Shown here one piece after another: positions 1 through 64,000 of a DNA stretch of 64,000 nucleotides. Both the position numbers and the translations under genes were made by a program. The notes beneath the pieces were generated by a model. The model ran no database searches. It had not been told where the DNA came from and saw nothing but the letters and a program-made list of their open reading frames with translations. How positions within the stretch are numbered: position 1 is the first letter of the stretch; each line of letters opens with the position of its first letter. Source of the DNA: Polaromonas vacuolata (lineage in GTDB: Bacteria; Pseudomonadota; Gammaproteobacteria; Burkholderiales; Burkholderiaceae_C); assembly GCF_012584515.1 (NCBI RefSeq), contig NZ_CP051461.1, forward strand, positions 3,405,501-3,469,500, read 5' to 3'.

Positions 1-131
1 ATTTCGTGATCGACAGCTTTCAGCATTTGTTTGATCTGACCGCACCGGACTTCACGCCGCTTTACGCCCAGCTTTTGGCTTTAGACGAAATTCCACCCGG
101 GCTGATCTTGTCTGGGGAAGAACTGCTCTGA
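1..131 (+). CDS. phhA: Phenylalanine 4-hydroxylase, C-terminal fragment
   Basis: The open frame begins at base 3, enters from outside the window and ends with TGA at 129-131. The 42 visible residues include FVIDSFQHLFDLTAPDFTPLY, which I recognise as the C-terminal tail of bacterial (Chromobacterium-type) phenylalanine 4-hydroxylases. That enzyme is a cytosolic non-haem iron, pterin-dependent monooxygenase converting phenylalanine to tyrosine. The catalytic core with its His-His-Glu iron site lies outside the window, so only the tail supports the call. No pterin dehydratase gene follows; the next gene is on the opposite strand. Confidence 0.75.
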   Translation, partial: FVIDSFQHLFDLTAPDFTPLYAQLLALDEIPPGLILSGEELL

Positions 132-196
132 AGTGATGCTTTGACCTTAAGGCATAGGCTGGTCAAAGCGCACACAGCAAGCAAGCATTCATCCGC

Positions 197-1093
197 TCAC
201 TCAAGCAGCGCCAAAGATCCCGTCACAACCTCGGGAACAAAAGCCATCTGCACATGTGCCACGCCGTGCAGCAAATGCCTATTCGCACCGGCAATATAGG
301 CCGCAGAAGCAGGAAAAACAATGTTGTCGCTGCTCGAATACCAGCAAGTAAACAAGCGCCGGCGCTCAGGTGTCAGCGCTTGCTCTAGCTTTTTTTGCCA
401 CGGGCTGTCTATGCGCATCTGGCCTACATTGGTGCCCAATCCAAAGCGCGCCAGCCAGGTGCCGCGGTGCGGCGTGCCTATCGTGACGATGTGATGCACA
501 CGCGTCAAATCAAGCTGACGCCCCAACCAAGCCCTGACCGCGAGACCGCCCATGCTGTGACAAACCAGCAAAGGCGCAAGACCAGTAGCCCGTATCAGTT
601 GCTCGACAGCCGCATCAATTTGCGGCGTGTAGTCGTCAATTGAAGCAAACACTGGTTCTAGACTGAGCGCGACAAAAGCGTGACCGCTGCCTTGCAAACG
701 CGTCATCCAAGGATTCCAAAAACCACGGTTGCAGAAATAACCATGCACAAAAACAACACCGCGCTTACCGGGCAGCACGGATTGAGAACTAATCTGATCG
801 GGAATCGCACGATGCCGAAAGGGCTGAAGCCAGGTAAACACCAAAGGCGCCGTGCGCATCTCACCCAACCAAGCGGCTGCAAGCTGCTGAAAGCTAGGCG
901 GCGCTGCGCCATCTTGGTTGCCAATCACGCGCACCAACAGCAACTCCACCGCCAGAAAAAAAGCGTAGGCAAGCAGCAGCAGCAATAAGCCTGTCAAGGC
1001 TAGCCAAAAGTGACTGTCCCGAAAAAAAAGAAACCACGCCAGAGCAACGCCAATCAGACTGAAGGTGATGAATTTTTGAATCAATGCCAGCAT
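197..1093 (-). CDS. Membrane-anchored alpha/beta-hydrolase (lipase/esterase-like)
   Basis: A 298-residue protein from the ATG at 1093; a TTG eleven codons upstream is less likely, because an AGG stands about 8 nt before the ATG. Two hydrophobic segments fill the first ~55 residues, suggesting an inner-membrane anchor. The rest is an alpha/beta-hydrolase: VFVHGYFCNRGFW is the oxyanion-hole strand-turn, CHSMGG carries the nucleophile Ser180, and a late IGTPHRGTWLA segment resembles triacylglycerol lipases and PGAP1-like hydrolases. Substrate unknown. Its neighbours do not form an operon with it. The fold is confident, the reaction only generic (carboxylic ester hydrolysis). Confidence 0.75.
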   Translation of the reverse strand: MLALIQKFITFSLIGVALAWFLFFRDSHFWLALTGLLLLLLAYAFFLAVELLLVRVIGNQDGAAPPSFQQLAAAWLGEMRTAPLVFTWLQPFRHRAIPDQISSQSVLPGKRGVVFVHGYFCNRGFWNPWMTRLQGSGHAFVALSLEPVFASIDDYTPQIDAAVEQLIRATGLAPLLVCHSMGGLAVRAWLGRQLDLTRVHHIVTIGTPHRGTWLARFGLGTNVGQMRIDSPWQKKLEQALTPERRRLFTCWYSSSDNIVFPASAAYIAGANRHLLHGVAHVQMAFVPEVVTGSLALLE

Positions 1094-1232
1094 GCGTGAA
1101 CCTGTTATAAAAGAAAAAATATTCAACCCAACAAATGCACCCTATCAAACACTGGCACAACCCGCAGCGCAGCAGATTTAAAAACCAAGCCTGTGGTACG
1201 GGTAGTTGCCAGCAACATGAGGTGCAAACGCG

Positions 1233-2165
1233 ATGACATCAGCAAATAGTATGCCGCCACTGCCAAAGGGTATGCAGGTCTTTGAGCGTGGCTGGTTATC
1301 AGCCAACAATATTCTTTTCACTGGCGACGCTGGAAGTTTACTGATTGACAGCGGCTACTCTAGCCACTCTGCGCAAACACTTTTGCTACTAGAAGGTGCA
1401 CTCGGGACTCGTCCACTGGATACCTTGGTCAACACCCACTTGCACAGCGACCATTGCGGCGCAAACGCAGCCTTGCAACAGCGTTATCCAGGCCTTGTGA
1501 CTCTGATACCACCGGGTCAAGCCGATCTGGTCAGTCGCTGGGATGCTGCCGCACTGACTTACACACCAACCGGTCAGCTATGCCCGCAGTTTGTTTTTAG
1601 CGACGTGCTGGAGCCCGGCAGCACGATGCGCTTTGGCGCGCAAAACTGGGAAATTCATGCAGCGCCCGGACACGATACCCACTCGCTGATTTTTTTCGAA
1701 CCGCAAGCAGGCATTCTTATTTCCGCCGACGCATTGTGGGAAAAAGGCTTTGGCGTGGTGTTTCCAGAACTAGAAGGCGAGCAGGCCTTCGCAGACGTGG
1801 CGGCAACGCTGGACGTCATCGCACGGTTAAAACCCAAAATCGTCATTCCTGGCCACGGCAAAAGCTTTCTCTACACCGAGGCCGTCATGGCACTGGCGCG
1901 CAAACGACTGGACGGCTTTGTTGCCGATCCTCAGCGGCACGCGCTGTATGCGGCCAAGGTTTTATGCAAATTCAAACTGCTTGAGGTACAGGTGCAGCGC
2001 TACGCTGATTTCGCCGCGTGGGCCGAGCAGGCCAGTTATTTCAACCAAATCAGAATGAAGTTTTTCAGTCATCAGCCTATGGCTGAGTGGCTGAGTGAGC
2101 TGTGCGATGACTTGGTGCGCTCAGGCGCTGCGACGCGGGATGCGCAACACATTCGTAATCAGTGA
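1233..2165 (+). CDS. Metallo-beta-lactamase-fold hydrolase
   Basis: A 310-residue protein. The zinc-binding motif appears as NTHLHSDHCG (HxHxDH) near residue 70, followed by APGHDTHS, SADALWEKGFG and VIPGHGKSF, the usual order of metal ligands in the glyoxalase II/MBL superfamily. A roughly 80-residue helical C-terminal region follows the fold, as in MBL proteins such as the SoxH/lactonase/flavoprotein-like groups. GAGGTG 9 nt upstream supports the ATG at 1233. It stands alone and divergent from the preceding hydrolase. Hydrolysis of a thioester or lactone is plausible but the substrate cannot be named. Confidence 0.8.
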   Translation: MTSANSMPPLPKGMQVFERGWLSANNILFTGDAGSLLIDSGYSSHSAQTLLLLEGALGTRPLDTLVNTHLHSDHCGANAALQQRYPGLVTLIPPGQADLVSRWDAAALTYTPTGQLCPQFVFSDVLEPGSTMRFGAQNWEIHAAPGHDTHSLIFFEPQAGILISADALWEKGFGVVFPELEGEQAFADVAATLDVIARLKPKIVIPGHGKSFLYTEAVMALARKRLDGFVADPQRHALYAAKVLCKFKLLEVQVQRYADFAAWAEQASYFNQIRMKFFSHQPMAEWLSELCDDLVRSGAATRDAQHIRNQ

Positions 2166-2259
2166 TAAAAAACTCGTCACGACATTGCGGTGACACCACA
2201 GAAAGCGCGCAACCCAGCCTAGCGATGGCCGAGTTAACGTTATCCAAAAGGCGTCAGGG

Positions 2260-2898
2260 TTAGGCCAAAATCACAGCCAAACTGGCATCGAGATGCTCAC
2301 TTGGCAAACGCTTAAAACCAGTGCGGGCAAAGCGCTGCAATCGACCGACGATAAAGGCCAGTGCTAACGAGGCGCGAACTTGCGCATCTACTGTAGGCGT
2401 AGCGGCACCTGCGGCCGAGGCAAGCTCGCGCAAGTTTTGCCGCAGATCAGCTTCGAGTTTGTCGAAAAACTGATTCATGCGCTCTTGCAGCCTGTCGTTC
2501 TCAAAAACCAAAGCATCGCCCACCATGACGCGCGCCATACCGGGGTTTTTTTCAGCAAATTGCAGCACCATAGCGACCAATTTACGGCTACGCGTCAATG
2601 GTTCAATTTCACGCTCGGCAATTTGGTTGACTAGCGTGAAGACGCTTTGCTCTATGAACTCAATCAAGCCCTCAAACATCTGCGCCTTGCTGGCGAAATG
2701 TCGGTAAAGCGCGGCTTCACTGACTTCAAGTTTGGCCGCCAAAGCAGCCGTCGTAATGCGCTCGGCACCGGGCTGCTCAAGCATGCCGGCCAAGGTCTGA
2801 AGTATTTGCACCCTGCGCTCACCCGGCTTGGGCCGCTTGCGTGACTTGGGGTCAGGCGTGACGGGGCTCAAAACGGATTCGGACGCGGGGTCTTGCAT
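2260..2898 (-). CDS. slmA: Nucleoid occlusion factor SlmA (TetR family)
   Basis: From the ATG at 2898 the product has 212 residues. An upstream ATG at 2991 would add 31 residues with no family resemblance, so the internal start is preferred. The Arg/Lys-rich RKRPKPGERRVQIL is followed by a TetR helix-turn-helix (TTAALAAKLEVSEAALYRHF) and a SlmA-type ligand/FtsZ-interaction domain (KAQMFEGLIEFIE). SlmA binds specific chromosomal sites and blocks FtsZ ring assembly over the nucleoid. Proximity to argB is common in Burkholderiales. It is transcribed in the same direction as the sensor kinase and argB but separated from them by a gap. Confidence 0.85.
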   Translation of the reverse strand: MQDPASESVLSPVTPDPKSRKRPKPGERRVQILQTLAGMLEQPGAERITTAALAAKLEVSEAALYRHFASKAQMFEGLIEFIEQSVFTLVNQIAEREIEPLTRSRKLVAMVLQFAEKNPGMARVMVGDALVFENDRLQERMNQFFDKLEADLRQNLRELASAAGAATPTVDAQVRASLALAFIVGRLQRFARTGFKRLPSEHLDASLAVILA

Positions 2899-3105
2899 AA
2901 GAAGGCTCAAGGTGATGGAAAAAATAATGGGGCCAAAGACCAAAACTCTTGCGTTAAAAATACCTGCTGCACTCAAGTGCAAGCGCGGCATAAGTGATGG
3001 ACACGCAAGAAAACAAAGGTTTTAACACCCAAATTAGCAACCAAATTGGCTGAGTTGGATTCTCGCACAGCGCTATGCGGTCAGAGCGCCTGTGCCGCGG
3101 TTGCT

Positions 3106-4527
3106 TTAACTCGTGCTCTGCGCTGCTGGCTGTGCCTGCAGAACCAAGCGCACGCGTAAGCCGCGTGGTGCGAGACTGCGGGCATAGTCCAGCTCCAGTT
3201 GCGACTGATGCGCGCGAGCAATTTCATCAGCGATGGCCAACCCCAAACCATTGCCGTCACCCGCCGTGCCATGCACCCGGTAAAAACGTTGCAAAGCCAG
3301 CGGTCGCTCAGCCGGTTCAAGGCCGGGCCCATCGTCCTCCACTTCAAGAAAGACGCGGCTCGGCTCGGCTGGCAGCAAAGCCGGCAATACACCGCAGCGA
3401 ATCGTCACGCAGCCGCCAATAGCCGTGTATTTGACCGCATTGTCGGCAAGATTAGAAAGCAGCTCAGCGAGCAACCATTCGTAACCACGCGCCTGAGCGG
3501 GCAACGCCTCCAGACCCAAATCCAAGCCCTTATCAGTCGCCGCATCCAGGTGTCGATAAAGTACAGATTCGCATAGCTTTTTAAGGTCTACCGCTTGCAT
3601 GGCCTGCGCGACATGGGTGAAAGAGTCAGCCCGCGAAAGCGCTAAAAGCTGGTTAGCCAACTGCGAAGTACGCCGGGTAGCGCCGCGTAGCTTGAGCAAC
3701 TTATCTGACGTCAGCGTCACCGCACCAGCCGAAAGGCTTGCAGCCTGAGTCCAGGCTTCGACTTGGGCTTGCAGACCGGCCAGCGGCGTGCGCAGTTGAT
3801 GGGCAGCATCGGCAACGAAACGACGTTGACCCTCTGCTTGGTCATTCACCAGTCCGAACAAACGGTTTAAAGCGCTCACCAGCGGCTGCACCTCAGCCGG
3901 TGTGCTGAGCAAGTCTATGGCACTAAGGTCACGCGGGCTGCGTCGTTCAACCGCCTCCTTGAGGGCGATTAGCGGCCGCAAAGCACGCGCCACCGCCCAT
4001 TTGACGGCAAAACCGGTTGTCAGTAACAGCAGCAAGTCAGGTAGCAACACCCGCAGCCAAAGTGAGCTAAGCCACTGCTGGCGTGAGTCCGATCCATCAG
4101 CGATCTGCAGTATCAACTCGCCAGATCCAGTGGCCACACGCTGTGAGCCAATTCGGTAAGTCACACCGGCAAACTCGGTGCTGACGAATTCTGGCTCTAA
4201 CGTAGCCGGAAGAACGCCAGCAATCCAAGGCTCGCCAATCAAATAGTTCCCCGCCGAGTCCGACACCCGCACGCCCGCCATACCCACTCTGGCCTTAATA
4301 AAAGCGTCTAGCTCTGGCGCCAGCAGCAGCACCGGCAAACTACCCGGCGCGGCCGCGCTAGGCAGTACGGAGTCGGCCAGCAAGGGCAGTAAGTGCTGGA
4401 GTTGCGGGTCTTTGCGCAAAGCTGCATTGCCGGCGCTGCGGTAATCCAAATAAATACCTGCCAACGCAAAAATACCCAAGGGCAACAGCAACAGCAACAG
4501 CAAGCGGTGCTGAAGGCCTAGCTTCAT
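3106..4527 (-). CDS. Sensor histidine kinase (TctE/QseC-like)
   Basis: A 473-residue inner-membrane kinase. A first transmembrane helix lies near residues 7-27, a periplasmic sensor region runs to about 155, and a second helix spans about 158-178. The HisKA box FVADAAHQLRTPLAGL places the phospho-acceptor at His243, and DNAVKYT, DDGPGL and NGLGLAIADEIA are the N, G1 and G2 boxes. The gene overlaps the end of the upstream response regulator by 4 nt (ATGA), so the two are translationally coupled. The short sensor domain and DAAHQLRTPL signature fit the tricarboxylate (TctE) or QseC groups. No target gene is adjacent, so the stimulus is unknown. Confidence 0.85.
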   Translation of the reverse strand: MKLGLQHRLLLLLLLPLGIFALAGIYLDYRSAGNAALRKDPQLQHLLPLLADSVLPSAAAPGSLPVLLLAPELDAFIKARVGMAGVRVSDSAGNYLIGEPWIAGVLPATLEPEFVSTEFAGVTYRIGSQRVATGSGELILQIADGSDSRQQWLSSLWLRVLLPDLLLLLTTGFAVKWAVARALRPLIALKEAVERRSPRDLSAIDLLSTPAEVQPLVSALNRLFGLVNDQAEGQRRFVADAAHQLRTPLAGLQAQVEAWTQAASLSAGAVTLTSDKLLKLRGATRRTSQLANQLLALSRADSFTHVAQAMQAVDLKKLCESVLYRHLDAATDKGLDLGLEALPAQARGYEWLLAELLSNLADNAVKYTAIGGCVTIRCGVLPALLPAEPSRVFLEVEDDGPGLEPAERPLALQRFYRVHGTAGDGNGLGLAIADEIARAHQSQLELDYARSLAPRGLRVRLVLQAQPAAQSTS

Positions 4528-5213
4528 ACGCAGGTGATGGGTAACAGCGGCATCAGCTCAAGGCGGTAACCAAAGCCGCGCACTGAACGCAGAGCTACGC
4601 CGTGCGGCTCTAATTTGCTGCGTAAGCGGGAGATAAATACCTCAGTCGCATTGAGCGAAGCACCCTTATCCAAGCCTTGCATGGCTTCAAGCAACTGCTC
4701 TTTGCTAACCGGTTTGGGTGCGCTAATGATCAAACATTTAACCGCCCGCCACTCACGTCTACCGAGCTCAATGTGCAGACCTTTGGAGCGCATTTCGTCA
4801 CAGCTCAAATCAATTTCAAGCACACCAAAACTCAGCGTCTCCCCAGCGCTGGCTTGAGTGCGACGCAGCAGCGCACGCAGGCGGGCAAGCAATTCGGGCA
4901 GCTCAAAGGGTTTGATCATGTAGTCATCAGCGCCTAGGTCAAGACCCTGAATGCGGTCTTGCAAGGCGTCGCGTGCGGTCAGTATTAGCACCGGTATGGC
5001 CTGGCCCATTTGACGTATACGGCGTGTCAGTTCTAGGCCATCCATGCCAGGCAAGCCAATGTCTATGACAGCGGCGCTAAAAACTGAATCTGACAACATC
5101 TGCAGGGCGCGCTCAGCGCTACCTGCCCAGTCGACCTCGTAGCCGGCATCGGTCAAGCCCAGCTTGATTCCGCTAGCGAGCATGAGGTCGTCTTCTACTA
5201 AGAGTAGGCGCAT
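4524..5213 (-). CDS. OmpR-family response regulator (QseB/TctD-like)
   Basis: A 229-residue regulator: receiver domain (EDD at 7-9, phospho-acceptor Asp51 in VIDIGLPGMDG, Lys in MIKPF), then a winged-helix domain ending in SVRGFGYRLE. The helix containing LNATEVFISRLRSKLE is typical of the QseB/TctD branch. It is the first gene of the pair with the overlapping kinase gene. A 109-bp gap separates it from the argB stop, so its promoter is probably in that gap. DNA targets cannot be deduced from this window. Confidence 0.88.
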   Translation of the reverse strand: MRLLLVEDDLMLASGIKLGLTDAGYEVDWAGSAERALQMLSDSVFSAAVIDIGLPGMDGLELTRRIRQMGQAIPVLILTARDALQDRIQGLDLGADDYMIKPFELPELLARLRALLRRTQASAGETLSFGVLEIDLSCDEMRSKGLHIELGRREWRAVKCLIISAPKPVSKEQLLEAMQGLDKGASLNATEVFISRLRSKLEPHGVALRSVRGFGYRLELMPLLPITCV

Positions 5214-5322
5214 AAAACGTCAGACATTAATTGGGCTGGCAACCCGCAAAATTGCGTAAATTTAATACCGCGTTATCTACGGTAGCAACGGTGGTGGCGT
5301 TTGCGGGCCGTGACAGGCTCAC

Positions 5323-6231
<909 letters not shown>

Positions 6232-6234
6232 TTA

Positions 6235-6609
6235 TCAGCTCTCGTCGGCAGTGATGAGAAATTCTGGTTTGCCGCGGCCTTGCTCTATCAGCGCAGCCAA
6301 CCAACGTGGAGTCAGACCACGGCCACTCCAAGTCTGGCCATCTGGTCCTTGGTATTTGGCCGCTACCGGCTGGGTATTGCCCTTTTTTGTCAGCGTTTTT
6401 CTGACCTTGGCAGGCTTGTCGGTAGGATCTTTTTCGACCTTGGCTGGCTTACTCACCTTAGTTGTTTGCAAGTCCTTGACCGTAATACCAAACGCGTACA
6501 TTTTCTCGCGAATTTCACGTACGGTTTTGTCAAATTCTTTTGCCTTAATAAGTGATGCTTGCTTTTGCAGTTTTTCGATTTGCGACTGAAGATCAACCAG
6601 AGTACTCAT
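6235..6609 (-). CDS. H-NS family DNA-binding protein
   Basis: A 124-residue protein. The N-terminal half (LQSQIEKLQKQASLIKAKEF) is a coiled coil for oligomerisation; a Lys/Ala-rich linker follows; the C-terminal half holds the H-NS core motif GPDGQTWSGRGLTPRWL, which contacts AT-rich minor grooves. Such proteins are nucleoid-associated repressors of AT-rich, often horizontally acquired DNA, which may matter for the AT-rich region at 26-34 kb. It precedes argB by 6 nt and has a 349-bp AT-rich upstream region. Which of several H-NS paralogues it is cannot be said. Confidence 0.88.
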   Translation of the reverse strand: MSTLVDLQSQIEKLQKQASLIKAKEFDKTVREIREKMYAFGITVKDLQTTKVSKPAKVEKDPTDKPAKVRKTLTKKGNTQPVAAKYQGPDGQTWSGRGLTPRWLAALIEQGRGKPEFLITADES

Positions 6610-6958
6610 GAAAGTTACCTTAATAAAAAAAAGTGGGTGTATAGATGCACGAAAGTACAGCAGTAAAAAATGAATAACTATATGGTCAATATTATTAACG
6701 ACAAAGTGAGGTCAAAGCTTTAAAACGGGTAATAGTAATAAAAGCTTGCTGCAAGTAACAATAAGCAGCGCGGTGAAATTCGTTAATTTAAAAAATAGTT
6801 AATAACTAAACGATAAAGAAAGTACCGATAACGGTTGAATTCAAACCCACAGCTCAACGCAAATTTTGTATTGTTATTATTTTTCTAATCCGTAAAAACT
6901 ATCTGCAAGTAGTCTAAAAATATTAATCCTGTGGCGAGCAAAATAGCGACAACCGCTA
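6610..6958. other. 349-bp AT-rich intergenic region upstream of the H-NS-like gene
   Basis: No convincing open frame is present. The segment is rich in A/T runs (for example around 6655-6700 and 6770-6840), as expected for a promoter and possible self-binding region of an H-NS-family gene transcribed leftward from about 6609. A short inverted repeat (AATAGCG/CGCTATT, 6946-6964) overlaps the end of rmlC and is too weak to call a terminator. I see no RNA gene here. Confidence 0.4.
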
Positions 6959-7507
6959 TTAACTAAACACTTCTGCATTAAAAAAAGTATCGCCCGCCCT
7001 ATCCCTGGGCGACAAAACAGGCGTGACGCCGGTATCAGGCCAGTTAATAGCAATCGTTGCATCATTCCAAGCAATACAGCGCTCGTGGACAGGCGCGTAA
7101 TACTCTGTGGTCTTGTAGAGAAATTCAGCGAATTCACTCAACACTAAGAATCCATGTCCAAAACCAGGCGGTATCCATAATTGTTTTTGATTGACGTCAC
7201 TCAGCTCAACACCTACCCATTGGCCAAAGTATGCGGAAGATTTGCGCAGATCAACCGCCACATCAAAAACAGCGCCGCGCACAACGCGCACCAGTTTGCC
7301 TTGCGGTTGTTTGATTTGATAATGCAGTCCGCGCAGCACGCCCTTGGCAGAACGTGAGTGGTTATCTTGCACAAAATTTTGCGGCTGACCCAATGCAGTC
7401 GTAAATTTCGCTTGATTAAAACTCTCAAAAAAGAAACCTCGCTCGTCGCCAAAAACTTGCGGCTCAATTAACACCACATCGGGAATTGCTAATGGCGTTA
7501 CTTTCAT
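6959..7507 (-). CDS. rmlC: dTDP-4-dehydrorhamnose 3,5-epimerase
   Basis: A 182-residue enzyme from the ATG at 7507, which overlaps the rmlA stop as TGATG. It epimerises dTDP-4-keto-6-deoxyglucose at C3 and C5. Seen: VLIEPQVFGDERGFFFESF near the N-terminus, QDNHSRSAKGVLRGLHYQ with the catalytic His, VDLRKSS, and WIPPGFGHGFLVL. Length is normal for RmlC. It is the last gene of the rmlB-rmlD-rmlA-rmlC operon that makes the L-rhamnose donor for O-antigen or other surface glycans. Confidence 0.96.
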   Translation of the reverse strand: MKVTPLAIPDVVLIEPQVFGDERGFFFESFNQAKFTTALGQPQNFVQDNHSRSAKGVLRGLHYQIKQPQGKLVRVVRGAVFDVAVDLRKSSAYFGQWVGVELSDVNQKQLWIPPGFGHGFLVLSEFAEFLYKTTEYYAPVHERCIAWNDATIAINWPDTGVTPVLSPRDRAGDTFFNAEVFS

Positions 7508-8391
7508 CAAAATACCTTTTCATTGAGCACGCGCAGCAAGTACTGACCATAGCCATTTTTAATCATCGGTTGTGCTAGCGCTTCTAACTGGGCCGCACCA
7601 ATCCATTTTTGTCTAAAGGCAATTTCTTCAGGACAAGACACTTTGAGGCCTTGACGATTCTCCAGTGTGGCGATGAACTGGCTCGCCTCAAGCAATGACT
7701 CGTGCGTTCCGGTGTCTAACCAAGCGTAGCCCCTGCCCATGATCTCTACATTGAGCGCGCCTTGCTCTAAGTAGAGCCGATTCAAGTCAGTGATTTCATA
7801 TTCTCCACGCGCCGAAGGTTTGAGACTTTTGGCCAGCGCAACGACTTGATCGTCATAAAAGTACAAACCGGTCACCGCATAGTTTGACTTCGCTAGCTTG
7901 GGTTTTTCTTCTAAGGACAGCGCTTTGCCAGCCCGGTCAAACTCAACCACGCCATAGCGCTGTGGGTCAATCACATGGTAGGCAAAAACAGTGGCGCCCT
8001 GCTTTTGCTGCGTGGCGTCAGCCAGCAAACTAGAAAAATCGTGACCGTAAAAAATATTATCGCCAAGCACTAGCGCGCTGGGTGAATTGCCCAGGAATTT
8101 CGCCCCAATCACAAAGGCTTGCGCCAAGCCGTTTGGCGTGTCTTGCACCGCATATTGAAAATGAATACCCCACTGACTACCGTCACCCAATAATTGAACA
8201 AAACGCGGCGTGTCTTGCACTGTGCTGATGATGAGCACCTCGCGTATGCCGGCTAGCATTAAGGTGCTCAGTGGGTAATAAATCATGGGCTTGTCGTACA
8301 CCGGTAGTAGCTGTTTGCTAATTGCCAACGTCGCAGGATGTAAGCGAGAGCCCGTGCCACCAGCCAAAACAATGCCTTTTCTTGTCGTCAT
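7507..8391 (-). CDS. rmlA: Glucose-1-phosphate thymidylyltransferase
   Basis: A 294-residue nucleotidyltransferase that joins dTTP and glucose-1-phosphate to make dTDP-glucose, the first step of the rhamnose pathway. It has the [20 protein letters not shown] nucleotide-binding signature, the metal-binding VLGDNIFYG and [20 protein letters not shown]. Length matches the short RmlA class. An 12-nt gap separates it from rmlD upstream, and its stop overlaps the rmlC start, so translation is coupled. Confidence 0.96.
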
Positions 8392-8403
8392 AAGCGTTTT
8401 TCT

Positions 8404-9294
8404 TTAAAGGGTTTGAGTCAGCATACGCGTCACGCCGGTTTGCCAATGCGGCAAAGCGAGGTCAAACACGGTTTGCAGTTTTGCACTGCAAAGGCGTGAA
8501 TTAAGCGGACGCGCAGCCGCTGTTTTGAAGGCACTGCTAGGAACGGCCCTCACTTGACGGGCGGTGAAATGTATATCGGGTTGCAATAAAGCCGCCTGCG
8601 CCAGCACAAACTCGGCATAAGCATGCCAAGAGGTTTCGCCGCTAGCGGTCAAATGATAAAGACCACAGTCCTGCGGCCGCTGCAAAACTTGACGTATTGC
8701 GTGCGCGCTAACATCGGCCAGTAAATCTGCCCCGGTGGGCGCGCCAAACTGATCGTCAATCACATTTAAGCTGTCGCGCTTCTGGGCCAGCCGCAACATG
8801 GTCTTGGCAAAATTGCCGCCGCGTGCAGCGTAAACCCAGCTGGTGCGAAAAATTAAATGCCGGCAGCTTGCGGCTATTACTCGCTGCTCGCCGTCGCGTT
8901 TTGACTGGCCGTAGACGCTAAGCGGCGCGGCCACACTGTCCTCAGTCCAGGGCTGATCACCACTGCCGTCAAATACATAGTCGGTGCTGTAGTGCACCAG
9001 CAAGGCATTGATTTTGGCGGCTTGAATCGCCAACACTTCAGGCGCTAGCGCATTGAGTGTGTGGGCCAGTTCGGGCTCACTCTCAGCTTTGTCTACTGCG
9101 GTGTGCGCTGCAGCGTTAACGATGACGTCTGGCCGTAAACCCTGCACTGTTGCGGCGAGGCCGGACAAATTAGCGATATCGCCACACCAGTTTGTACTGC
9201 CGCGTTGGAGCGCAATTAGCTCACCCAACGGCGCTAAAGAGCGCCGCAACTCCCAACCGAGTTGGCCGTTGGCGCCAAGCAGCAATATCTTCAT
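8404..9294 (-). CDS. rmlD: dTDP-4-dehydrorhamnose reductase
   Basis: A 296-residue short-chain dehydrogenase/reductase catalysing the last NAD(P)H-dependent step to dTDP-L-rhamnose. The start at 9294 is chosen because MKILLLGANGQLGWELRR is the family N-terminus and its ATG overlaps the rmlB stop as ATGA. GANGQLG is the dinucleotide-binding glycine motif, HYSTDYVFDG the conserved strand, and YGQSKRDGE the catalytic YxxxK. All features look intact. Confidence 0.95.
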   Translation of the reverse strand: MKILLLGANGQLGWELRRSLAPLGELIALQRGSTNWCGDIANLSGLAATVQGLRPDVIVNAAAHTAVDKAESEPELAHTLNALAPEVLAIQAAKINALLVHYSTDYVFDGSGDQPWTEDSVAAPLSVYGQSKRDGEQRVIAASCRHLIFRTSWVYAARGGNFAKTMLRLAQKRDSLNVIDDQFGAPTGADLLADVSAHAIRQVLQRPQDCGLYHLTASGETSWHAYAEFVLAQAALLQPDIHFTARQVRAVPSSAFKTAAARPLNSRLCSAKLQTVFDLALPHWQTGVTRMLTQTL

Positions 9295-10367
9295 AAGGCA
9301 AGCTTTTCTGGTGCTGCAGACTGCTTGCCCCGCCACTCGCGGTAAGCGCCACTTTGCACATTAGCGAGCCAATCGGGATTAGCCAAATACCAAACCACGG
9401 TCTTACGTATGCCAGTGTCAAAGGTTTCCTCTGGACGCCAACCTAGCTCGTGCTCAATTTTGCTGGCATTTATGGCGTAGCGCTTGTCATGACCAGGTCT
9501 GTCCGTGACATAGCTAATTTGTAGCGCATAACTTTTACCATCCGCTCTGGGACGCAACTCGTCGAGCAAGCGACAAAGCGTTTTAACTATCTCTATATTT
9601 AGTTTTTCATTCCCGCCACCAATGTTGTAGACCTCACCTAGCCGACCGTTTTGCAACACCCGGCGTAGAGCGCTGCAATGGTCTTTGACATACAGCCAAT
9701 CACGCACTTGCCTGCCGTCGCCATAAACCGGCAGCGGCTTGTCAGCCAAAGCATTGACGATGACCAAAGGAATTAGCTTTTCAGGAAAGTGCAGCGGGCC
9801 GTAGTTATTGCTGCAATGGGTAGTTAATACCGGCAAGCCGTAGGTGTGGTGATAGGCTCGCACCAAGTGATCGCTGGCAGCCTTGCTGGCGGAGTAGGGA
9901 CTATTGGGTTGGTACTGATGGGTTTCAGTAAAGGCGGCATCGCCGGGATCGAGTGAGCCGTAGACCTCATCGGTAGAAACATGCAGCAAACGAAATTTAG
10001 ATTTATCCGCATCCGCCATCGCTCGCCAATAGCCGAGTACGGCTTCGAGCAAGCGAAAGGTGCCGACAATATTGGTTTGTATAAAGTCTTCTGGGCCATG
10101 GATGGAACGATCCACATGGGATTCAGCCGCGAAATTAATAATTGCACGCGGCTGGTGTTCGGCCAGCAAACTAGCGATGAGCGCTGTATCAGCAATGTCG
10201 CCCCGAATAAAAATATGCCGCGCATCGCCATGAAGAGAGGCCAGACTCTCTAAGTTGCCCGCATAGCTAAGCGTGTCAAGGTTTATCACTGGCTCGTCTG
10301 ATTTAGAGAGCCAGTCGAGGATGAAATTAGCGCCTATAAAGCCTGCGCCGCCGGTAACTAAAATCAT
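9291..10367 (-). CDS. rmlB: dTDP-glucose 4,6-dehydratase
   Basis: A 358-residue extended short-chain dehydrogenase that dehydrates dTDP-glucose to the 4-keto-6-deoxy sugar. GGAGFIGANF is the NAD-binding motif, FAAESHVDRSI the family signature, STDEVYG contains the active-site Thr-Asp-Glu, and YSASKAASDHL the catalytic Tyr-Lys pair. It is the first gene of the leftward rml operon, overlapping rmlD by 4 nt. The 288-bp upstream gap (10368-10655), shared with the divergent TetR gene, must contain both promoters. Confidence 0.96.
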   Translation of the reverse strand: MILVTGGAGFIGANFILDWLSKSDEPVINLDTLSYAGNLESLASLHGDARHIFIRGDIADTALIASLLAEHQPRAIINFAAESHVDRSIHGPEDFIQTNIVGTFRLLEAVLGYWRAMADADKSKFRLLHVSTDEVYGSLDPGDAAFTETHQYQPNSPYSASKAASDHLVRAYHHTYGLPVLTTHCSNNYGPLHFPEKLIPLVIVNALADKPLPVYGDGRQVRDWLYVKDHCSALRRVLQNGRLGEVYNIGGGNEKLNIEIVKTLCRLLDELRPRADGKSYALQISYVTDRPGHDKRYAINASKIEHELGWRPEETFDTGIRKTVVWYLANPDWLANVQSGAYREWRGKQSAAPEKLAL

Positions 10368-10655
10368 AATTCCCCTGTCATTTCTACCCTGTGAGATGGC
10401 TGTTAAAAGCCCTTAATTATTACCCATAGTGTTATCCGCTATATTGAATCCTTGCACACCAGTAATATTAAAAAATTACTTTTAGACATAACTGCTCTAT
10501 TTCAAACGCAAGGTTTTCGGAAGTTTTCAACATCTAGCGCAAAGCACCCGAATAAAAAAAATAATCAGGAGTCATTAACCGCGTCTGCTCGACTTCCCTA
10601 ATTACAGCAACATCCGCGCTGGGGTAGAGTTATTCGAATTAAAAGGTAAAGATAT

Positions 10656-11300
10656 ATGGCAAAAAAAGCGCCGCGCCGAACTGCCGAACGCATTTTGGAT
10701 GTCAGCCTTGAGTTGTTCAACCGCTTTGGCGAACCGAATGTTTCGACCACGCTGATTTCAGCCGAGTTAAGCATTAGCCCCGGCAATCTTTACTACCATT
10801 ACCAAGCTAAAGACGACTTGATTAACCGCTTGTTTGACCGCTACGAACAAAGCCTAAACTCACTTTTAAGCGCTAGTGATGAGGTGCGAAATATAGCGCA
10901 GGCTTGGCGCTTTATTCACGCCTTATTTGAGCTGATCTGGCAATACCGTTTTTTATACCGTGACCTGAATGACTTACTGAGCAAAAATCGCCGTATCGAG
11001 GTGCAGTTTCAAGCCATACTTATCAACAAGAACCACGCCATCATGACTATGTTCAAAAGTCTAAGCCAAGCCGGTGTGCTGATCATGAACGCCAGCGAAA
11101 CTGACAACACCGCCACCAGCATGGTTGTGCTGCTCAGTTACTGGCTTAACTTTGAATATGTGCGTGACCCACGTCAAGCGTTGGAGCCGCAAAACGCACA
11201 AGTAGCTTTGCGGCGCGGTGCTAACCAGGTGCTCAATTTACTGCATGCTTACCTTGAAAAAAATCATCGCGCAGATCTTCAAGTGCTGATCGCAGCCTAG
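10656..11300 (+). CDS. TetR/AcrR-family transcriptional regulator
   Basis: A 214-residue regulator. The N-terminal TetR domain reads TAERILDVSLELFNRFGEPNVST followed by the recognition helix region LSISPGNLYYHYQAKDDLI. The C-terminal domain is helical and resembles uncharacterised TetR proteins common in Burkholderiales. AAAAGGTAAA just upstream supports the ATG at 10656. It is divergent from the rml operon and could control it or the downstream TPR-like gene, but no operator was identified. Ligand unknown. Confidence 0.85.
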   Translation: MAKKAPRRTAERILDVSLELFNRFGEPNVSTTLISAELSISPGNLYYHYQAKDDLINRLFDRYEQSLNSLLSASDEVRNIAQAWRFIHALFELIWQYRFLYRDLNDLLSKNRRIEVQFQAILINKNHAIMTMFKSLSQAGVLIMNASETDNTATSMVVLLSYWLNFEYVRDPRQALEPQNAQVALRRGANQVLNLLHAYLEKNHRADLQVLIAA

Positions 11301-11542
11301 CTTGGCGCTGCCATCTAACCGTACTTAGAGACAACACAGACAGCAGAGTCAGCGTTGGCCAAGCCCACAACAAATACTTTCATAAAAGGCTAATCCAAGG
11401 TATTTTCGATCTATCGACATTGTCTTCGTGAGGAAAAAAATTACTTAACTCTCCACTCAATTGACCTATTGAGCATTTGAATTGAACAAAAAAACTTAGT
11501 GCTTGTCAGCGCGAATTCACATAACAACATTAAGACAAAAAA

Positions 11543-12316
11543 ATGACTACCTGGACAAGTTTTCCCTATATAGACGATTACGTTTTTGATGCCACTAGTT
11601 TGACGAAAAACTGGGCTCGCCTACACCAGTGCGACTGCGAACCACTGCCGCAAGACAAGGCCGTCATGCAAGCTTGGCTTTTATTTCACAACGGCCACTT
11701 TCAGCAAGCAACTCTTGCCGGTATTGCCGCTGGAGGTGACGGCATCACAGCCGCAAATAAAGCCAGCTGCGTTTACGCCAACTACCTTGAGACGCAAGAA
11801 AAAACTCGCTTTGAGCTGTTTATGCAAGCCGCTGCGCGCGCCGAGGCACAGCAGGCAGAACAACCCAGTAACGCCAACGCTTGGTTTTGGCAAGCCTATG
11901 CACTGGGACGCTATAGCCAAGGCATTAGCGTGACGAAAGCGCTGGCCCAAGGCTTGGGTAAAAAAGTCAAGGATGCACTCGAGCAAACCATTGCGCTGTC
12001 CCCACTTCACGCTGACGCTCACATCGCACTGGCCGCCTTTCATGCAGAAGTCATAGACAAAATCGGGCCGCTAATAGGCCGCATGACTTTCGGTGCTAAA
12101 AAAGATATCGGTCTGATGCTGTTCCAACGTGCGCTCACTCTCAATCCACATTCCGTCGTCGCGCTGATTGAATACGCCAACGGCCTGATCGCGCTAGAGG
12201 GCGATCAAAAAATGCAAGATGCGACTCGACTCTTTGAGAAAGCGGCCAGCAGTCATCCCATGGACGCAGCAGAACGGCTAGCCGTTGAGCTAGCCAGAGG
12301 GCAATTGCAGGAGTAG
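11543..12316 (+). CDS. TPR-like hypothetical protein
   Basis: A 257-residue protein without a signal peptide or membrane segment. Repeated helix pairs (for example ANAWFWQAYALGRYSQGIS, LSPLHADAHIALAAFHAEV and LNPHSVVALIEYANGLIAL) show tetratricopeptide spacing, the last two copies starting with the typical x-N/S-P turn. The N-terminal half is also helical but degenerate. It probably scaffolds a protein interaction. It follows the TetR gene after a 242-bp gap in which I see no gene. No specific function is recognised. Confidence 0.65.
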   Translation: MTTWTSFPYIDDYVFDATSLTKNWARLHQCDCEPLPQDKAVMQAWLLFHNGHFQQATLAGIAAGGDGITAANKASCVYANYLETQEKTRFELFMQAAARAEAQQAEQPSNANAWFWQAYALGRYSQGISVTKALAQGLGKKVKDALEQTIALSPLHADAHIALAAFHAEVIDKIGPLIGRMTFGAKKDIGLMLFQRALTLNPHSVVALIEYANGLIALEGDQKMQDATRLFEKAASSHPMDAAERLAVELARGQLQE

Positions 12317-12383
12317 GACAAGTCGTGGGTATTTAACCCAAGCAAGCGTTTTAGTCGGACCGGCCAAAATGCCAAACTTGGTG

Positions 12384-13865
12384 CTACCTCAGTCCGAATG
12401 CAAACACCGCACCTTTTCCATCGCGCGGCACTAACGCTATATCGCTGCCATGCAGCTGCAAAATGCGGCGCACTATCATTAAACCAAGCCCGCCGCTAGG
12501 ACGACCGCCCCATGAAGAAGAGAACACGGGCCGTGTAAATAGCACCTGTTGCAACTCCTTCGCAATACCCGGCCCGGTGTCGCTGATCTCAACGTCGACG
12601 CCGTTATGGCCCTGACCAAGGGTGACGACTATCTCCCCGCCGTCGGGGGTATGGCGGATAGCGTTATCGAGTAGGTTGGTCAGCACTCGTTCAATCAAAC
12701 CGAGGTCTGCCGTCACGACGGGTAAACCCGGCGCGATCTGCGCGACTAAGCGCTGCTGGCGCGCCTCTGTGGCAAGTTCAAACTTTTGAAAAACGTCTTG
12801 CAACAGGTCTGCCAACGCGAAGCGCTCCTTATCCGGTTTGACGTCACCGTATTCGAGTCGCGCCAACTCAAACAACTCCTGCGCTAGGCGCCCGACTTGG
12901 CGGCTCTGGCTGAGCGCAATCTCCAGATAGCGACGGCGCTCTTCAAGCTCCAAGGTTTCAACCTTCATCAGCAGCGTCTCCAAATAGCCGTGCAGAGAAG
13001 TCAGCGGCGTGCGTAAGTCGTGCGAGATATTGGCAAACAGCTCCCGCCTTTGCTGGTCTTGCGCAGTGAGTTCACGCCACTGCTCAGAGATGCGCTGCGT
13101 CATCTGGCGAAAGGCTTGGCTTAAGGTTCCGATCTCGCCACTGTCTTGCGCCGCAAGCCGCTCTAGTGCCGGTGCAGCCTGCTCAAGTGAGGCCATACCG
13201 TCGCGTTCGAACTGCTGCACCACACCGGTCAACTCGCGCAAAGGCCGCGTGATGAGGCGAAACGCTGCAAGCCCGGCCATCAACCCAAGCAGAACGACAA
13301 GCGCCATAGACCACAACATAGTGCGCAGCACATTGTTGGCCGTCGCAGTGGCCGCGATAGCATCACGATTCTCACCGGACAACACCACATAGACATAACC
13401 CGAATCGCGCCCGTTGGCGGTCATCCGCGCGGCGCTAAAGACTTTGCGGGTATTACTCACGCCGCGTGGATCATCGCCCAAAATAGGCAGCGCAGCGCCA
13501 GCGAGAAACTGCCGTATTGGCGCGAGATCGACGCTATCGTGTTTTAGATGGCCTATTGGCGAGGCCTGTCCAACAATGGCGCCCGCCCTATCCAGTAGAT
13601 AGACCTCAACACTGGGGTTAACAGCCATCAGTTGATCGAACAGCACCTTGACCGCATCCGGGTTCAGGCCATCACTTTTCATAAGCGCAGCATTACCGGC
13701 AATGTGCGATGCCAAGCCATTTGACAAGCGCTGCGTTACCTCCTGCTCATGTCGCTCGCTGGCCACCACTTGCACCCAGAAAGAAGCGCCACAAGAAATC
13801 AATAGCAGCAAGGCGAACACCGCCGAGAGTCGGTGCGACAAGCTCCAGTACAGCGGCGATTTCAT
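12384..13865 (-). CDS. Sensor histidine kinase paired with the methionine-repair operon
   Basis: A 493-residue membrane kinase: helix at about 12-33, periplasmic domain to ~180, second helix at about 183-203, HAMP to ~265, HisKA with His282 in LFANISHDLRTPLTSL, and a HATPase domain (DNAIRHT, DTGPGI, GGLGLMIVRRI). Its start overlaps the regulator's stop by 4 nt. The pair is divergent from the cytochrome b561/MsrP-like/Met-rich operon, which suggests it senses periplasmic oxidant or methionine damage and activates that operon. The pairing is seen; the stimulus is inferred. Confidence 0.85.
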   Translation of the reverse strand: MKSPLYWSLSHRLSAVFALLLLISCGASFWVQVVASERHEQEVTQRLSNGLASHIAGNAALMKSDGLNPDAVKVLFDQLMAVNPSVEVYLLDRAGAIVGQASPIGHLKHDSVDLAPIRQFLAGAALPILGDDPRGVSNTRKVFSAARMTANGRDSGYVYVVLSGENRDAIAATATANNVLRTMLWSMALVVLLGLMAGLAAFRLITRPLRELTGVVQQFERDGMASLEQAAPALERLAAQDSGEIGTLSQAFRQMTQRISEQWRELTAQDQQRRELFANISHDLRTPLTSLHGYLETLLMKVETLELEERRRYLEIALSQSRQVGRLAQELFELARLEYGDVKPDKERFALADLLQDVFQKFELATEARQQRLVAQIAPGLPVVTADLGLIERVLTNLLDNAIRHTPDGGEIVVTLGQGHNGVDVEISDTGPGIAKELQQVLFTRPVFSSSWGGRPSGGLGLMIVRRILQLHGSDIALVPRDGKGAVFAFGLR

Positions 13866-14587
13866 GCACTCACCTGATCGACATCAACAGCGCACCACTT
13901 ATAACCACGACCCCAGACAGTCAGGATTTGGCGCGGCGTAGCGGGATCGACCTCGACCTTAATACGCAGCCGGTTGATATGGGTGTTGACGGTGTGCTCA
14001 TAACCGTCGTGTTGATAGCCCCAGACTTGGTTGAGCAAATCTAGGCGTGAAAACACTTGTCCAGGGTGGCGTGCAAAAAAGTAAAGCAAATCGAATTCGC
14101 GCGGCGTTAACTCTATCGCCTGTCCATCGACGCGTGCTTCGCGCGTCAGCGGATCAACAGCGAGATTTCCCAGCTCTAACAAACCTGAATCCAAGCGCGC
14201 GTTATGCGCCAGCGCATCGGTACGGCGCAACAAAGCGCGCACGCGGGCGACTAACTCCAACATAGAAAAAGGTTTCGCCAAATAATCATCAGCGCCTAAC
14301 TCTAGGCCGAGAATTCTATGCACTTCACTGGATCTTGCACTGATGATGATGATGGGCGTGTAGCGCGTTAGAGCGCGGGCGCGGCGGCAAATTTCTAGGC
14401 CGTCAATGCCGGGCAACATCAGGTCAAGAATCAAAGCATCCCAGCTGCCTTTTTGCAATTCAAGTACGCCCGCATGACCGTCGGCCGCATGCGTTACTGC
14501 ATAGCCTTCGTCGTGCAAATGCATGCGCAGCAACTCGGCAATGTGGGCATCGTCCTCGACAATTAAAACGCGTTTGGTAGATTTCAT
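13862..14587 (-). CDS. OmpR-family response regulator
   Basis: A 241-residue regulator: receiver domain with EDD at 11-13, phospho-acceptor Asp55 in LILDLMLPGIDG and the Lys of AKPFSM, then a winged helix (LTPREFDLLYFFARHPGQVFSR ... LTVWGRGYKW). It is first in a two-gene operon with the kinase. The 97-bp gap to the divergent cytochrome gene contains direct and inverted repeats of the type bound by OmpR-family dimers, listed separately. Confidence 0.88.
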   Translation of the reverse strand: MKSTKRVLIVEDDAHIAELLRMHLHDEGYAVTHAADGHAGVLELQKGSWDALILDLMLPGIDGLEICRRARALTRYTPIIIISARSSEVHRILGLELGADDYLAKPFSMLELVARVRALLRRTDALAHNARLDSGLLELGNLAVDPLTREARVDGQAIELTPREFDLLYFFARHPGQVFSRLDLLNQVWGYQHDGYEHTVNTHINRLRIKVEVDPATPRQILTVWGRGYKWCAVDVDQVSA

Positions 14588-14623
14588 ATCACCGAATTGT
14601 GCAGCAATAGAGCCTTTAGAGTT

Positions 14624-14678
14624 ATCACGATTAATTGAACTATTCGTGATGAATTCGTCATGGTCTTAGGCTAATAAT
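14624..14678 (+). promoter_or_regulatory. Candidate response-regulator operator and promoter of the methionine-repair operon
   Basis: Inside the 97-bp divergent gap, ATTCGTGAT (14642) and ATTCGTCAT (14653) form direct repeats exactly 11 bp apart, the spacing used by OmpR-family regulators. ATCACGA (14624-14630) and TCGTGAT (14644-14650) also form an inverted repeat. A TAATAA -10-like hexamer follows at 14672-14677, only 7 nt before the ATG at 14685, so transcription could start at or next to the start codon. The sequences are seen; their function is inferred. Confidence 0.4.
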
Positions 14679-14684
14679 CAGACC

Positions 14685-15314
14685 ATGCACAGCCCAACCG
14701 TCACCCCAAAATCAAGGCCTATTCACCCGTTGTGGATACGCACCACCCATTGGCTCAACGCACTTGCCGTACTGATTCTAGTAACCAGCGGCTGGCGCAT
14801 CTATAACGCAGCACCTTTTTTCCCCTTTAATATTCCAGCGGTGCTTACGTTGGGCGGATGGCTTGGCGGTGCGCTGCAGTGGCACTTTGCAGCGATGTGG
14901 CTGTTGGCGGCCAATGGTTTGGCTTACCTCGCACTGAACATTGCAAGCGGTCGACTTTTCGTGAAATTTTTTCCCCTAACAATCACCGGCATCTGGCACG
15001 ACACACTTTCAGCGCTGCGCGGTAAGTTATCGCATGCTGATCCACGCCGTTATAACAACGTACAACGTCTAGTCTACTTATTCGTTATTGTGGATATTGT
15101 GCTGTTGGTGTTATCCGGTTTGGTCCTTTGGAAATCAGTGCAATTCGAAGTACTGCGAGAGCTTCTAGGTGGTTACGAGTTATCCCGCCGGATCCACTTT
15201 ATTTCGATGGCCGCACTGGTAGCTTTCGTAGCGCTTCATCTGCTTATGGTGGCGCTGGTGCCCCGTACGCTTCTCACCATGCTCAGCGGCCGCGCTGGAA
15301 AGACCACACCATGA
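14685..15314 (+). CDS. Cytochrome b561-type membrane subunit
   Basis: A 209-residue integral membrane protein with four predicted helices. HPLWIRTTHWLNAL near the N-terminus and the later RRIHFISMAALVAFVALHLLM supply His residues typical of di-haem cytochrome b561/Ni-hydrogenase b-subunit anchors. It overlaps the following molybdenum enzyme gene by 4 nt (ATGA), so the two are likely a complex in which this subunit passes quinol electrons to the periplasmic enzyme, as MsrQ/YedZ does for MsrP/YedY. It is a different fold family from MsrQ, hence no gene symbol. Confidence 0.82.
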   Translation: MHSPTVTPKSRPIHPLWIRTTHWLNALAVLILVTSGWRIYNAAPFFPFNIPAVLTLGGWLGGALQWHFAAMWLLAANGLAYLALNIASGRLFVKFFPLTITGIWHDTLSALRGKLSHADPRRYNNVQRLVYLFVIVDIVLLVLSGLVLWKSVQFEVLRELLGGYELSRRIHFISMAALVAFVALHLLMVALVPRTLLTMLSGRAGKTTP

Positions 15315-16102
15315 AACTTTTCAAACGTCCCCCACTCATCGGAGTCGATAGCGACGCAGCGCTCTCCGAAGCCCGTGCCTTAATGGCACGACACGTCACG
15401 CAACCTTCACGCCGCGCATTTATGCAGCGCTCTCTGACAATGGGTGGCTTGTCTATGCTCACCGGTTGCAGCATCAGTAGCAACGCGGATGTAGAGACGG
15501 CACTGAGTCGCATCTCGCGTTTTAACGACACGGTGCAAGGCTGGTTGTTCGATCCAAACAAAATGGCACCGACTTACCCAGAGTCCATGATCACCCGCCC
15601 TTTTCCTTTCAACGCCTACTACGGCGAAAGTGAAGTCCGCGAAGTTGACGAAGCCAGCTACAAACTAGAAGTCACAGGCATGGTAGCGGACAAGCGCAGC
15701 TGGACATTGCCCGAACTACGCGCCATGGCGCAACAAGATCAGGTCACGCGCCACATTTGCGTCGAAGGCTGGAGCGCTATAGGTAAATGGGGTGGTGTGC
15801 CTTTCTCTGAATTTTTGCGCCGTATAGGTGCAGATACGAGTGCGAAATACATAGGCTTTAAATGTGCTGACGATTACTACACCAGCATAGACATGCCGAC
15901 CGCCTTGCATGCGCAAACTTTGCTCGCGCTCACCTATGGCGGCCAGCCACTACCACCCAAGTACGGCTTTCCGATGAAGCTGCGTATGCCCACAAAGCTT
16001 GGCTACAAAAATCCTAAACACATCAAGGCGATTTTCGTCACAAACACCTACCCTGGCGGCTTCTGGGAAGACCAAGGTTACAACTGGTTCGGCGGTAGTT
16101 GA
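15311..16102 (+). CDS. Tat-exported molybdopterin oxidoreductase (MsrP/YedY-like lipoprotein)
   Basis: A 263-residue protein starting at the overlapping ATG. A twin-Arg signal (SRRAFMQ, residues 33-39) is followed by a lipobox ending LTGC (Cys53), so it should be exported folded and lipidated. The sulfite-oxidase-fold molybdopterin domain has RHICVEGWSAIGKW with the molybdenum ligand Cys150, the same context as in YedY/MsrP. Family members reduce methionine sulfoxide in periplasmic proteins. Position between a cytochrome b and a Met-rich protein strongly fits the YedY1-MrpX arrangement described for Azospira suillum. Substrate is inferred. Confidence 0.82.
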   Translation: MKLFKRPPLIGVDSDAALSEARALMARHVTQPSRRAFMQRSLTMGGLSMLTGCSISSNADVETALSRISRFNDTVQGWLFDPNKMAPTYPESMITRPFPFNAYYGESEVREVDEASYKLEVTGMVADKRSWTLPELRAMAQQDQVTRHICVEGWSAIGKWGGVPFSEFLRRIGADTSAKYIGFKCADDYYTSIDMPTALHAQTLLALTYGGQPLPPKYGFPMKLRMPTKLGYKNPKHIKAIFVTNTYPGGFWEDQGYNWFGGS

Positions 16103-16192
16103 GCCCTCTTTAGGGCTTAACGCAACTGGAACGTACGGCTGGGTTCATGTCGAACCGTGGCCTCTTTAAAACTGAAATCTAAGGAAATTGAA

Positions 16193-16549
16193 ATGAACAA
16201 GCTCTCTGCAACCCTGATCGCCGCCTGCCTCGCTATTGGTTCCGTCTCTGCTTTCGCTGCAGACGAAATGGCTAAAGATGCAATGGCTAAAGATGCGATG
16301 GGTAAAGACGCCATGCATAAAGACGGCATGAAAAAAGATGCCATGGGTAAGGACGCTATGCACAAAGACGGCATGAAGAAAGACGCCATGGGCAAGGACG
16401 CTATGCACAAAGATGGCATGAAGAAAGACGCTATGGGCAAAGATGCCATGGCCAAAGATGCAATGAGCAAAGATGCTATGTCTAAAGACGCAATGAGCAA
16501 AGACGCAATGTCTAAAGATGCAATGTCTAAAGACAACATGAAGAAGTAA
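16193..16549 (+). CDS. Methionine-rich MxKDx pentapeptide-repeat secreted protein (MrpX-like)
   Basis: A 118-residue protein from the ATG at 16193, preceded by AAGGAAAT. A signal peptide (NKLSATLIAACLAIGSVSAFA) is followed almost entirely by pentapeptides MAKDA, MGKDA, MHKDG, MKKDA and MSKDA, so roughly every fifth residue is Met. His occurs in three MHKDG copies. This matches the penta-MxKDx family; the Azospira protein MrpX of similar character is a sacrificial hypochlorite scavenger regenerated by YedY1. An alternative is metal (copper) binding by Met/His. The gene lies between the MsrP-like and CcdA-like genes on the same strand. Confidence 0.85.
   Translation: MNKLSATLIAACLAIGSVSAFAADEMAKDAMAKDAMGKDAMHKDGMKKDAMGKDAMHKDGMKKDAMGKDAMHKDGMKKDAMGKDAMAKDAMSKDAMSKDAMSKDAMSKDAMSKDNMKK
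16268..16546 (+). repeat. 15-bp tandem repeats encoding MxKDx
   Basis: The coding region consists of imperfect 15-bp units of the form ATGnnnAAAGAYGCn, with a higher-order 45-bp pattern (MGKDA-MHKDG-MKKDA, three rounds near 16298-16430) and a terminal block of MSKDA units. All units keep the frame, so copy number can change by recombination or slippage without a frameshift. The mirror-like composition creates long false open frames on the opposite strand. Confidence 0.85.
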
Positions 16550-16580
16550 ACCGCACCACGCGAATTGACGGAGATCCATC

Positions 16581-17873
16581 ATGGTTTTATTGCTCACACT
16601 ATCCTATATCGGCGGAGCGCTGACGATTCTGGCGCCCTGTATCCTGCCTATCGTTCCCTTCGTGTTTGCTAAGGTTGATCAACCCTTCGTCAAAAGCGGC
16701 CTGCCGTTGCTGGCGGGTATGGCGTTGACCTTTGCGGCAGTGGGTTCGCTCGGCGCCGTCGCGGGTGATTGGGCAATTGCAGCAAACGAGTTCGGCCGCA
16801 CAGCGGCTATCTTTATGCTGGCCGTGATGGGTGTTGCATTGATTACGCCGCGCTTAGCAGAGCGCTTGACGCGGCCGCTGGTGGCGCTGGGCTCGCGCCT
16901 ATCGAACGCCGCTACAACGCGTACGCAGCAAGAAAAAAGTCCTGCTGTGCCGTCTTTTTTACTCGGTATTGCGACGGGTTTGCTTTGGGCGCCGTGCGCC
17001 GGACCGATTCTCGGCCTGATACTGACCGGTGCCGCTCTTCAAGGGCCAAGCGTCAATACCTCCTTGCTACTACTGGCCTATGGCGCTGGCGCAGTCAGCT
17101 CACTGGCGCTGGCACTGCTAGCTGGCAATCGCGTGTTTGCTGCACTCAAGCGCTCGCCAGGCATTGGAGAATGGTTTCGTAAAGGCTTGGGCGTGACCGT
17201 ACTGGCTGGCGTGGCTGTCATCGCACTGGGGTGGGACACTGGCCTGCTGTCGCAGTCATCAGAAACCGGCATAGCCCTGGAAAAGCGTATTTTCGAACGA
17301 CTATCCCCATCAGTGATGGAGCAAACGCCGGTATCTACGATAAAACACAAACCTACAAATAGCCCTTTCATGCAGGTTGTGGCCCGTACTACACCAGCAC
17401 TTGTATTACCGGTTGAAGGACAGATCCCTTCAATAAATGGCGCTGTCGAATGGTTAAACTCCCCGCCACTGACCAACGAGCAACTGCACGGCAAAGTGGT
17501 GCTGATCAACTTCTGGACTTTTGGCTGCATTAACTGCCGCAACGCATTGCCCCATGTCCGCGAGTGGTATAGCAAATACAAAGATCAGGGATTAATAGTG
17601 ATCGGTGTGCATGCACCCGAATTTGCATTCGAAAAAAATATTAAGAATGTTAAGCGCGCCATTGGCGACCTCAACGTAGAGTTTCCAGTAGCAATCGACA
17701 ATAACTTCACGATCTGGCGTGCGTTTAAGAACAACTACTGGCCAGCAAATTACTTCATCGATGCCCAGGGTCGGGTTCGTTTTCACCACTTCGGTGAAGG
17801 CGAATACGAAAAATCAGAGCAAGTTATTCAGCAACTGCTAGAAGAAGCTAAAAAGAGCTCAAGCCCTTTGTAA
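16581..17873 (+). CDS. CcdA/DsbD-type thiol transporter fused to a TlpA-like thioredoxin domain
   Basis: A 430-residue protein. Residues ~1-225 form about six helices with paired Cys (APCILPIVPFVFAK and LWAPCAGPILG), the electron-relay membrane domain of CcdA/DsbD. After a linker, residues ~280-430 form a periplasmic thioredoxin fold with WTFGCINCRNALP, a CxxC active site. It should carry cytoplasmic reducing power to periplasmic thiols, as DipZ/ScsB proteins do. GGAG precedes the ATG. As the last gene of the operon it may support methionine-sulfoxide or disulfide repair during oxidative stress. A terminator follows. Confidence 0.82.
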   Translation: MVLLLTLSYIGGALTILAPCILPIVPFVFAKVDQPFVKSGLPLLAGMALTFAAVGSLGAVAGDWAIAANEFGRTAAIFMLAVMGVALITPRLAERLTRPLVALGSRLSNAATTRTQQEKSPAVPSFLLGIATGLLWAPCAGPILGLILTGAALQGPSVNTSLLLLAYGAGAVSSLALALLAGNRVFAALKRSPGIGEWFRKGLGVTVLAGVAVIALGWDTGLLSQSSETGIALEKRIFERLSPSVMEQTPVSTIKHKPTNSPFMQVVARTTPALVLPVEGQIPSINGAVEWLNSPPLTNEQLHGKVVLINFWTFGCINCRNALPHVREWYSKYKDQGLIVIGVHAPEFAFEKNIKNVKRAIGDLNVEFPVAIDNNFTIWRAFKNNYWPANYFIDAQGRVRFHHFGEGEYEKSEQVIQQLLEEAKKSSSPL

Positions 17874-17902
17874 GAGCACCAGTCAGACTAACTCTAGTCA
17901 CC

Positions 17903-17931
17903 AAGCCGGTCTGAATTTGACCGGCTTTTTT
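17903..17931 (+). terminator. Rho-independent terminator of the methionine-repair operon
   Basis: A 9-bp perfect stem AAGCCGGTC/GACCGGCTT with a 7-nt loop is followed at once by a T run (CTTTTTT), 30 nt after the stop of the CcdA-thioredoxin gene. It may also act on the convergent permease gene. Confidence 0.85.
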
Positions 17932-17949
17932 AACGCCTGAAATTTCGAT

Positions 17950-19389
17950 TCAATCTTTTGCAAGCTGGACTTTTTTGGTGCGTACGTAATAAATTACGCC
18001 CCCTAATGCAGCACCAATAATCCACGCATAGCCAGACAAGTCCTTGAGCATAGGCACCCATACGGTAGCGACTGAAAATACTGCGCCTATTGCGAAGGCA
18101 ATCACTGCGTTGTCGTGCCAACCGTTTTTGTAGTGGTACTGACCACCCTCCATGTTGTAGAGGTCATCTTGACTAAGAAGCTGTTTGCGCACAACATAGT
18201 AGTCAACCATCAAAATACCAAACAGCGGCGCTAGCGTTGCGCCCAGCGTATTGACAAAGCCAGCAATGCCGATTTGACTAATCACAGCTGTCCACAAGCC
18301 ACCAATGATTAAAGCAAAGCCTGATGTGATCAAGCCGGCTTTACGAAAACTAATTTTTGAGGGTGACAAGTTGGCAATGCCGTTGACCGCAGGAATAAAG
18401 TTAGCGACTAAATTAATGCCTACTGTGGCGGCAAAAAAGGTGATGGCTGCGATGATGCTTAACATCACGCTGTCGGCGCGCTCCACGATTTCGGTCGGAT
18501 TGATGATGGCCTCACCGTAGACAACGGCTGCGCCTGCGGTGGTCAGCAAAGCCAAAGCAGAAAACAAAATCATGTTCATGGGTAAACCCATGAGATTGCC
18601 TTTCACCATCGCTGGCTTGTCTTTTGCATAGCGAGAAAAATCGCTGAAGTTAATCATCACGGCAGCAAAGTAAGCCACCATGGTGCCAAAAATAGAAATG
18701 AATCCCGTCATCTCAGTACGCCAAGTGGCATTGGGCTTGGCGAAAATCGTTTGCGCAGCAGACAGCAATTTTCCATCTGACTTTGACCACAGCAGCAACA
18801 CCAAGCCAATCATCACGATGTAGACAAACGGGCCGGCTAAGTTTAAGAAACCTTCAACCCAATTCATGCCGCGCCAAAAGATAAAAATATGAAACACCCA
18901 AACGAATAAAAAGGCCACCCAATCGATGCTGCTTAAACCCAAAAACATGGCATCAGTTTCAGCAGATTGGATGCCAGTCACGCTCTTGATCAAGAGTGCC
19001 AAAGCAGTTGAGGCAAAGTAGACCTGCGCGCCATACCAAAAAACAGCAACCACCGCACGCAATATCGCTGGCAACTTGGCACCTGAAGTACCCATGCTAG
19101 CTCGGGCAAATACGGGGTAAGAAATACCATAACGCTCGCCCGCTGCACCGGACAAATTCACCATAAACATCACGAACAGACCAGCCGTAATTAAGGCGAA
19201 GAATGCCGTCCATCCACTGACACCAAATGAGATAAATAAAGACGCCACCAAACTGTAGCCAAACAAGGATTGAATGTCGTTGGCCCAGACATTAAAAATA
19301 GCAAACCAGCCCCAAGATTTTTCTTCTCGGGTTACCGGTCTCAGGGCGCTGTTGTCGCGGTTGACGACGTTATTGTTCTCGGGCTGCAT
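17950..19389 (-). CDS. NCS1-family nucleobase/allantoin:cation symporter
   Basis: A 479-residue inner-membrane transporter with about twelve helices. The start region NDIQSLFGYSLVASLFISFG and the SYPVFARASMGTSGAKLPA and FWYGAQVYFASTALA segments are characteristic of nucleobase:cation symporter-1 proteins (allantoin, uracil, hydantoin, purine uptake). It diverges from a GntR regulator and lies beside ureide-degrading enzymes, so allantoin or a related purine breakdown product is the likely substrate. Length is normal. Confidence 0.85.
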   Translation of the reverse strand: MQPENNNVVNRDNSALRPVTREEKSWGWFAIFNVWANDIQSLFGYSLVASLFISFGVSGWTAFFALITAGLFVMFMVNLSGAAGERYGISYPVFARASMGTSGAKLPAILRAVVAVFWYGAQVYFASTALALLIKSVTGIQSAETDAMFLGLSSIDWVAFLFVWVFHIFIFWRGMNWVEGFLNLAGPFVYIVMIGLVLLLWSKSDGKLLSAAQTIFAKPNATWRTEMTGFISIFGTMVAYFAAVMINFSDFSRYAKDKPAMVKGNLMGLPMNMILFSALALLTTAGAAVVYGEAIINPTEIVERADSVMLSIIAAITFFAATVGINLVANFIPAVNGIANLSPSKISFRKAGLITSGFALIIGGLWTAVISQIGIAGFVNTLGATLAPLFGILMVDYYVVRKQLLSQDDLYNMEGGQYHYKNGWHDNAVIAFAIGAVFSVATVWVPMLKDLSGYAWIIGAALGGVIYYVRTKKVQLAKD

Positions 19390-19746
19390 GTCTATTCCTT
19401 TGGTTAGTCGTTACCGCTCTGAGCCATTAAATTTAATTTGCTTGCTAGCGCATACAAAACTGCATACTTTATTGCATACAAAACAGATCGCTCTGAACTG
19501 TATATGCAAAATCTATGCTTGCACCACACCTCAAGGGTAAGTCCTAGGAAAATCAATTCATTTGATCTTCATCGCACTGCTGCCGCTAGGGCGTAAAAGA
19601 CGGATTTATGCTGCATGCATATTTCATGCCGCGATCAAAACTCAGACTGAAGGTTGCGTCGAAAAAGTAGTCTTTATCTGTCTATTTGACATTCACTAAA
19701 GTGCATACAATCATGTTCACAATTTAATAAATGATTAGGGCTTATC
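19390..19746. promoter_or_regulatory. 357-bp divergent intergenic region with repeated GCATAC sites
   Basis: GCATACAAAAC occurs at 19450 and again at 19474 (24 bp apart), with TGCATAC at 19461, TGTATATGCAAA at 19499 and GTGCATACAA at 19701. The core TTGCATACAA is close to a palindrome (TTGYATRCAA) like operators of FCD-type GntR proteins. They lie between the permease and the GntR gene, so they are candidate operators for both. No gene is seen in this stretch. Confidence 0.5.
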
Positions 19747-20499
19747 TTGGCATCCAACATCACAAAGCTAAAAGCTGTCGACTCACTCAAGCAGGTCAAG
19801 CCCGTCAACCGAACGAAGACCAAATCAGCAATTGCTAGCCCGGTGAGCAGCACGCAGCGAATAGTGGCGTCCATCACGACTGCTATTTCTGAGCGCCGCT
19901 TGCGTCCAGGCACCAAGCTGTCCGAGCAAACGATTGCAGACCTGTTTAAGGTCTCGCGCACGCTGGTCAGACAAGCACTTAATCAACTCAGTCGTGATCA
20001 GCTAGTGGTACTTGAACCCTCACGTGGCGCATTCGTTGCCATGCCTTCGGCGCAAGAATCGCGCGAAGTATTCGACATGCGGCGCGTACTCGAATCTGAC
20101 CTGACACGAAAGCTTTGTCCGATCATTACCCACGCACAAATTGCCGAGCTGCGCGCTCACCTTCGCGCGGAAAAAGAGACTCTTGCTCACCCAAATGTGG
20201 CCGGTCGCACCCATATCTTGGGAGACTTTCATGTTGTGCTGGCCATGATGCTGGGCAACACGGTGCTGACCAAAATGCTTTCAGAGTTATTGACCCGTTC
20301 GTCGCTGATAGCCTTGATGTACCAATCCACGCTGTCAGCTACCGAGTCTCAAGAAGAGCATGTCGCCATAGTCGATGCGTTTGAAGCAAGAGACGTCAAG
20401 ACCGCTGTTCGGCTGACACTTAAACACTTAGACCATTTAGAGGCGACCCTGAGGCTAGACCCATTTGCACCTGACTTGTCACAAGTGCTGCGTGTCTAA
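19747..20499 (+). CDS. GntR-family (FCD) transcriptional regulator
   Basis: A 250-residue regulator. TTG at 19747 is the first possible start after an in-frame stop at 19732, and AGGG lies 6 nt upstream. After a basic N-terminal extension comes the GntR winged helix (LRPGTKLSEQTIADLFKVSRT, then RQALNQLSRDQLVVLEPSRGAFV), then an FCD ligand domain (REVFDMRRVLESDLTRKL, metal-type His residues at FHVVLA). It probably senses a purine catabolite and controls the flanking permease and ureide genes. Confidence 0.85.
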   Translation: MASNITKLKAVDSLKQVKPVNRTKTKSAIASPVSSTQRIVASITTAISERRLRPGTKLSEQTIADLFKVSRTLVRQALNQLSRDQLVVLEPSRGAFVAMPSAQESREVFDMRRVLESDLTRKLCPIITHAQIAELRAHLRAEKETLAHPNVAGRTHILGDFHVVLAMMLGNTVLTKMLSELLTRSSLIALMYQSTLSATESQEEHVAIVDAFEARDVKTAVRLTLKHLDHLEATLRLDPFAPDLSQVLRV

Positions 20500-20611
20500 A
20501 CACGCATGACCGTTACCATCCCAAGCGATTGATTTGGCGCATCGCTAATGTTGGGCGGCCAAAAGTCAGCCGTCATTAGTCGTCGAACAACGCATTTGTA
20601 TAGGAATACGC

Positions 20612-22387
20612 ATGATCACATTGGCAGAACTTAACGCCGCAGACGAGACTCAATTTGTGGTTTTGCTCGATGGCAGTTACGAGCACTCACCATGGATAGC
20701 CGAGCGCGCTTGGGCCATGCGCCCATTTAACAGCCTACCTCAACTCAAAAGAGTTCTGGTCGAGGTGGTGCGCGATGCGGACCACGAAGCGCAGTTAGGT
20801 CTGATTCGCGCCCATCCGGAAATCACCGGTAAGTCCATGCCAACTCAAACGCGCACCGCTGAGTCAATCAATGCACAAGCTAAAGCCGGCTTGAGCAACT
20901 GTACGACCGAGGAGTTTTCGCAGCTTCAGCGCATGAACACCGACTACAACACCACGTTCGGTTTCCCTTTCATTCTGGCCCTGCGCGGCCCGCGCAATAC
21001 CAGCCTAAATAAAGCCGAAATCATCGCCACTTTTGAACGCCGATTGAATAACCACCCCGATTTCGAACGCGCCGAATGTTTGCGCAATATTCACCGGATT
21101 GCAGAGATTCGGCTTAACGACAAGTTCGGCTACGAGACGACTTTAGGAAATGATGTGTGGGATTGGTCAGAGCGCCTGTCTCACTTCAGCGACCCCGGCT
21201 ATGCCGAACGCGGCGAACTCAGCGTGACTTACTTAACCGACGCGCACAGGGCTTGCGCAGCACGCCTTGCCCATTGGATGCGGACTGACTGCGGCTTTGA
21301 TTCAGCGGAGATAGACGCCGTCGGTAACGTGGTTGGTGTCTATCACGGCAGCGATCCAAAAGCCAAACGCTTGCTCACCGGCTCACACTACGACACCGTG
21401 CGCAATGGCGGCAAATACGACGGCCGGCTAGGTATTTTTGTGCCCATGATTTGCGTGCGCGAACTGCACCGTCAAGGGCGGCGCTTGCCTTACGCGATAG
21501 AAGTCGTCGGGTTTTCTGAAGAAGAAGGCCAGCGCTATAAAGCCGTGTTCTTAGGCTCAGGCGCATTGACGGGTACCTTCAATCCCGCGTGGCTTGATCA
21601 AAAAGACGTAGACGGCATCACTATGCGCGCCGCCATGGAACACGCTGGCCATTGCCCCGACGACATTGAAAAGCTCAAACGCGATGCCAACCACTACCTC
21701 GGCTTTGTTGAGGTGCATATCGAGCAAGGCCCCGTTTTAAACGCCTTGGATTTACCACTGGGAGTAGTCACATCCATCAACGGCAGCGCACGTTTCCTAG
21801 GCACGATTCAAGGCGTGGCCAGTCACGCTGGCACTACGCCTATGGGCAGTCGGCGCGACGCTGCAACGGCTGCCGCAGAGTTCGCGCTATACGTTGAGAA
21901 ACGCGCTGCCGCCGTGCCAGATTTAGTCGCTACCGTCGGCATGCTGGCAGTACCCAACGGTTCTAACAACGTCGTTCCTGGCCGCTGCAACTTTAGCTTG
22001 GACGTGCGCGCCACCAGCGACGCCGTGCGCGACAGCTGCGCAGCTGACATCGCCAATGAGTTGGCCCAAATTTGTCAGCGACGTGGTCTGTCATTCACGC
22101 TGGAAGAAACCATGGTCGCAGCCGCCGCACCGAGCGCGCCGGCTTGGCAAAAACGTTGGGAAGCTGCGGTTAAGGCGCAAGGCCTGCCGGTTTTCCAAAT
22201 GCCTAGCGGCGCCGGGCACGACGCCATGAAGCTGCACGAAATCATGCCGCAAGCCATGCTCTTTATGCGCGGCCTGAACGCCGGCATTAGCCACAACCCG
22301 TTGGAAGCCATCACCAACGACGACACCGAACTGTGCGTACGCGCATTCCTCAACCTGCTTGACCAACTTGCCACGGAGCTTTCATGA
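20612..22387 (+). CDS. OHCU decarboxylase - allantoate amidohydrolase fusion
   Basis: A 591-residue two-domain enzyme. Residues ~1-165 are OHCU decarboxylase (UraD): catalytic-type His in LIRAHPEITGK, and FGFPFILALRG. Residues ~180-591 are an M20-type allantoate amidohydrolase/carbamoylase (AllC): LTGSHYDTVRNGGKYDGRLG with metal ligands, FSEEEGQRYKAVFLGS, IEQGPVL, GVASHAGTTPMGSRRDA and PSGAGHDA. UraD completes uric acid conversion to S-allantoin, and AllC hydrolyses allantoate, so the fusion joins two steps of purine breakdown. AGGAATA precedes the ATG. It overlaps the next gene by 4 nt. Confidence 0.9.
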   Translation: MITLAELNAADETQFVVLLDGSYEHSPWIAERAWAMRPFNSLPQLKRVLVEVVRDADHEAQLGLIRAHPEITGKSMPTQTRTAESINAQAKAGLSNCTTEEFSQLQRMNTDYNTTFGFPFILALRGPRNTSLNKAEIIATFERRLNNHPDFERAECLRNIHRIAEIRLNDKFGYETTLGNDVWDWSERLSHFSDPGYAERGELSVTYLTDAHRACAARLAHWMRTDCGFDSAEIDAVGNVVGVYHGSDPKAKRLLTGSHYDTVRNGGKYDGRLGIFVPMICVRELHRQGRRLPYAIEVVGFSEEEGQRYKAVFLGSGALTGTFNPAWLDQKDVDGITMRAAMEHAGHCPDDIEKLKRDANHYLGFVEVHIEQGPVLNALDLPLGVVTSINGSARFLGTIQGVASHAGTTPMGSRRDAATAAAEFALYVEKRAAAVPDLVATVGMLAVPNGSNNVVPGRCNFSLDVRATSDAVRDSCAADIANELAQICQRRGLSFTLEETMVAAAAPSAPAWQKRWEAAVKAQGLPVFQMPSGAGHDAMKLHEIMPQAMLFMRGLNAGISHNPLEAITNDDTELCVRAFLNLLDQLATELS

Positions 22388-23649
22388 ATTCAGACGCGCA
22401 CTACACCGCCATAGACACTTGGGTAGACGCCCACTTTGATGAAGAGGTGAAGTTTCTTCAAGAACTCGTTCGCGTCCCGACCGATACCCCGCCGGGCAAC
22501 AACGCGCCGCATGCCGAGCGCACCGCAGAGTTACTAGCTGGCATGGGACTGGCGGCAGAAAAACACGTCGTGCCAGAAAAAGACGTACTCGCAGCAGGCC
22601 TGCAAAGCATCACCAACCTCATCGTGCGCAGGCGCTATGGCGATGGTGGCAAGACGATCGCCTTGAACGCGCATGGCGACGTCGTGCCGCCGGGTGAAGG
22701 CTGGACGCACGACCCTTACGGCGGCGAAATCGTTGACGGAAAAATCTATGGCCGTGCGACCGCTGTGAGTAAATGCGACATGGCTAGTTTCGCGTTTGCG
22801 CTGCGTGCCCTCGAATCCCTAGACGTCAAGCTTTCCGGCAGCATAGAGCTGCACTTCACTTATGACGAAGAGTATGGCGGCGTAGTCGGCCCAGAATGGC
22901 TTTTGAGCCAAGGCTTGACGAAACCCGATCTGATGATAGCTGCCGGTTTTAGCTACCAAGTGATAGTGGCGCACAACGGTTGCTTGCAACTAGAAGTCAG
23001 CGTTCACGGCGATATGGCGCACGCCGCTATTCCCGACAGTGGCACGGATGCCTTGCAAGCGGCTGTGCATATTCTCAATGCGCTATACGCGCTAAATCAC
23101 GACTATCTATTGGTTAAGTCCGAGGTCGAGGGCATTACCCACCCCTACCTAAACGTGGGGCAGATCACGGGCGGCACCAACACCAACGTTATTCCGGGAA
23201 CAGTCACTTTCAAAGTCGATAGACGCATGATTCCTGAAGAAGACCCGGTAGCAGTCGAAGCCAGCCTACGACGCAGCATAGAACAAGCCGCAGCGAGTTT
23301 TCAGCCGCCGCGTGGCGGACGCGACATCAAAGTAGAGATTCGGCGTTTGCTGCTGTCGCGCGCCATGAAACCCTTGGCGGGCAACCAGCCCTTGGTAGAG
23401 GCGCTACAAAAGCATGCAGAAACAGTTTTTGGTGAAGCTATTCCAGCTCTAGGAACGCCGCTCTACACCGACGTTCGCTTGTACGTGGAGCGCGGAATTC
23501 CCGGTGTGATTTATGGCGCAGGTCCACGCACAGTGCTTGAATCCCACGCCAAGCGTGCTGACGAACGCCTGGACCTAGAAGATCTGCGCCGGGCCACCAA
23601 GGTAGTGGCCCGCAGCTTGTTAGACCTGAGCATTGCGCAGAAAAACTAG
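22384..23649 (+). CDS. M20-family amidohydrolase/deacylase
   Basis: A 421-residue zinc hydrolase of the ArgE/DapE group. Seen: LNAHGDVVPPGEGW (metal His, catalytic Asp), GRATAVSKCDMASFAFAL, FTYDEEYGGVVGPEWL (catalytic and metal Glu), VHGDMAHAAIPDSGTDAL in the dimerisation domain, and an SHAKRADERL late His motif. The ATG overlaps the fusion gene stop, so it belongs to the same purine/ureide operon. A role on a ureido or carbamoyl intermediate is inferred; acetylornithine deacetylase activity is a family alternative. Confidence 0.82.
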   Translation: MNSDAHYTAIDTWVDAHFDEEVKFLQELVRVPTDTPPGNNAPHAERTAELLAGMGLAAEKHVVPEKDVLAAGLQSITNLIVRRRYGDGGKTIALNAHGDVVPPGEGWTHDPYGGEIVDGKIYGRATAVSKCDMASFAFALRALESLDVKLSGSIELHFTYDEEYGGVVGPEWLLSQGLTKPDLMIAAGFSYQVIVAHNGCLQLEVSVHGDMAHAAIPDSGTDALQAAVHILNALYALNHDYLLVKSEVEGITHPYLNVGQITGGTNTNVIPGTVTFKVDRRMIPEEDPVAVEASLRRSIEQAAASFQPPRGGRDIKVEIRRLLLSRAMKPLAGNQPLVEALQKHAETVFGEAIPALGTPLYTDVRLYVERGIPGVIYGAGPRTVLESHAKRADERLDLEDLRRATKVVARSLLDLSIAQKN

Positions 23650-23750
23650 TGTTGTCTGCCCCAACTTCTGCGAAGCAGCCGTTGAAAGTGGGGCACGATA
23701 TCTAATCTGAAAAAGGCAAAACTGGTGTTTAAATCTCAACCCAGCTTAAG

Positions 23751-23780
23751 CCACCTCAAGCCACCTCAAGCCACCTCAGA
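23751..23780. repeat. Three 10-bp tandem repeats
   Basis: CCACCTCAAG occurs twice and CCACCTCAGA once in a row between the convergent ends of the M20 gene and a sensor kinase gene. Short, probably neutral; no hairpin is formed. Confidence 0.7.
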
Positions 23781-23783
23781 CCA

Positions 23784-25115
23784 TCAAGCGATCTTTAAGG
23801 ACAAACCAATCGACGTCTCGCCATCGACCGACTGCGCAAAAGGCTGACCTCCATGCATGCGCGCAATAGTGGCGACTATGGCCAGACCCAAACCGTGATT
23901 ACTGCCGGTCTGTACGCGTGATGGATCGGCACGGTAGAAGCGGTTAAATAGGTGCGGCAGATGTTCTTCGCCGATCGCTTGACCGCGATTCACCACAGCC
24001 AATCCGACCAGACCCGCGCCCTGTTGCGTGAGCTCAATACGAACCGTGCTGCCAGTTTCTGCATAACGGGTAGCATTACCTAAAAGGTTGGAGATTGCCC
24101 GTTTGATGAGCGGGACATCAAATTCTCCCGCCACATCACCGACCAGCTTGACCTGCAATGAGGCGTCCGACAAGGCCGCTTCATGGTAGTCAACAACATC
24201 ATCAACAACGGCGGCCAAACTCGGCACAAGTGTGCGCCGCGCATTAGAGCCGCGCTCTGATTGCGACAGGAAAAGCATGTCTTTGATGATGGCCGACATG
24301 CGGTGCAAATCCTCTAAATTAGAGCCCAGCATATCGCGCGATTCTTCAGAGTAGCCCTCCTTGCGCAACACCAGTTCAGTGCTTGTTATCAAGATCGATA
24401 GCGGCGTATTTAGCTCATGCGCAACGTCAGAATTAAAACCCTCCATCTGCTCATAGGCATGCTCTAGTCGGTCTAATAATGCATTGAATTGCTCAACCAG
24501 CGGTTGTAACTCACCCGGCTGAGCCGAACCATCAAGTCGTTTGCAGCGCATGTCTGCGGCTAGGCCTTTGGTTTGATCGACCAGTTGCTGCAGCGGCGCA
24601 TGTCCCCAACGGACAATCAAAAACCCACCCGCAGACACAATCATTGCGCCAAACAGTGCGATTGCAGCCAAAGTCGCCGCCAAACGACTTAAGAGTCTGT
24701 CGTCAGCACTGGTATCCATCGCTAACTTTGCGGTCAAGTCGCCATACACATCCGATGGCGAAGACAATAAAAATTTCACAGTATGCGCACGTTCGACGTG
24801 CGCTTTAATATGTTTGCAGCTATAAATTAATTGATCATTTTGCTCGCGTAACTCAAGCACCAGATCGGTATGACCTGAAAAATAATCATCTAAGCGGTGC
24901 GTTAACTTGGAGACATCGCCGTCAGCCCAGGCCTCATCTAACAAATGAGTGACGACAGCTTGCTTTTGCAGCAGTGAGGTGGCTTGCCTTGCCTCTAAAC
25001 TCATGGCTATCGTCATGTATAGCGCTACTGATACCAGCGCTAAGCCGATAAAAGTTTGAATAGCAAACCAAGTTGAGAGTCGACGGTCTAACGACCAATT
25101 TGCCTTGTGCTTCAC
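23784..25115 (-). CDS. Heavy-metal-type sensor histidine kinase (CusS/IrlS-like)
   Basis: A 443-residue membrane kinase starting with GTG that overlaps the regulator stop as GTGA. Helices lie at about 17-39 and 146-168 around a ~105-residue periplasmic domain; a HAMP region follows; HisKA has His233 in FNSDVAHELNTPLSIL, a form typical of the CusS/CzcS/IrlS heavy-metal group; NLLGNATRYA and NHGLGLAIVATIARMHGG complete the ATPase. Metal sensing is inferred from subfamily only; no metal efflux gene is in the window. Confidence 0.83.
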   Translation of the reverse strand: MKHKANWSLDRRLSTWFAIQTFIGLALVSVALYMTIAMSLEARQATSLLQKQAVVTHLLDEAWADGDVSKLTHRLDDYFSGHTDLVLELREQNDQLIYSCKHIKAHVERAHTVKFLLSSPSDVYGDLTAKLAMDTSADDRLLSRLAATLAAIALFGAMIVSAGGFLIVRWGHAPLQQLVDQTKGLAADMRCKRLDGSAQPGELQPLVEQFNALLDRLEHAYEQMEGFNSDVAHELNTPLSILITSTELVLRKEGYSEESRDMLGSNLEDLHRMSAIIKDMLFLSQSERGSNARRTLVPSLAAVVDDVVDYHEAALSDASLQVKLVGDVAGEFDVPLIKRAISNLLGNATRYAETGSTVRIELTQQGAGLVGLAVVNRGQAIGEEHLPHLFNRFYRADPSRVQTGSNHGLGLAIVATIARMHGGQPFAQSVDGETSIGLSLKIA

Positions 25116-25798
25116 GAGGGCCTGTCTTCCAGTATGTAACCCATACCGCGTATGGTGTGCAGCAGCGGACGCTCAAAGGGAATATCAAGTTTGCCGCGTA
25201 ACCTGCGCACAGCAACCTCAACCACATTGGTTTCACTGTCGAAGTTCATATCCCAAACCTGCTCAGCAATCTGGGTGCGGGACAACACCTCGCCTTGGCG
25301 GCGCAGCAGTAAAGAGAGCAAATTAAACTCTTTTGCAGTGAGATCTAAACGTTGGTTGGCGCGAGTCGCTTTACGGCGCAGAAGGTCAACCTCTAAATCA
25401 GCCAATTTAAGCATTGTGACTTCAGCCGGCGTCTGTCCAGCGGTGACACGACGCATCAGCACTTTAACGCGCGCCACTAATTCAGAAAAAGCGAAGGGCT
25501 TACCGAGGTAATCATCAGCCCCGCCTTGCAGGCCACTGACACGATCTTCGACACGGCTAAGGGCGGTGAGCATTAGCACCGGCGTCTGCTTGCTTTGCCG
25601 GAGAGCTGCTAAAACTCCAATGCCGTTGATACCCGGGAGCATTCTGTCCAGCACTATGACGTCGTAATCGCCTTCGACGGCGAGGTGCAAACCATCTATC
25701 CCATTGTGGGCGACATCAACGGTAAAGCCCTCCTCCGTTAAACCTTTGCGCAGGTACTCGGCGAGCTTGACCTCATCTTCAATTACTAGAATTTTCAT
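25112..25798 (-). CDS. Heavy-metal-type response regulator (CusR/IrlR-like)
   Basis: A 228-residue OmpR-family regulator with phospho-acceptor Asp51 (VIVLDRMLPG), KPFAFSELVARV, the DNA-binding segment DLTAKEFNLLSLLLRRQGEVLSR and the C-terminal HTIRGMGYILED. It is divergent from a small secreted protein gene, and the 157-bp gap holds a CusR-like box (TTACAANNATGTCA). The same box recurs before the second copy of that gene, so both paralogues are probable targets. Confidence 0.88.
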   Translation of the reverse strand: MKILVIEDEVKLAEYLRKGLTEEGFTVDVAHNGIDGLHLAVEGDYDVIVLDRMLPGINGIGVLAALRQSKQTPVLMLTALSRVEDRVSGLQGGADDYLGKPFAFSELVARVKVLMRRVTAGQTPAEVTMLKLADLEVDLLRRKATRANQRLDLTAKEFNLLSLLLRRQGEVLSRTQIAEQVWDMNFDSETNVVEVAVRRLRGKLDIPFERPLLHTIRGMGYILEDRPS

Positions 25799-25831
25799 AC
25801 CTTCATTGTGGCGTAAGCCGGACCATTAGCC

Positions 25832-25884
25832 GATTACAAATATGTCATCTGGCTGTTGGTGTTCTGTCGAGCGTGGTTTTATAA
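25832..25884 (+). promoter_or_regulatory. CusR-like box and promoter of the first small secreted protein
   Basis: TTACAAATATGTCA (25834-25847) matches the known CusR half-site layout TGACAAnnTTGTCA in 10 of 12 defined positions. Nine nt downstream is TTGGTG (25856-25861), and 17 bp further TTATAA (25879-25884), a normal -35/-10 pair. Bases 25832-25871 are identical to 27987-28026, in front of the paralogue. Activation by the adjacent divergent regulator is inferred. Confidence 0.6.
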
Positions 25885-25955
25885 ACTACAACCCATGCAG
25901 AAAAGCATAAGCACAGCAAACAGCTGAGTCCCATTTGAATCAACAGGAAATTATC

Positions 25956-26384
25956 ATGAACATTCGTAAATCACTCATTCTTTCTTTAACCGTTGCCGCT
26001 TTCGCAGTGCCAGGTATTTCGTCTGCCGCAACAGCATACAACACCGGTGCTATGTCTTACAAAGAGAACTCGCAAAATTCTAAGACTCGTGCGGAAGTAA
26101 TTCGCGAACTAGAAGCCTCCCGCAAAGACGGTACATTTGAAAATAATGTGAGTAGAGAATACCCTAAGACACAACAGTCACTAGGATCAGAGAAGACTAG
26201 AGTGCAAGTTTTAAGCGAATTAAAAGCCGCTCGTCTTAACGGTACATTCGACAGCAACATAGAGAAAAATTACGGCATGGCTCAAAAGTTTTCCTCTACA
26301 AGCGACACAAGAATACAAGTTAAGCAGAATCTAGCAATTGCCCGCGCTGACGGTCAGATTCAGGACAACATCAGCAGAAACTAA
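25956..26384 (+). CDS. Small secreted protein with three TRxxVxxEL repeats (DUF4148-like), copy 1
   Basis: A 142-residue protein from the ATG at 25956. The signal peptide is NIRKSLILSLTVAAFAVPGISSA. The mature part has three ~35-residue repeats built on KTRAEVIRELEASRKDGTF, KTRVQVLSELKAARLNGTF and DTRIQVKQNLAIARADGQI, each followed by an N-N-[VI]-S/E-[RK] end. The T-R-x-x-V-x-x-E-L-x-x-A pattern resembles Burkholderiales DUF4148 periplasmic proteins, whose function is unknown. Its promoter is shared in design with copy 2 at 28111. Confidence 0.75.
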   Translation: MNIRKSLILSLTVAAFAVPGISSAATAYNTGAMSYKENSQNSKTRAEVIRELEASRKDGTFENNVSREYPKTQQSLGSEKTRVQVLSELKAARLNGTFDSNIEKNYGMAQKFSSTSDTRIQVKQNLAIARADGQIQDNISRN

Positions 26385-26440
26385 TCTGTCTTAAAACGCA
26401 TTTGAATCGGGACAAATCTGTCCCCTGATTTAATTTAATA

Positions 26441-26488
26441 AATGGTTGAGTAAGCTAGGATCGCAAGCATCCTAGCCACTCAGCCATT
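26441..26488 (+). terminator. Terminator-like hairpin after copy 1
   Basis: AATGGTTGAGT pairs with ACTCAGCCATT and an inner CTAGGAT/ATCCTAG stem adds to it, giving a long imperfect hairpin 56 nt after the stop. Only a short T run follows. A similar hairpin follows copy 2, so it is part of the duplicated unit. Confidence 0.55.
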
Positions 26489-27048
26489 TTGGCTGTATGC
26501 ATCAAAATAGCACAGAAATATCAGACTCTAAATAACATAGGTCAAACAATTTTTTGTGGCGCATGACTAAAAGTGAAATTTCGGAAACACCGAGTCAATG
26601 TCTATTAAATACTCGCTCAAGAGTGCGCCGCCACAGCACGAAGCGTAGTAGTCACCGCCATCAATTACCGGTGATTCAAAGCACAGCAAGCAGCTTTCAC
26701 GCGGCGAGAACATAAGCCCCAATACGCTTGCACTACGTTCTAAAAACAGCTACCAGTCAAAACTCACTCAAAAAAAGAGTGGTGAACGAATTGCAAGAAA
26801 AATTAATTAACACCTTTATTAAGCATCTCCGCGATCGCACGCTATGGTTCAAGCAAGGCCAAAAATGCTTGATATAAATAACCTAACTTAAAGTAGTTCA
26901 CAGGTCTACCATTGCTACCACCAACCCTTTACAGCACTTAAATCTTAGCGTTAGACAGTGCGTGATTAGCGATGGTGCGCTATCACTTTGGCTAAAGAGA
27001 ATAAAGCGAGGAAATAATAATTACAGCACGACTTAAAAGATCGGCGCG

Positions 27049-27135
27049 AGTGAAGATTCAAGAATAAAAATTAAGCAGAAGCTAGCGGTTGCACGCGTTA
27101 ACGGTCAAATTTAAGACAACATCAACAAAAAATAA
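27049..27135 (+). pseudogene. Remnant of a third copy of the small secreted protein gene
   Basis: The frame reads SEDSRIKIKQKLAVARVNGQI, stop, DNINKK, stop. It aligns with the C-terminal repeat of copy 1 (SDTRIQVKQNLAIARADGQIQDNISRN). A TAA replaces the Gln codon and no start or signal peptide remains, so this is a decayed paralogue. Confidence 0.75.
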
Positions 27136-27609
27136 ATTGTTCTTAAACAATTGGGCAATCAGGTAAAAATTATTTCAAGTTTTAACTTAAAACTAAAATA
27201 ATTCGGCGACCAAGACGTAGGCGCATCTTAATCACTCAATCGCATCGTCTATGTAGTTCAAAATAGACTGGGCACATCAGGCCGCAAAAGATAGTCAACA
27301 CATATTTTTTGCACTGTGCATCACTGCCTTGATGACATTAACAAAACATTGCGTCAAAACACACTCTGCGCAACTCAGGGTCCTGATACTACCAAAACAT
27401 GTGTTGCAGTCAGCGCAGTATCCAGCAGAGATTCGAAGCACTGCACGCGCTTTCAGCGAACTGATTTCTGCGCCATCAAATAAAGTTGTAATTCGTACTT
27501 GAATCGACCAAGAATAAAAATTTATTTGGCGTATAACAGTCTAAAAAAGCACATGCCAGCGGCAATCTGATTACCTACAACGCCATATCTACATAACATT
27601 AGTTGTAGT

Positions 27610-27642
27610 TAAGAGGTAAGAGGTAAGAGATAAGAGATAAGA
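27610..27642. repeat. 7-bp tandem repeat
   Basis: Two TAAGAGG units, two TAAGAGA units and a partial TAAGA follow each other in a non-coding stretch. No gene overlaps it. Confidence 0.8.
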
Positions 27643-27769
27643 CAAAAAATGCTAGTCGTAGAGCTAATGCGTCAGTCCGCTGCCCGCATGTGCAACGCAA
27701 TAAATTGCAAAGGCATGAATTAAAGCGAGTGCTTCAAACAATAGTTATTAAAAGACAAAGTCCGATAGT

Positions 27770-27824
27770 ATTCAAACTGCATTCAAATAGCATTCAAAAT
27801 TCATTCAGATAGCACTTCAGACTT
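27770..27824. repeat. Five 11-bp direct repeats upstream of copy 2
   Basis: ATTCAAACTGC, ATTCAAATAGC, ATTCAAAATTC, ATTCAGATAGC and ACTTCAGACTT follow with an exact 11-bp period, ending about 165 bp before the CusR-like box of copy 2. One helical turn per unit is the spacing of OmpR/PhoB-type sites. No equivalent is seen before copy 1. The last unit overlaps 14 nt (27812-27825) matching the IS30 tip found elsewhere in the window. Confidence 0.6.
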
Positions 27825-27986
27825 GGCAGCAGAGCATCGCGAAAAGTGGCCCACCCAGTCAATATTTGTTCAGCGCGGCCGATAACGCAGATCAGCCTCT
27901 TTTGGGTGCGAAGAAACCAGTATTACCTCAGCAGCAATGACTGAAATGTTGGCCTTTGCATTTTCAAATAAAGCAGAAAATACATA

Positions 27987-28039
27987 GATTACAAATATGT
28001 CATCTGGCTGTTGGTGTTCTGTCGAGGATGCTTTTATAA
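27987..28039 (+). promoter_or_regulatory. CusR-like box and promoter of copy 2
   Basis: The box TTACAAATATGTCA is at 27989-28002, TTGGTG at 28011-28016 and TTATAA at 28034-28039 with a 17-bp spacer. The first 40 bases are identical to the copy 1 promoter, while flanking DNA has diverged, consistent with selection on the site or recent duplication. Confidence 0.6.
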
Positions 28040-28110
28040 ACTACAACATATGCAATAAAGCATAACCGCAGCAAACCGCTACGGCTCACTTGACCCAATA
28101 GGACCCTATC

Positions 28111-28524
28111 ATGAACATTCGTAAATCACTCATTCTTTCTTTAACTATTGCCGCTTTCGCAGTACCAGGCATTTCGTCAGCCATGTCTTCACACACTACC
28201 GGTGGCATGTCGCAAAATTCTAATACTCGTGCAGAAGTAATTCACGCACTGGAAGCTGCCCGCAAAGATGGCTCATTGGTGAACAATGTGAGTAGAAGTG
28301 ATCCTACAACTCAGCAGTCTTTAGGATCGGAAAACACCCGGGCGCAAATTTCGCAGGAACTGCAAGCCGCCCGTGTTAACGGCTCATTGGTAGACAATGT
28401 GGAGAAAAGCTATTCCATGGTTCAAAAAAATGCTAGTTCAGACCAGACAAGAATGCAAGTCAAACAAGAGCTAACAGTTGCTCGTGCTGACGGCGAAGTC
28501 AAAAACAACATAAGCAGAAACTAA
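28111..28524 (+). CDS. Small secreted protein with three TRxxVxxEL repeats (DUF4148-like), copy 2
   Basis: A 137-residue paralogue of the product at 25956. The signal peptide differs by one residue (SLTIAAFAV). Repeats are NTRAEVIHALEAARKDGSL, NTRAQISQELQAARVNGSL and QTRMQVKQELTVARADGEV, each ending near N-N-[VI]. Most differences between copies keep the repeat frame, so both appear functional. Regulation by the neighbouring metal-type two-component system is inferred from the shared promoter. Biochemical role unknown. Confidence 0.75.
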   Translation: MNIRKSLILSLTIAAFAVPGISSAMSSHTTGGMSQNSNTRAEVIHALEAARKDGSLVNNVSRSDPTTQQSLGSENTRAQISQELQAARVNGSLVDNVEKSYSMVQKNASSDQTRMQVKQELTVARADGEVKNNISRN

Positions 28525-28581
28525 ATCAGTTTTAAAGCTTTAAATCAGGAATAAATTAATTACTGGTTTTAAATTTAAAAA

Positions 28582-28631
28582 AAACGGTTGAGTGATCGAT
28601 GTGCGAAAGCATCTCGGTCACTCAACCGTTT
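28582..28631 (+). terminator. Terminator-like hairpin after copy 2
   Basis: AAACGGTTGAGTGA pairs perfectly with TCACTCAACCGTTT around a partly paired loop, 57 nt after the stop. The stem is longer than needed for termination and resembles the hairpin after copy 1. Confidence 0.6.
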
Positions 28632-29828
28632 CGTCTTTGTGCGTCTTAAATAATTAAGGTGTATCGAAACCTAAAAAAACAAAGCTTTAGCTTCAATCAT
28701 CATCAGTTCAAATCACTGCATACAGCGCTGACAATAGTGATTACAGGCTAGTCAATGCGCGATTGCACATCACACGCGAGTTGAGCAATCAATAAAAAAC
28801 GTAAGTCACGACAGATAATTCATAGTAAATCTACAAACTTACTTTAAAAAACGACGATGTAAAGCAACCGCACTAATGCCTAGATAAAAGACCATTAGAT
28901 GACGCGACATAGTCCATCAATAATCGATAGATATGACTTAAACGTCAACTCAACGTCTCTAGTGCATATTTAAAATTACCGTGGTGTAAACCGATTTTTC
29001 AGCTTGGTTTTGCATTCGATGAAAGTATTTCATCAGATAAAGTCTCGAGAGACGCAAGCTTTTTTCACGCAATCAGTTACGCACCCGAAAGCCGCCTATA
29101 TCCGTCAAAATAGTGCTATGGCTATATCTTTTTGAGAACTTTTTTTTATTGATTACCAAAAAGTTAATGTCATCTTTAGTTCGCTGCAAAATTCCACTCT
29201 CTGCCCTGGGTACGAGCAGTTAAACAAGTGTCCCGTCGCTGTACTTGCGTTAAGCGACGCTAGTCTGGATGAATATTTCAAACTGATATGCATCAAAGTA
29301 CCGTCATTCGCATTCAAGTCAACTGTTGATGCGGGCCGGTTTAGTCGATTGGGCTGGATCAGACTGCACTCGCCCCTGTTTCAAAACGACAACAACAATT
29401 ACGCGCTCGACTTCAAGCGATAAGTCAACTTTATTGACCGATCACGGTGCCTTAAATCTCAAGAAGATATTCATAAAGTGTCGTGTCTTTCGTGGTGTGG
29501 AAAAGTTATTTGCAATATTTAATTTTTTGAGCGCGAATGAAATCACACTTAAATCAATAAAGAATTAAAAAATGATGGTTGTGTAGAAAACCGTAGTCAT
29601 CACTTAAAAAATAAAGCCAGGGTGTGCAGGGCCGTGCTCTGAGCGTTGCAATTAATCGCTTACAGAAGTGCTCTGGATAGCGTAAAAAAATCGTTGACTA
29701 GCTCTCTAAATAAATTGAGTGATGACAAATAAACTGTCACTAAATCGTAAAATATAAAGCTAAAAATCTTATGGTTTTGTTGATCACTGTTGTTGTTCTA
29801 TATAAGTATATGTGACACATTAACAGTT
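28632..29828. other. 1.2-kb AT-rich region without a recognisable gene
   Basis: No frame has convincing coding character; an 80-codon frame at 29326-29568 lacks a ribosome site and any family motif. A promoter-like TTGTTG (29777-29782), 18-bp spacer and TATAAG (29801-29806) precede the type III chaperone gene. The low-GC look continues into the following genes and suggests acquired DNA. Confidence 0.45.
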
Positions 29829-30287
29829 ATGGATTTACAACTATTTTTCCAAGTAATCGGCGCGGCAACAAAGCTTGAACTTAACGATCAAGCAAAATCG
29901 GGAGGTTGCACCATACATTTCGGCAGCAACTTAGATGTAGTTTTCGAATCCACCGAAGACAAAAAAAATATTCACTTTTTTTCTCAGGTTCTTAAGCTGG
30001 ACATTACCGCCGAACGGACTAGAAGCCGACTGTTTTCGGCATTGCTACAACTGCATCTTTTAGGTATCGCTACTGAAAATTGTTATTTCGGATTCGATCC
30101 AGATTTAGACCGCATTATTTTATTTCGAACCTTGATATTAGAAAACCTTGGGGCTGAACAAGCTGTCCGGGCGGTAGAGGAATTCGTCAATCAGCTCGAA
30201 CGCTGGCAGGGCGAACTACTCAATGTGGTCGCGCGGCAAAACGGTGCGGAAAATCAGATTCCAATTTTTTCAATGCAGCGCATGTAA
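29829..30287 (+). CDS. Type III secretion chaperone, CesT/Tir-chaperone family
   Basis: A 152-residue acidic protein from the ATG at 29829. The layout matches class I type III chaperones: amphipathic helix MDLQLFFQVIGAATKLEL, strands with CTIHFGSNLDVVFES, a helix, then the paired strands CYFGFDPDLDRIILFRTL and a C-terminal helix EQAVRAVEEFVNQLERW. Such dimers bind the N-terminus of one effector and are usually encoded directly upstream of it. The next gene, 45 nt downstream, is therefore the likely client. No injectisome gene lies in the window. Confidence 0.72.
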   Translation: MDLQLFFQVIGAATKLELNDQAKSGGCTIHFGSNLDVVFESTEDKKNIHFFSQVLKLDITAERTRSRLFSALLQLHLLGIATENCYFGFDPDLDRIILFRTLILENLGAEQAVRAVEEFVNQLERWQGELLNVVARQNGAENQIPIFSMQRM

Positions 30288-30332
30288 ACGCCTGCAGCCA
30301 CTCGGCTGCACCGCTTATTAAAGGGCTTAGCC

Positions 30333-32405
30333 ATGGATAAGATTAACCAACCAACAAGTAGCTTTAGACAAACACTTCGCACAACCGGTGAAGTCGCAAA
30401 ACTAGCGGCGTTTGTAGCGCTAGAGAGTTCAGAAAAACTCAATAAATTTACCAACTTCGTCACAAGTGGTGCGGTTAACCGGGATACCTTGGCCAAGGGA
30501 GTATTGCAGTTTGCCGTGCAAGCAGGCGTTCAATTCGCAGTCAAAGATAAGCTTTTGGGAGAGCGTTCAGCAGAATTAATACCTCAGATTCAGAAAATGC
30601 TCATCGACAACAATCTCGCTGAGATGAAAGTGGCCGTCGCAGATTTAGCTCGCACAGGACTGTCTAGTGTCATTAGTAGCAACAGCGGCATTGCGCCAAT
30701 ACGCTCAGGAAAAGCTGCAATCACAGAGCTGTCCAGCCATGCCGTCAGCGAAATCGCCACCCATATTTTGGGTACTAACGCTACTGAAAAATTACTGCAC
30801 ACGGTGGTCAAAGCGCATGGCTGGCAGCCACTAGACAGCTATTTACAAAAAAGTTTTTCATCGATTCCCGCAGGCAATTTCATTGCAAGAAAAATACATG
30901 CGCTGTTAGAGCGATCTATTACTCAAAATTCGACTTTTAACACTGGCGAGGATGCTACCTATAAGCTGATGGCAGGCGAGGTGAACGAATTTTTAACCGG
31001 TAATAAAAATTACGCAGATCCCTTGCTTGCTTACGTCGGTATAAATAAAGCTAACCTCACTCCATTAGCTGATCGCGCGTCAGAGCTGCTAGCTACCGGT
31101 GCAAATATCGCTGCCGAAACCAGTGTGCAAGTAGCCGCAGTCGGTGGTGCCGTAACGGCAGTCGGTGAAGCACTAAGTGATGTCGGCGGGGTACTCCAAG
31201 AAGCTGGCGAGCAGTATGCCTTGGCAGCCAATACAGATGTTGAACTAGCTACCGGAAAAGTGCTGGCAAAAACGGGCGAAGTCTTTGTCGCCACTGGCGA
31301 AGTTTTTAAACAGACGGAATACGCTGTGTCGGCAAGCAGCCATGGCGTTGCGGCCTTTGGCCAAGCGCCGGCAGCGACAAGTGCCGGTCTGGCCGTTGCC
31401 AGCGTGAGGTTAAGCGAAGCCGGCAACACTGAGGGCATTACATCAGCACTCACCGAAGGATTCCAAGCCGCCAGTAGCGGCTTGTCACAAGCGAGTGAGG
31501 AATTAAAATTAGCCGGTTCAGAGTTGAGAACCGCTGCGGGTGAAGGACTGAGCGCTGCCAGTACTGCGCTTGTCGCCGCAGCTCAGGGTTTGGTTGCGAC
31601 TGGAGAAGGACTATCGGCTGTGGGTGTAGCTCTAGCCTCGACAACCGGAGAAAAATTAACCAACGCCAGTGCAATTTTGGTCATAGCAGGTGGAAATCTA
31701 CTCACTGCTGCCAAACAATCGACAGCAGAAACTAAAGCGACACTTAGCAATACAGTTGCGACTCAAATTGATTCGCTACAAGCGAATTTAATTGGAGAAT
31801 CTGTCAGCCAAGATTCTCGTCAAGCCTTCGGTAAAGACATACAGACAGCGAGCCAATCAACCAATAAAAGCGAGCCTATGCAGGGGCTCATCAGCAAAAT
31901 CAACGCGTCTTCACGCGAGCAAGATATCGCGGCAGAATTGATGAAACAAGCAGCAGTAGAAGACGCCTTAGGCAGACCATCAACGTCATCTAACAGCCTA
32001 GCCAAGAGCATCAAACAAGCGCAAATTGATGGCCGTATAGACAAGCCGAAAAGCGAGCAACTGCTTGAGGTTGTCGACACAGTATCTTCTCAACAATTAA
32101 AGCCTCTCAGCGAGCGAGGAGAAATTGCCGTTGCGCACAACTGGTCGGGACGCTTAGATCGCATAGAAGCATCCAACCACGCCATTTCCCCATTAGAAGA
32201 TACGCAACGTGAGTTGGCAGTCTCAGTTTTGGCAGCAGTAGCCACAACAACGGCATTAGTCGGCAACTATAAAGTCGCTAGCGCCTATGCACAAAATATA
32301 GGTGAACTTAATCTTCAATTACCAGAAAATGCGTACGGCGCCATAGACGCCACTAGCGAAGCGGCGCGCACAGCACTTAATTTTGGTTGGGGCCTTACCT
32401 CTTGA
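30333..32405 (+). CDS. Large Ala-rich protein, candidate type III effector or translocator
   Basis: A 690-residue protein with AAGGG before its ATG. No signal peptide; the polar N-terminus (MDKINQPTSSFRQTLRTTG) fits a type III signal. Residues ~255-470 form long amphipathic Ala/Gly-rich helices with recurring AxxGLxATGEGLSAVG-type units, reminiscent of apolipoprotein- or colicin-like membrane-active helices. Residues ~500-600 are Ser/Gln-rich, and a hydrophobic stretch (SVLAAVATTTALVG) lies near the C-terminus. Position directly after a CesT-type chaperone supports secretion. No enzymatic motif is recognised. Confidence 0.6.
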   Translation: MDKINQPTSSFRQTLRTTGEVAKLAAFVALESSEKLNKFTNFVTSGAVNRDTLAKGVLQFAVQAGVQFAVKDKLLGERSAELIPQIQKMLIDNNLAEMKVAVADLARTGLSSVISSNSGIAPIRSGKAAITELSSHAVSEIATHILGTNATEKLLHTVVKAHGWQPLDSYLQKSFSSIPAGNFIARKIHALLERSITQNSTFNTGEDATYKLMAGEVNEFLTGNKNYADPLLAYVGINKANLTPLADRASELLATGANIAAETSVQVAAVGGAVTAVGEALSDVGGVLQEAGEQYALAANTDVELATGKVLAKTGEVFVATGEVFKQTEYAVSASSHGVAAFGQAPAATSAGLAVASVRLSEAGNTEGITSALTEGFQAASSGLSQASEELKLAGSELRTAAGEGLSAASTALVAAAQGLVATGEGLSAVGVALASTTGEKLTNASAILVIAGGNLLTAAKQSTAETKATLSNTVATQIDSLQANLIGESVSQDSRQAFGKDIQTASQSTNKSEPMQGLISKINASSREQDIAAELMKQAAVEDALGRPSTSSNSLAKSIKQAQIDGRIDKPKSEQLLEVVDTVSSQQLKPLSERGEIAVAHNWSGRLDRIEASNHAISPLEDTQRELAVSVLAAVATTTALVGNYKVASAYAQNIGELNLQLPENAYGAIDATSEAARTALNFGWGLTS

Positions 32406-32408
32406 GCC

Positions 32409-32921
32409 ATGGGTTACAGCGGCAGTGACACTGGCCCTACGCATGCGCAATCAACTGAGCTGCGACAGCTCTACAACACCTGCGCGAGCAACGAGCAAGC
32501 CCTTGAAATATGCAGCCGTTATCTAAGTCCTGAATTAGCCAAAGCCACCTTGGTGCCGTCCATACTAAAAAAAATACAGTTACACGAGAACGGATCTAAA
32601 TTGTTTGATACTGGATCTGTCAAACTTGAACTGCAAAATATCGAAAATCCAGAGTACAGATTTCAGGTGCAACGCACAGACAACCTAATCACTATAGGCA
32701 TGGATGCAGTTTGGAAAATAATGCATTTTGGGAATGATGCTAATAGCATGCGCTCGCCCGTTGGCAATGACAGTAGTCAGCTGTCTGCGGGAGCCATCAT
32801 CACCATTGAAATTGACTCAGCAGGCGGGCCACCCACCATCAATCACACTATTTTAGATGTCGTCGCCACCGTCAATAACGTCATTTCTTTTGATCAAGAA
32901 ACCGGTGCCCAGCTCGGGTGA
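32409..32921 (+). CDS. Hypothetical protein coupled to the effector candidate
   Basis: A 170-residue protein whose ATG follows the preceding stop by 3 nt, so translation is coupled. No signal peptide or membrane helix. The N-terminal half is helical (LRQLYNTCASNEQALEICSRY); the C-terminal half is predicted beta-rich (LITIGMDAVWKIMHFG, AIITIEIDSAGG). No family is recognised. From context it may be a second effector or a partner of the 690-residue protein. Confidence 0.55.
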   Translation: MGYSGSDTGPTHAQSTELRQLYNTCASNEQALEICSRYLSPELAKATLVPSILKKIQLHENGSKLFDTGSVKLELQNIENPEYRFQVQRTDNLITIGMDAVWKIMHFGNDANSMRSPVGNDSSQLSAGAIITIEIDSAGGPPTINHTILDVVATVNNVISFDQETGAQLG

Positions 32922-33223
32922 TTCTCGCGTTAACTTGTTCCGCTTAGATTTCGTCTAGCTTAGACGTCAAGCAGTGCAACAACAGTTTGTACCAAGGCGA
33001 CTACCGGCATAACTGTCGCCCCAAGCAGCACTGGCATCTAAGTAAAACAGTACGTCTGAACCGTATGCGTAGCCCTTAGAAATCAGGTTATATCTATGCC
33101 AGTGGCAAGCGACAGTTGAGCGCATTGAGCGATCTTAAAATATCTCTGCTGTACCAAGTATTTGCCGGCGCGCAATAACAAATGAATAATCGTCATGTTT
33201 TTAAATTACACGAAATAAACACC
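32922..33223. other. 302-bp gap before dinD
   Basis: No gene seen. A CTGTACCAAGTA sequence near 33153 resembles only one half of a LexA box. An ATG at 33182 could extend dinD by 14 residues that are not part of the family. Confidence 0.35.
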
Positions 33224-34069
33224 ATGACTATTAAGCGCATTACCGATCAACACCACGCTACGTTTGAAAGCATTCGCCAAATCGATCAGCAGGGCAATGA
33301 ATATTGGTATGCACGTGAGCTTGGACCACTGCTGGACTACCAAGAATGGCGCAACTTTTCGCAAGTGGTAGAAAAGGCCATTCAGGCTTGCCGGTTGTCG
33401 GCAAATGCAGTTGCAGACCATTTTGTTGACGTCAACAAAATGGTCTGGATTGGCTCTGGTGCCCAACGCGAAGTTTCCGATGTGCGTCTATCTCGTTATG
33501 CTTGCTATTTGATTGTTCAAAATGGTGATCCAGCTAAACCTGTGATTGCTAATGGACAAACTTATTTTGCACTGCAGACGCGGCGTCAAGAACTCAAAGA
33601 CAACGCTAAGTTTGCACAGCTTTCTGAAGAAGATAAACGCCTCGCCATTCGCAACGAACTGGCCGCGCACAACAAATACCTAGCAGCAGCCGCGAAAGCT
33701 GCAGGTGTGACGACGCATTTGGATTACGCAATTTTCCAAGACCACGGCTACCAAGGTTTATATGGTGGTTTAGGCGCGAAAGATATTCATGCGCGCAAAG
33801 AATTAAAGCAGAGCCAAAAAATTCTCGACCATATGGGCAGCACCGAATTAGCGGCTAATTTATTTCGTGCGACACAGGCAGAAGAAAAATTAAAACGTGA
33901 AAATGTAAAAACTAAACAGCGGGCTAACAGCACCCATTTTGAAGTCGGTAAAAAAGTGCGAAAAACTATTCAGGAGTTAGGCGGCACTATGCCGGAAGCA
34001 CTTCCTACGCCCGAGAAAAGTATTAAGAAAATTGAAAGCGATAAGAAAAAATTAGCGGGGAAAAAATAA
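33224..34069 (+). CDS. dinD: DNA-damage-inducible protein D
   Basis: A 281-residue protein closely resembling E. coli DinD along its whole length: SRYACYLIVQNGDPAKPVI, QTYFALQTRRQEL, DHGYQGLYGGLGAKDIH, and MGSTELAANLFRATQAEEKL are shared blocks. DinD is an SOS-induced protein that inhibits RecA-dependent strand exchange; the N-terminal half has a BRO-N-like antirepressor fold. ATG at 33224 is preferred because homology begins there. The segment encoding DHFVDVNKMVW carries a 34-bp perfect palindrome. The end KKLAGKK is lysine-rich. Acquired location is plausible. Confidence 0.9.
   Translation: MTIKRITDQHHATFESIRQIDQQGNEYWYARELGPLLDYQEWRNFSQVVEKAIQACRLSANAVADHFVDVNKMVWIGSGAQREVSDVRLSRYACYLIVQNGDPAKPVIANGQTYFALQTRRQELKDNAKFAQLSEEDKRLAIRNELAAHNKYLAAAAKAAGVTTHLDYAIFQDHGYQGLYGGLGAKDIHARKELKQSQKILDHMGSTELAANLFRATQAEEKLKRENVKTKQRANSTHFEVGKKVRKTIQELGGTMPEALPTPEKSIKKIESDKKKLAGKK
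33414..33447. repeat. 34-bp perfect palindrome inside dinD
   Basis: CAGACCATTTTGTTGAC (33414-33430) is followed immediately by its exact reverse complement (33431-33447). There is no spacer and no mismatch. It codes for the residues around DHFVDVNKMVW, where E. coli DinD reads DHFEEILDMVK, so the protein still fits the family. Confidence 0.95.
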
Positions 34070-34113
34070 CTTTTGCTGCATTATTTTGTGTAAATTTTCT
34101 ACGGCACACATGA

Positions 34114-34218
34114 TGCTTATTGCTTATTGCTTATTGCTTATTGCTTATTGCTTATTGCTTATTGCTTGTTGCTTGTTGCTTGTTGCTTGTTGCTTGTTGC
34201 TTGTTGCTTGTTGCTTAT
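34114..34218. repeat. Heptanucleotide tandem array (15 units)
   Basis: Seven TGCTTAT units, seven TGCTTGT units and a final TGCTTAT fill 105 bp between the convergent ends of dinD and the HAD phosphatase gene. The two-block structure indicates one base change that spread with unit expansion. Exact unit number should be confirmed because tandem arrays are prone to assembly error. Confidence 0.9.
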
Positions 34219-34272
34219 AAAATTTTGAGATTAAAAAATTAATACAGCACTAATGATCGATCAAATTAGCGA

Positions 34273-34908
34273 CTACTCATCCTGCCAAGGCTGGCCCCGA
34301 TACCACGCATGGGCAGCCATGCGCAGCATGGGCTTGTCGCCATAGGTGTCGCCATAAGCGTGCAATTCAATCGCTTCTAACGGCACTTCAAAACGCAGCG
34401 CCAGCCAAGCCTTCAGACGCACTACCTTTTGCTCACCATGGCAATTAGGGCTTTGCATCAGGCCGTTGAACACACCGTTTTTGACCGCCATCTCAGTGCA
34501 TATCAAATGGTCAAAGCCTAGCTGCTGGGCAACTTCGCGCAGATAGATATCCGGCGAAGCACTCACCATCACGCAGCAGTGACCGGCCTGCTGGTGGGCT
34601 AATAATTGCGCCATAGCGTCAGGACGCAGTTGATGCCAGAAGTCTTTTGCCAACCAGCGTTGCGTCCAATCTTTCATCTGCGCCATAGTGCGGCCCTTTA
34701 ACGCAAGCAACATTAGCTTTTGCTTGGCCTTGTGGTTACTCACTACGCGCAGCGCAAAACCAATCAACCACGGCAAGCACAAAAAAATAACCCACGCAAA
34801 ACGCGGCCAGCCCAGACCACGAATTAAAAACGGCACAAAGGTGTCGTGCCGCGTCAGCGTGCCATCAAAATCAAATGCTGCTACCACCGGCCTAGGTTTT
34901 ATTGACAT
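34273..34908 (-). CDS. HAD-superfamily phosphatase (subclass IB, SerB-like)
   Basis: A 211-residue protein from the ATG at 34908 (GGAAAAG upstream), overlapping the glycosyltransferase stop. HAD motif I is AAFDFDGTLTRHD, motif II VMVSASPDIYLREVA, and motif IV-like AYGDTYGDKPML. A hydrophobic segment near residues 35-55 (FAWVIFLCLPWLIGFAL) suggests membrane association. With a UbiA-type prenyltransferase in the same operon it may dephosphorylate a polyprenyl-phosphate sugar-5-phosphate, as in decaprenyl-phospho-pentose synthesis. That role is inferred. Confidence 0.75.
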   Translation of the reverse strand: MSIKPRPVVAAFDFDGTLTRHDTFVPFLIRGLGWPRFAWVIFLCLPWLIGFALRVVSNHKAKQKLMLLALKGRTMAQMKDWTQRWLAKDFWHQLRPDAMAQLLAHQQAGHCCVMVSASPDIYLREVAQQLGFDHLICTEMAVKNGVFNGLMQSPNCHGEQKVVRLKAWLALRFEVPLEAIELHAYGDTYGDKPMLRMAAHAWYRGQPWQDE

Positions 34909-36440
34909 CTCACTTTTCCGCAATAGCGCTCACAAAACGCACAGCCGGTCATTGGTAAAAAAGAAGGAATGCCGTAAAAGTTTTTAAAGATGGCACCCAA
35001 CACGCCCTCTCGGTAAGCGGGATAGTTAAAACCATGACCTTCTAATGCATAAAACGGCACACCACTTTGCTCAAACTTCAATACTTCAACACGCTCAAAA
35101 TACGGCTTGAACTGATCTAGTTGTGGTGGGTCCGCTGTGATCACGCGAATTGTCTTGCCCTGATAAAAGGAAAAATCAATCAGTTGATCGTCTTGGCGTG
35201 AATGAAATTTTCCAAGCCCAAACACTGGCATATATTGGCGCAATTGAAAGCCAAAAATTGAGGCCGGGGTAAATGCCTCACCCATAAGAGTCACGCCCGG
35301 ACTTTGCACCTGAGCCATCATTTCAGCAGTCTTATAACTACGCACAATTTGCGGGTACAGCTTGGTGTTTTTCCAGTCGCTCACCGAGGTCATATACAGG
35401 CCCGCCACTAGCAACACATGCAGACCAGCAAACCACGCCAAGCCTTTAGTGCAAGCTTTGAATTCATCCGCGGGTAAGGAAAACGCCAACCAAGCAAAAC
35501 CAAAAGGATAAAACGCCAGCACCCAATGCAAGCCTATGACTTTTTTAAACGACAGCACAGCAAAGAAAATCAAGGGCACTAGCACCACACAAGCGAGTAG
35601 GCGCTGCGCTGGAATGGCTTTGGCTGTGCTACTTAAGGCCTTGCGGTATTTGTAGCCCAACCAAAGACAGACGGGTGTAATTAGGTAAGCCATGGTGAGC
35701 AAATAAAGCAGTGGTTTACGCCACTCAAACACCTCGGCTGAATTGCGGTTGTAGACATTGAACATGATGTTGGCCCAGCCATGCGACATGTTGTAGGCGA
35801 TATTAATTCCCGGCCCAGGCAGTGCGCACAGCACCAAAAGCGCAAAACCTAAAAGCCTATCGCGGCGGTAGAGCAAAAAATACATCACGTAGGCCAGCCC
35901 CAGCACCACAGCGAAATACTTAGATAAAAACGCAGCGCCTAAAAACAAACCAGACAAGGCATATAGGCCAAAAGTTGCGCGGTCCATTTTGATCCGCTGC
36001 TCGGCGCGCAGCAAAGCGGCAACTGACCAAGCCGACCAAAAAATCAGCGGCGTGTCGGTAGTAATTAAAGTGTTGAGCCAATTCAGCGGTGCCAGCCAAA
36101 ACAGCAGTACAGCCCAAGCCGCACGCTGACGGTTTATGCCCTTTAAGCCCCACCACAGCGCAGCGCCCACGCCTAGTGGCAACAAAATAACCGGCAGCCG
36201 CACCGACAAAATTCCATCGCCAAACGTGGCGCGCATCAAAGCTATCAGCCAGCCAACCATAGGCGGATGATCCGAATAGCCCCAATCGGGATACACGCCC
36301 CACCAGTAAAAAAATGCCTCATCGCCAGTGATGGGAAAGCTAATGCCAATCCAAACCCGCAGTAATAGAGAGCCAAGACCAGCGAGTAACAGCCAGCGGT
36401 AAAAAAAAGACTTGTCAGCAGCGTCAATATCAGTACTCAT
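34899..36440 (-). CDS. GT39/ArnT-like polyprenyl-phosphate-sugar glycosyltransferase
   Basis: A 513-residue membrane protein with about 11-12 helices. GDEAFFYWWGVYPDWGYSDHPPMVGWLIAL near residues 38-67 is the GT39/ArnT first periplasmic loop with the catalytic-type acidic residue, and the C-terminal ~110 residues form a periplasmic domain. Family members move a sugar from an undecaprenyl-phosphate carrier to lipid A, proteins or glycans on the periplasmic side. The gene overlaps the flippase-like gene by 4 nt upstream and the HAD gene downstream. Donor and acceptor are unknown. Confidence 0.8.
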   Translation of the reverse strand: MSTDIDAADKSFFYRWLLLAGLGSLLLRVWIGISFPITGDEAFFYWWGVYPDWGYSDHPPMVGWLIALMRATFGDGILSVRLPVILLPLGVGAALWWGLKGINRQRAAWAVLLFWLAPLNWLNTLITTDTPLIFWSAWSVAALLRAEQRIKMDRATFGLYALSGLFLGAAFLSKYFAVVLGLAYVMYFLLYRRDRLLGFALLVLCALPGPGINIAYNMSHGWANIMFNVYNRNSAEVFEWRKPLLYLLTMAYLITPVCLWLGYKYRKALSSTAKAIPAQRLLACVVLVPLIFFAVLSFKKVIGLHWVLAFYPFGFAWLAFSLPADEFKACTKGLAWFAGLHVLLVAGLYMTSVSDWKNTKLYPQIVRSYKTAEMMAQVQSPGVTLMGEAFTPASIFGFQLRQYMPVFGLGKFHSRQDDQLIDFSFYQGKTIRVITADPPQLDQFKPYFERVEVLKFEQSGVPFYALEGHGFNYPAYREGVLGAIFKNFYGIPSFLPMTGCAFCERYCGKVRCQ

Positions 36441-37414
36441 GAAAATCGTATGTCCTTTGCGATTGCCGCACTATAAAGCAGGGTCAGAAGACCAATGGCA
36501 ACGGCTAGCCAAAGCGTGAGCAAACGCACCATAACCGTCAGACCTAGCGCCGTGCCCGCAGACGCGCCGTAGGCCAGCAGCAAAGCCGTCAACACGGCTT
36601 CCATGCCGCCCAAGCCCGCTGGTAATGCCGAGAGTGCGCCAACCACCATGGCCAGTGCATAAAAGCTAGTGGCCGTCAACCAACTGAAATCCACTTGCAA
36701 GGCGCGGCCAATTAGCCACACCGCCAAGCCTTGCGCGGCCCAAGCCACTAGTGTCAAGCCCAGCCACAGCAAGGGTCGCACGCGCAAGCATTGCCAGGCT
36801 TGACGCAGCCAGTCAAAGCGCTGCAGCAAACGCTGGCGAAAAAGCATGAGTAAAAATAAACCCACCAGCAGCAACAGACCTAACACCAGCGCCAACACTC
36901 CCAGCCAAGGCGGTGCTGCAGCCAGCAGGCCAGTTGAAAGCGCCCAAGGCAGGACCGGCAAACATAGCAACAGCAGACACAGCAAATCAGCCAAACGCTC
37001 GGCACCAAATATTGCCAAGCTTTGCGATGCACGCAGCGGCTGGGTCAACATCAAACCACGCACCGCCTCGCCAATATTGCCAGGCGTGGGTGTAAAGGCA
37101 TAGCCGGCCAAATACAGACGCAAGCCTTGCAGCCAACCAAAACGGCGAGAGTAATGCGCCATCCACAAGCGCCAACGCAGGCCGCGCAATATATAACTCA
37201 GCAAGCACAGAGCGGTCGCTTGTAGGCCAGTCCAAGACCATAAAGTTGCGCCTAACAGCGCCCAAGAGGAAGTGCCGCGCCCGCCCCAAACGAGTAACAC
37301 CAGCGCATACAAACTGGCCGACAGACCCAACACCAGCAGCAGCTTTTTAAACGGCAGGCGCGCTAAGGTTCCGGGTTGGTTGGGCATGGAAGGCTGAGCC
37401 TCAGGCAAGGCCAT
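36437..37414 (-). CDS. LPG-synthase-like/UPF0104 membrane protein (putative flippase)
   Basis: A 325-residue protein from the ATG at 37414, overlapping the UbiA gene stop as TGATG. About eight helices are predicted. AGYAFTPTPGNIGEAVRG and LSALPAGLGGMEAVLTALLLAYG match the AglD/MprF N-domain (YbhN/UPF0104) family, where the conserved P-x-x-x-G-x-x-E motifs occur. Such proteins often accompany polyprenyl-sugar glycosyltransferases and may translocate the lipid-linked sugar. The function here is inferred from the operon. Confidence 0.75.
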   Translation of the reverse strand: MALPEAQPSMPNQPGTLARLPFKKLLLVLGLSASLYALVLLVWGGRGTSSWALLGATLWSWTGLQATALCLLSYILRGLRWRLWMAHYSRRFGWLQGLRLYLAGYAFTPTPGNIGEAVRGLMLTQPLRASQSLAIFGAERLADLLCLLLLCLPVLPWALSTGLLAAAPPWLGVLALVLGLLLLVGLFLLMLFRQRLLQRFDWLRQAWQCLRVRPLLWLGLTLVAWAAQGLAVWLIGRALQVDFSWLTATSFYALAMVVGALSALPAGLGGMEAVLTALLLAYGASAGTALGLTVMVRLLTLWLAVAIGLLTLLYSAAIAKDIRFS

Positions 37415-38280
37415 CAAAACCAACGGCTAAGAAAGATCACCAGCCAGCAAACTCCAGCAGCCAAAATCCAAGGGTCGCGCACCAAGTCCCGCGCCACATC
37501 TTCACCACTGCCGCGGTGCACTTGATAGGTGTAGCGCAACATACCAAAAATCACCACCGGCACGGTATAGAGCAGGCGATCGCCATGGTGCAGCTGGGCC
37601 TGCGCACTGGCCGCAAAAATACCGTAAGTCGTGAGCGTCGCTGTCATGGTCACAGACATGAAAACGTCGAGCAGGGAAGACGGGTAATACGCCAGCACTG
37701 CCCGCTGACTGGCCTCGTCCTGAAAGCTCTCCGCCTTACGCTTAGAAAAGCCCAGAAACAGCGCCATAAACATTCCCGTTAGCAGCAACGAACTCGAAGG
37801 CGCAATGCCGACCGCCACCGTACCGGCCAACAGTCTGAGCATAAAACCAGAAGCGATGATGCAAACATCTAACACCGGCACCTGCTTGAGGCGCCATGAG
37901 TAGGCCATGTTAAGCAGCACATAAATACCCAGCAAGGACAGCAGCATCACGCTGCTAGCAGCCAGCAGCAGTCCTATGACTAGCAGCGCTGCAGCGAGCA
38001 GCAAAGCCGATGAGCCAGATACCGCACCACTCGCTAGCGGCCTATGCCGTTTTGTTGGGTGTAGTGCATCACCGGCGCGGTCGTGCCAGTCGTTCATGAT
38101 GTAGACCATGCTGGAAATCGCGCAAAAAGCGGCAAACGCCTGTAGCACATGAATAGCCATAGGTGCGTCCTGCCAAGACTGACTAAACACCAGACCGGCA
38201 AACACAAAGGCGTTTTTAAGCCACTGGTGTGGCCGCATCAAGCGTATCAAAGCGCGTGGATTAAAAGAAAAGTTTGGCAT
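37414..38280 (-). CDS. UbiA-family prenyltransferase (polyprenyl-phosphate phosphoribosyltransferase-like)
   Basis: A 288-residue protein from the ATG at 38280; a GTG at 38355 would add 25 residues outside the family. LMRPHQWLKNAFVFAGLVFS is the N-terminal hallmark of decaprenyl-phosphate 5-phosphoribosyltransferases rather than quinone UbiA. NDWHDRAGDALHPTKRHRPL is the Asp-rich NDxxDxxxD motif. About eight to nine helices. In actinobacteria the enzyme makes a polyprenyl-phosphoribose for arabinan; here, with HAD phosphatase, flippase and GT39 genes, a polyprenyl-phospho-pentose pathway is suggested. Confidence 0.78.
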   Translation of the reverse strand: MPNFSFNPRALIRLMRPHQWLKNAFVFAGLVFSQSWQDAPMAIHVLQAFAAFCAISSMVYIMNDWHDRAGDALHPTKRHRPLASGAVSGSSALLLAAALLVIGLLLAASSVMLLSLLGIYVLLNMAYSWRLKQVPVLDVCIIASGFMLRLLAGTVAVGIAPSSSLLLTGMFMALFLGFSKRKAESFQDEASQRAVLAYYPSSLLDVFMSVTMTATLTTYGIFAASAQAQLHHGDRLLYTVPVVIFGMLRYTYQVHRGSGEDVARDLVRDPWILAAGVCWLVIFLSRWF

Positions 38281-38592
38281 CAGGCAAAAGGCAATGGACA
38301 AAAATCGGTGCAACAGGCGAGGGACTCGAGCATAACTGAGGCGAATGAGCGTCACTCACGAGCATGAGTAATCAGGATTATGCAAACCGATTGCGGTCAA
38401 CGGCGAGACGCTTGGTCGGTCGCAATCGGTATAAAAAGTCGTCAAAGTGGCGCGCAAACCTTTGCGGCTTTTAGCAGCAAACACTGACTTTTTTTCAAAC
38501 CCTAAGCCTGCCATTTAGTGTCGTTTAAACACGCTTTTTTTCACCCCTTTGCATTACGACTTGACGCAGCGCGAGGCGCTCAGGCACGTCCT
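38281..38592. other. 312-bp gap between fliA and the lipid-sugar operon
   Basis: ACCGATTGCG (38386-38395) pairs with CGCAATCGGT (38421-38430) across a 25-nt loop and is followed by ATAAAAAG. It could slow transcription but has no T run on either strand typical of a strong terminator. No gene is seen. Confidence 0.4.
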
Positions 38593-39339
38593 CTAAGTGG
38601 GGTTGTGCTGCATGAGACTGGCGCGCAGACGGCCGATTGCCTGGCTATGCAGCTGGCAGACCCGTGACTGTGTGACTTCAAGCACCGCACCTATTTCTCT
38701 TAAATTAAGTTCCTCTTCATAGTACAAACTGAGCAGTAATTTCTCACGCTCAGGCATTTGTTCAATCGCCGCGATTAAGTGTTTGCGAAAACCTAGTGCC
38801 AGCAATTGGGTCAGCGGCTCCTGACGCAAACTTTGACTGATGTGTTGCCTATCCAGAAAGCTGTTTTCACCTGTTTCTTCGTCGCTGCGGTCGTAGTCTT
38901 CGTAGTACACCAACTGACAGCCGTGGATCTCAGAGAGTAGGTGCTGGTAAGCGTCCAGCGAGAGTTTGAGTTCAACCGCAATCTCGCCTTCGGTTGGCGC
39001 ACGGCCGAGTTTTTGCTGCTGCGCGTTAACCGCTGCGGCCACGCCGCGAGAAGACTGGCGCAGCCCACGTGAGACCCAGTCATTGGCGCGCAATTCATCC
39101 AACATAGCGCCGCGTATGCGCTGGCTGGCATAGGTTTCAAAGGTTGCGCCCTTGTCGTTTTGATAGCGCTCAGCCGCATCCAACAAGCCCATCATGCCGA
39201 CTTGAATTAAGTCATCGAGTTCCACATTGGCCGGCAGTTTAGCCAACAGTTGCAGCGCCAACCGGCGCACCAGTGGCGTGTGCAGACTGAGCAAATCGGT
39301 AGTGCCCGAACGATCCATTTTTCCTTGCGGGGTATACAT
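38593..39339 (-). CDS. fliA: RNA polymerase sigma factor FliA (sigma-28)
   Basis: A 248-residue sigma factor directing late flagellar and chemotaxis genes. Region 2: VELDDLIQVGMMGLLDAAERY and FETYASQRIRGAMLDELRANDWVSR, the FliA signature. Region 3: GRAPTEGEIAVEL. Region 4: LLLSLYYEEELNLREIGAVL followed by VTQSRVCQLHSQAIGRLR, the -35 recognition helix. It is the last gene of the leftward che/flh cluster, 36 nt after flhG. Confidence 0.96.
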   Translation of the reverse strand: MYTPQGKMDRSGTTDLLSLHTPLVRRLALQLLAKLPANVELDDLIQVGMMGLLDAAERYQNDKGATFETYASQRIRGAMLDELRANDWVSRGLRQSSRGVAAAVNAQQQKLGRAPTEGEIAVELKLSLDAYQHLLSEIHGCQLVYYEDYDRSDEETGENSFLDRQHISQSLRQEPLTQLLALGFRKHLIAAIEQMPEREKLLLSLYYEEELNLREIGAVLEVTQSRVCQLHSQAIGRLRASLMQHNPT

Positions 39340-39375
39340 CTGGCGTTGTCCTTGTGCGGTCTTGGCCTAGTGCGC

Positions 39376-40055
39376 TCAGGCCGCCAAAGGCTGGCGCGAA
39401 ACCGGCGCTGCAGACGACAAAGCGGGCAAAGTCGGCAAGGCAATTGCCGCCGACTGCAAGGCTTTGACCAGCAGCGCAGCAATGGCAAGAAAGTCCTGTG
39501 CCACCGTGGTATCGGGGTAAGCCTCAACCGCAGTCGTGTTTAGGCGCTCAGCCTGACTGACACGGCCATCATTGCTGACCACGCCAGCGAGCCCCACATC
39601 GAGTTGGAGATAGTGCTCACAGGTGTAAGCCAAGTTCAGCAAAATTCGAGTCGCCGCACCGCGCTCTCCCGCGCGGTTCACCATCACGAATAGTTTTTGC
39701 GCTGCACCGGTGTATTGCAGTTTTTTAATACGCGCATAAGCATTGGTAATTGATGCAGGATTGGGCTCTAACACCACTAACACACAGTCGGCGCTAGCGA
39801 TCAAGTCGGCCTGTGCTTGACGATTATCCAGACCGGCGTCGAGCAGCGTGAACCGGCCTTCGCCGCTAGCTTCAAAGCGGTAGGCGTGCTGATCGAGCAG
39901 CAACACACGCTGGCCGCATTGAGACAGTGCGGCGGCAAGATTGCGCGTGACGCTGCTCGCGCCAGCCGACGGTCCGCTGCCGAGCACGGCGATCAGTCGG
40001 TCTGGCGTTTTGGCCATCAGACGGCGCAGGCCGTCGGCCTGGTCTTGTAGCGCAC

Positions 40056-40059
<4 letters not shown>
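39376..40059 (-). CDS. flhG: FlhG/FleN-like MinD-family protein with degenerate ATP site
   Basis: A 227-residue protein; its GTG start overlaps the flhF stop (GTGA). Position and MinD-like order (LLLDQHAYRF, FVMVNRAG, YLQLDVGLAGVVSNDGRVSQAE) identify FlhG, the ATPase that limits flagellar number with FlhF. The Walker A region reads GSGPSAGASSVTRNLA, so both lysines of the usual GKGGxGKT motif are absent, and the protein is about 50 residues shorter than typical FlhG. It may act without ATP hydrolysis. DEAD-box-like or RNA functions are not suggested. Confidence 0.8.
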
Positions 40060-42691
<2,632 letters not shown>

Positions 42692-42695
<4 letters not shown>

Positions 42696-44782
42696 GCTCT
42701 CGCTCCAATTGTGGCGGTGACTTTAATACTGCGGGAGTCCGGTATCTCGCTATGCGAGAGCACCTTGAGTTGCGGCAGGCTGCGGCGTAGAAAACGCGAC
42801 AGCAAAATACGCAGCGACGACTGCACCACCAGCACTGGCGGTAAACCAAGCTGGCTTTGGCGTTCAATCGCGGCTTGTGTCTCACGCAACAAACTCTCGG
42901 CCAAGCCGGGCTCTAGGCCGCTGCTGTTACTGAGGGCTTGCAGCAGCATGCGGTCCAGCGAGGCGTCTAAGCCAATGATTTGCATCACCTCGTTGTCAGG
43001 GAAAATTTGCTGCACTATTGAACGGCCCAATGCCACGCGGATTAGCGAGGTCAGCTCAGTGGTGTCAGTTTGCGTGGGCGCATGTTCGACCAGCACGTCA
43101 AGAATCGTGCGCATATCGCGTATTGAGACGCCCTCTTCCAGCAAATTGGCCAGCACTTTTTGCAGCGTGGTGAGCGACAGTGTCTTGGGCACTAAATCCT
43201 GAATCAGCATAGGCGACTCTTTGCCTATACGGTCTAGCAATTGCTGCACTTCTTGGCGACCTAGCAGCTCGCCGGCGTGGGTGTGAATCAGATGATTCAA
43301 ATGCGTGGCGATCACGGTGCTGGCGTCGACCACGGTGTAGCCATAAATTTGCGCTTGCTCGCGCAGGCCGGCGTCAATCCAAATTGCCGGCAAGCCAAAA
43401 GCCGGATCGGTGGTAGCCGTGCCGGGCAAGGTAGAGCTGACCTGACCGGGGTTAATCGCCATCCACTGGCCGGGCGTGGCCTCACCATGACCTATTTGCA
43501 CGCCTTTGAGTTTGACCACATAGGCGTTGGGTTTGATCTCTAAGTTGTCCCGAATATGAACCACTGGCACCAAAAAGCCCACGTCTTGCGCAAACTTTTT
43601 ACGTATGCTTTTAATCCGGCCGAGCAACTCGCCGTTTTGAGATTTATCCACCAAAGAGATCAAGCGGTAACCGACCTCTAGGCCAAGCGGGTCGACCAGT
43701 GAGACATCGTCCCAACTGGCCTCTTGCGATTCGGTGAGCGGCGGTGGCGGTGGTGGCGTGGCCGCTTTAGTCTCAGCCGTTGCGTTGGCTTTGGCCATCA
43801 CGCGCATGCCTATCCAAACCAGACCGCCGGCGATGATTAAAAAGGCCACATTCGGCATACCGGGAATCAAACCCATCATGCCAATCACGCCAGCCGTGAG
43901 AAACAACACCTGCGGGTTGGCAAACAACTGGCCGGTGAGCTGGCCGCCTACGTCCTCATCGGTGCTCACGCGCGAGACGATCACGCCAGCTGCGGTAGAG
44001 ACCACCAACGCCGGTATTTGCGCAACCAAACCGTCGCCAATCGCCAGCAGCGTGTAAGTCGTACCGGCATCAGTAAAACTCAAATCATGCTGGGCCATGC
44101 CGACAATTAAGCCGCCAATAATGTTGATCACCAGAATCAAAAGTCCAGCGACTGCATCACCGCGCACGAACTTGCTCGCGCCGTCCATAGAGCCGTAAAA
44201 GGCCGCTTCTTGAGCCACTTCGGCGCGGCGACTGCGCGCCTCGTCTTCGGCGATCAGACCGGCATTCAGGTCAGCATCAATCGCCATCTGCTTACCCGGC
44301 ATTGCATCGAGCGTAAAGCGTGCGCCAACTTCGGCGATACGGCCTGCACCTTTGGTGATGACCATGAAGTTAATCACCACCAAAATAATAAACACCATCA
44401 CACCAACGGCGAAATTGCCGCCGACCAAAAAGTGGCCAAAGGCTTCGATCACCTTGCCGGCCGCATCCGGGCCGGTGTGACCTTCCATCAACACCACCCG
44501 GGTAGAGGCGACGTTGAGCGACAAACGCAGCAGTGTGGTGAACAGCAGCACGGCCGGAAAAGCCGCAAAGTCCAGCGCCTTCTTGGTGTACATGCTCACC
44601 AACAAAACCATGATGGACAAAGCTATGTTGAAGGTAAATAACAGATCGAGCAAAAACGGCGGCAGCGGCAGCACCATCATGCTCAAAATCAACACAATCA
44701 GTATCGGGCCAACCAAGCCCTTGCTACTGGGGCCGGCGAAGATCTCGCGCGGCATGCTCATTAACTTGTTTAAGGTGCTCAT
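42692..44782 (-). CDS. flhA: Flagellar export component FlhA
   Basis: A 696-residue inner-membrane protein of the flagellar type III export gate. Eight helices occupy the first ~330 residues; the FHIPEP-region equivalent is DAMPGKQMAIDADLNAGLI and EVAQEAAFYGSMDGASKFVRGDAVAG. The cytoplasmic domain contains the substrate/chaperone docking site. Length and motifs are normal. It overlaps flhB by 4 nt upstream and flhF downstream, so the flhB-A-F-G set is translationally coupled. Confidence 0.97.
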
Positions 44783-45924
44783 GCGGGTGTGGCCTGTGGA
44801 TCCATGTCAAGCGGCACCGGCAAGTCTTTAGGCGTAGTGGGCAAAGTGCCGCCATCACTGGCCACACGGGCAATTTGGTAGGCCCAAGCCAGCACTTCGG
44901 CGACAGCCGCATACAGTGGCACGGGTATTTCATGGCCCAACAATGTGTGCTTGTATAGCGCTCGAGTTAGCGGCGGTGCTTCTAGGACGGGGATGTTGTG
45001 TTCCCTAGCAATATCGCGAATACGCAAGGCCACCAAGTCCATGCCCTTGGCGATCACACGCGGTGCGCGCATATCGGTGTCATGGTATTTCAAGGCCACT
45101 GCAAAGTGGCTGGGGTTGGTGACGATGATGTCGGCTTTGGGCACATCAGACATCATTCGGCGCTTGGCCATTTGCTGCTGTTGGCGGCGAATCTGGGCTT
45201 TGACTTGTGGATCACCATCACTTTCCTTTTGCTCTTTGCGCAAGTCCTCCAGCGACATGCGCAGCTTGTGGGCATGGCTCCAGAGCTGGTAGGGCACGTC
45301 GATAAGAACGACGATTAACAGCGATCCAATAATCAGCAACGAGGTCTTAGCCACCAACGCCAAGGTATGCGGCAGTGCGGTTTCTAGCTGCTCATGGCCT
45401 AGGCCCAAAATAGCGTCTGAATTACTACTGATAACCCAATAAGAGATGTAGCCCACTAGTAAAGATTTGATGATGGTTTTGACCAGTTCGGCCAATGTCT
45501 CTACCGAGAAAATACGGCCAATCCCAGTGATTGGATTGAGTTTGGATAACTTAGGCGCTAATGAATCGAAAGAAAACAACCAACCGCCCAGCAACATGGG
45601 CGCAAAAAAAGCCGCCAACATCATCATTCCAAGTATCGGCAACACGGCCATGAAGCCGTGAATCACAACTGCTTGGGCTTGCACCAACATGTGTTCGACA
45701 TCAAAAGCTGAGGCCCGCTCGAATTGCAAACCGTTGCGTAGCGCGCTGTTGAAGTGCTCGCTCATATTTGGACCCAGAGCCCACAGACCGCTCAAACCAG
45801 TCAGCAACATCACGAAAGTAACCAGTTCACGCGAACGCGCTATCTGGCCTTCTTCACGGGCTTTTTCTAGGCGTCTGGGCGAAGCCGGTTCGGTTTTCTC
45901 GAGATCACTGTCTTCCGCCATCAT
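44779..45924 (-). CDS. flhB: Flagellar export switch protein FlhB
   Basis: A 381-residue membrane protein controlling the switch from rod/hook to filament export. N-terminal ERTEPASPRRLEKAREEGQI-like start (EKTEPASPRRLEKAREEGQ), four helices to ~215, then the autocleavage site in VTNPSHFAVALKY (NPTH family, here NPSH). The C-terminal extension is Pro-rich. NPSH in place of NPTH is a conservative change that still allows Asn-Pro cleavage. First of the flh genes, 107 nt after cheZ. Confidence 0.96.
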   Translation of the reverse strand: MMAEDSDLEKTEPASPRRLEKAREEGQIARSRELVTFVMLLTGLSGLWALGPNMSEHFNSALRNGLQFERASAFDVEHMLVQAQAVVIHGFMAVLPILGMMMLAAFFAPMLLGGWLFSFDSLAPKLSKLNPITGIGRIFSVETLAELVKTIIKSLLVGYISYWVISSNSDAILGLGHEQLETALPHTLALVAKTSLLIIGSLLIVVLIDVPYQLWSHAHKLRMSLEDLRKEQKESDGDPQVKAQIRRQQQQMAKRRMMSDVPKADIIVTNPSHFAVALKYHDTDMRAPRVIAKGMDLVALRIRDIAREHNIPVLEAPPLTRALYKHTLLGHEIPVPLYAAVAEVLAWAYQIARVASDGGTLPTTPKDLPVPLDMDPQATPA

Positions 45925-46031
45925 TGCTCCGGGATGCTGGGCGACACGGCGCCAAGCAGCAGTGATTATTAGGGCGCAGTAGCAGAACCGATCAGCAGAA
46001 CAACCGGGCTATGGCCATGCTATTTAAGCAA

Positions 46032-46688
46032 TCAAGTTTGCGGTCTGCTCAAACTCTCGAGTAAAGCGTCGACCTCAGCTTGATCATCTACGGCATCAGA
46101 ACTTCCGCCCATGATTTGTGGGCCGTTTAGCAGTTTGCTTTTATGGCTCGCTGCAGCGAGATTTTTAGCCGGTACGTTATCGAGCAGCAACTGCACCAAC
46201 TCAGCTTCCAAGTCATGGATCACGTCCAACATTTTCTTGATCACTTGACCGGTCAGATCCTGAAAGTCCTGCGCCATCATGATTTCCATCAGCTGCGCGG
46301 TGGTGGCGCTGACTTGCGTCGGTACATCGGCAAGGTAGCTGCGCGTGTCTAATACCAACTCACGGGCTTGGTCCAACTCAACCGGATTGGCAAACCACAC
46401 ATCCCAGCGCTTAGTCAGTGCGCCTGCACTTTTGGATAATTTGAACTGAATCGGCTGGGCTGCATCGACCGAGTTGAGTACGCGCTCAGCGGCTTGCTCA
46501 GTCATCTGCGCGACGTAATTGAGACGGTCGCGCGCATTCGGAATCGCCTCTGCTGCGAGGGCTACGCCTTTGTTCAGACCCAGATCACGCAAGCCATCGC
46601 TCATATGCTGAGTTAATAAAGCGATGCGGGTGATAAGTTGCTCGGCGGTGTCTCCCGTTGGCGCAAGCGAAGGCGTTGAGCTACTCAT
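46032..46688 (-). CDS. cheZ: Chemotaxis phosphatase CheZ
   Basis: A 218-residue protein from the ATG at 46688 (AAGGTG upstream, 1 nt after the cheY stop); a GTG at 46697 is possible. It dephosphorylates CheY-P. Long helices (TEQAAERVLNSVDAAQP) and the catalytic helix IMMAQDFQDLTGQVIKKML, with the conserved D-x-x-x-Q of CheZ (Asp-Phe-Gln-Asp-Leu-Thr-Gly-Gln), are visible. The end ALLESL is the CheY-binding helix type. It sits directly behind cheY. Confidence 0.93.
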   Translation of the reverse strand: MSSSTPSLAPTGDTAEQLITRIALLTQHMSDGLRDLGLNKGVALAAEAIPNARDRLNYVAQMTEQAAERVLNSVDAAQPIQFKLSKSAGALTKRWDVWFANPVELDQARELVLDTRSYLADVPTQVSATTAQLMEIMMAQDFQDLTGQVIKKMLDVIHDLEAELVQLLLDNVPAKNLAAASHKSKLLNGPQIMGGSSDAVDDQAEVDALLESLSRPQT

Positions 46689-46689
46689 G

Positions 46690-47085
46690 TCAAGCACCTT
46701 CTTTCTCGAGTTTTTCGAAAATTTTATTTAACTTTTCTTCCAAGACTATGGCTGTGAAGGGCTTGACGATATAACCGTTGGCGCCGGCTTGGGCGGCAGC
46801 GATGATATTTTCTTTTTTCGCCTCGGCCGTCACCATCAGCACTGGCAGCTTGGCCATCGCGGGATCGGCACGAATGGCTTTTAGCATGGCCAAGCCATCC
46901 ATATTAGGCATATTCCAGTCGGACAGAACAAAGCCGTAGTTGCCACTTTTAAGTTTCTCCAGTCCGACCGCACCGTCTTCGGCTTCATCGACGTTAACGA
47001 ACTCCAGCTCTTTGAGCAGGTTACGTATGATGCGCCGCATGGTCGGGAAATCGTCGACCACAAGAATTCTTATATTTTTATCCAC
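46690..47085 (-). CDS. cheY: Chemotaxis response regulator CheY
   Basis: A 131-residue single receiver domain, GTG start. Acidic pair DD at 11-12, phospho-acceptor Asp56 in [13 protein letters not shown], Thr in [13 protein letters not shown], and Lys in YIVKPF are all conserved as in enteric CheY. Phosphorylated CheY binds FliM and changes motor rotation. A 111-bp gap from cheB suggests a separate promoter or processing site. Confidence 0.96.
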
Positions 47086-47196
47086 GCTGACTACTCCAGA
47101 AATTTAAGTACTTTATTTAATTTATTCAGGCTTTGGCTGGCCACTCTTGTGACGCCGAGTGGCGCTGCCTTGCTATGTATTACTGCGCACTCAGCA

Positions 47197-48273
47197 CTAG
47201 ACCCGATTGGCACGCTGCCCAAAAGAGCGCAGGTGATTCAACAGCAAATCGCTAATTTTGTCGACTGGCGCGACATCCACAGTAGCGCCCAACAATATCG
47301 CTTCTCGGGGCATGCCAAAAACCACTGAGCTGGCCTCATCTTGCGCCAGCGTATAGGCGCCAGCTTGACGCATACGCAGCAAGCCCTCAGCGCCATCTCT
47401 GCCCATGCCAGTCAAAATCACGCCAATAGCATTTGGACCCGCGTGTTTGGCGGCCGAGTCAAACAACACATCGACCGAAGGACGGTGCCGGTTCACCGGC
47501 GGGGCTTGGTCGACTTGGGCGATGTAGTTAGCGCCACTGCGGGCGAGCGAGATGTGAAAACCGCCTGGTGCTATATACGCATGACCGGACAAAATGCGCT
47601 CACCGTGCACCGCCTCAGACACACCAATACGGCACAAACCATTGAGTCGTTCAGCAAACGAGCGGGTAAAACCCGCCGGCATGTGCTGTGCAATCAAAAT
47701 GCCGGGACTGTCTGGCGGCAGCGGTTGCAACACCTGGCGAATGGCCTCAGTGCCACCGGTAGAAGCACCAATAATAATCAGCTTTTCGGTGCTCATTAAA
47801 GGGCTGCCCAACATGGCTGCCTCGACAGGCGGCGCACCTAGAGTGATACGTTTGGTCGGCAACATTTTTGCATTTGCGGCGATACGAATCTTGCCCGCGA
47901 TAAGGTCGGTGTAAGACAGCAAACCATCACGAATACCGAGCCGCGGCTTGGTCACAAAATCAATCGCACCAAGTTCCAAAGCACGCAGCGCAGACTCAGA
48001 GCCACGCTCGGTCAGCGACGACACCATCACCACAGGCATAGGTCTTAGGCGCATGAGTTTTTCTAAAAACTCAAGACCGTCCATACGCGGCATTTCAACA
48101 TCTAACGTCATCACGTCCGGGTTGTGCAATTTGACTAAATCGCGCGCTATCAGCGGATCGGAGGCAGTTGCCACCACCACCATATCCGGCTGGCTGTTAA
48201 TGATTTCAGTCATCAAGCTACGGATTAGCGCAGAGTCATCCACACACAACACGGTTATTTTTTTAACAGTCAT
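47197..48273 (-). CDS. cheB: Protein-glutamate methylesterase CheB
   Basis: A 358-residue enzyme from the ATG at 48273, which overlaps the cheD stop as ATGA; a GTG nine bases upstream is an alternative. Receiver domain with Asp58 ([17 protein letters not shown]), a linker, then the methylesterase domain: [10 protein letters not shown] with catalytic Ser, [10 protein letters not shown] with His, and [12 protein letters not shown] with Asp. It removes methyl groups from (or deamidates) chemoreceptors for adaptation. Confidence 0.96.
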
Positions 48274-48929
48274 AGTGCCCACGCATTTTTATTCGCTAAC
48301 TTCCGGGCTTTATCAACATCGAACAAATCAGGTTTAACCGCAATTTTAGGCTTGGCTAAAGAGCTGGCCATTGAGCGTTCGGCGCGCTCAACCAATACAA
48401 CATCCTCGCGCTGCTGAAGTTTTCGCATCGTGACTCGGCCTGTCAATGGAAAGTAATTAATTCGCCGCGGTAAATTTCCGCGCAAGTCTTGGGCGGCGAT
48501 GTGCACTTGCTCCAGTTGCAGATAGCGCAGTACAAAGTCTGCGTTGCGCTCGCCAATATTGAGCATGGTCATATTCGCCAGTACTGCGCCACCACCAAAA
48601 ACTTTGGCTTCTAGTCGCTCACGCCGGGCACCGACTTTGAGCAATTCATTAATCAAAATCTCCATTGCAAAAGCGCCATAACGCATGGCAGCGACCGGAC
48701 TTTTTGAGCCAGGATCCGAGTCTTGGGGCAGCATAAAGTGATTCATGCCGCCCACGCCAGCTTTGCTATCGCGTATGCAGGCCGACACGCAGGAACCCAG
48801 CACGGTGGTCAGCACCATGTCTTTTCCAGTCACAAAATACTCGCCGGGTAGCAGCTTGACAGCCGGCGTGTCGAACTCGCGGTCGTGGTAGTGATGCGTC
48901 GCCAGCGTCTCGATATGGGAGTCGCTCAT
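48270..48929 (-). CDS. cheD: Chemoreceptor glutamine deamidase CheD
   Basis: A 219-residue enzyme. [13 protein letters not shown] carries the catalytic Cys, GGMNHFMLP the His, and [11 protein letters not shown] the Thr/Ala region of the CheD fold. It deamidates Gln residues of methyl-accepting proteins and in many bacteria also modulates CheC/CheB. The gene overlaps cheR upstream and cheB downstream by 4 nt each. Confidence 0.95.
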
Positions 48930-49807
48930 AGCGCCGGCCTTGCCGGCAACTTTGGCATAGCCGAGTTAAGCGCATAAACGGTCTGACCGCGCAGCTTAAA
49001 GGTCTGGTTGGCGAAACTAAAGTTTTCTGAGTGGCCGGCAAACAGCAGCGCGTGCGGTTTCATCAAGGGCGCAAAACGTTGGAGTATTTTGGCCTGCGTC
49101 GGCTTGTCAAAATAAATCATCACGTTGCGACAAAAAATCGCATCGACAGGACTCTTGATAGCCCATTGCGGATCTAGCAAATTAAGCGCCTCAAAACTCA
49201 CCATAGCGGCGACCTCGGGACGGATTTGGGCCTTGCCGGCATTAGCGCCCGTGCCTTTGAGGAAGAACCGCTTGAGCCGCTCGGGCGAGAGTTTACTCAC
49301 TTGCTCCATCGTGAAAATTCCGGTCTGGGCTTTGGCCAGCACTTGGGTGTCAATATCGGTAGCCAACACGCGTATGCCGTTGGCGCGGTTGCCCAGCGCT
49401 TCAATCAGCGTCATCGCGATAGAGAAAGGCTCTTCGCCGGTGGAGGCGGCCGAGCACCATACGGTCATAGGCAGGGCACAGGTTTTCGCATGCTCGGCGA
49501 GCACCGGAAAATGGTGTGCTTCGCGGAAAAAAGCCGTCAAATTGGTGGTCAGGGCGTTGGTAAACATCTCCCACTCGGCGCCGTTGGCGGAACTGTCCAA
49601 AATATTTAAATATTTGGAAAAATCACGCAAGCCCAATTCCCGCAGTCGGCGCGAAAGACGGCTGTAAACCATTTGGCGCTTCTGCGTACTTAGCGCGATG
49701 CCCGCGCGCTGATAAATCATTTTGCGGACACGTGAAAAATCATCCTCAGTCAGGATGAAGTCGGGCTCGGTAAGCGGTGCGATTACGGTGTTTCGGTTGG
49801 AGGTCAT
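48926..49807 (-). CDS. cheR: Chemotaxis methyltransferase CheR
   Basis: A 293-residue enzyme from the ATG at 49807; GTG at 49837 would add ten residues. N-terminal helical CheR domain ([16 protein letters not shown]) and the S-adenosylmethionine-binding domain ([19 protein letters not shown], then [19 protein letters not shown], then [22 protein letters not shown]) are complete. It methylates chemoreceptor glutamates. It begins the cheR-D-B-Y-Z-flhB-A-F-G-fliA run; no cheA, cheW or receptor gene is in the window. Confidence 0.95.
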
Positions 49808-50097
49808 AGTTTTCAGGTCATCGAGCGCGAACGTCACACCGACTCAGTCACACAAATCGACTACTGAATGATTTAAGCATATTTACCAAAATGTCATTCG
49901 CCGATAAGCAGCCGAAATCGATGCTTGTTTCAGCCATTAAGCAGATTCCGCCAATTGAGGTTGCCGCGTTGCAGACAGCAAAGTGTGGGGACGTAAGCTT
50001 TGAAAACTTAGTACGCGATGGGCCGCTATCGCCGCGCATCCTAAGTCCCGGTCCAGCTACGATTTGCGACAGAGTTGGTTTGTAGAGGTCGCATCGG

Positions 50098-51294
50098 CTA
50101 AAGCTTGAGATTTCTGGCCCAAACTAACGCTGAGAGATGTGCTTGATTGACCTGCTCGGCTGTGACCAACAAAGGCACGGCGATGTTGGCGGCCGCGCCG
50201 TTTCGGCGCTCGATAGCTTCGGCCAACGTCAGAAAAGGTCCATAGACGCCGCCACGTGAAATCAGCGCTTGGTTGACAGATTCAGACAACACGACTTCTT
50301 GAAGCACCTGCTCTATCGGTATGCCCAACAGATGATCGAGCTGCGAAAACATACCCACCACAAAGAGATTTTCAGCCTCACTCTTGGAGAGAAAATCACG
50401 TGCCAATAACTCCACGAATCGCCCTCTGATAATCGACAGCTCTAGCAAGGCCGGACTGAAGCCGTCGTTGCTGGTTCTAGCTAGCATCAAAATAAGCCAG
50501 CGAAACAGCGGCATGTAGCCGAGCATGGCAACAGCTTGGCGCAAGGACTGAATTTCAACCGTCAAACCAAAACCCGCAGAGTTGATATAACGCAGCAACT
50601 TGAAGGAAAGCGTTGAATCGGTTTGCAATATTTTCTCAAGCTCCCGTATGTCAACGTTTTCCTGCACCATCTGCAACAGCCGCAAAATTTGCTGCGTGCC
50701 CGAGCTCAATTTGATTGAGGGCTGATACGCACGCGACAAGTTGCAAAGGTTTTCGAATATACACAAACCGTTTTGCTCAGCGAAGGCATTGAACTCAGTC
50801 CAACTTGAAATCTGCTCGATCACCACATGGGAGAGCGGATAGCGGTATGAGATTAGTTTGACAACATCAGTGAACTGCTGGTCAGCAGAGTCCATCAAAA
50901 AGTAGCCAATGCGGGGCAATAAGATTTCATTTTGCCGCATGAAGTCCAGCGTAGCGCCGCGCACTGCTAAGCCAAAGCCGCGCTTATGCAGGGCTAAAAG
51001 CAAGATCACACTGGCGTTGTCCTGCAGCGATTCGGAGCGCATGACCAGCACGGTATTAGCGGGTGTCATGGTCTGAAGACTCTCGGACAGCAAGCTGCTA
51101 GAACAAGTGTTTAAAAAACACAGCCCGGACGTGAGTTCAGTCAGCTGCTCAGCCACTATGGCGAGTAATCGGTGGTTATTTTGAGTCGTATCAACCCCTT
51201 CTCCATCAGGTTGCTGCCAGCCAAACTGGTATCCCACCACATGCTGCTTGGCATCCATTAGTGGTGCCCTGAAAAGATATTTTTCTTCGACCAT
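50098..51294 (-). CDS. Degenerate EAL plus HDOD domain protein
   Basis: A 398-residue protein. Residues ~1-190 resemble an EAL domain without its catalytic signature: LFRAPLMDAKQHVVGYQF replaces the usual start and no EAL/ExLxR remains, so c-di-GMP hydrolysis is unlikely. Residues ~195-390 are HDOD (LLQMVQENVDIRELEKILQTDSTLSFKLLRYINSA, then LGYMPLFRWL). Proteins with this YuxH/CdgJ layout affect motility, which fits the adjacent chemotaxis genes. Divergent from the SpoIIE-type sensor gene. Confidence 0.8.
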   Translation of the reverse strand: MVEEKYLFRAPLMDAKQHVVGYQFGWQQPDGEGVDTTQNNHRLLAIVAEQLTELTSGLCFLNTCSSSLLSESLQTMTPANTVLVMRSESLQDNASVILLLALHKRGFGLAVRGATLDFMRQNEILLPRIGYFLMDSADQQFTDVVKLISYRYPLSHVVIEQISSWTEFNAFAEQNGLCIFENLCNLSRAYQPSIKLSSGTQQILRLLQMVQENVDIRELEKILQTDSTLSFKLLRYINSAGFGLTVEIQSLRQAVAMLGYMPLFRWLILMLARTSNDGFSPALLELSIIRGRFVELLARDFLSKSEAENLFVVGMFSQLDHLLGIPIEQVLQEVVLSESVNQALISRGGVYGPFLTLAEAIERRNGAAANIAVPLLVTAEQVNQAHLSALVWARNLKL

Positions 51295-51569
51295 CGATTA
51301 CCGACTAGGTTAAATGTTGATACGTATCAGAAAGATACATAGCAATACTTTAAAGCGCTGTGAGGGAAATATTTTGAAAAAGAAAGCTACTTTTCTACTG
51401 TTGTTCTTAGATTGACAAATACCCAAGTCAGATCAATTAGCAAAATAAGCGCGTTTGCATTTGAGCGCAAAAAGCTGCCAAATATACGCAAATAGATTAC
51501 ATACTGATACGATAAGAATACTAAGCATCTACCGAAAAACTTATTTTTACCCAAGGTTGAGGTCAGCTT

Positions 51570-53507
51570 GTGCAAAGCGCATACAAGCATTTACTGCGAC
51601 ACATACTGATGCAAAAATTATCTCTTCCCAGCCATCCGTCTAATCACTTTCGACTCAGTCTTCGCACCTGGTTATTCATTTTTTCTTTGCTAGCGATGCT
51701 GCCGCTGCTGCTGTTTGCCATCCACACGATAAATCGCATCAGTAATGCACAGACAGAATCGGTGCTGAGAAATCTTCAGCGTCAAAGCAAAATACTGACG
51801 CATTCAACTCAGAACGAGCTTGATGCAGCGTTTAGTGCCCTCCAGATGTTGGCATCCGGTGCCGAAATTAATCGTACGGCGCTGCCGCGCTTGTATCGTC
51901 ACGCTAAAAATGTAGTCCAAGATAATCCAGCTTTTACAGCCATCACACTAACCGATGCGAATGAGCAACTGCTTTTCCATAGCGACGCGCCCCTAGAGAA
52001 AAGCAACTTAAAGACAAATGATCTTGAACTGACTGAACCGGTCTTTAAAAACGGTCGACCTAATTTATCGAGCTTATCTGGCACGTCGCAAAACGGACGT
52101 CCAGTGGTGATACTTTCAGCCCCCATATCGCAAGGTGACAAGCTCGCTTATTGCCTGCGCTTATACCTGGGTCTGGAATCATTCGATCGTCTTTTAGCCA
52201 ATGAACTCCTACCCTCTGGCTGGGTGGCTGTCATTGTTGATGCAAAAGCTCGCGTCATTGCACGCAGTCTTGAAGCGAATGATTTTTTTACGCCCAACAC
52301 ATTGTCGGATCTGCTGTCGGCGTCGCCGCATAACGATGGCCGTCTGAGCGAAACCACCACGCTTAATGGCACGGTAATGACCACGCTGGTGCGAACCCTT
52401 CCCGGCGTCAATTGGCGCTTGGCGGTGGCTGTGCCGACCCAGCAAATGAACGCACCACGCTTACAGCTGCTGCGTGAACTAATGCTACTCACCGGTATGT
52501 GGCTGACATTGTCTTTTTTACTGTCGCAAATTCTAGCCACTTACTTGTTACGTCAACTCAAACGGATCACCTCGATGGTGGAAAAGAATTCCGATCCGTC
52601 AGTAATTCGCCTGCGCATCAACGAATCGTGGCAATTTATTCAAACCATCGCAATAAACCAACGCAATGCGCAACGGGTAAAAGACAACTTAAGCGACACG
52701 TCACGCCAGCGCGATGAAGTTCATGCTTTATATGAACAAGCTCCCTGTGGTTACTACTCTATAGACACTGAGGGGCGGATCATAAGGATTAACCAAACCT
52801 TAATCCTTTGGCTGGGCTATCAACTGCACGAAATGCTGGGCTACAAATCAAGTGATTTTCTGGCCGGGGATGGTAGAGACGCATTCAAACAAAATTTTTC
52901 CACCTTGTTAGCTCAGAAAAAACTAAAAAATCAGGAGCGTGTTTTTATACGCAAAGACGGCAGCGAAATGCCAGCGCTGATTAGCGCTGAAGTCGTGTTT
53001 GACGACGCCGGCCAAGTCGTATTAATACGTGCTGTGGTATTTGACAACACCGAGCGCAAATTAGCCCAGCAGACCCTGGCAGACGCACGGGCGCGCGAGA
53101 TGGAAACGGGTCGCCAAATTCAACTCACTTTACTGAGCACACCTCAGCTTTCAGCGTATGCCGGCTTATGGTTGTCGACCTTTAGCCAAGCGTCGCGCGG
53201 CGTTGATGGCGACTTTCTTGATGTGGTCGCGGTGGGCGACCACCTGTTAGATATAGTCGCCGGTGATGTGATGGGCAAAGGCGTGCCAGCGGCGCTTATG
53301 GGTGCGGCCATCAAGCTTCAGTTCAGCCGTAGCAAGTCAGAGCTCTTTGGACAACGCGACACGCGCGAAAATCCACCGCAACCAGCAGAAATTGTGACAG
53401 CAGTAAACCGCGCTATTGCGCCGCAATTACAAGTGCTGGGCGCCTTTGCCACGCTGATTTATTTGCGCATCGACACGCAGGAAAATCTTTCGCGGATTCA
53501 AGTCTGA
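51570..53507 (+). pseudogene. 5' part of an IS-split membrane sensor-PAS-SpoIIE phosphatase gene
   Basis: GTG at 51570, preceded by GAGGT. Helix ~33-54, periplasmic Cache-like sensor to ~300, second helix ~304-326, PAS ~385-495 (EQAPCGYYSIDTEGRIIRIN), then the first half of a PP2C/SpoIIE phosphatase with the metal motifs VDGDFLDV and AGDVMGKGVPAALM. The natural sequence ends at Arg642; the IS adds Ile-Gln-Val and a stop. The missing half is at 58424-59197 on the other strand. Half a PP2C fold is unlikely to be active, though the sensor part could still be made. Confidence 0.88.
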
Positions 53508-54575
53508 AGTGCAACTTTGAAATTAACCGTACGGGTGGGTGAGATGTGAGAGCATCCAAGCTTCCCGACTACCAAGTCAAAGTTGCCCAGAATGATTTAC
53601 ACACACCTCACCCGTGACGAACGTTACCAGATTGCAATCCTCGTCAAAGCAAACTTCAATCAAAGTGAAATTGCAAAAATGATGGACCGTGATAAATCGA
53701 GCATCAGCCGTGAGTTGCGTCGTAACCGCGGTCTACGAGGCTATCGCCCTAAGCAGGCAAATGACAAAGCCCAAGAACGTAGACTTGCCTGCGCCAATAG
53801 TCCTAGAGTTGCTGACTCGACATGGGCTGTAGTGGAGGAAAAGTTGGCTGAGGCTTGGAGCCCCGAGCAAATCAGCGGCCACCTCGAAGCTAGCCACCAA
53901 CCCGGTGTTAGCTATGAGAGCATTTACCAGTACATCTACGCTGACAAACGCGCGGGCGGCACCTTGCATAAAACACTGCGTTGCCAGAAGACGCGAAAAA
54001 AACGCAGCAGTGGCCGTGAACGGCGCGGCACCATCTCTCACCAGGTCTCAATAGAACTGCGACCCGACATCGTGCTTGAGCGTGCGCGCTTTGGCGACTG
54101 GGAGGCTGATCTGGTGATTGGTGCCGGGCAGAAGCAAGCACTAGTGACGATTAATGAGCGTGTCTCTCGCTATTCAATAATTTTCCACGTGCCATTCAAA
54201 ACAGCGCAAGCCGTAGGGGACGCGTTAATCACTTTACTCAAACCGTTCGCTCATTGCGTGCACACTCTCACGACTGATAACGGCAAGGAATTTTCTCAGC
54301 ATGAACGAATAGCTTCTGCGCTGAGTGCAGATTTCTTTTTCGCCCATCCATACGCCTCGTGGGAGCGTGGGGCGAACGAGAATATGAACGGTTTGATTCG
54401 CCAGTTTTTCCCAAAGGGGATGCGCTTTAATTGCATCACCGACGATGACATTGCTTTAGCGATGCACAGGCTCAATCATCGTCCTAGAAAATGTTTAGGG
54501 TATCGAACGCCGCATCAGGTTTTTATGGAACAGTTAGAGTCCTATCAGCATACGGTTGCACTTCAAGCTTGAATC
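53495..54575 (+). mobile_element. IS30-family insertion sequence, left copy (1081 bp)
   Basis: Left tip GATTCAAGTCTGAAGTGCAA and the inverted right tip GATTCAAGCTTGAAGTGCAA differ at two positions. One transposase gene fills the element. The left flank (tttcgCG) and right flank (CGcccttc) belong to two different disrupted genes, so this copy recombined with the inverted copy at 59198-60278. Confidence 0.93.
53592..54572 (+). CDS. IS30-family transposase (left copy)
   Basis: A 326-residue DDE transposase from the ATG at 53592. The N-terminal helix-turn-helix (LTRDERYQIAILVKANFNQ, then MMDRDKSSISRELRRNRG) binds the IS ends. The catalytic triad lies in FGDWEADLVIG (Asp), TLTTDNGKEF (Asp) and ERGANENMNGLIRQFFPKG (Glu), the IS30 arrangement. 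It is full length and nearly identical to the copy at 59201, differing visibly at one residue (Ser/Ala in GKEF[SA]QHE), so transposition is recent. Confidence 0.95.
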   Translation: MIYTHLTRDERYQIAILVKANFNQSEIAKMMDRDKSSISRELRRNRGLRGYRPKQANDKAQERRLACANSPRVADSTWAVVEEKLAEAWSPEQISGHLEASHQPGVSYESIYQYIYADKRAGGTLHKTLRCQKTRKKRSSGRERRGTISHQVSIELRPDIVLERARFGDWEADLVIGAGQKQALVTINERVSRYSIIFHVPFKTAQAVGDALITLLKPFAHCVHTLTTDNGKEFSQHERIASALSADFFFAHPYASWERGANENMNGLIRQFFPKGMRFNCITDDDIALAMHRLNHRPRKCLGYRTPHQVFMEQLESYQHTVALQA

Positions 54576-54811
54576 CGCCCTTCGATAAGCATGGCTTGTC
54601 TAGCCAAAAGACCCAGTGCCACAAATCCAAAACTTCCTGCTGCACCGGCCAAGCGGTGCAGGGCTGCTAGTCTTGCGGAGGGATTCTGAGCTTGTATTAG
54701 TTCTGCCTGTCGCCGAACCAAACCCGCAACAAATTGCTGCTGCAATTGAACGTAAGCCAGCGCTAATGCGTTTTCTTCCCCGTTATCTGGTGTTCGCTTA
54801 GCCACGACCAT
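54563..54811 (-). pseudogene. Hpt-domain protein, last residues replaced by the IS
   Basis: An 82-residue histidine phosphotransfer protein. LHRLAGAAGSFGF carries the phospho-acceptor His52 in the canonical H-x-L-x-G-x-x-x-x-x-G context. Its ATG overlaps the response regulator by 14 nt. The natural end ATC GAA GGG CGC GAG GGT TAA is broken after GGGCG; the IS now supplies Arg-Ile-Gln-Ala and a stop. Since only the last few residues changed it may still work, but its link to the STAS gene downstream is lost. Confidence 0.8.
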
Positions 54812-55184
54812 GCTGCCAATAAATTAAGACATCCTTGGGCAGTGTGACTGGATCAAAAGGCTTGACAATAATTCCGGTGGAGCCGTGCTCTAACAAGGCT
54901 TCTACTTCGTTGCGCATCGCTTTTGCGGTGAGAAAAACCACTGGTATGCCGCGCATGATTTCAAGTGCTCTCAATTGTTTGAGAGTCTGTGGGCCACTCA
55001 GTTTTGGCATCATGACATCGAGTAAAACCAGCTGCGATGCAAAGGTTTGAACTTTTTCTAATGCCTCGTAGCCGCTACTGCACAGGCATAACGTAAATCC
55101 GCCCAATCGCTCTAAGCTGAACTTGAGTATTAGGCGTATGTCAGGATCATCTTCCACGCACATCACACGTTTGAGTTCAGTCAT
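54798..55184 (-). CDS. Single-domain response regulator
   Basis: A 128-residue receiver starting at the ATG at 55184, which overlaps the kinase stop by 8 nt; longer upstream frames run through the kinase gene and are ignored. Acidic pair at 11-13 (VEDDPD), phospho-acceptor Asp56 in LVLLDVMMPKLSG, and Lys in IVKPFD. No output domain. With the neighbouring hybrid kinase and Hpt genes it looks like one step of a phosphorelay. Confidence 0.85.
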   Translation of the reverse strand: MTELKRVMCVEDDPDIRLILKFSLERLGGFTLCLCSSGYEALEKVQTFASQLVLLDVMMPKLSGPQTLKQLRALEIMRGIPVVFLTAKAMRNEVEALLEHGSTGIIVKPFDPVTLPKDVLIYWQHGRG

Positions 55185-56637
55185 TTGGTCTTTCTGTGCG
55201 CTGTTTGTACGGTGATTCGACGCGCTCGTGATGAGCGGGTAAGGACACGCTAAAGACGGTTCCTTTTCCGGGTGCTGATTGCACCGAAATGCTGCCACCC
55301 ATGCGCTCGACCAATACGCGGCTGATGTGTAGACCCAGACCGGTGCCGCTTTGGATACGTCGATCTGAACTATCTGCTTGCGAGAATTTCTCGAACAGGC
55401 GGCTGCGAAACGCGGGACTAATACCCGGTCCATGGTCGCGTACGTCTATGCGCCAGCCTTGCCGATTACCGTGCAAGGAGAGGTGTACGGTCTGTCCAGC
55501 TTGCGAGTGCTTGATAGCGTTTGATAGTAAGTTGGCCATGACTTGAAGGAAACGGTCCGTGTCGACCATGGCGCGCGCGCGCGGCGCTTGGCTTTCACAT
55601 TTAAGGTTTACGTTGCCACGTTGGGCATAAGCTTGATTGGCTGCAATTGCTTCTTGCATCAAACTTTCAAGTGATGCTGGCTGGGAATTAAAAATCATCC
55701 GCTCGGCTTCGAGTTTGGTTAGATCCAGTACATCGTCAATAAGCCGGCTGAGCCGACTACCATTGCGCTGCGCTACGGTGGCAAGTTCTACTGCCTCTGG
55801 AGGCAGTTCACCGGCTGCGCCTGCTGCTAGCAAACTTACTGCGCCCAACACTGATGTCAACGGCGTGCGCAGTTCGTGACTGACGTTCGCGAGGAATTCA
55901 TCTTTCATACGCTCTATCTGACGCCACTCACTGAGATCGTGTAGCACTATTGTGTGTAAGGTTTGCCCATCTAAATGCCACTGACTGGCCGATATGCCCA
56001 ACGGGATAGTGTCTTGGCCCTGTGGTTGAAACTTTATTTCTCGGCTCGAGATCAACGTCTGAAGATCGATTCCGGTTAGCGCCTTAACTGACTCGCCCAA
56101 AATATGCTTCGCATGGCCCGAGCCAAATAGTTTTTGTGCCGCAATGTTGGCAGCACAGAGTTTGCCGTTAGCGTCGGTAGTGATGACGGCGTCGGCGATG
56201 TGCTGATGGATGGCATTTTGCTGTTTTGTCAGTACGGTCTGCTCTGCTTGTAGCGTCAGAATGCGTTGGTATTGACGCAGTTTGACGTTCAGTATTTTCA
56301 AATCTATGGGCTTGAATAAGCAGTCGTCTGCGCCGATTGATAAGGCCTTGGTGAAATAGGTGTCTCCGACCAGTGAGGATGTCGCCACCACGGGTAACCA
56401 ACGATTTGTAACGCGCTCATGAAGCAGTCTAATTACCTCTGAGCAGCCTAGTCCTGGCAACAACAAGTCAAGGAAAACAACGTCAGGTTGTATGTTGTCC
56501 AGGTATTCCAGGGTTTCGGTGTCATTGAGAGCTGGCACACCGATATGACCCAAACTTTTCACCTGTTCAAGCAAAGACTGTCGGGATTCGTCCTTCACGT
56601 CAGCGATCAAAATCACCAGTTTTTCTCTCGACTGCAT
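55177..56637 (-). CDS. Cytosolic REC-PAS histidine kinase
   Basis: A 486-residue protein without membrane helices. An N-terminal receiver (Asp57 in VVFLDLLLPGLG, Lys109 in LFKPID), a PAS domain (~145-240; VITTDANGKLCAANIAAQKLF), HisKA with His254 (FLANVSHELRTPLTSVLG) and a complete ATPase (NLLSNAIKHS, DHGPGI, GTGLGLHISRVLVERMGG). It starts the operon with the single receiver and Hpt genes. This operon lies inside the inverted 4.6-kb segment, so its direction relative to the chromosome has changed. Confidence 0.87.
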   Translation of the reverse strand: MQSREKLVILIADVKDESRQSLLEQVKSLGHIGVPALNDTETLEYLDNIQPDVVFLDLLLPGLGCSEVIRLLHERVTNRWLPVVATSSLVGDTYFTKALSIGADDCLFKPIDLKILNVKLRQYQRILTLQAEQTVLTKQQNAIHQHIADAVITTDANGKLCAANIAAQKLFGSGHAKHILGESVKALTGIDLQTLISSREIKFQPQGQDTIPLGISASQWHLDGQTLHTIVLHDLSEWRQIERMKDEFLANVSHELRTPLTSVLGAVSLLAAGAAGELPPEAVELATVAQRNGSRLSRLIDDVLDLTKLEAERMIFNSQPASLESLMQEAIAANQAYAQRGNVNLKCESQAPRARAMVDTDRFLQVMANLLSNAIKHSQAGQTVHLSLHGNRQGWRIDVRDHGPGISPAFRSRLFEKFSQADSSDRRIQSGTGLGLHISRVLVERMGGSISVQSAPGKGTVFSVSLPAHHERVESPYKQRTERPND

Positions 56638-56760
56638 CGAAGACCCCAGAGTGTTTTAAGTTTAGTAATTAATTTGTTTTACAAGTTCACAACATTATTA
56701 TGTGAAATTAAAGCTTAAATGTTACTTAGCGTGACAAATTTACTTAATTCAAGATAAAAA

Positions 56761-56958
56761 ATGATTCGACAAGCAACCTCCACCCAATGGAAAAACCAGT
56801 GCAGCCTTCATCGCGCGAGTGCTGGTCAACTGTGCTTGTGTCCCTATCAGTTGCGTCTTCGAGAAGCCGTTATGCAAGTGTTCAGGCACATAGCGGTGCT
56901 GGGTCAAACCGATGCTTTTGCTATTGAACCTAGCGCCGCTACAGAGTTAAGGCTATGA
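56761..56958 (+). CDS. Small ORF coupled to the sugar-nucleotide/transferase-like gene
   Basis: A 65-codon frame whose stop overlaps the next ATG as ATGA (56955-56958). It contains YQLRLREAVMQVFRHIAVLG and several Cys residues; no family is recognised. The tight overlap suggests either a real small protein or a leader frame for translational coupling. No strong ribosome site precedes it. Confidence 0.4.
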   Translation: MIRQATSTQWKNQCSLHRASAGQLCLCPYQLRLREAVMQVFRHIAVLGQTDAFAIEPSAATELRL

Positions 56959-58427
56959 GCTTTGAGAACGCTCCTCGGGTTGTGATTTTCATGACCGCTC
57001 CACGTGCTGTCGACATTCCTTGCCTTGATAACTCTTTAGCTTGTTTGTTGACGTTTGGTTCCGCCACATTTGCCGAGCGTGTTCTGGACAGCTGTGCGTT
57101 GGCCGGTTTTCGCGAAGTAGATATTGTTCTTGGCGAGGATTCAAAATGCGTGCAGGAAGCGTTAAAAGACGACGCACGCTGGGGCATAAAGCTGAACTGG
57201 CACTATGTCCCAGTCAGCGCCACACCTTACGCAATACTTCAACGCTTAGCTCTGCGCGATGGACAAAGACTGTTGCTCGGCCACGGCCATCAGTGGGTGT
57301 CAGATCGGATTTTGTTCTCTCTGATTAAGTCTTGCGACGTCGCCATGCATATTGCGAAGGCGGTGTCTTGGACGGGCTGGCTTAGCATGGAGCGGAGTTC
57401 TGTTGCCTTCATCGACCCGACTATGAATTTCGCTGCGCTGAGTAGATTGGCTGCAGCGACACGTCCCGAGCGCTGCCTCATTGCCCGCTATAGCGAGTTC
57501 GCCAATCCTGACAGTGCTTTGTCGTTGCTGCTAACGCAAAATTTGCCCCTTTATGATATGACTGGCGATGCCGTGCCTGAGTCTTGGCTGCGCATGTCTT
57601 GGGGCGCGATGAGTCCGGATGCTATCGTTCATCCCCAATCCATCATGACGGGGCCGATACTGGTTGGCCCTGGTTGTTTAATCGCTCGTAACGCCAGGGT
57701 CGGGCCAGGAGTAGTTCTCAGCCCTCACGCACTGATCGCACAAGGTGCTGTGGTCAAGGGCTCGTTGGTGTTGGCAAACACTTATGTTGACAGTCGCAGC
57801 GTACTTGAGCATTGCTTAGCGCGCGGTAATACCGCACAGATGTGCAACCGAATCGGGGGTCAAGCGGCCAATAGTGATGGCATGAATTCGTCAATGCTGA
57901 TGGCACAGCCTGTTAGTGCAGGTGTTTTTTGGCAGCTACTGGCGGCATGTCTGGCATTGACATTTCTACCCAGTTTTTTACTTTTGCTGCTCTGGAATTA
58001 CTTTAGTTTTCAGCCCTTTCTTTGGCAAAAAATGCGAGCTGTATGCTTTTGTCGCCTTGATGCTGGACCGTTGTACTGCTCTGATTTACGTCAGCCGCAT
58101 TTGTCTAGCGCGCGCTCGGTTTGGCTGGTTGGTTGCTATGGCGCGCTTCTCGATGTCATGCAAGGGCGACGCAGCTGGTTTGGTATGCGGCCACGTACTC
58201 AGACTCAGTGGAGCCGCCTAGGTCGCGATTGGCAAAAACTGTTTTTGCAGATGGCACCGGGATTTTTTTATACGCCGGCTTGGGGTGATAACAACGCGGC
58301 TCTTGATGCAGATGCACAGGTGGCGGCAAACGCTTATTTGGCTGCACAAAGCAGCTTTGAACGCCGATTAAGTATTTTCAACACATCTGCTCGGAAGGCT
58401 TTTATACGCTTGAATTACCTATTTTAA
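56955..58427 (+). CDS. Nucleotidyltransferase-like, left-handed beta-helix and sugar-transferase-like fusion
   Basis: A 490-residue protein. Residues ~1-215 have an NDP-sugar-pyrophosphorylase-like fold but lack the usual GGxGTRL signature. Residues ~225-290 show hexapeptide repeats (IVHPQSIMTGPILVGPGCLI, ARVGPGVVLSPHALI) of a left-handed beta helix. One helix follows (~325-350), then a C-terminal region with DVMQGRRSWFGMRPRTQ and APGFF, resembling the GxxSxxGPRP and PG motifs of bacterial polyprenyl-phosphate sugar transferases. A role in exopolysaccharide initiation is inferred. It ends overlapping the SpoIIE fragment by 4 nt, tail to tail. Confidence 0.6.
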   Translation: MSFENAPRVVIFMTAPRAVDIPCLDNSLACLLTFGSATFAERVLDSCALAGFREVDIVLGEDSKCVQEALKDDARWGIKLNWHYVPVSATPYAILQRLALRDGQRLLLGHGHQWVSDRILFSLIKSCDVAMHIAKAVSWTGWLSMERSSVAFIDPTMNFAALSRLAAATRPERCLIARYSEFANPDSALSLLLTQNLPLYDMTGDAVPESWLRMSWGAMSPDAIVHPQSIMTGPILVGPGCLIARNARVGPGVVLSPHALIAQGAVVKGSLVLANTYVDSRSVLEHCLARGNTAQMCNRIGGQAANSDGMNSSMLMAQPVSAGVFWQLLAACLALTFLPSFLLLLLWNYFSFQPFLWQKMRAVCFCRLDAGPLYCSDLRQPHLSSARSVWLVGCYGALLDVMQGRRSWFGMRPRTQTQWSRLGRDWQKLFLQMAPGFFYTPAWGDNNAALDADAQVAANAYLAAQSSFERRLSIFNTSARKAFIRLNYLF

Positions 58428-59197
58428 ATTGACGTTTGCAGACACAGACGCACGCTATTGACGCCATCTTCGAAGCTGTACTGAATCGGATGAGATATCG
58501 CGTTAACAATCTGCAGGCCAAGACCACTTTCTGGATAGGTCGAAAAATCGGTGTCTGCCAGTATTTCTGGACTTTCAAAGCGCGCACCTAAATATTTGAA
58601 ATCTAGCGCCAAACCTCTGGGCATCGGCTCGGTGATTAGCTCAACAGGCGCTTCTGCTAAAAGATTTTGTCCATGCGCAATCACGTTGGTGAGCAGTTCA
58701 ACGGCTGCAACGCTGAGCAAGCTGGCATTGACTTCGGACAGCCCACTGTTGAGTGCCTGCTGCACCACAAATTTACGTAACGGCAGCACAGACGCTAGCG
58801 ATATCGGCAACTCCAGCCGCGCACTGTCTGGACGTGACTGGTGGCGTAGCAGCAGCATGGTCAAATCATCAGTCAGAGTCGCGCCAACTGGCAGCAAGTC
58901 GCGGCGAATGGCGTGCAAGGCCATGGCCGGTGATCGGTGGCGTAGCACCTGGCTAATCGCGCTGGCGATGACTGGCTCGCGGCCTAAACGCTCGCCATTC
59001 GCCAGCAACGCATCGGCTGCGCCGTCTGAGCAAAGAAACAGCGCATCGTCTTTATTTAGCTCGCAGACATCTTGCGTGAAGCTCTCATCGCTGAGCAGAC
59101 CCAATGGTGGATGCTGATTAATCAGCCGCCGCGCTGATCCCGATGCGCTTATCTGCAGCGCTTCTTCATGCCCGCAGCCCACCCATGTCAAAAGGCG
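58424..59197 (-). pseudogene. 3' part of the IS-split SpoIIE phosphatase gene with RsbW-like kinase domain
   Basis: The fragment begins at the IS border. It reads R-L-L-T-W-V-G-C-G-H, continuing the phosphatase fold (GCGHEEAL and CSDGAADALL metal motifs), and ends with a HATPase_c_2 domain (AAVELLTNVIAHG N box, ESGLGLQIV G box) like RsbW anti-sigma kinases. It has only a TTG at 59191 as a possible start and no ribosome site. Joined in frame to the 5' part at 51570-53494 it gives about 898 residues. Confidence 0.88.
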
Positions 59198-60278
59198 GAT
59201 TCAAGCTTGAAGTGCAACCGTATGCTGATAGGACTCTAACTGTTCCATAAAAACCTGATGCGGCGTTCGATACCCTAAACATTTTCTAGGACGATGATTG
59301 AGCCTGTGCATCGCTAAAGCAATGTCATCGTCGGTGATGCAATTAAAGCGCATCCCCTTTGGGAAAAACTGGCGAATCAAACCGTTCATATTCTCGTTCG
59401 CCCCACGCTCCCACGAGGCGTATGGATGGGCGAAAAAGAAATCTGCACTCAGCGCAGAAGCTATTCGTTCATGCTGGGCAAATTCCTTGCCGTTATCAGT
59501 CGTGAGAGTGTGCACGCAATGAGCGAACGGTTTGAGTAAAGTGATTAACGCGTCCCCTACGGCTTGCGCTGTTTTGAATGGCACGTGGAAAATTATTGAA
59601 TAGCGAGAGACACGCTCATTAATCGTCACTAGTGCTTGCTTCTGCCCGGCACCAATCACCAGATCAGCCTCCCAGTCGCCAAAGCGCGCACGCTCAAGCA
59701 CGATGTCGGGTCGCAGTTCTATTGAGACCTGGTGAGAGATGGTGCCGCGCCGTTCACGGCCACTGCTGCGTTTTTTTCGCGTCTTCTGGCAACGCAGTGT
59801 TTTATGCAAGGTGCCGCCCGCGCGTTTGTCAGCGTAGATGTACTGGTAAATGCTCTCATAGCTAACACCGGGTTGGTGGCTAGCTTCGAGGTGGCCGCTG
59901 ATTTGCTCGGGGCTCCAAGCCTCAGCCAACTTTTCCTCCACTACAGCCCATGTCGAGTCAGCAACTCTAGGACTATTGGCGCAGGCAAGTCTACGTTCTT
60001 GGGCTTTGTCATTTGCCTGCTTAGGGCGATAGCCTCGTAGACCGCGGTTACGACGCAACTCACGGCTGATGCTCGATTTATCACGGTCCATCATTTTTGC
60101 AATTTCACTTTGATTGAAGTTTGCTTTGACGAGGATTGCAATCTGGTAACGTTCGTCACGGGTGAGGTGTGTGTAAATCATTCTGGTCAACTTTGACTTG
60201 GTAGTCGGGAAGCTTGGATGCTCTCACATCTCACCCACCCGTACGGTTAATTTCAAAGTTGCACTTCAGACTTGAATC
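59198..60278 (-). mobile_element. IS30-family insertion sequence, right copy (1081 bp)
   Basis: Same length and ends as the copy at 53495-54575, in opposite orientation. Flanks are aaaaggCG on the left (SpoIIE 3' part) and CGcgaggg on the right (STAS leader). Only a handful of base differences from the left copy are visible, at the transposase start and the GKEF[SA]QHE codons. Confidence 0.93.
59201..60181 (-). CDS. IS30-family transposase (right copy)
   Basis: A 326-residue DDE transposase from the ATG at 60181, with the same helix-turn-helix, FGDWEADLVIG, TTDNGKEFAQHE and NENMNGLIRQFF motifs as the left copy. It is full length with no stop or frameshift, so both copies could be active. Its presence in opposite orientation gave the substrate for inversion of the DNA between them. 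Confidence 0.95.
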   Translation of the reverse strand: MIYTHLTRDERYQIAILVKANFNQSEIAKMMDRDKSSISRELRRNRGLRGYRPKQANDKAQERRLACANSPRVADSTWAVVEEKLAEAWSPEQISGHLEASHQPGVSYESIYQYIYADKRAGGTLHKTLRCQKTRKKRSSGRERRGTISHQVSIELRPDIVLERARFGDWEADLVIGAGQKQALVTINERVSRYSIIFHVPFKTAQAVGDALITLLKPFAHCVHTLTTDNGKEFAQHERIASALSADFFFAHPYASWERGANENMNGLIRQFFPKGMRFNCITDDDIALAMHRLNHRPRKCLGYRTPHQVFMEQLESYQHTVALQA

Positions 60279-60293
60279 CGCGAGGGTTAAAAA

Positions 60294-60632
60294 ATGGAAC
60301 TAATACATGAAATACAGGGCGACCGTGTGCTGTTAATTCATTATCAAGAAGACAATTTAGATGCCAGCAACGTTCGCACCTTCAGAGATGCCGTCCAAAC
60401 ATTGATGCAAACTCAAACACGAATAGTGCTGGATATGTCACAGCTTAAATTTGTAGACAGTTCAGGCTTAGGTGCACTCATTTCATGCTTGCGCGATGCG
60501 AACAGCCGCAAAGGAGACTTTCGTTTATGTGCGATGGCGCGGCCAGTATTCGCACTTTTTGAATTAATGCGCATGCATAGAGTGCTAAGCATTCATGACA
60601 GTGTAGAAGAGGCCGTTGACTCTTTCGTATGA
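60294..60632 (+). CDS. STAS-domain anti-sigma-factor antagonist
   Basis: A 112-residue single STAS domain (SpoIIAA/RsbV type). LKFVDSSGLGALISCL contains the phosphorylatable Ser (56 or 57). Such proteins bind an RsbW-like kinase when dephosphorylated by a SpoIIE/RsbU phosphatase. Its natural partners, the split SpoIIE-HATPase protein and the Hpt operon, are now separated from it by IS30. Only 15 nt separate the IS border from its ATG, so it has probably lost its original promoter. Confidence 0.9.
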   Translation: MELIHEIQGDRVLLIHYQEDNLDASNVRTFRDAVQTLMQTQTRIVLDMSQLKFVDSSGLGALISCLRDANSRKGDFRLCAMARPVFALFELMRMHRVLSIHDSVEEAVDSFV

Positions 60633-60814
60633 AAATGATTGGTGCAGCCTCTTCAAAAAGCATCAATATTAGCCACCAGAATCTTTGAGATACCGACTAA
60701 CTCGAGCGTCCTTTTGTAGATCTGAGAACCGTTTGAATAGAAATTATTAATTTAAATTTAAGTACTAACTTATGGTTACACTGAAATTCTTGATACAACT
60801 TATTTGGAACTATC

Positions 60815-61495
60815 GTGCACATAGCCATACTGGAAGATGATGCTGACCAACGGGCGTTGATCGGACTTTTGGCAGCAACTGGAGGGCATAGTCATACTGG
60901 TTTTTCAACAGTCGCCTCACTGCTTGTTGGTCTTAAACATGAGCATTTCGATGCATTGTTACTTGACTGGATGCTACCTGATGGCAGCGGTGATGAAGCC
61001 CTTGACTGGGTACGCAACAATCTGGGCTGGAAGATTGCGATATTAGTTTTGACAGCATGCGACGATGAACTCACAGTGGTTAAAGCTTTGCAAGCTGGCG
61101 CAGATGACTTTCTCGTCAAGCCCCCAAAACCGCAGGAGCTACTCGCTAGACTGAAAGCTGCCGCGCGACGTGCAACTCCTGGCGGCCTACCCGTCCTAAG
61201 ACTGGGTGCTTATGAGATAGACATACCGCGTCATTTGTTATCCATGGACGGACAACCAGTGACGTTAACGCAAAAAGAATTCGATTTAGCCGTCTACTTG
61301 TTTCAGAGTCCTGCACGACTTTTGTCGCGCGACCACTTACTAAACAAGGTCTGGGGCATCAATGCCGATGTGGACACCCGCACTGTTGATACACATGTCA
61401 GTAGACTGCGCAAAAAGATTTTTCTCGATGGCTCTAAAGGATGGAAAATGACGCCGGTATACGGGTACGGCTACCGATTAGACCGCATTGATTAA
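60815..61495 (+). CDS. OmpR-family response regulator without an adjacent kinase
   Basis: A 226-residue regulator beginning with GTG at 60815; no ATG is available near the family start HIAILEDDADQR. Phospho-acceptor Asp51 (ALLLDWMLPDGSG), Lys in LVKPPKPQELL, and the winged helix VTLTQKEFDLAVYLFQSPAR ... KMTPVYGYGYRL. No kinase gene is adjacent on either side, so its partner is elsewhere or it takes phosphate from another relay. The upstream gap is AT-rich. Confidence 0.85.
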   Translation: MHIAILEDDADQRALIGLLAATGGHSHTGFSTVASLLVGLKHEHFDALLLDWMLPDGSGDEALDWVRNNLGWKIAILVLTACDDELTVVKALQAGADDFLVKPPKPQELLARLKAAARRATPGGLPVLRLGAYEIDIPRHLLSMDGQPVTLTQKEFDLAVYLFQSPARLLSRDHLLNKVWGINADVDTRTVDTHVSRLRKKIFLDGSKGWKMTPVYGYGYRLDRID

Positions 61496-61874
61496 TCGAT
61501 TTTCTCAAATCCAAGCAATTTTCTGAACTGCCTCAAATCAAAGAATTGATCCGCTTAAGTCGGTGTTGAAGATTTTTTTCACCACATAACGCGGCAAATC
61601 AATCCCTGTTGGCATCTAACTTAAAGAATGAAATATTAAGCAGTTGGAGATACTTAGGCTGCTAACTCACAAGTACATCGCTTGTGTTAACAGCACAGCT
61701 GTGTCGGAGTTAGTTGACTATTACGAATCAAGCGATTAGCCCGTCTGATGTGCTTGAGTCTTTATTTCTTGGGTATCAAGAACAAAATTGTTAATGCTGA
61801 TAATTTTTAGCGCCTAGCTCAGATTTAATCGTCTACACAATTCTCAAATCAAGCTAGCGAAAGCATGGCGTGAG

Positions 61875-61892
61875 GCACTTCAGACTTGAATC
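61875..61892. repeat. Solo IS30 end (relic)
   Basis: GCACTTCAGACTTGAATC is identical to the tip of the right IS copy (60261-60278), and the next CGC also agrees with the preferred GCGC target. The rest of the element is absent, so this looks like the scar of a deleted third copy. Confidence 0.75.
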
Positions 61893-62082
61893 CGCACTTT
61901 GTATTATTGAGGTTTTTTAGCCAATAGTGGGCAAAACTTAATTTGTAAAAGTGACAAGAACAATGTCTGTATCCGTCACTTAGCAAAAATTCAATTTAGA
62001 GCGTGCAAGCGCGTTTAGTTTGTGTCTTGCTCAAACTTATCACGTTAAAAAATTACTTTAAGTTTTAACTAATTTTGGACAA

Positions 62083-62110
62083 CAAAAAGCCCGAATAAAC
62101 GGGCTTTTTG
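62083..62110 (-). terminator. Terminator after the initiator tRNA gene
   Basis: CAAAAAGCCCG pairs perfectly with CGGGCTTTTTG around a 6-nt loop, 27 nt beyond the tRNA 3' end on the minus strand. The A/T arms allow bidirectional termination. Confidence 0.85.
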
Positions 62111-62136
62111 TTTACTGAAAATGGTTATTCAGAAAA

Positions 62137-62213
<77 letters not shown>

Positions 62214-62237
62214 TCAAGTATTTATTATAAACCTAAA

Positions 62238-62636
62238 TTAAGCTTTAGCAGCGTCAATTTCAACTATTTCGCTAACATCAGGGCGATCGACCAGCTCAAC
62301 TAAAGCCATAGGTGCGTTGTCACCAACACGGAAACCCATTTTCAGGATACGCGTGTAACCACCTGGACGGGTGTTGTAACGTGGGCCTAACACTGCAAAA
62401 AGCTTGACAACCATATCGCGGTCGCGCAAACGATCAAATGCAAGGCGCTTATTAGCCAAGCTTGGCACTTTTGCAAGTGTGATCATTGGCTCAACCACAC
62501 GGCGCAACTCTTTTGCCTTTGGCAAAGTCGTTTTGATGGCTTCGTGCTGCAAGAGCGAATTCATCATATTGCGCAGCATAGCCAAGCGGTGTGAGCTAGT
62601 GCGGTTAAGTTTTCTAAGTCCGTGTCCGTGTCGCAT
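62238..62636 (-). CDS. rplQ: 50S ribosomal protein L17
   Basis: A 132-residue ribosomal protein. [20 protein letters not shown] is the universal N-terminus, followed by [25 protein letters not shown] and [20 protein letters not shown]. It is the last gene of the S13-S11-S4-alpha operon. A hairpin (62690-62708) lies in the gap behind rpoA. Confidence 0.98.
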
Positions 62637-62689
62637 GAGAATTTTCCTTTTTTAATTTCCGTGCAGCCGTATCAGGTACTGCAGGTACG

Positions 62690-62708
62690 TCACCTCATGT
62701 TGAGGTGA
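62690..62708 (-). other. Short hairpin between rpoA and rplQ
   Basis: TCACCTCA and TGAGGTGA pair perfectly with a 3-nt loop just after the rpoA stop. It lacks a T run and may be a processing or stability element. Confidence 0.5.
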
Positions 62709-62719
62709 ACATTTTTTGA

Positions 62720-63709
62720 TTAGTGTTTATCTAGCCCTGCAGGCGGCCAGCTTTCAAGACGCATACCTAAAGTAAGACCACGCGAAGCGAGAACTTCTTT
62801 AATTTCGTTGAGTGATTTACGACCCAGATTAGGAGTTTTTAACAACTCATTTTCCGTACGTTGGATCAAGTCACCGATGTAGTATATGTTCTCAGCCTTG
62901 AGACAGTTGGCGGAGCGAACCGTCAACTCAAGCTCGTCAACTGGGCGCAACAAGATAGGGTCGAACTGCTGTGAGTTGCGTTGAACTGGCGCATCAAATG
63001 CAGCCAACTCATTGCCTTCAAGCTGTGCGAATACTGCCAATTGCTCAACCAGAATTTTAGCGGATGCACGAACCGCATCTTCTGCAGTCACAGCACCGTT
63101 GGTTTCAATTTCTAAAACCAATTTATCTAAGTCTGTACGCTGCTCAACACGCGCGCTTTCAACAACGTAGCTCACACGTTTAACCGGCGAGAACGAAGCA
63201 TCAAGAACAATACGTCCAATTGATTTGGTCGACTCGTCGCCATAACGACGTTGGTTACCAGGTACATAACCACGACCATTTTCGACCTTGATTTGCATGT
63301 CAATCTTGCCGCCGTGCGACAAATTCACAATCACATGTTCCGGATTGATAATCTCGACGTCATGTGGCGTCTGGATATCAGCGGCAGTAACTGGGCCTTC
63401 GCCGTCTTTGCGTAAGCTCAGGGTAACTTCGTCACGGTTGTGAAGTTTAAACACCACGCCCTTGAGGTTGAGCAAGATGTTGATAACGTCTTCCTGAACG
63501 CCATCGATGGAAGAGTACTCATGGAGTACGCCAGCGATAGTCACTTCAGTAGCTGCGTGGCCGACCATAGAGGACAGCAAAACGCGGCGCAGTGCATTGC
63601 CCAGTGTGTGGCCATAACCGCGTTCAAACGGCTCGAGAGTCACTTTGGCGCGATTAACACCCAGTGGCTCAACATTGATGGTTTTAGGTTTTAGTAAATT
63701 AGTCTGCAT
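62720..63709 (-). CDS. rpoA: RNA polymerase alpha subunit
   Basis: A 329-residue protein. The N-terminal domain ([29 protein letters not shown]) dimerises and assembles polymerase; the C-terminal domain ([31 protein letters not shown], then [22 protein letters not shown]) binds UP elements and activators. Length is standard. It follows rpsD after a gap with a strong hairpin. Confidence 0.98.
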
Positions 63710-63769
63710 TCGATCTTCCTCTCAATACCCTCGGCTCGTTACACCGATAAGGCCGGCGAAGTGGGACCC

Positions 63770-63792
63770 GCGTGGCGGGTATCCCGCCACGC
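63770..63792 (-). other. Strong hairpin between rpsD and rpoA
   Basis: GCGTGGCGGG and CCCGCCACGC form a perfect 10-bp GC-rich stem with a 3-nt loop, between the rpsD stop and rpoA start. No T run follows on the minus strand, so attenuation, RNA processing or mRNA stability is more likely than full termination. Confidence 0.6.
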
Positions 63793-63802
63793 AGGAACTA
63801 AA

Positions 63803-64000
63803 TTAGCGTGAATACAACTCAACGATCAACGATTCGTTGACGTCAGCAGCGAACTCGTCGCGGTCTGGAACCTTCTTGAACAGGCCTTCGCCCTTGTCGA
63901 TGCTCACATCAACCCATGCTGGCATGCCAACTTGTTGGGCCAATTGCAGAGCTTCAGCAACGCGGACTTGTTTCTTCGATTTGTCGCGAACTGCAACCAC
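63803..64000 (-). CDS. rpsD: 30S ribosomal protein S4, C-terminal part
   Basis: Partial gene running off the right end of the window; 65 residues are visible. [19 protein letters not shown] and the end [12 protein letters not shown] are the S4 C-terminus. S4 nucleates small-subunit assembly and regulates its own operon. Order rpsD-rpoA-rplQ is the standard alpha operon end. Confidence 0.96.

Follow-up and report, generated by a model that had tools for sequence, protein, structure and literature searches.

Two oppositely oriented IS30-family copies and a strongly supported 4.6-kb inversion in a Polaromonas vacuolata signalling cluster

A 4.6-kb segment between two IS30-family copies of opposite orientation, bearing the central genes of a Polaromonas vacuolata signalling cluster, has very probably been flipped, leaving the cluster's spoIIE gene in two separated halves. 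The likeliest cause is homologous recombination between the two inverted copies, which we regard as the probable route. The window (64,000 nucleotides of the forward strand) lies on a chromosome assembled as one contig of 3.84 Mb that runs through about 70 IS30-family copies. A preliminary description had placed the flip at 54576-59197; the inversion stands, but its limits move to the following coordinates:

53491-54579, + strand: IS30-family copy 1 (L001), 1089 bp, ends CGCG...CGCC, haplotype 804T 806T, transposase at 53583-54572
59194-60282, - strand: IS30-family copy 2 (L023), 1089 bp, haplotype 96A, transposase at 59201-60190
54580-59193, no strand assigned: apparently inverted segment, 4614 bp, from the copy ends, the flank cross-match and the gene order of relatives

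The two copies sit in inverted arms (53490-54594 and 59179-60283) of 1105 nt at 99% identity, a match that dismisses a chance origin. Comparing ends between copies gave an element of 1089 bp, with terminal inverted repeats that read inward as CGCGGATTCAAG... and GGCGGATTCAAG...; the family and orientation given in the preliminary description hold, whereas its length of 1081 bp does not, the termini CGCG and CGCC lying outside those 1081 bp in 30 of the 30 copies first compared. Because CG was constant in all 30, it is part of the element, which rules it out as the 2-bp target duplication previously proposed. The duplication is instead the next 3 bp. It is perfect in 53 of the 63 copies that have both ends; these were chosen from 70 left ends for an exact right end, with 7 omitted. 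Chance matches averaged 1.9 and reached at most 8 in 5000 shuffles. The copies form a young burst. IS30-family elements are about 1.0-1.25 kb long and carry terminal inverted repeats. The transposase of copy 1 matched NF033563 at 307 bits (cut-off 80), together with PF13936 and PF00665 (HTH plus DDE/rve core). By transposase type, size and inverted repeats, and constant 3-bp duplication, the element is an IS30-family insertion sequence.

At the spoIIE site, the flanks of the two copies match only when exchanged, and the segment between them holds further genes of the cluster:

51570-53490, + strand: spoIIE 5' part (dCache-like, PAS and first part of the PP2C domain; PF07228 positions 4-73 of 192), cut by the IS
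53488-53490, + strand: target duplication TTT, left mate at the SpoIIE site, from flank comparison
54798-55184, - strand: single-domain response regulator (receiver, PF00072), start codon chosen by eye; 49-78% identity in orthologous positions of the listed relatives
55177-56637, - strand: receiver-HisKA-HATPase histidine kinase, from domain search; 59% identity in same-genus G066
56955-58427, + strand: nucleotidyltransferase/hexapeptide-repeat-like protein, with weak family matches below curated cut-offs
58424-59193, - strand: spoIIE 3' part (rest of PP2C plus HATPase_c_2; PF07228 positions 76-191 of 192, PF13581), inverted and apart from the 5' part
59191-59193, + strand: AAA (TTT on the gene strand), right mate at the SpoIIE site, from flank comparison

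The spoIIE 5' frame, whose GTG start is the gene-calling tool's choice and uncertain, continues into the IS and stops at 53507. Joining the halves at TTT yields an 895-residue frame that aligns without gaps across the junction with 18 relatives, namely the loci with a strong match to the SpoIIE 3' half; the earlier proposal that the join continues the SpoIIE frame is thereby borne out. In each of the 21 loci that passed score cut-offs (20 distinct, L076 and L161 being one contig) the two halves adjoin, with exactly one residue between query residues 640 and 1, as the 3-bp duplication model predicts. spoIIE was therefore formerly contiguous. An uninterrupted protein of about 898 residues had been expected in relatives: the contiguous halves and an intact relative (P0001, 79% identity over residues 520-895) agree with this, but the joined frame has 895 residues and P0001 884. 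The search behind P0001 scored just the ~8000 candidates sharing most words, and among a like set the only near-identical SpoIIE 5' part was this genome's own. With one genome per species searched, no same-species genome with an uninterrupted locus was found (best full-length SpoIIE 79%); at a strict cut-off of 1e-40 the count was zero of 60 other genomes, which does not equal absence.

Gene order in relatives points the same way. Contiguity and order were scored in 40 loci, comprising 34 of 80 from the main set and 6 more, with 46 more distant loci left out. Among the 34 of 80 searched loci listed, L079 has the predicted un-inverted order SpoIIE(+)-transferase(-)-kinase(+)-receiver(+), and transferase and kinase are encoded on opposite strands in all 19 loci where the transferase passed cut-offs. 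The weak SpoIIE pairs of L077 and L160 fell below the cut-offs; their halves adjoin too, but run in the opposite direction to the kinase. G066, like L077, has a weaker SpoIIE homologue close to the kinase and opposite to it in strand, also excluded by cut-offs. The STAS gene follows hpt directly, in the same direction, in 28 of 30 loci having both. It is not beside hpt in L077, L080 or the closest relative found, G066, which is outside those 30 since its STAS gene is on another contig. Gapless SpoIIE continuity, halves that adjoin in all 21 loci past the cut-offs and the predicted order in L079 together lend the proposed inversion strong support.

The other junction, between hpt and STAS, behaves differently:

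54580-54811, - strand: truncated hpt, sharing 77 residues with the 124 of the near-identical P0121
54580-54582, + strand: CTT, reading AAG in the hpt direction, one half of the hpt-insertion duplication; flank comparison found no matching mate
60283-60285, + strand: AGG, one half of a duplication preceding the STAS gene, unlike the AAG of hpt, from flank comparison
60294-60632, + strand: STAS-domain protein (anti-sigma-factor antagonist type), 8 bp past AGG, from domain search

The preliminary description held that the flanks cross-match perfectly and that the join completes the Hpt gene. The first claim is right for the SpoIIE junction (TTT/TTT) but not here, where the gene strand reads AAG against AGG; the second fails. 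P0121, an Hpt from elsewhere at 99% identity that is encoded on a 19,258-base contig, has 47 of its residues beyond those shared, and whole P0121 gave a single match in this genome at residues 1-78 (a short separated tail could be missed). hpt is thus shorter than in its near-identical relative, and the 47 further residues, not found here, rule out an Hpt ending restored by the join. An earlier tail search used the tail alone, without a positive control; in the 70 IS copies and their flanks the P0121 tail had no credible match (best E 0.10), while a whole-P0121 control matched the window and L001. Pfam Hpt coverage was dropped as a truncation test, since 13-55 versus 14-57 of 84 positions does not separate truncated from full proteins. 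Undoing the flip restores TTT/TTT but not AAG/AGG, whereas a recombination inversion would have both duplications restored, so a simple history of two insertions and one crossover fails at this junction. The short Hpt and the mismatch together argue that a deletion happened there too, estimated at roughly 230 bp, which would account for the unrestored second duplication. We infer that both SpoIIE and Hpt have lost function.

Markers inside the copies are suggestive only. Three element positions, 96, 804 and 806, distinguish copies 1 and 2. Other copies vary at these sites too (96A also in L003 and L022; 804T/806T also in L002-L005 and, among the 18 older full-length copies listed, in 17), so the two seem to be separate copies and not a pair newly made in a single replication. 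If a crossover between 96 and 804 is undone, the results are the haplotype most often seen (15 copies) and that of L003, both of which occur elsewhere with matched duplications; the pattern would fit such a crossover without requiring one. It remains suggestive because almost every older copy carries 804T/806T, so that L001 may simply be an early copy, and the argument is weakened by L022, which has 96A alone with a matched duplication.

Matching duplications across the chromosome pointed to a second event. Copies L004 and L059 carry exactly reciprocal duplications (TGT/AAC and AAC/TGT), and when they are joined a DctM frame reappears, its likely start overlapping the stop of DctQ. The pair marks an inversion of ~865 kb through a TRAP-transporter gene, centred near the terminus.

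In the history that we favour, a recently expanded IS30-family element would have struck a Burkholderiales signalling cluster encoding a SpoIIE-HATPase phosphatase, transferase, kinase, receiver, Hpt and STAS protein. One copy would have entered spoIIE with its TTT duplication, and one or two copies the hpt-STAS stretch in opposite orientation. A deletion may then have taken the hpt tail and spacer, leaving a single element with mismatched flanks AAG/AGG, and homologous recombination of this element with the inverted spoIIE copy would have flipped 54580-59193 and split spoIIE. Recombination rather than transposition as the route, and the order of deletion and inversion, are what we infer from a single assembly. 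Placing both insertions before recombination, as the preliminary description did, is plausible and falls short of proof, since an IS30 dimer would leave the same scars.

Such a dimer offers a less probable but possible course, in which site-specific deletion would have fused the hpt copy with a directly oriented one shortly before STAS, creating a tandem dimer and removing the hpt tail; the active IR-IR junction would then attack TTT in spoIIE on the same chromosome, producing an inversion with one copy at each end and making both a third insertion and a homologous crossover unnecessary. The pathway is published (PMC9333248): two copies form a dimer whose junction makes deletions and, by intramolecular transposition, inversions too. 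The geometry here fits, copy 1 keeping its right end on hpt with its left at the spoIIE 5' side, and copy 2 its left end on STAS with its right at the spoIIE 3' side. A dimer would also explain the duplicated TTT beside an AAG and an AGG that are each mateless, and would let the copies differ without recombination. However, the two insertions would have to lie within a few hundred bases of each other, homologous recombination is the simpler account of the ~865-kb pair, whose duplications are both perfect, and the biochemistry is assumed to carry over from E. coli IS30, with 2-bp duplications (PMC9333248), to an element with 3 bp. We entertain only tentatively the idea that the locus preserves, as a natural fossil on the chromosome, a deletion plus inversion made by an IS30 dimer with no part for homologous recombination.

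Counting against recombination between just these copies, the right flank of L002 (3553177, duplications CAG/CCT) would match the STAS-side flank: CCT left of L023 equals CCT right of L002, as if the two had once been the sides of one insertion (CCT/CCT), and STAS is not beside hpt in G066. We think such a three-way history very improbable. It merely shifts the mismatch to L002 left CAG versus hpt CTT; STAS follows hpt directly in the 28 of 30 loci above, and here too; with ten mismatched copies, 3-bp matches on one side would be no surprise, and four pairs have at least one; and open frames beside L002 are, by eye, unlike STAS or hpt neighbours. The L002 flanks, when examined, did not explain the STAS side. 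A contig resolved the wrong way through repeats, or a mixed population, is scarcely credible. Two inverted 1.1-kb repeats are indeed where assemblers can swap paths, but one contig through about 70 copies with 53 of 63 duplications matched means that most repeats were resolved correctly, and a path swap does not explain the shorter hpt.

In a genome assembled as one contig, pairing the 3-bp duplications of its IS copies reveals rearrangements with no need of a close relative: the method confirms the 4.6-kb flip and points to the ~865-kb one, although exchanged duplications alone cannot tell homologous recombination from dimer transposition, which by its geometry would leave the same ones. Like IS inversions by homologous recombination, the locus has inverted near-identical copies, a flipped segment between them and exchanged target duplications; unlike them, it has one exchanged duplication that does not match and a deletion at that element. 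The IS30 dimer system (PMC9333248) shares the element family and the pairing of deletion and inversion through IS ends, but was studied, with 2-bp duplications, on model plasmids and in the E. coli chromosome, whereas this case is natural, has 3 bp and shows no intermediate. The main text of PMC11708052 likewise puts missing target duplications down to recombination between copies or adjacent deletion; it concerns deletions and duplications in laboratory evolution, and the word 'inversion' was not found in it. Against these systems, the flip is an ordinary event of a known process, and the locus a well-documented example with readable scars.

The preliminary description placed two inverted IS30-type copies (53495–60278) around a flipped segment. 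This inversion is well supported by both SpoIIE continuity and the gene order of relatives, although two of the proofs first offered for it were wrong in detail. The features concerned are:

53491–54579, forward strand: IS30-family copy 1
54580–59193: flipped segment
59194–60282, reverse strand: IS30-family copy 2

To define the element, we searched the chromosome holding the window (a single contig of 3,837,686 bases), allowing up to 3 mismatches, and found its left end at 70 places; its right end occurs at 67. All 70 copies were taken with ~1.5 kb on either side for comparison. Once oriented, the first 30 compared all read CGCG-GATTC...GAATC-CGCC, and this constancy of CGCG and CGCC makes the element 1,089 bp long. 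The ‘CG’, previously read as a 2-bp target duplication, is thus part of the element. The duplication is instead the next 3 bp outside. It matches perfectly in 53 of the 63 two-ended copies, whereas 5,000 shuffled pairings gave 1.9 matches on average and never more than 8. Copy 1 transposase belongs to the IS30 family (307 bits; cut-off 80). Such closeness among copies, 42 of 63 lying within 3 bases of the commonest sequence, marks a recent burst; across 86 other genomes of the genus, with no more than 5 candidates scored per genome, the best of the long matches reached 74%, over part of the element. Left ends are skewed to the minus strand (47 versus 23 on the plus; binomial p = 0.006), equally on either side of 1.85 Mb (+/−, 11/23 and 12/24).

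At the SpoIIE junction, the TTT outside copy 1 (53488–53490) has its mate beyond copy 2 (59191–59193, other strand). When the flanks are joined through a single TTT, an 895-residue frame results that is gapless across the junction against 18 relatives; the join first proposed adds three residues absent from these relatives. The Pfam SpoIIE domain, split in the window (4–73 and 76–191 of 192), is whole (4–191) in the uninterrupted relative P0001. Among 40 loci scored, both halves passed cut-offs in 21 (one contig counted twice), on one strand in every case, and the gap between the two matches, worked out from match positions, was always one residue longer than the query stretch that the matches omit. 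In all 19 loci where it passed cut-offs, the transferase lies on the strand opposite the kinase; SpoIIE and kinase share a strand in 19 of 21, and one relative’s locus, L079, keeps the un-inverted order SpoIIE(+), transferase(−), kinase(+), receiver(+). Weaker SpoIIE homologues, below cut-offs, lie on the opposite strand in L077 and in same-genus G066, the closest relative found (locus L160). A SpoIIE-type paralogue at 709770–710303 of the chromosome (49% identical over query residues 463–639, in an 814-codon open frame) may still cover part of the broken gene’s job. Elsewhere in the window, the protein at 50098–51294 (398 residues) had no NCBIfam family match; by eye it resembles that at L169:7018–8208 (396 residues) from the first residues.

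The Hpt–STAS junction, also claimed to be perfectly restored, is not: its gene-strand flanks, AAG and AGG, are unequal. P0121, a 124-residue Hpt, is 99% identical to the remaining Hpt, and tails like its own occur in an 80% and a 54% relative. Searched whole, P0121 matches this genome once, through residues 1–78 alone, and nothing credible matches its tail in the 70 IS copies or their flanks (best E 0.10, 41% over 27 residues). Given the longer Hpt of relatives and the tail not found here, the 3′ end of hpt was most likely deleted. In 28 of the 30 loci that have both genes, STAS comes directly downstream of hpt in the same orientation. This genome shows the same arrangement, which suggests a native neighbourhood that has lost the hpt tail and spacer. 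Against this, STAS sits elsewhere in L077 and L080, the two misses, and in G066, which falls outside the count because its STAS is on another contig. A deletion at hpt would leave an element whose two flanks come from different sites.

The two copies flanking the flipped segment differ at element positions 96, 804 and 806, all variable among other copies too, so the differences were probably inherited rather than new. If a crossover between 96 and 804 is undone, the two copies take on the commonest haplotype (15 copies) and the haplotype of another copy, L003. This pattern fits homologous crossover without proving it, because 17 of 18 older full-length copies among those listed also carry 804T/806T. 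According to PMC9333248, two IS30 copies can join into a dimer whose active junction causes deletions and inversions. Such a route, producing deletion and inversion together, fits the copy ends, and a single cascade would account for the mateless AAG and AGG and the duplicated TTT; we nonetheless consider it rather unlikely here. Homologous recombination between the inverted copies is, in our judgement, the probable cause of the flip.

A second pair points to a larger rearrangement. L004 (2330564, +) has flanks TGT/AAC and L059 (1464530, −) has AAC/TGT, so that the two have swapped duplications exactly; in 4% of trials, chance produced one or more pairs of this kind among ten mismatched copies. 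A DctM part without a start (PF06808 from position 37) adjoins L059, DctQ ends adjoining L004, and joining the two sides restores the DctM frame, with a likely start overlapping the DctQ stop. This gene evidence agrees with the reciprocal duplications, and the pair (1464530–2331652) appears to mark an ~865-kb inversion parting DctQ from most of DctM. The chromosome has dnaA at base 204, and GC skew, sampled in 20 stretches of 20 kb, switches sign somewhere from 1.80 to 1.90 Mb, although the samples at 1.42 Mb and 3.56 Mb run against the sign of their arm. As the segment’s midpoint lies near 1.90 Mb, the putative inversion is roughly centred on the likely terminus. A further copy, L029 (2332467), lies within ~1 kb of the DctQ gene beside L004, so this transport cluster was seemingly struck twice; the gene it apparently interrupts is presumably that for the TRAP substrate-binding protein.

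Besides copies 1 (L001) and 2 (L023), L004 and L059, the ten mismatched copies comprise L002, L037, L047, L048, L049 and L068. L047 and L049 have mates that differ by one base, and a one-base shift could explain L037. L002 (3553177), L048 (296685) and L068 (3591187) retain both ends with unequal flanking 3 bp and no full reciprocal partner, and are possible scars of other deletions.

These results add to the preliminary description the true element boundary, a 3-bp ledger of its copies, the probable hpt deletion and a putative second, chromosome-scale inversion; the inversion mechanism itself is already known in kind.
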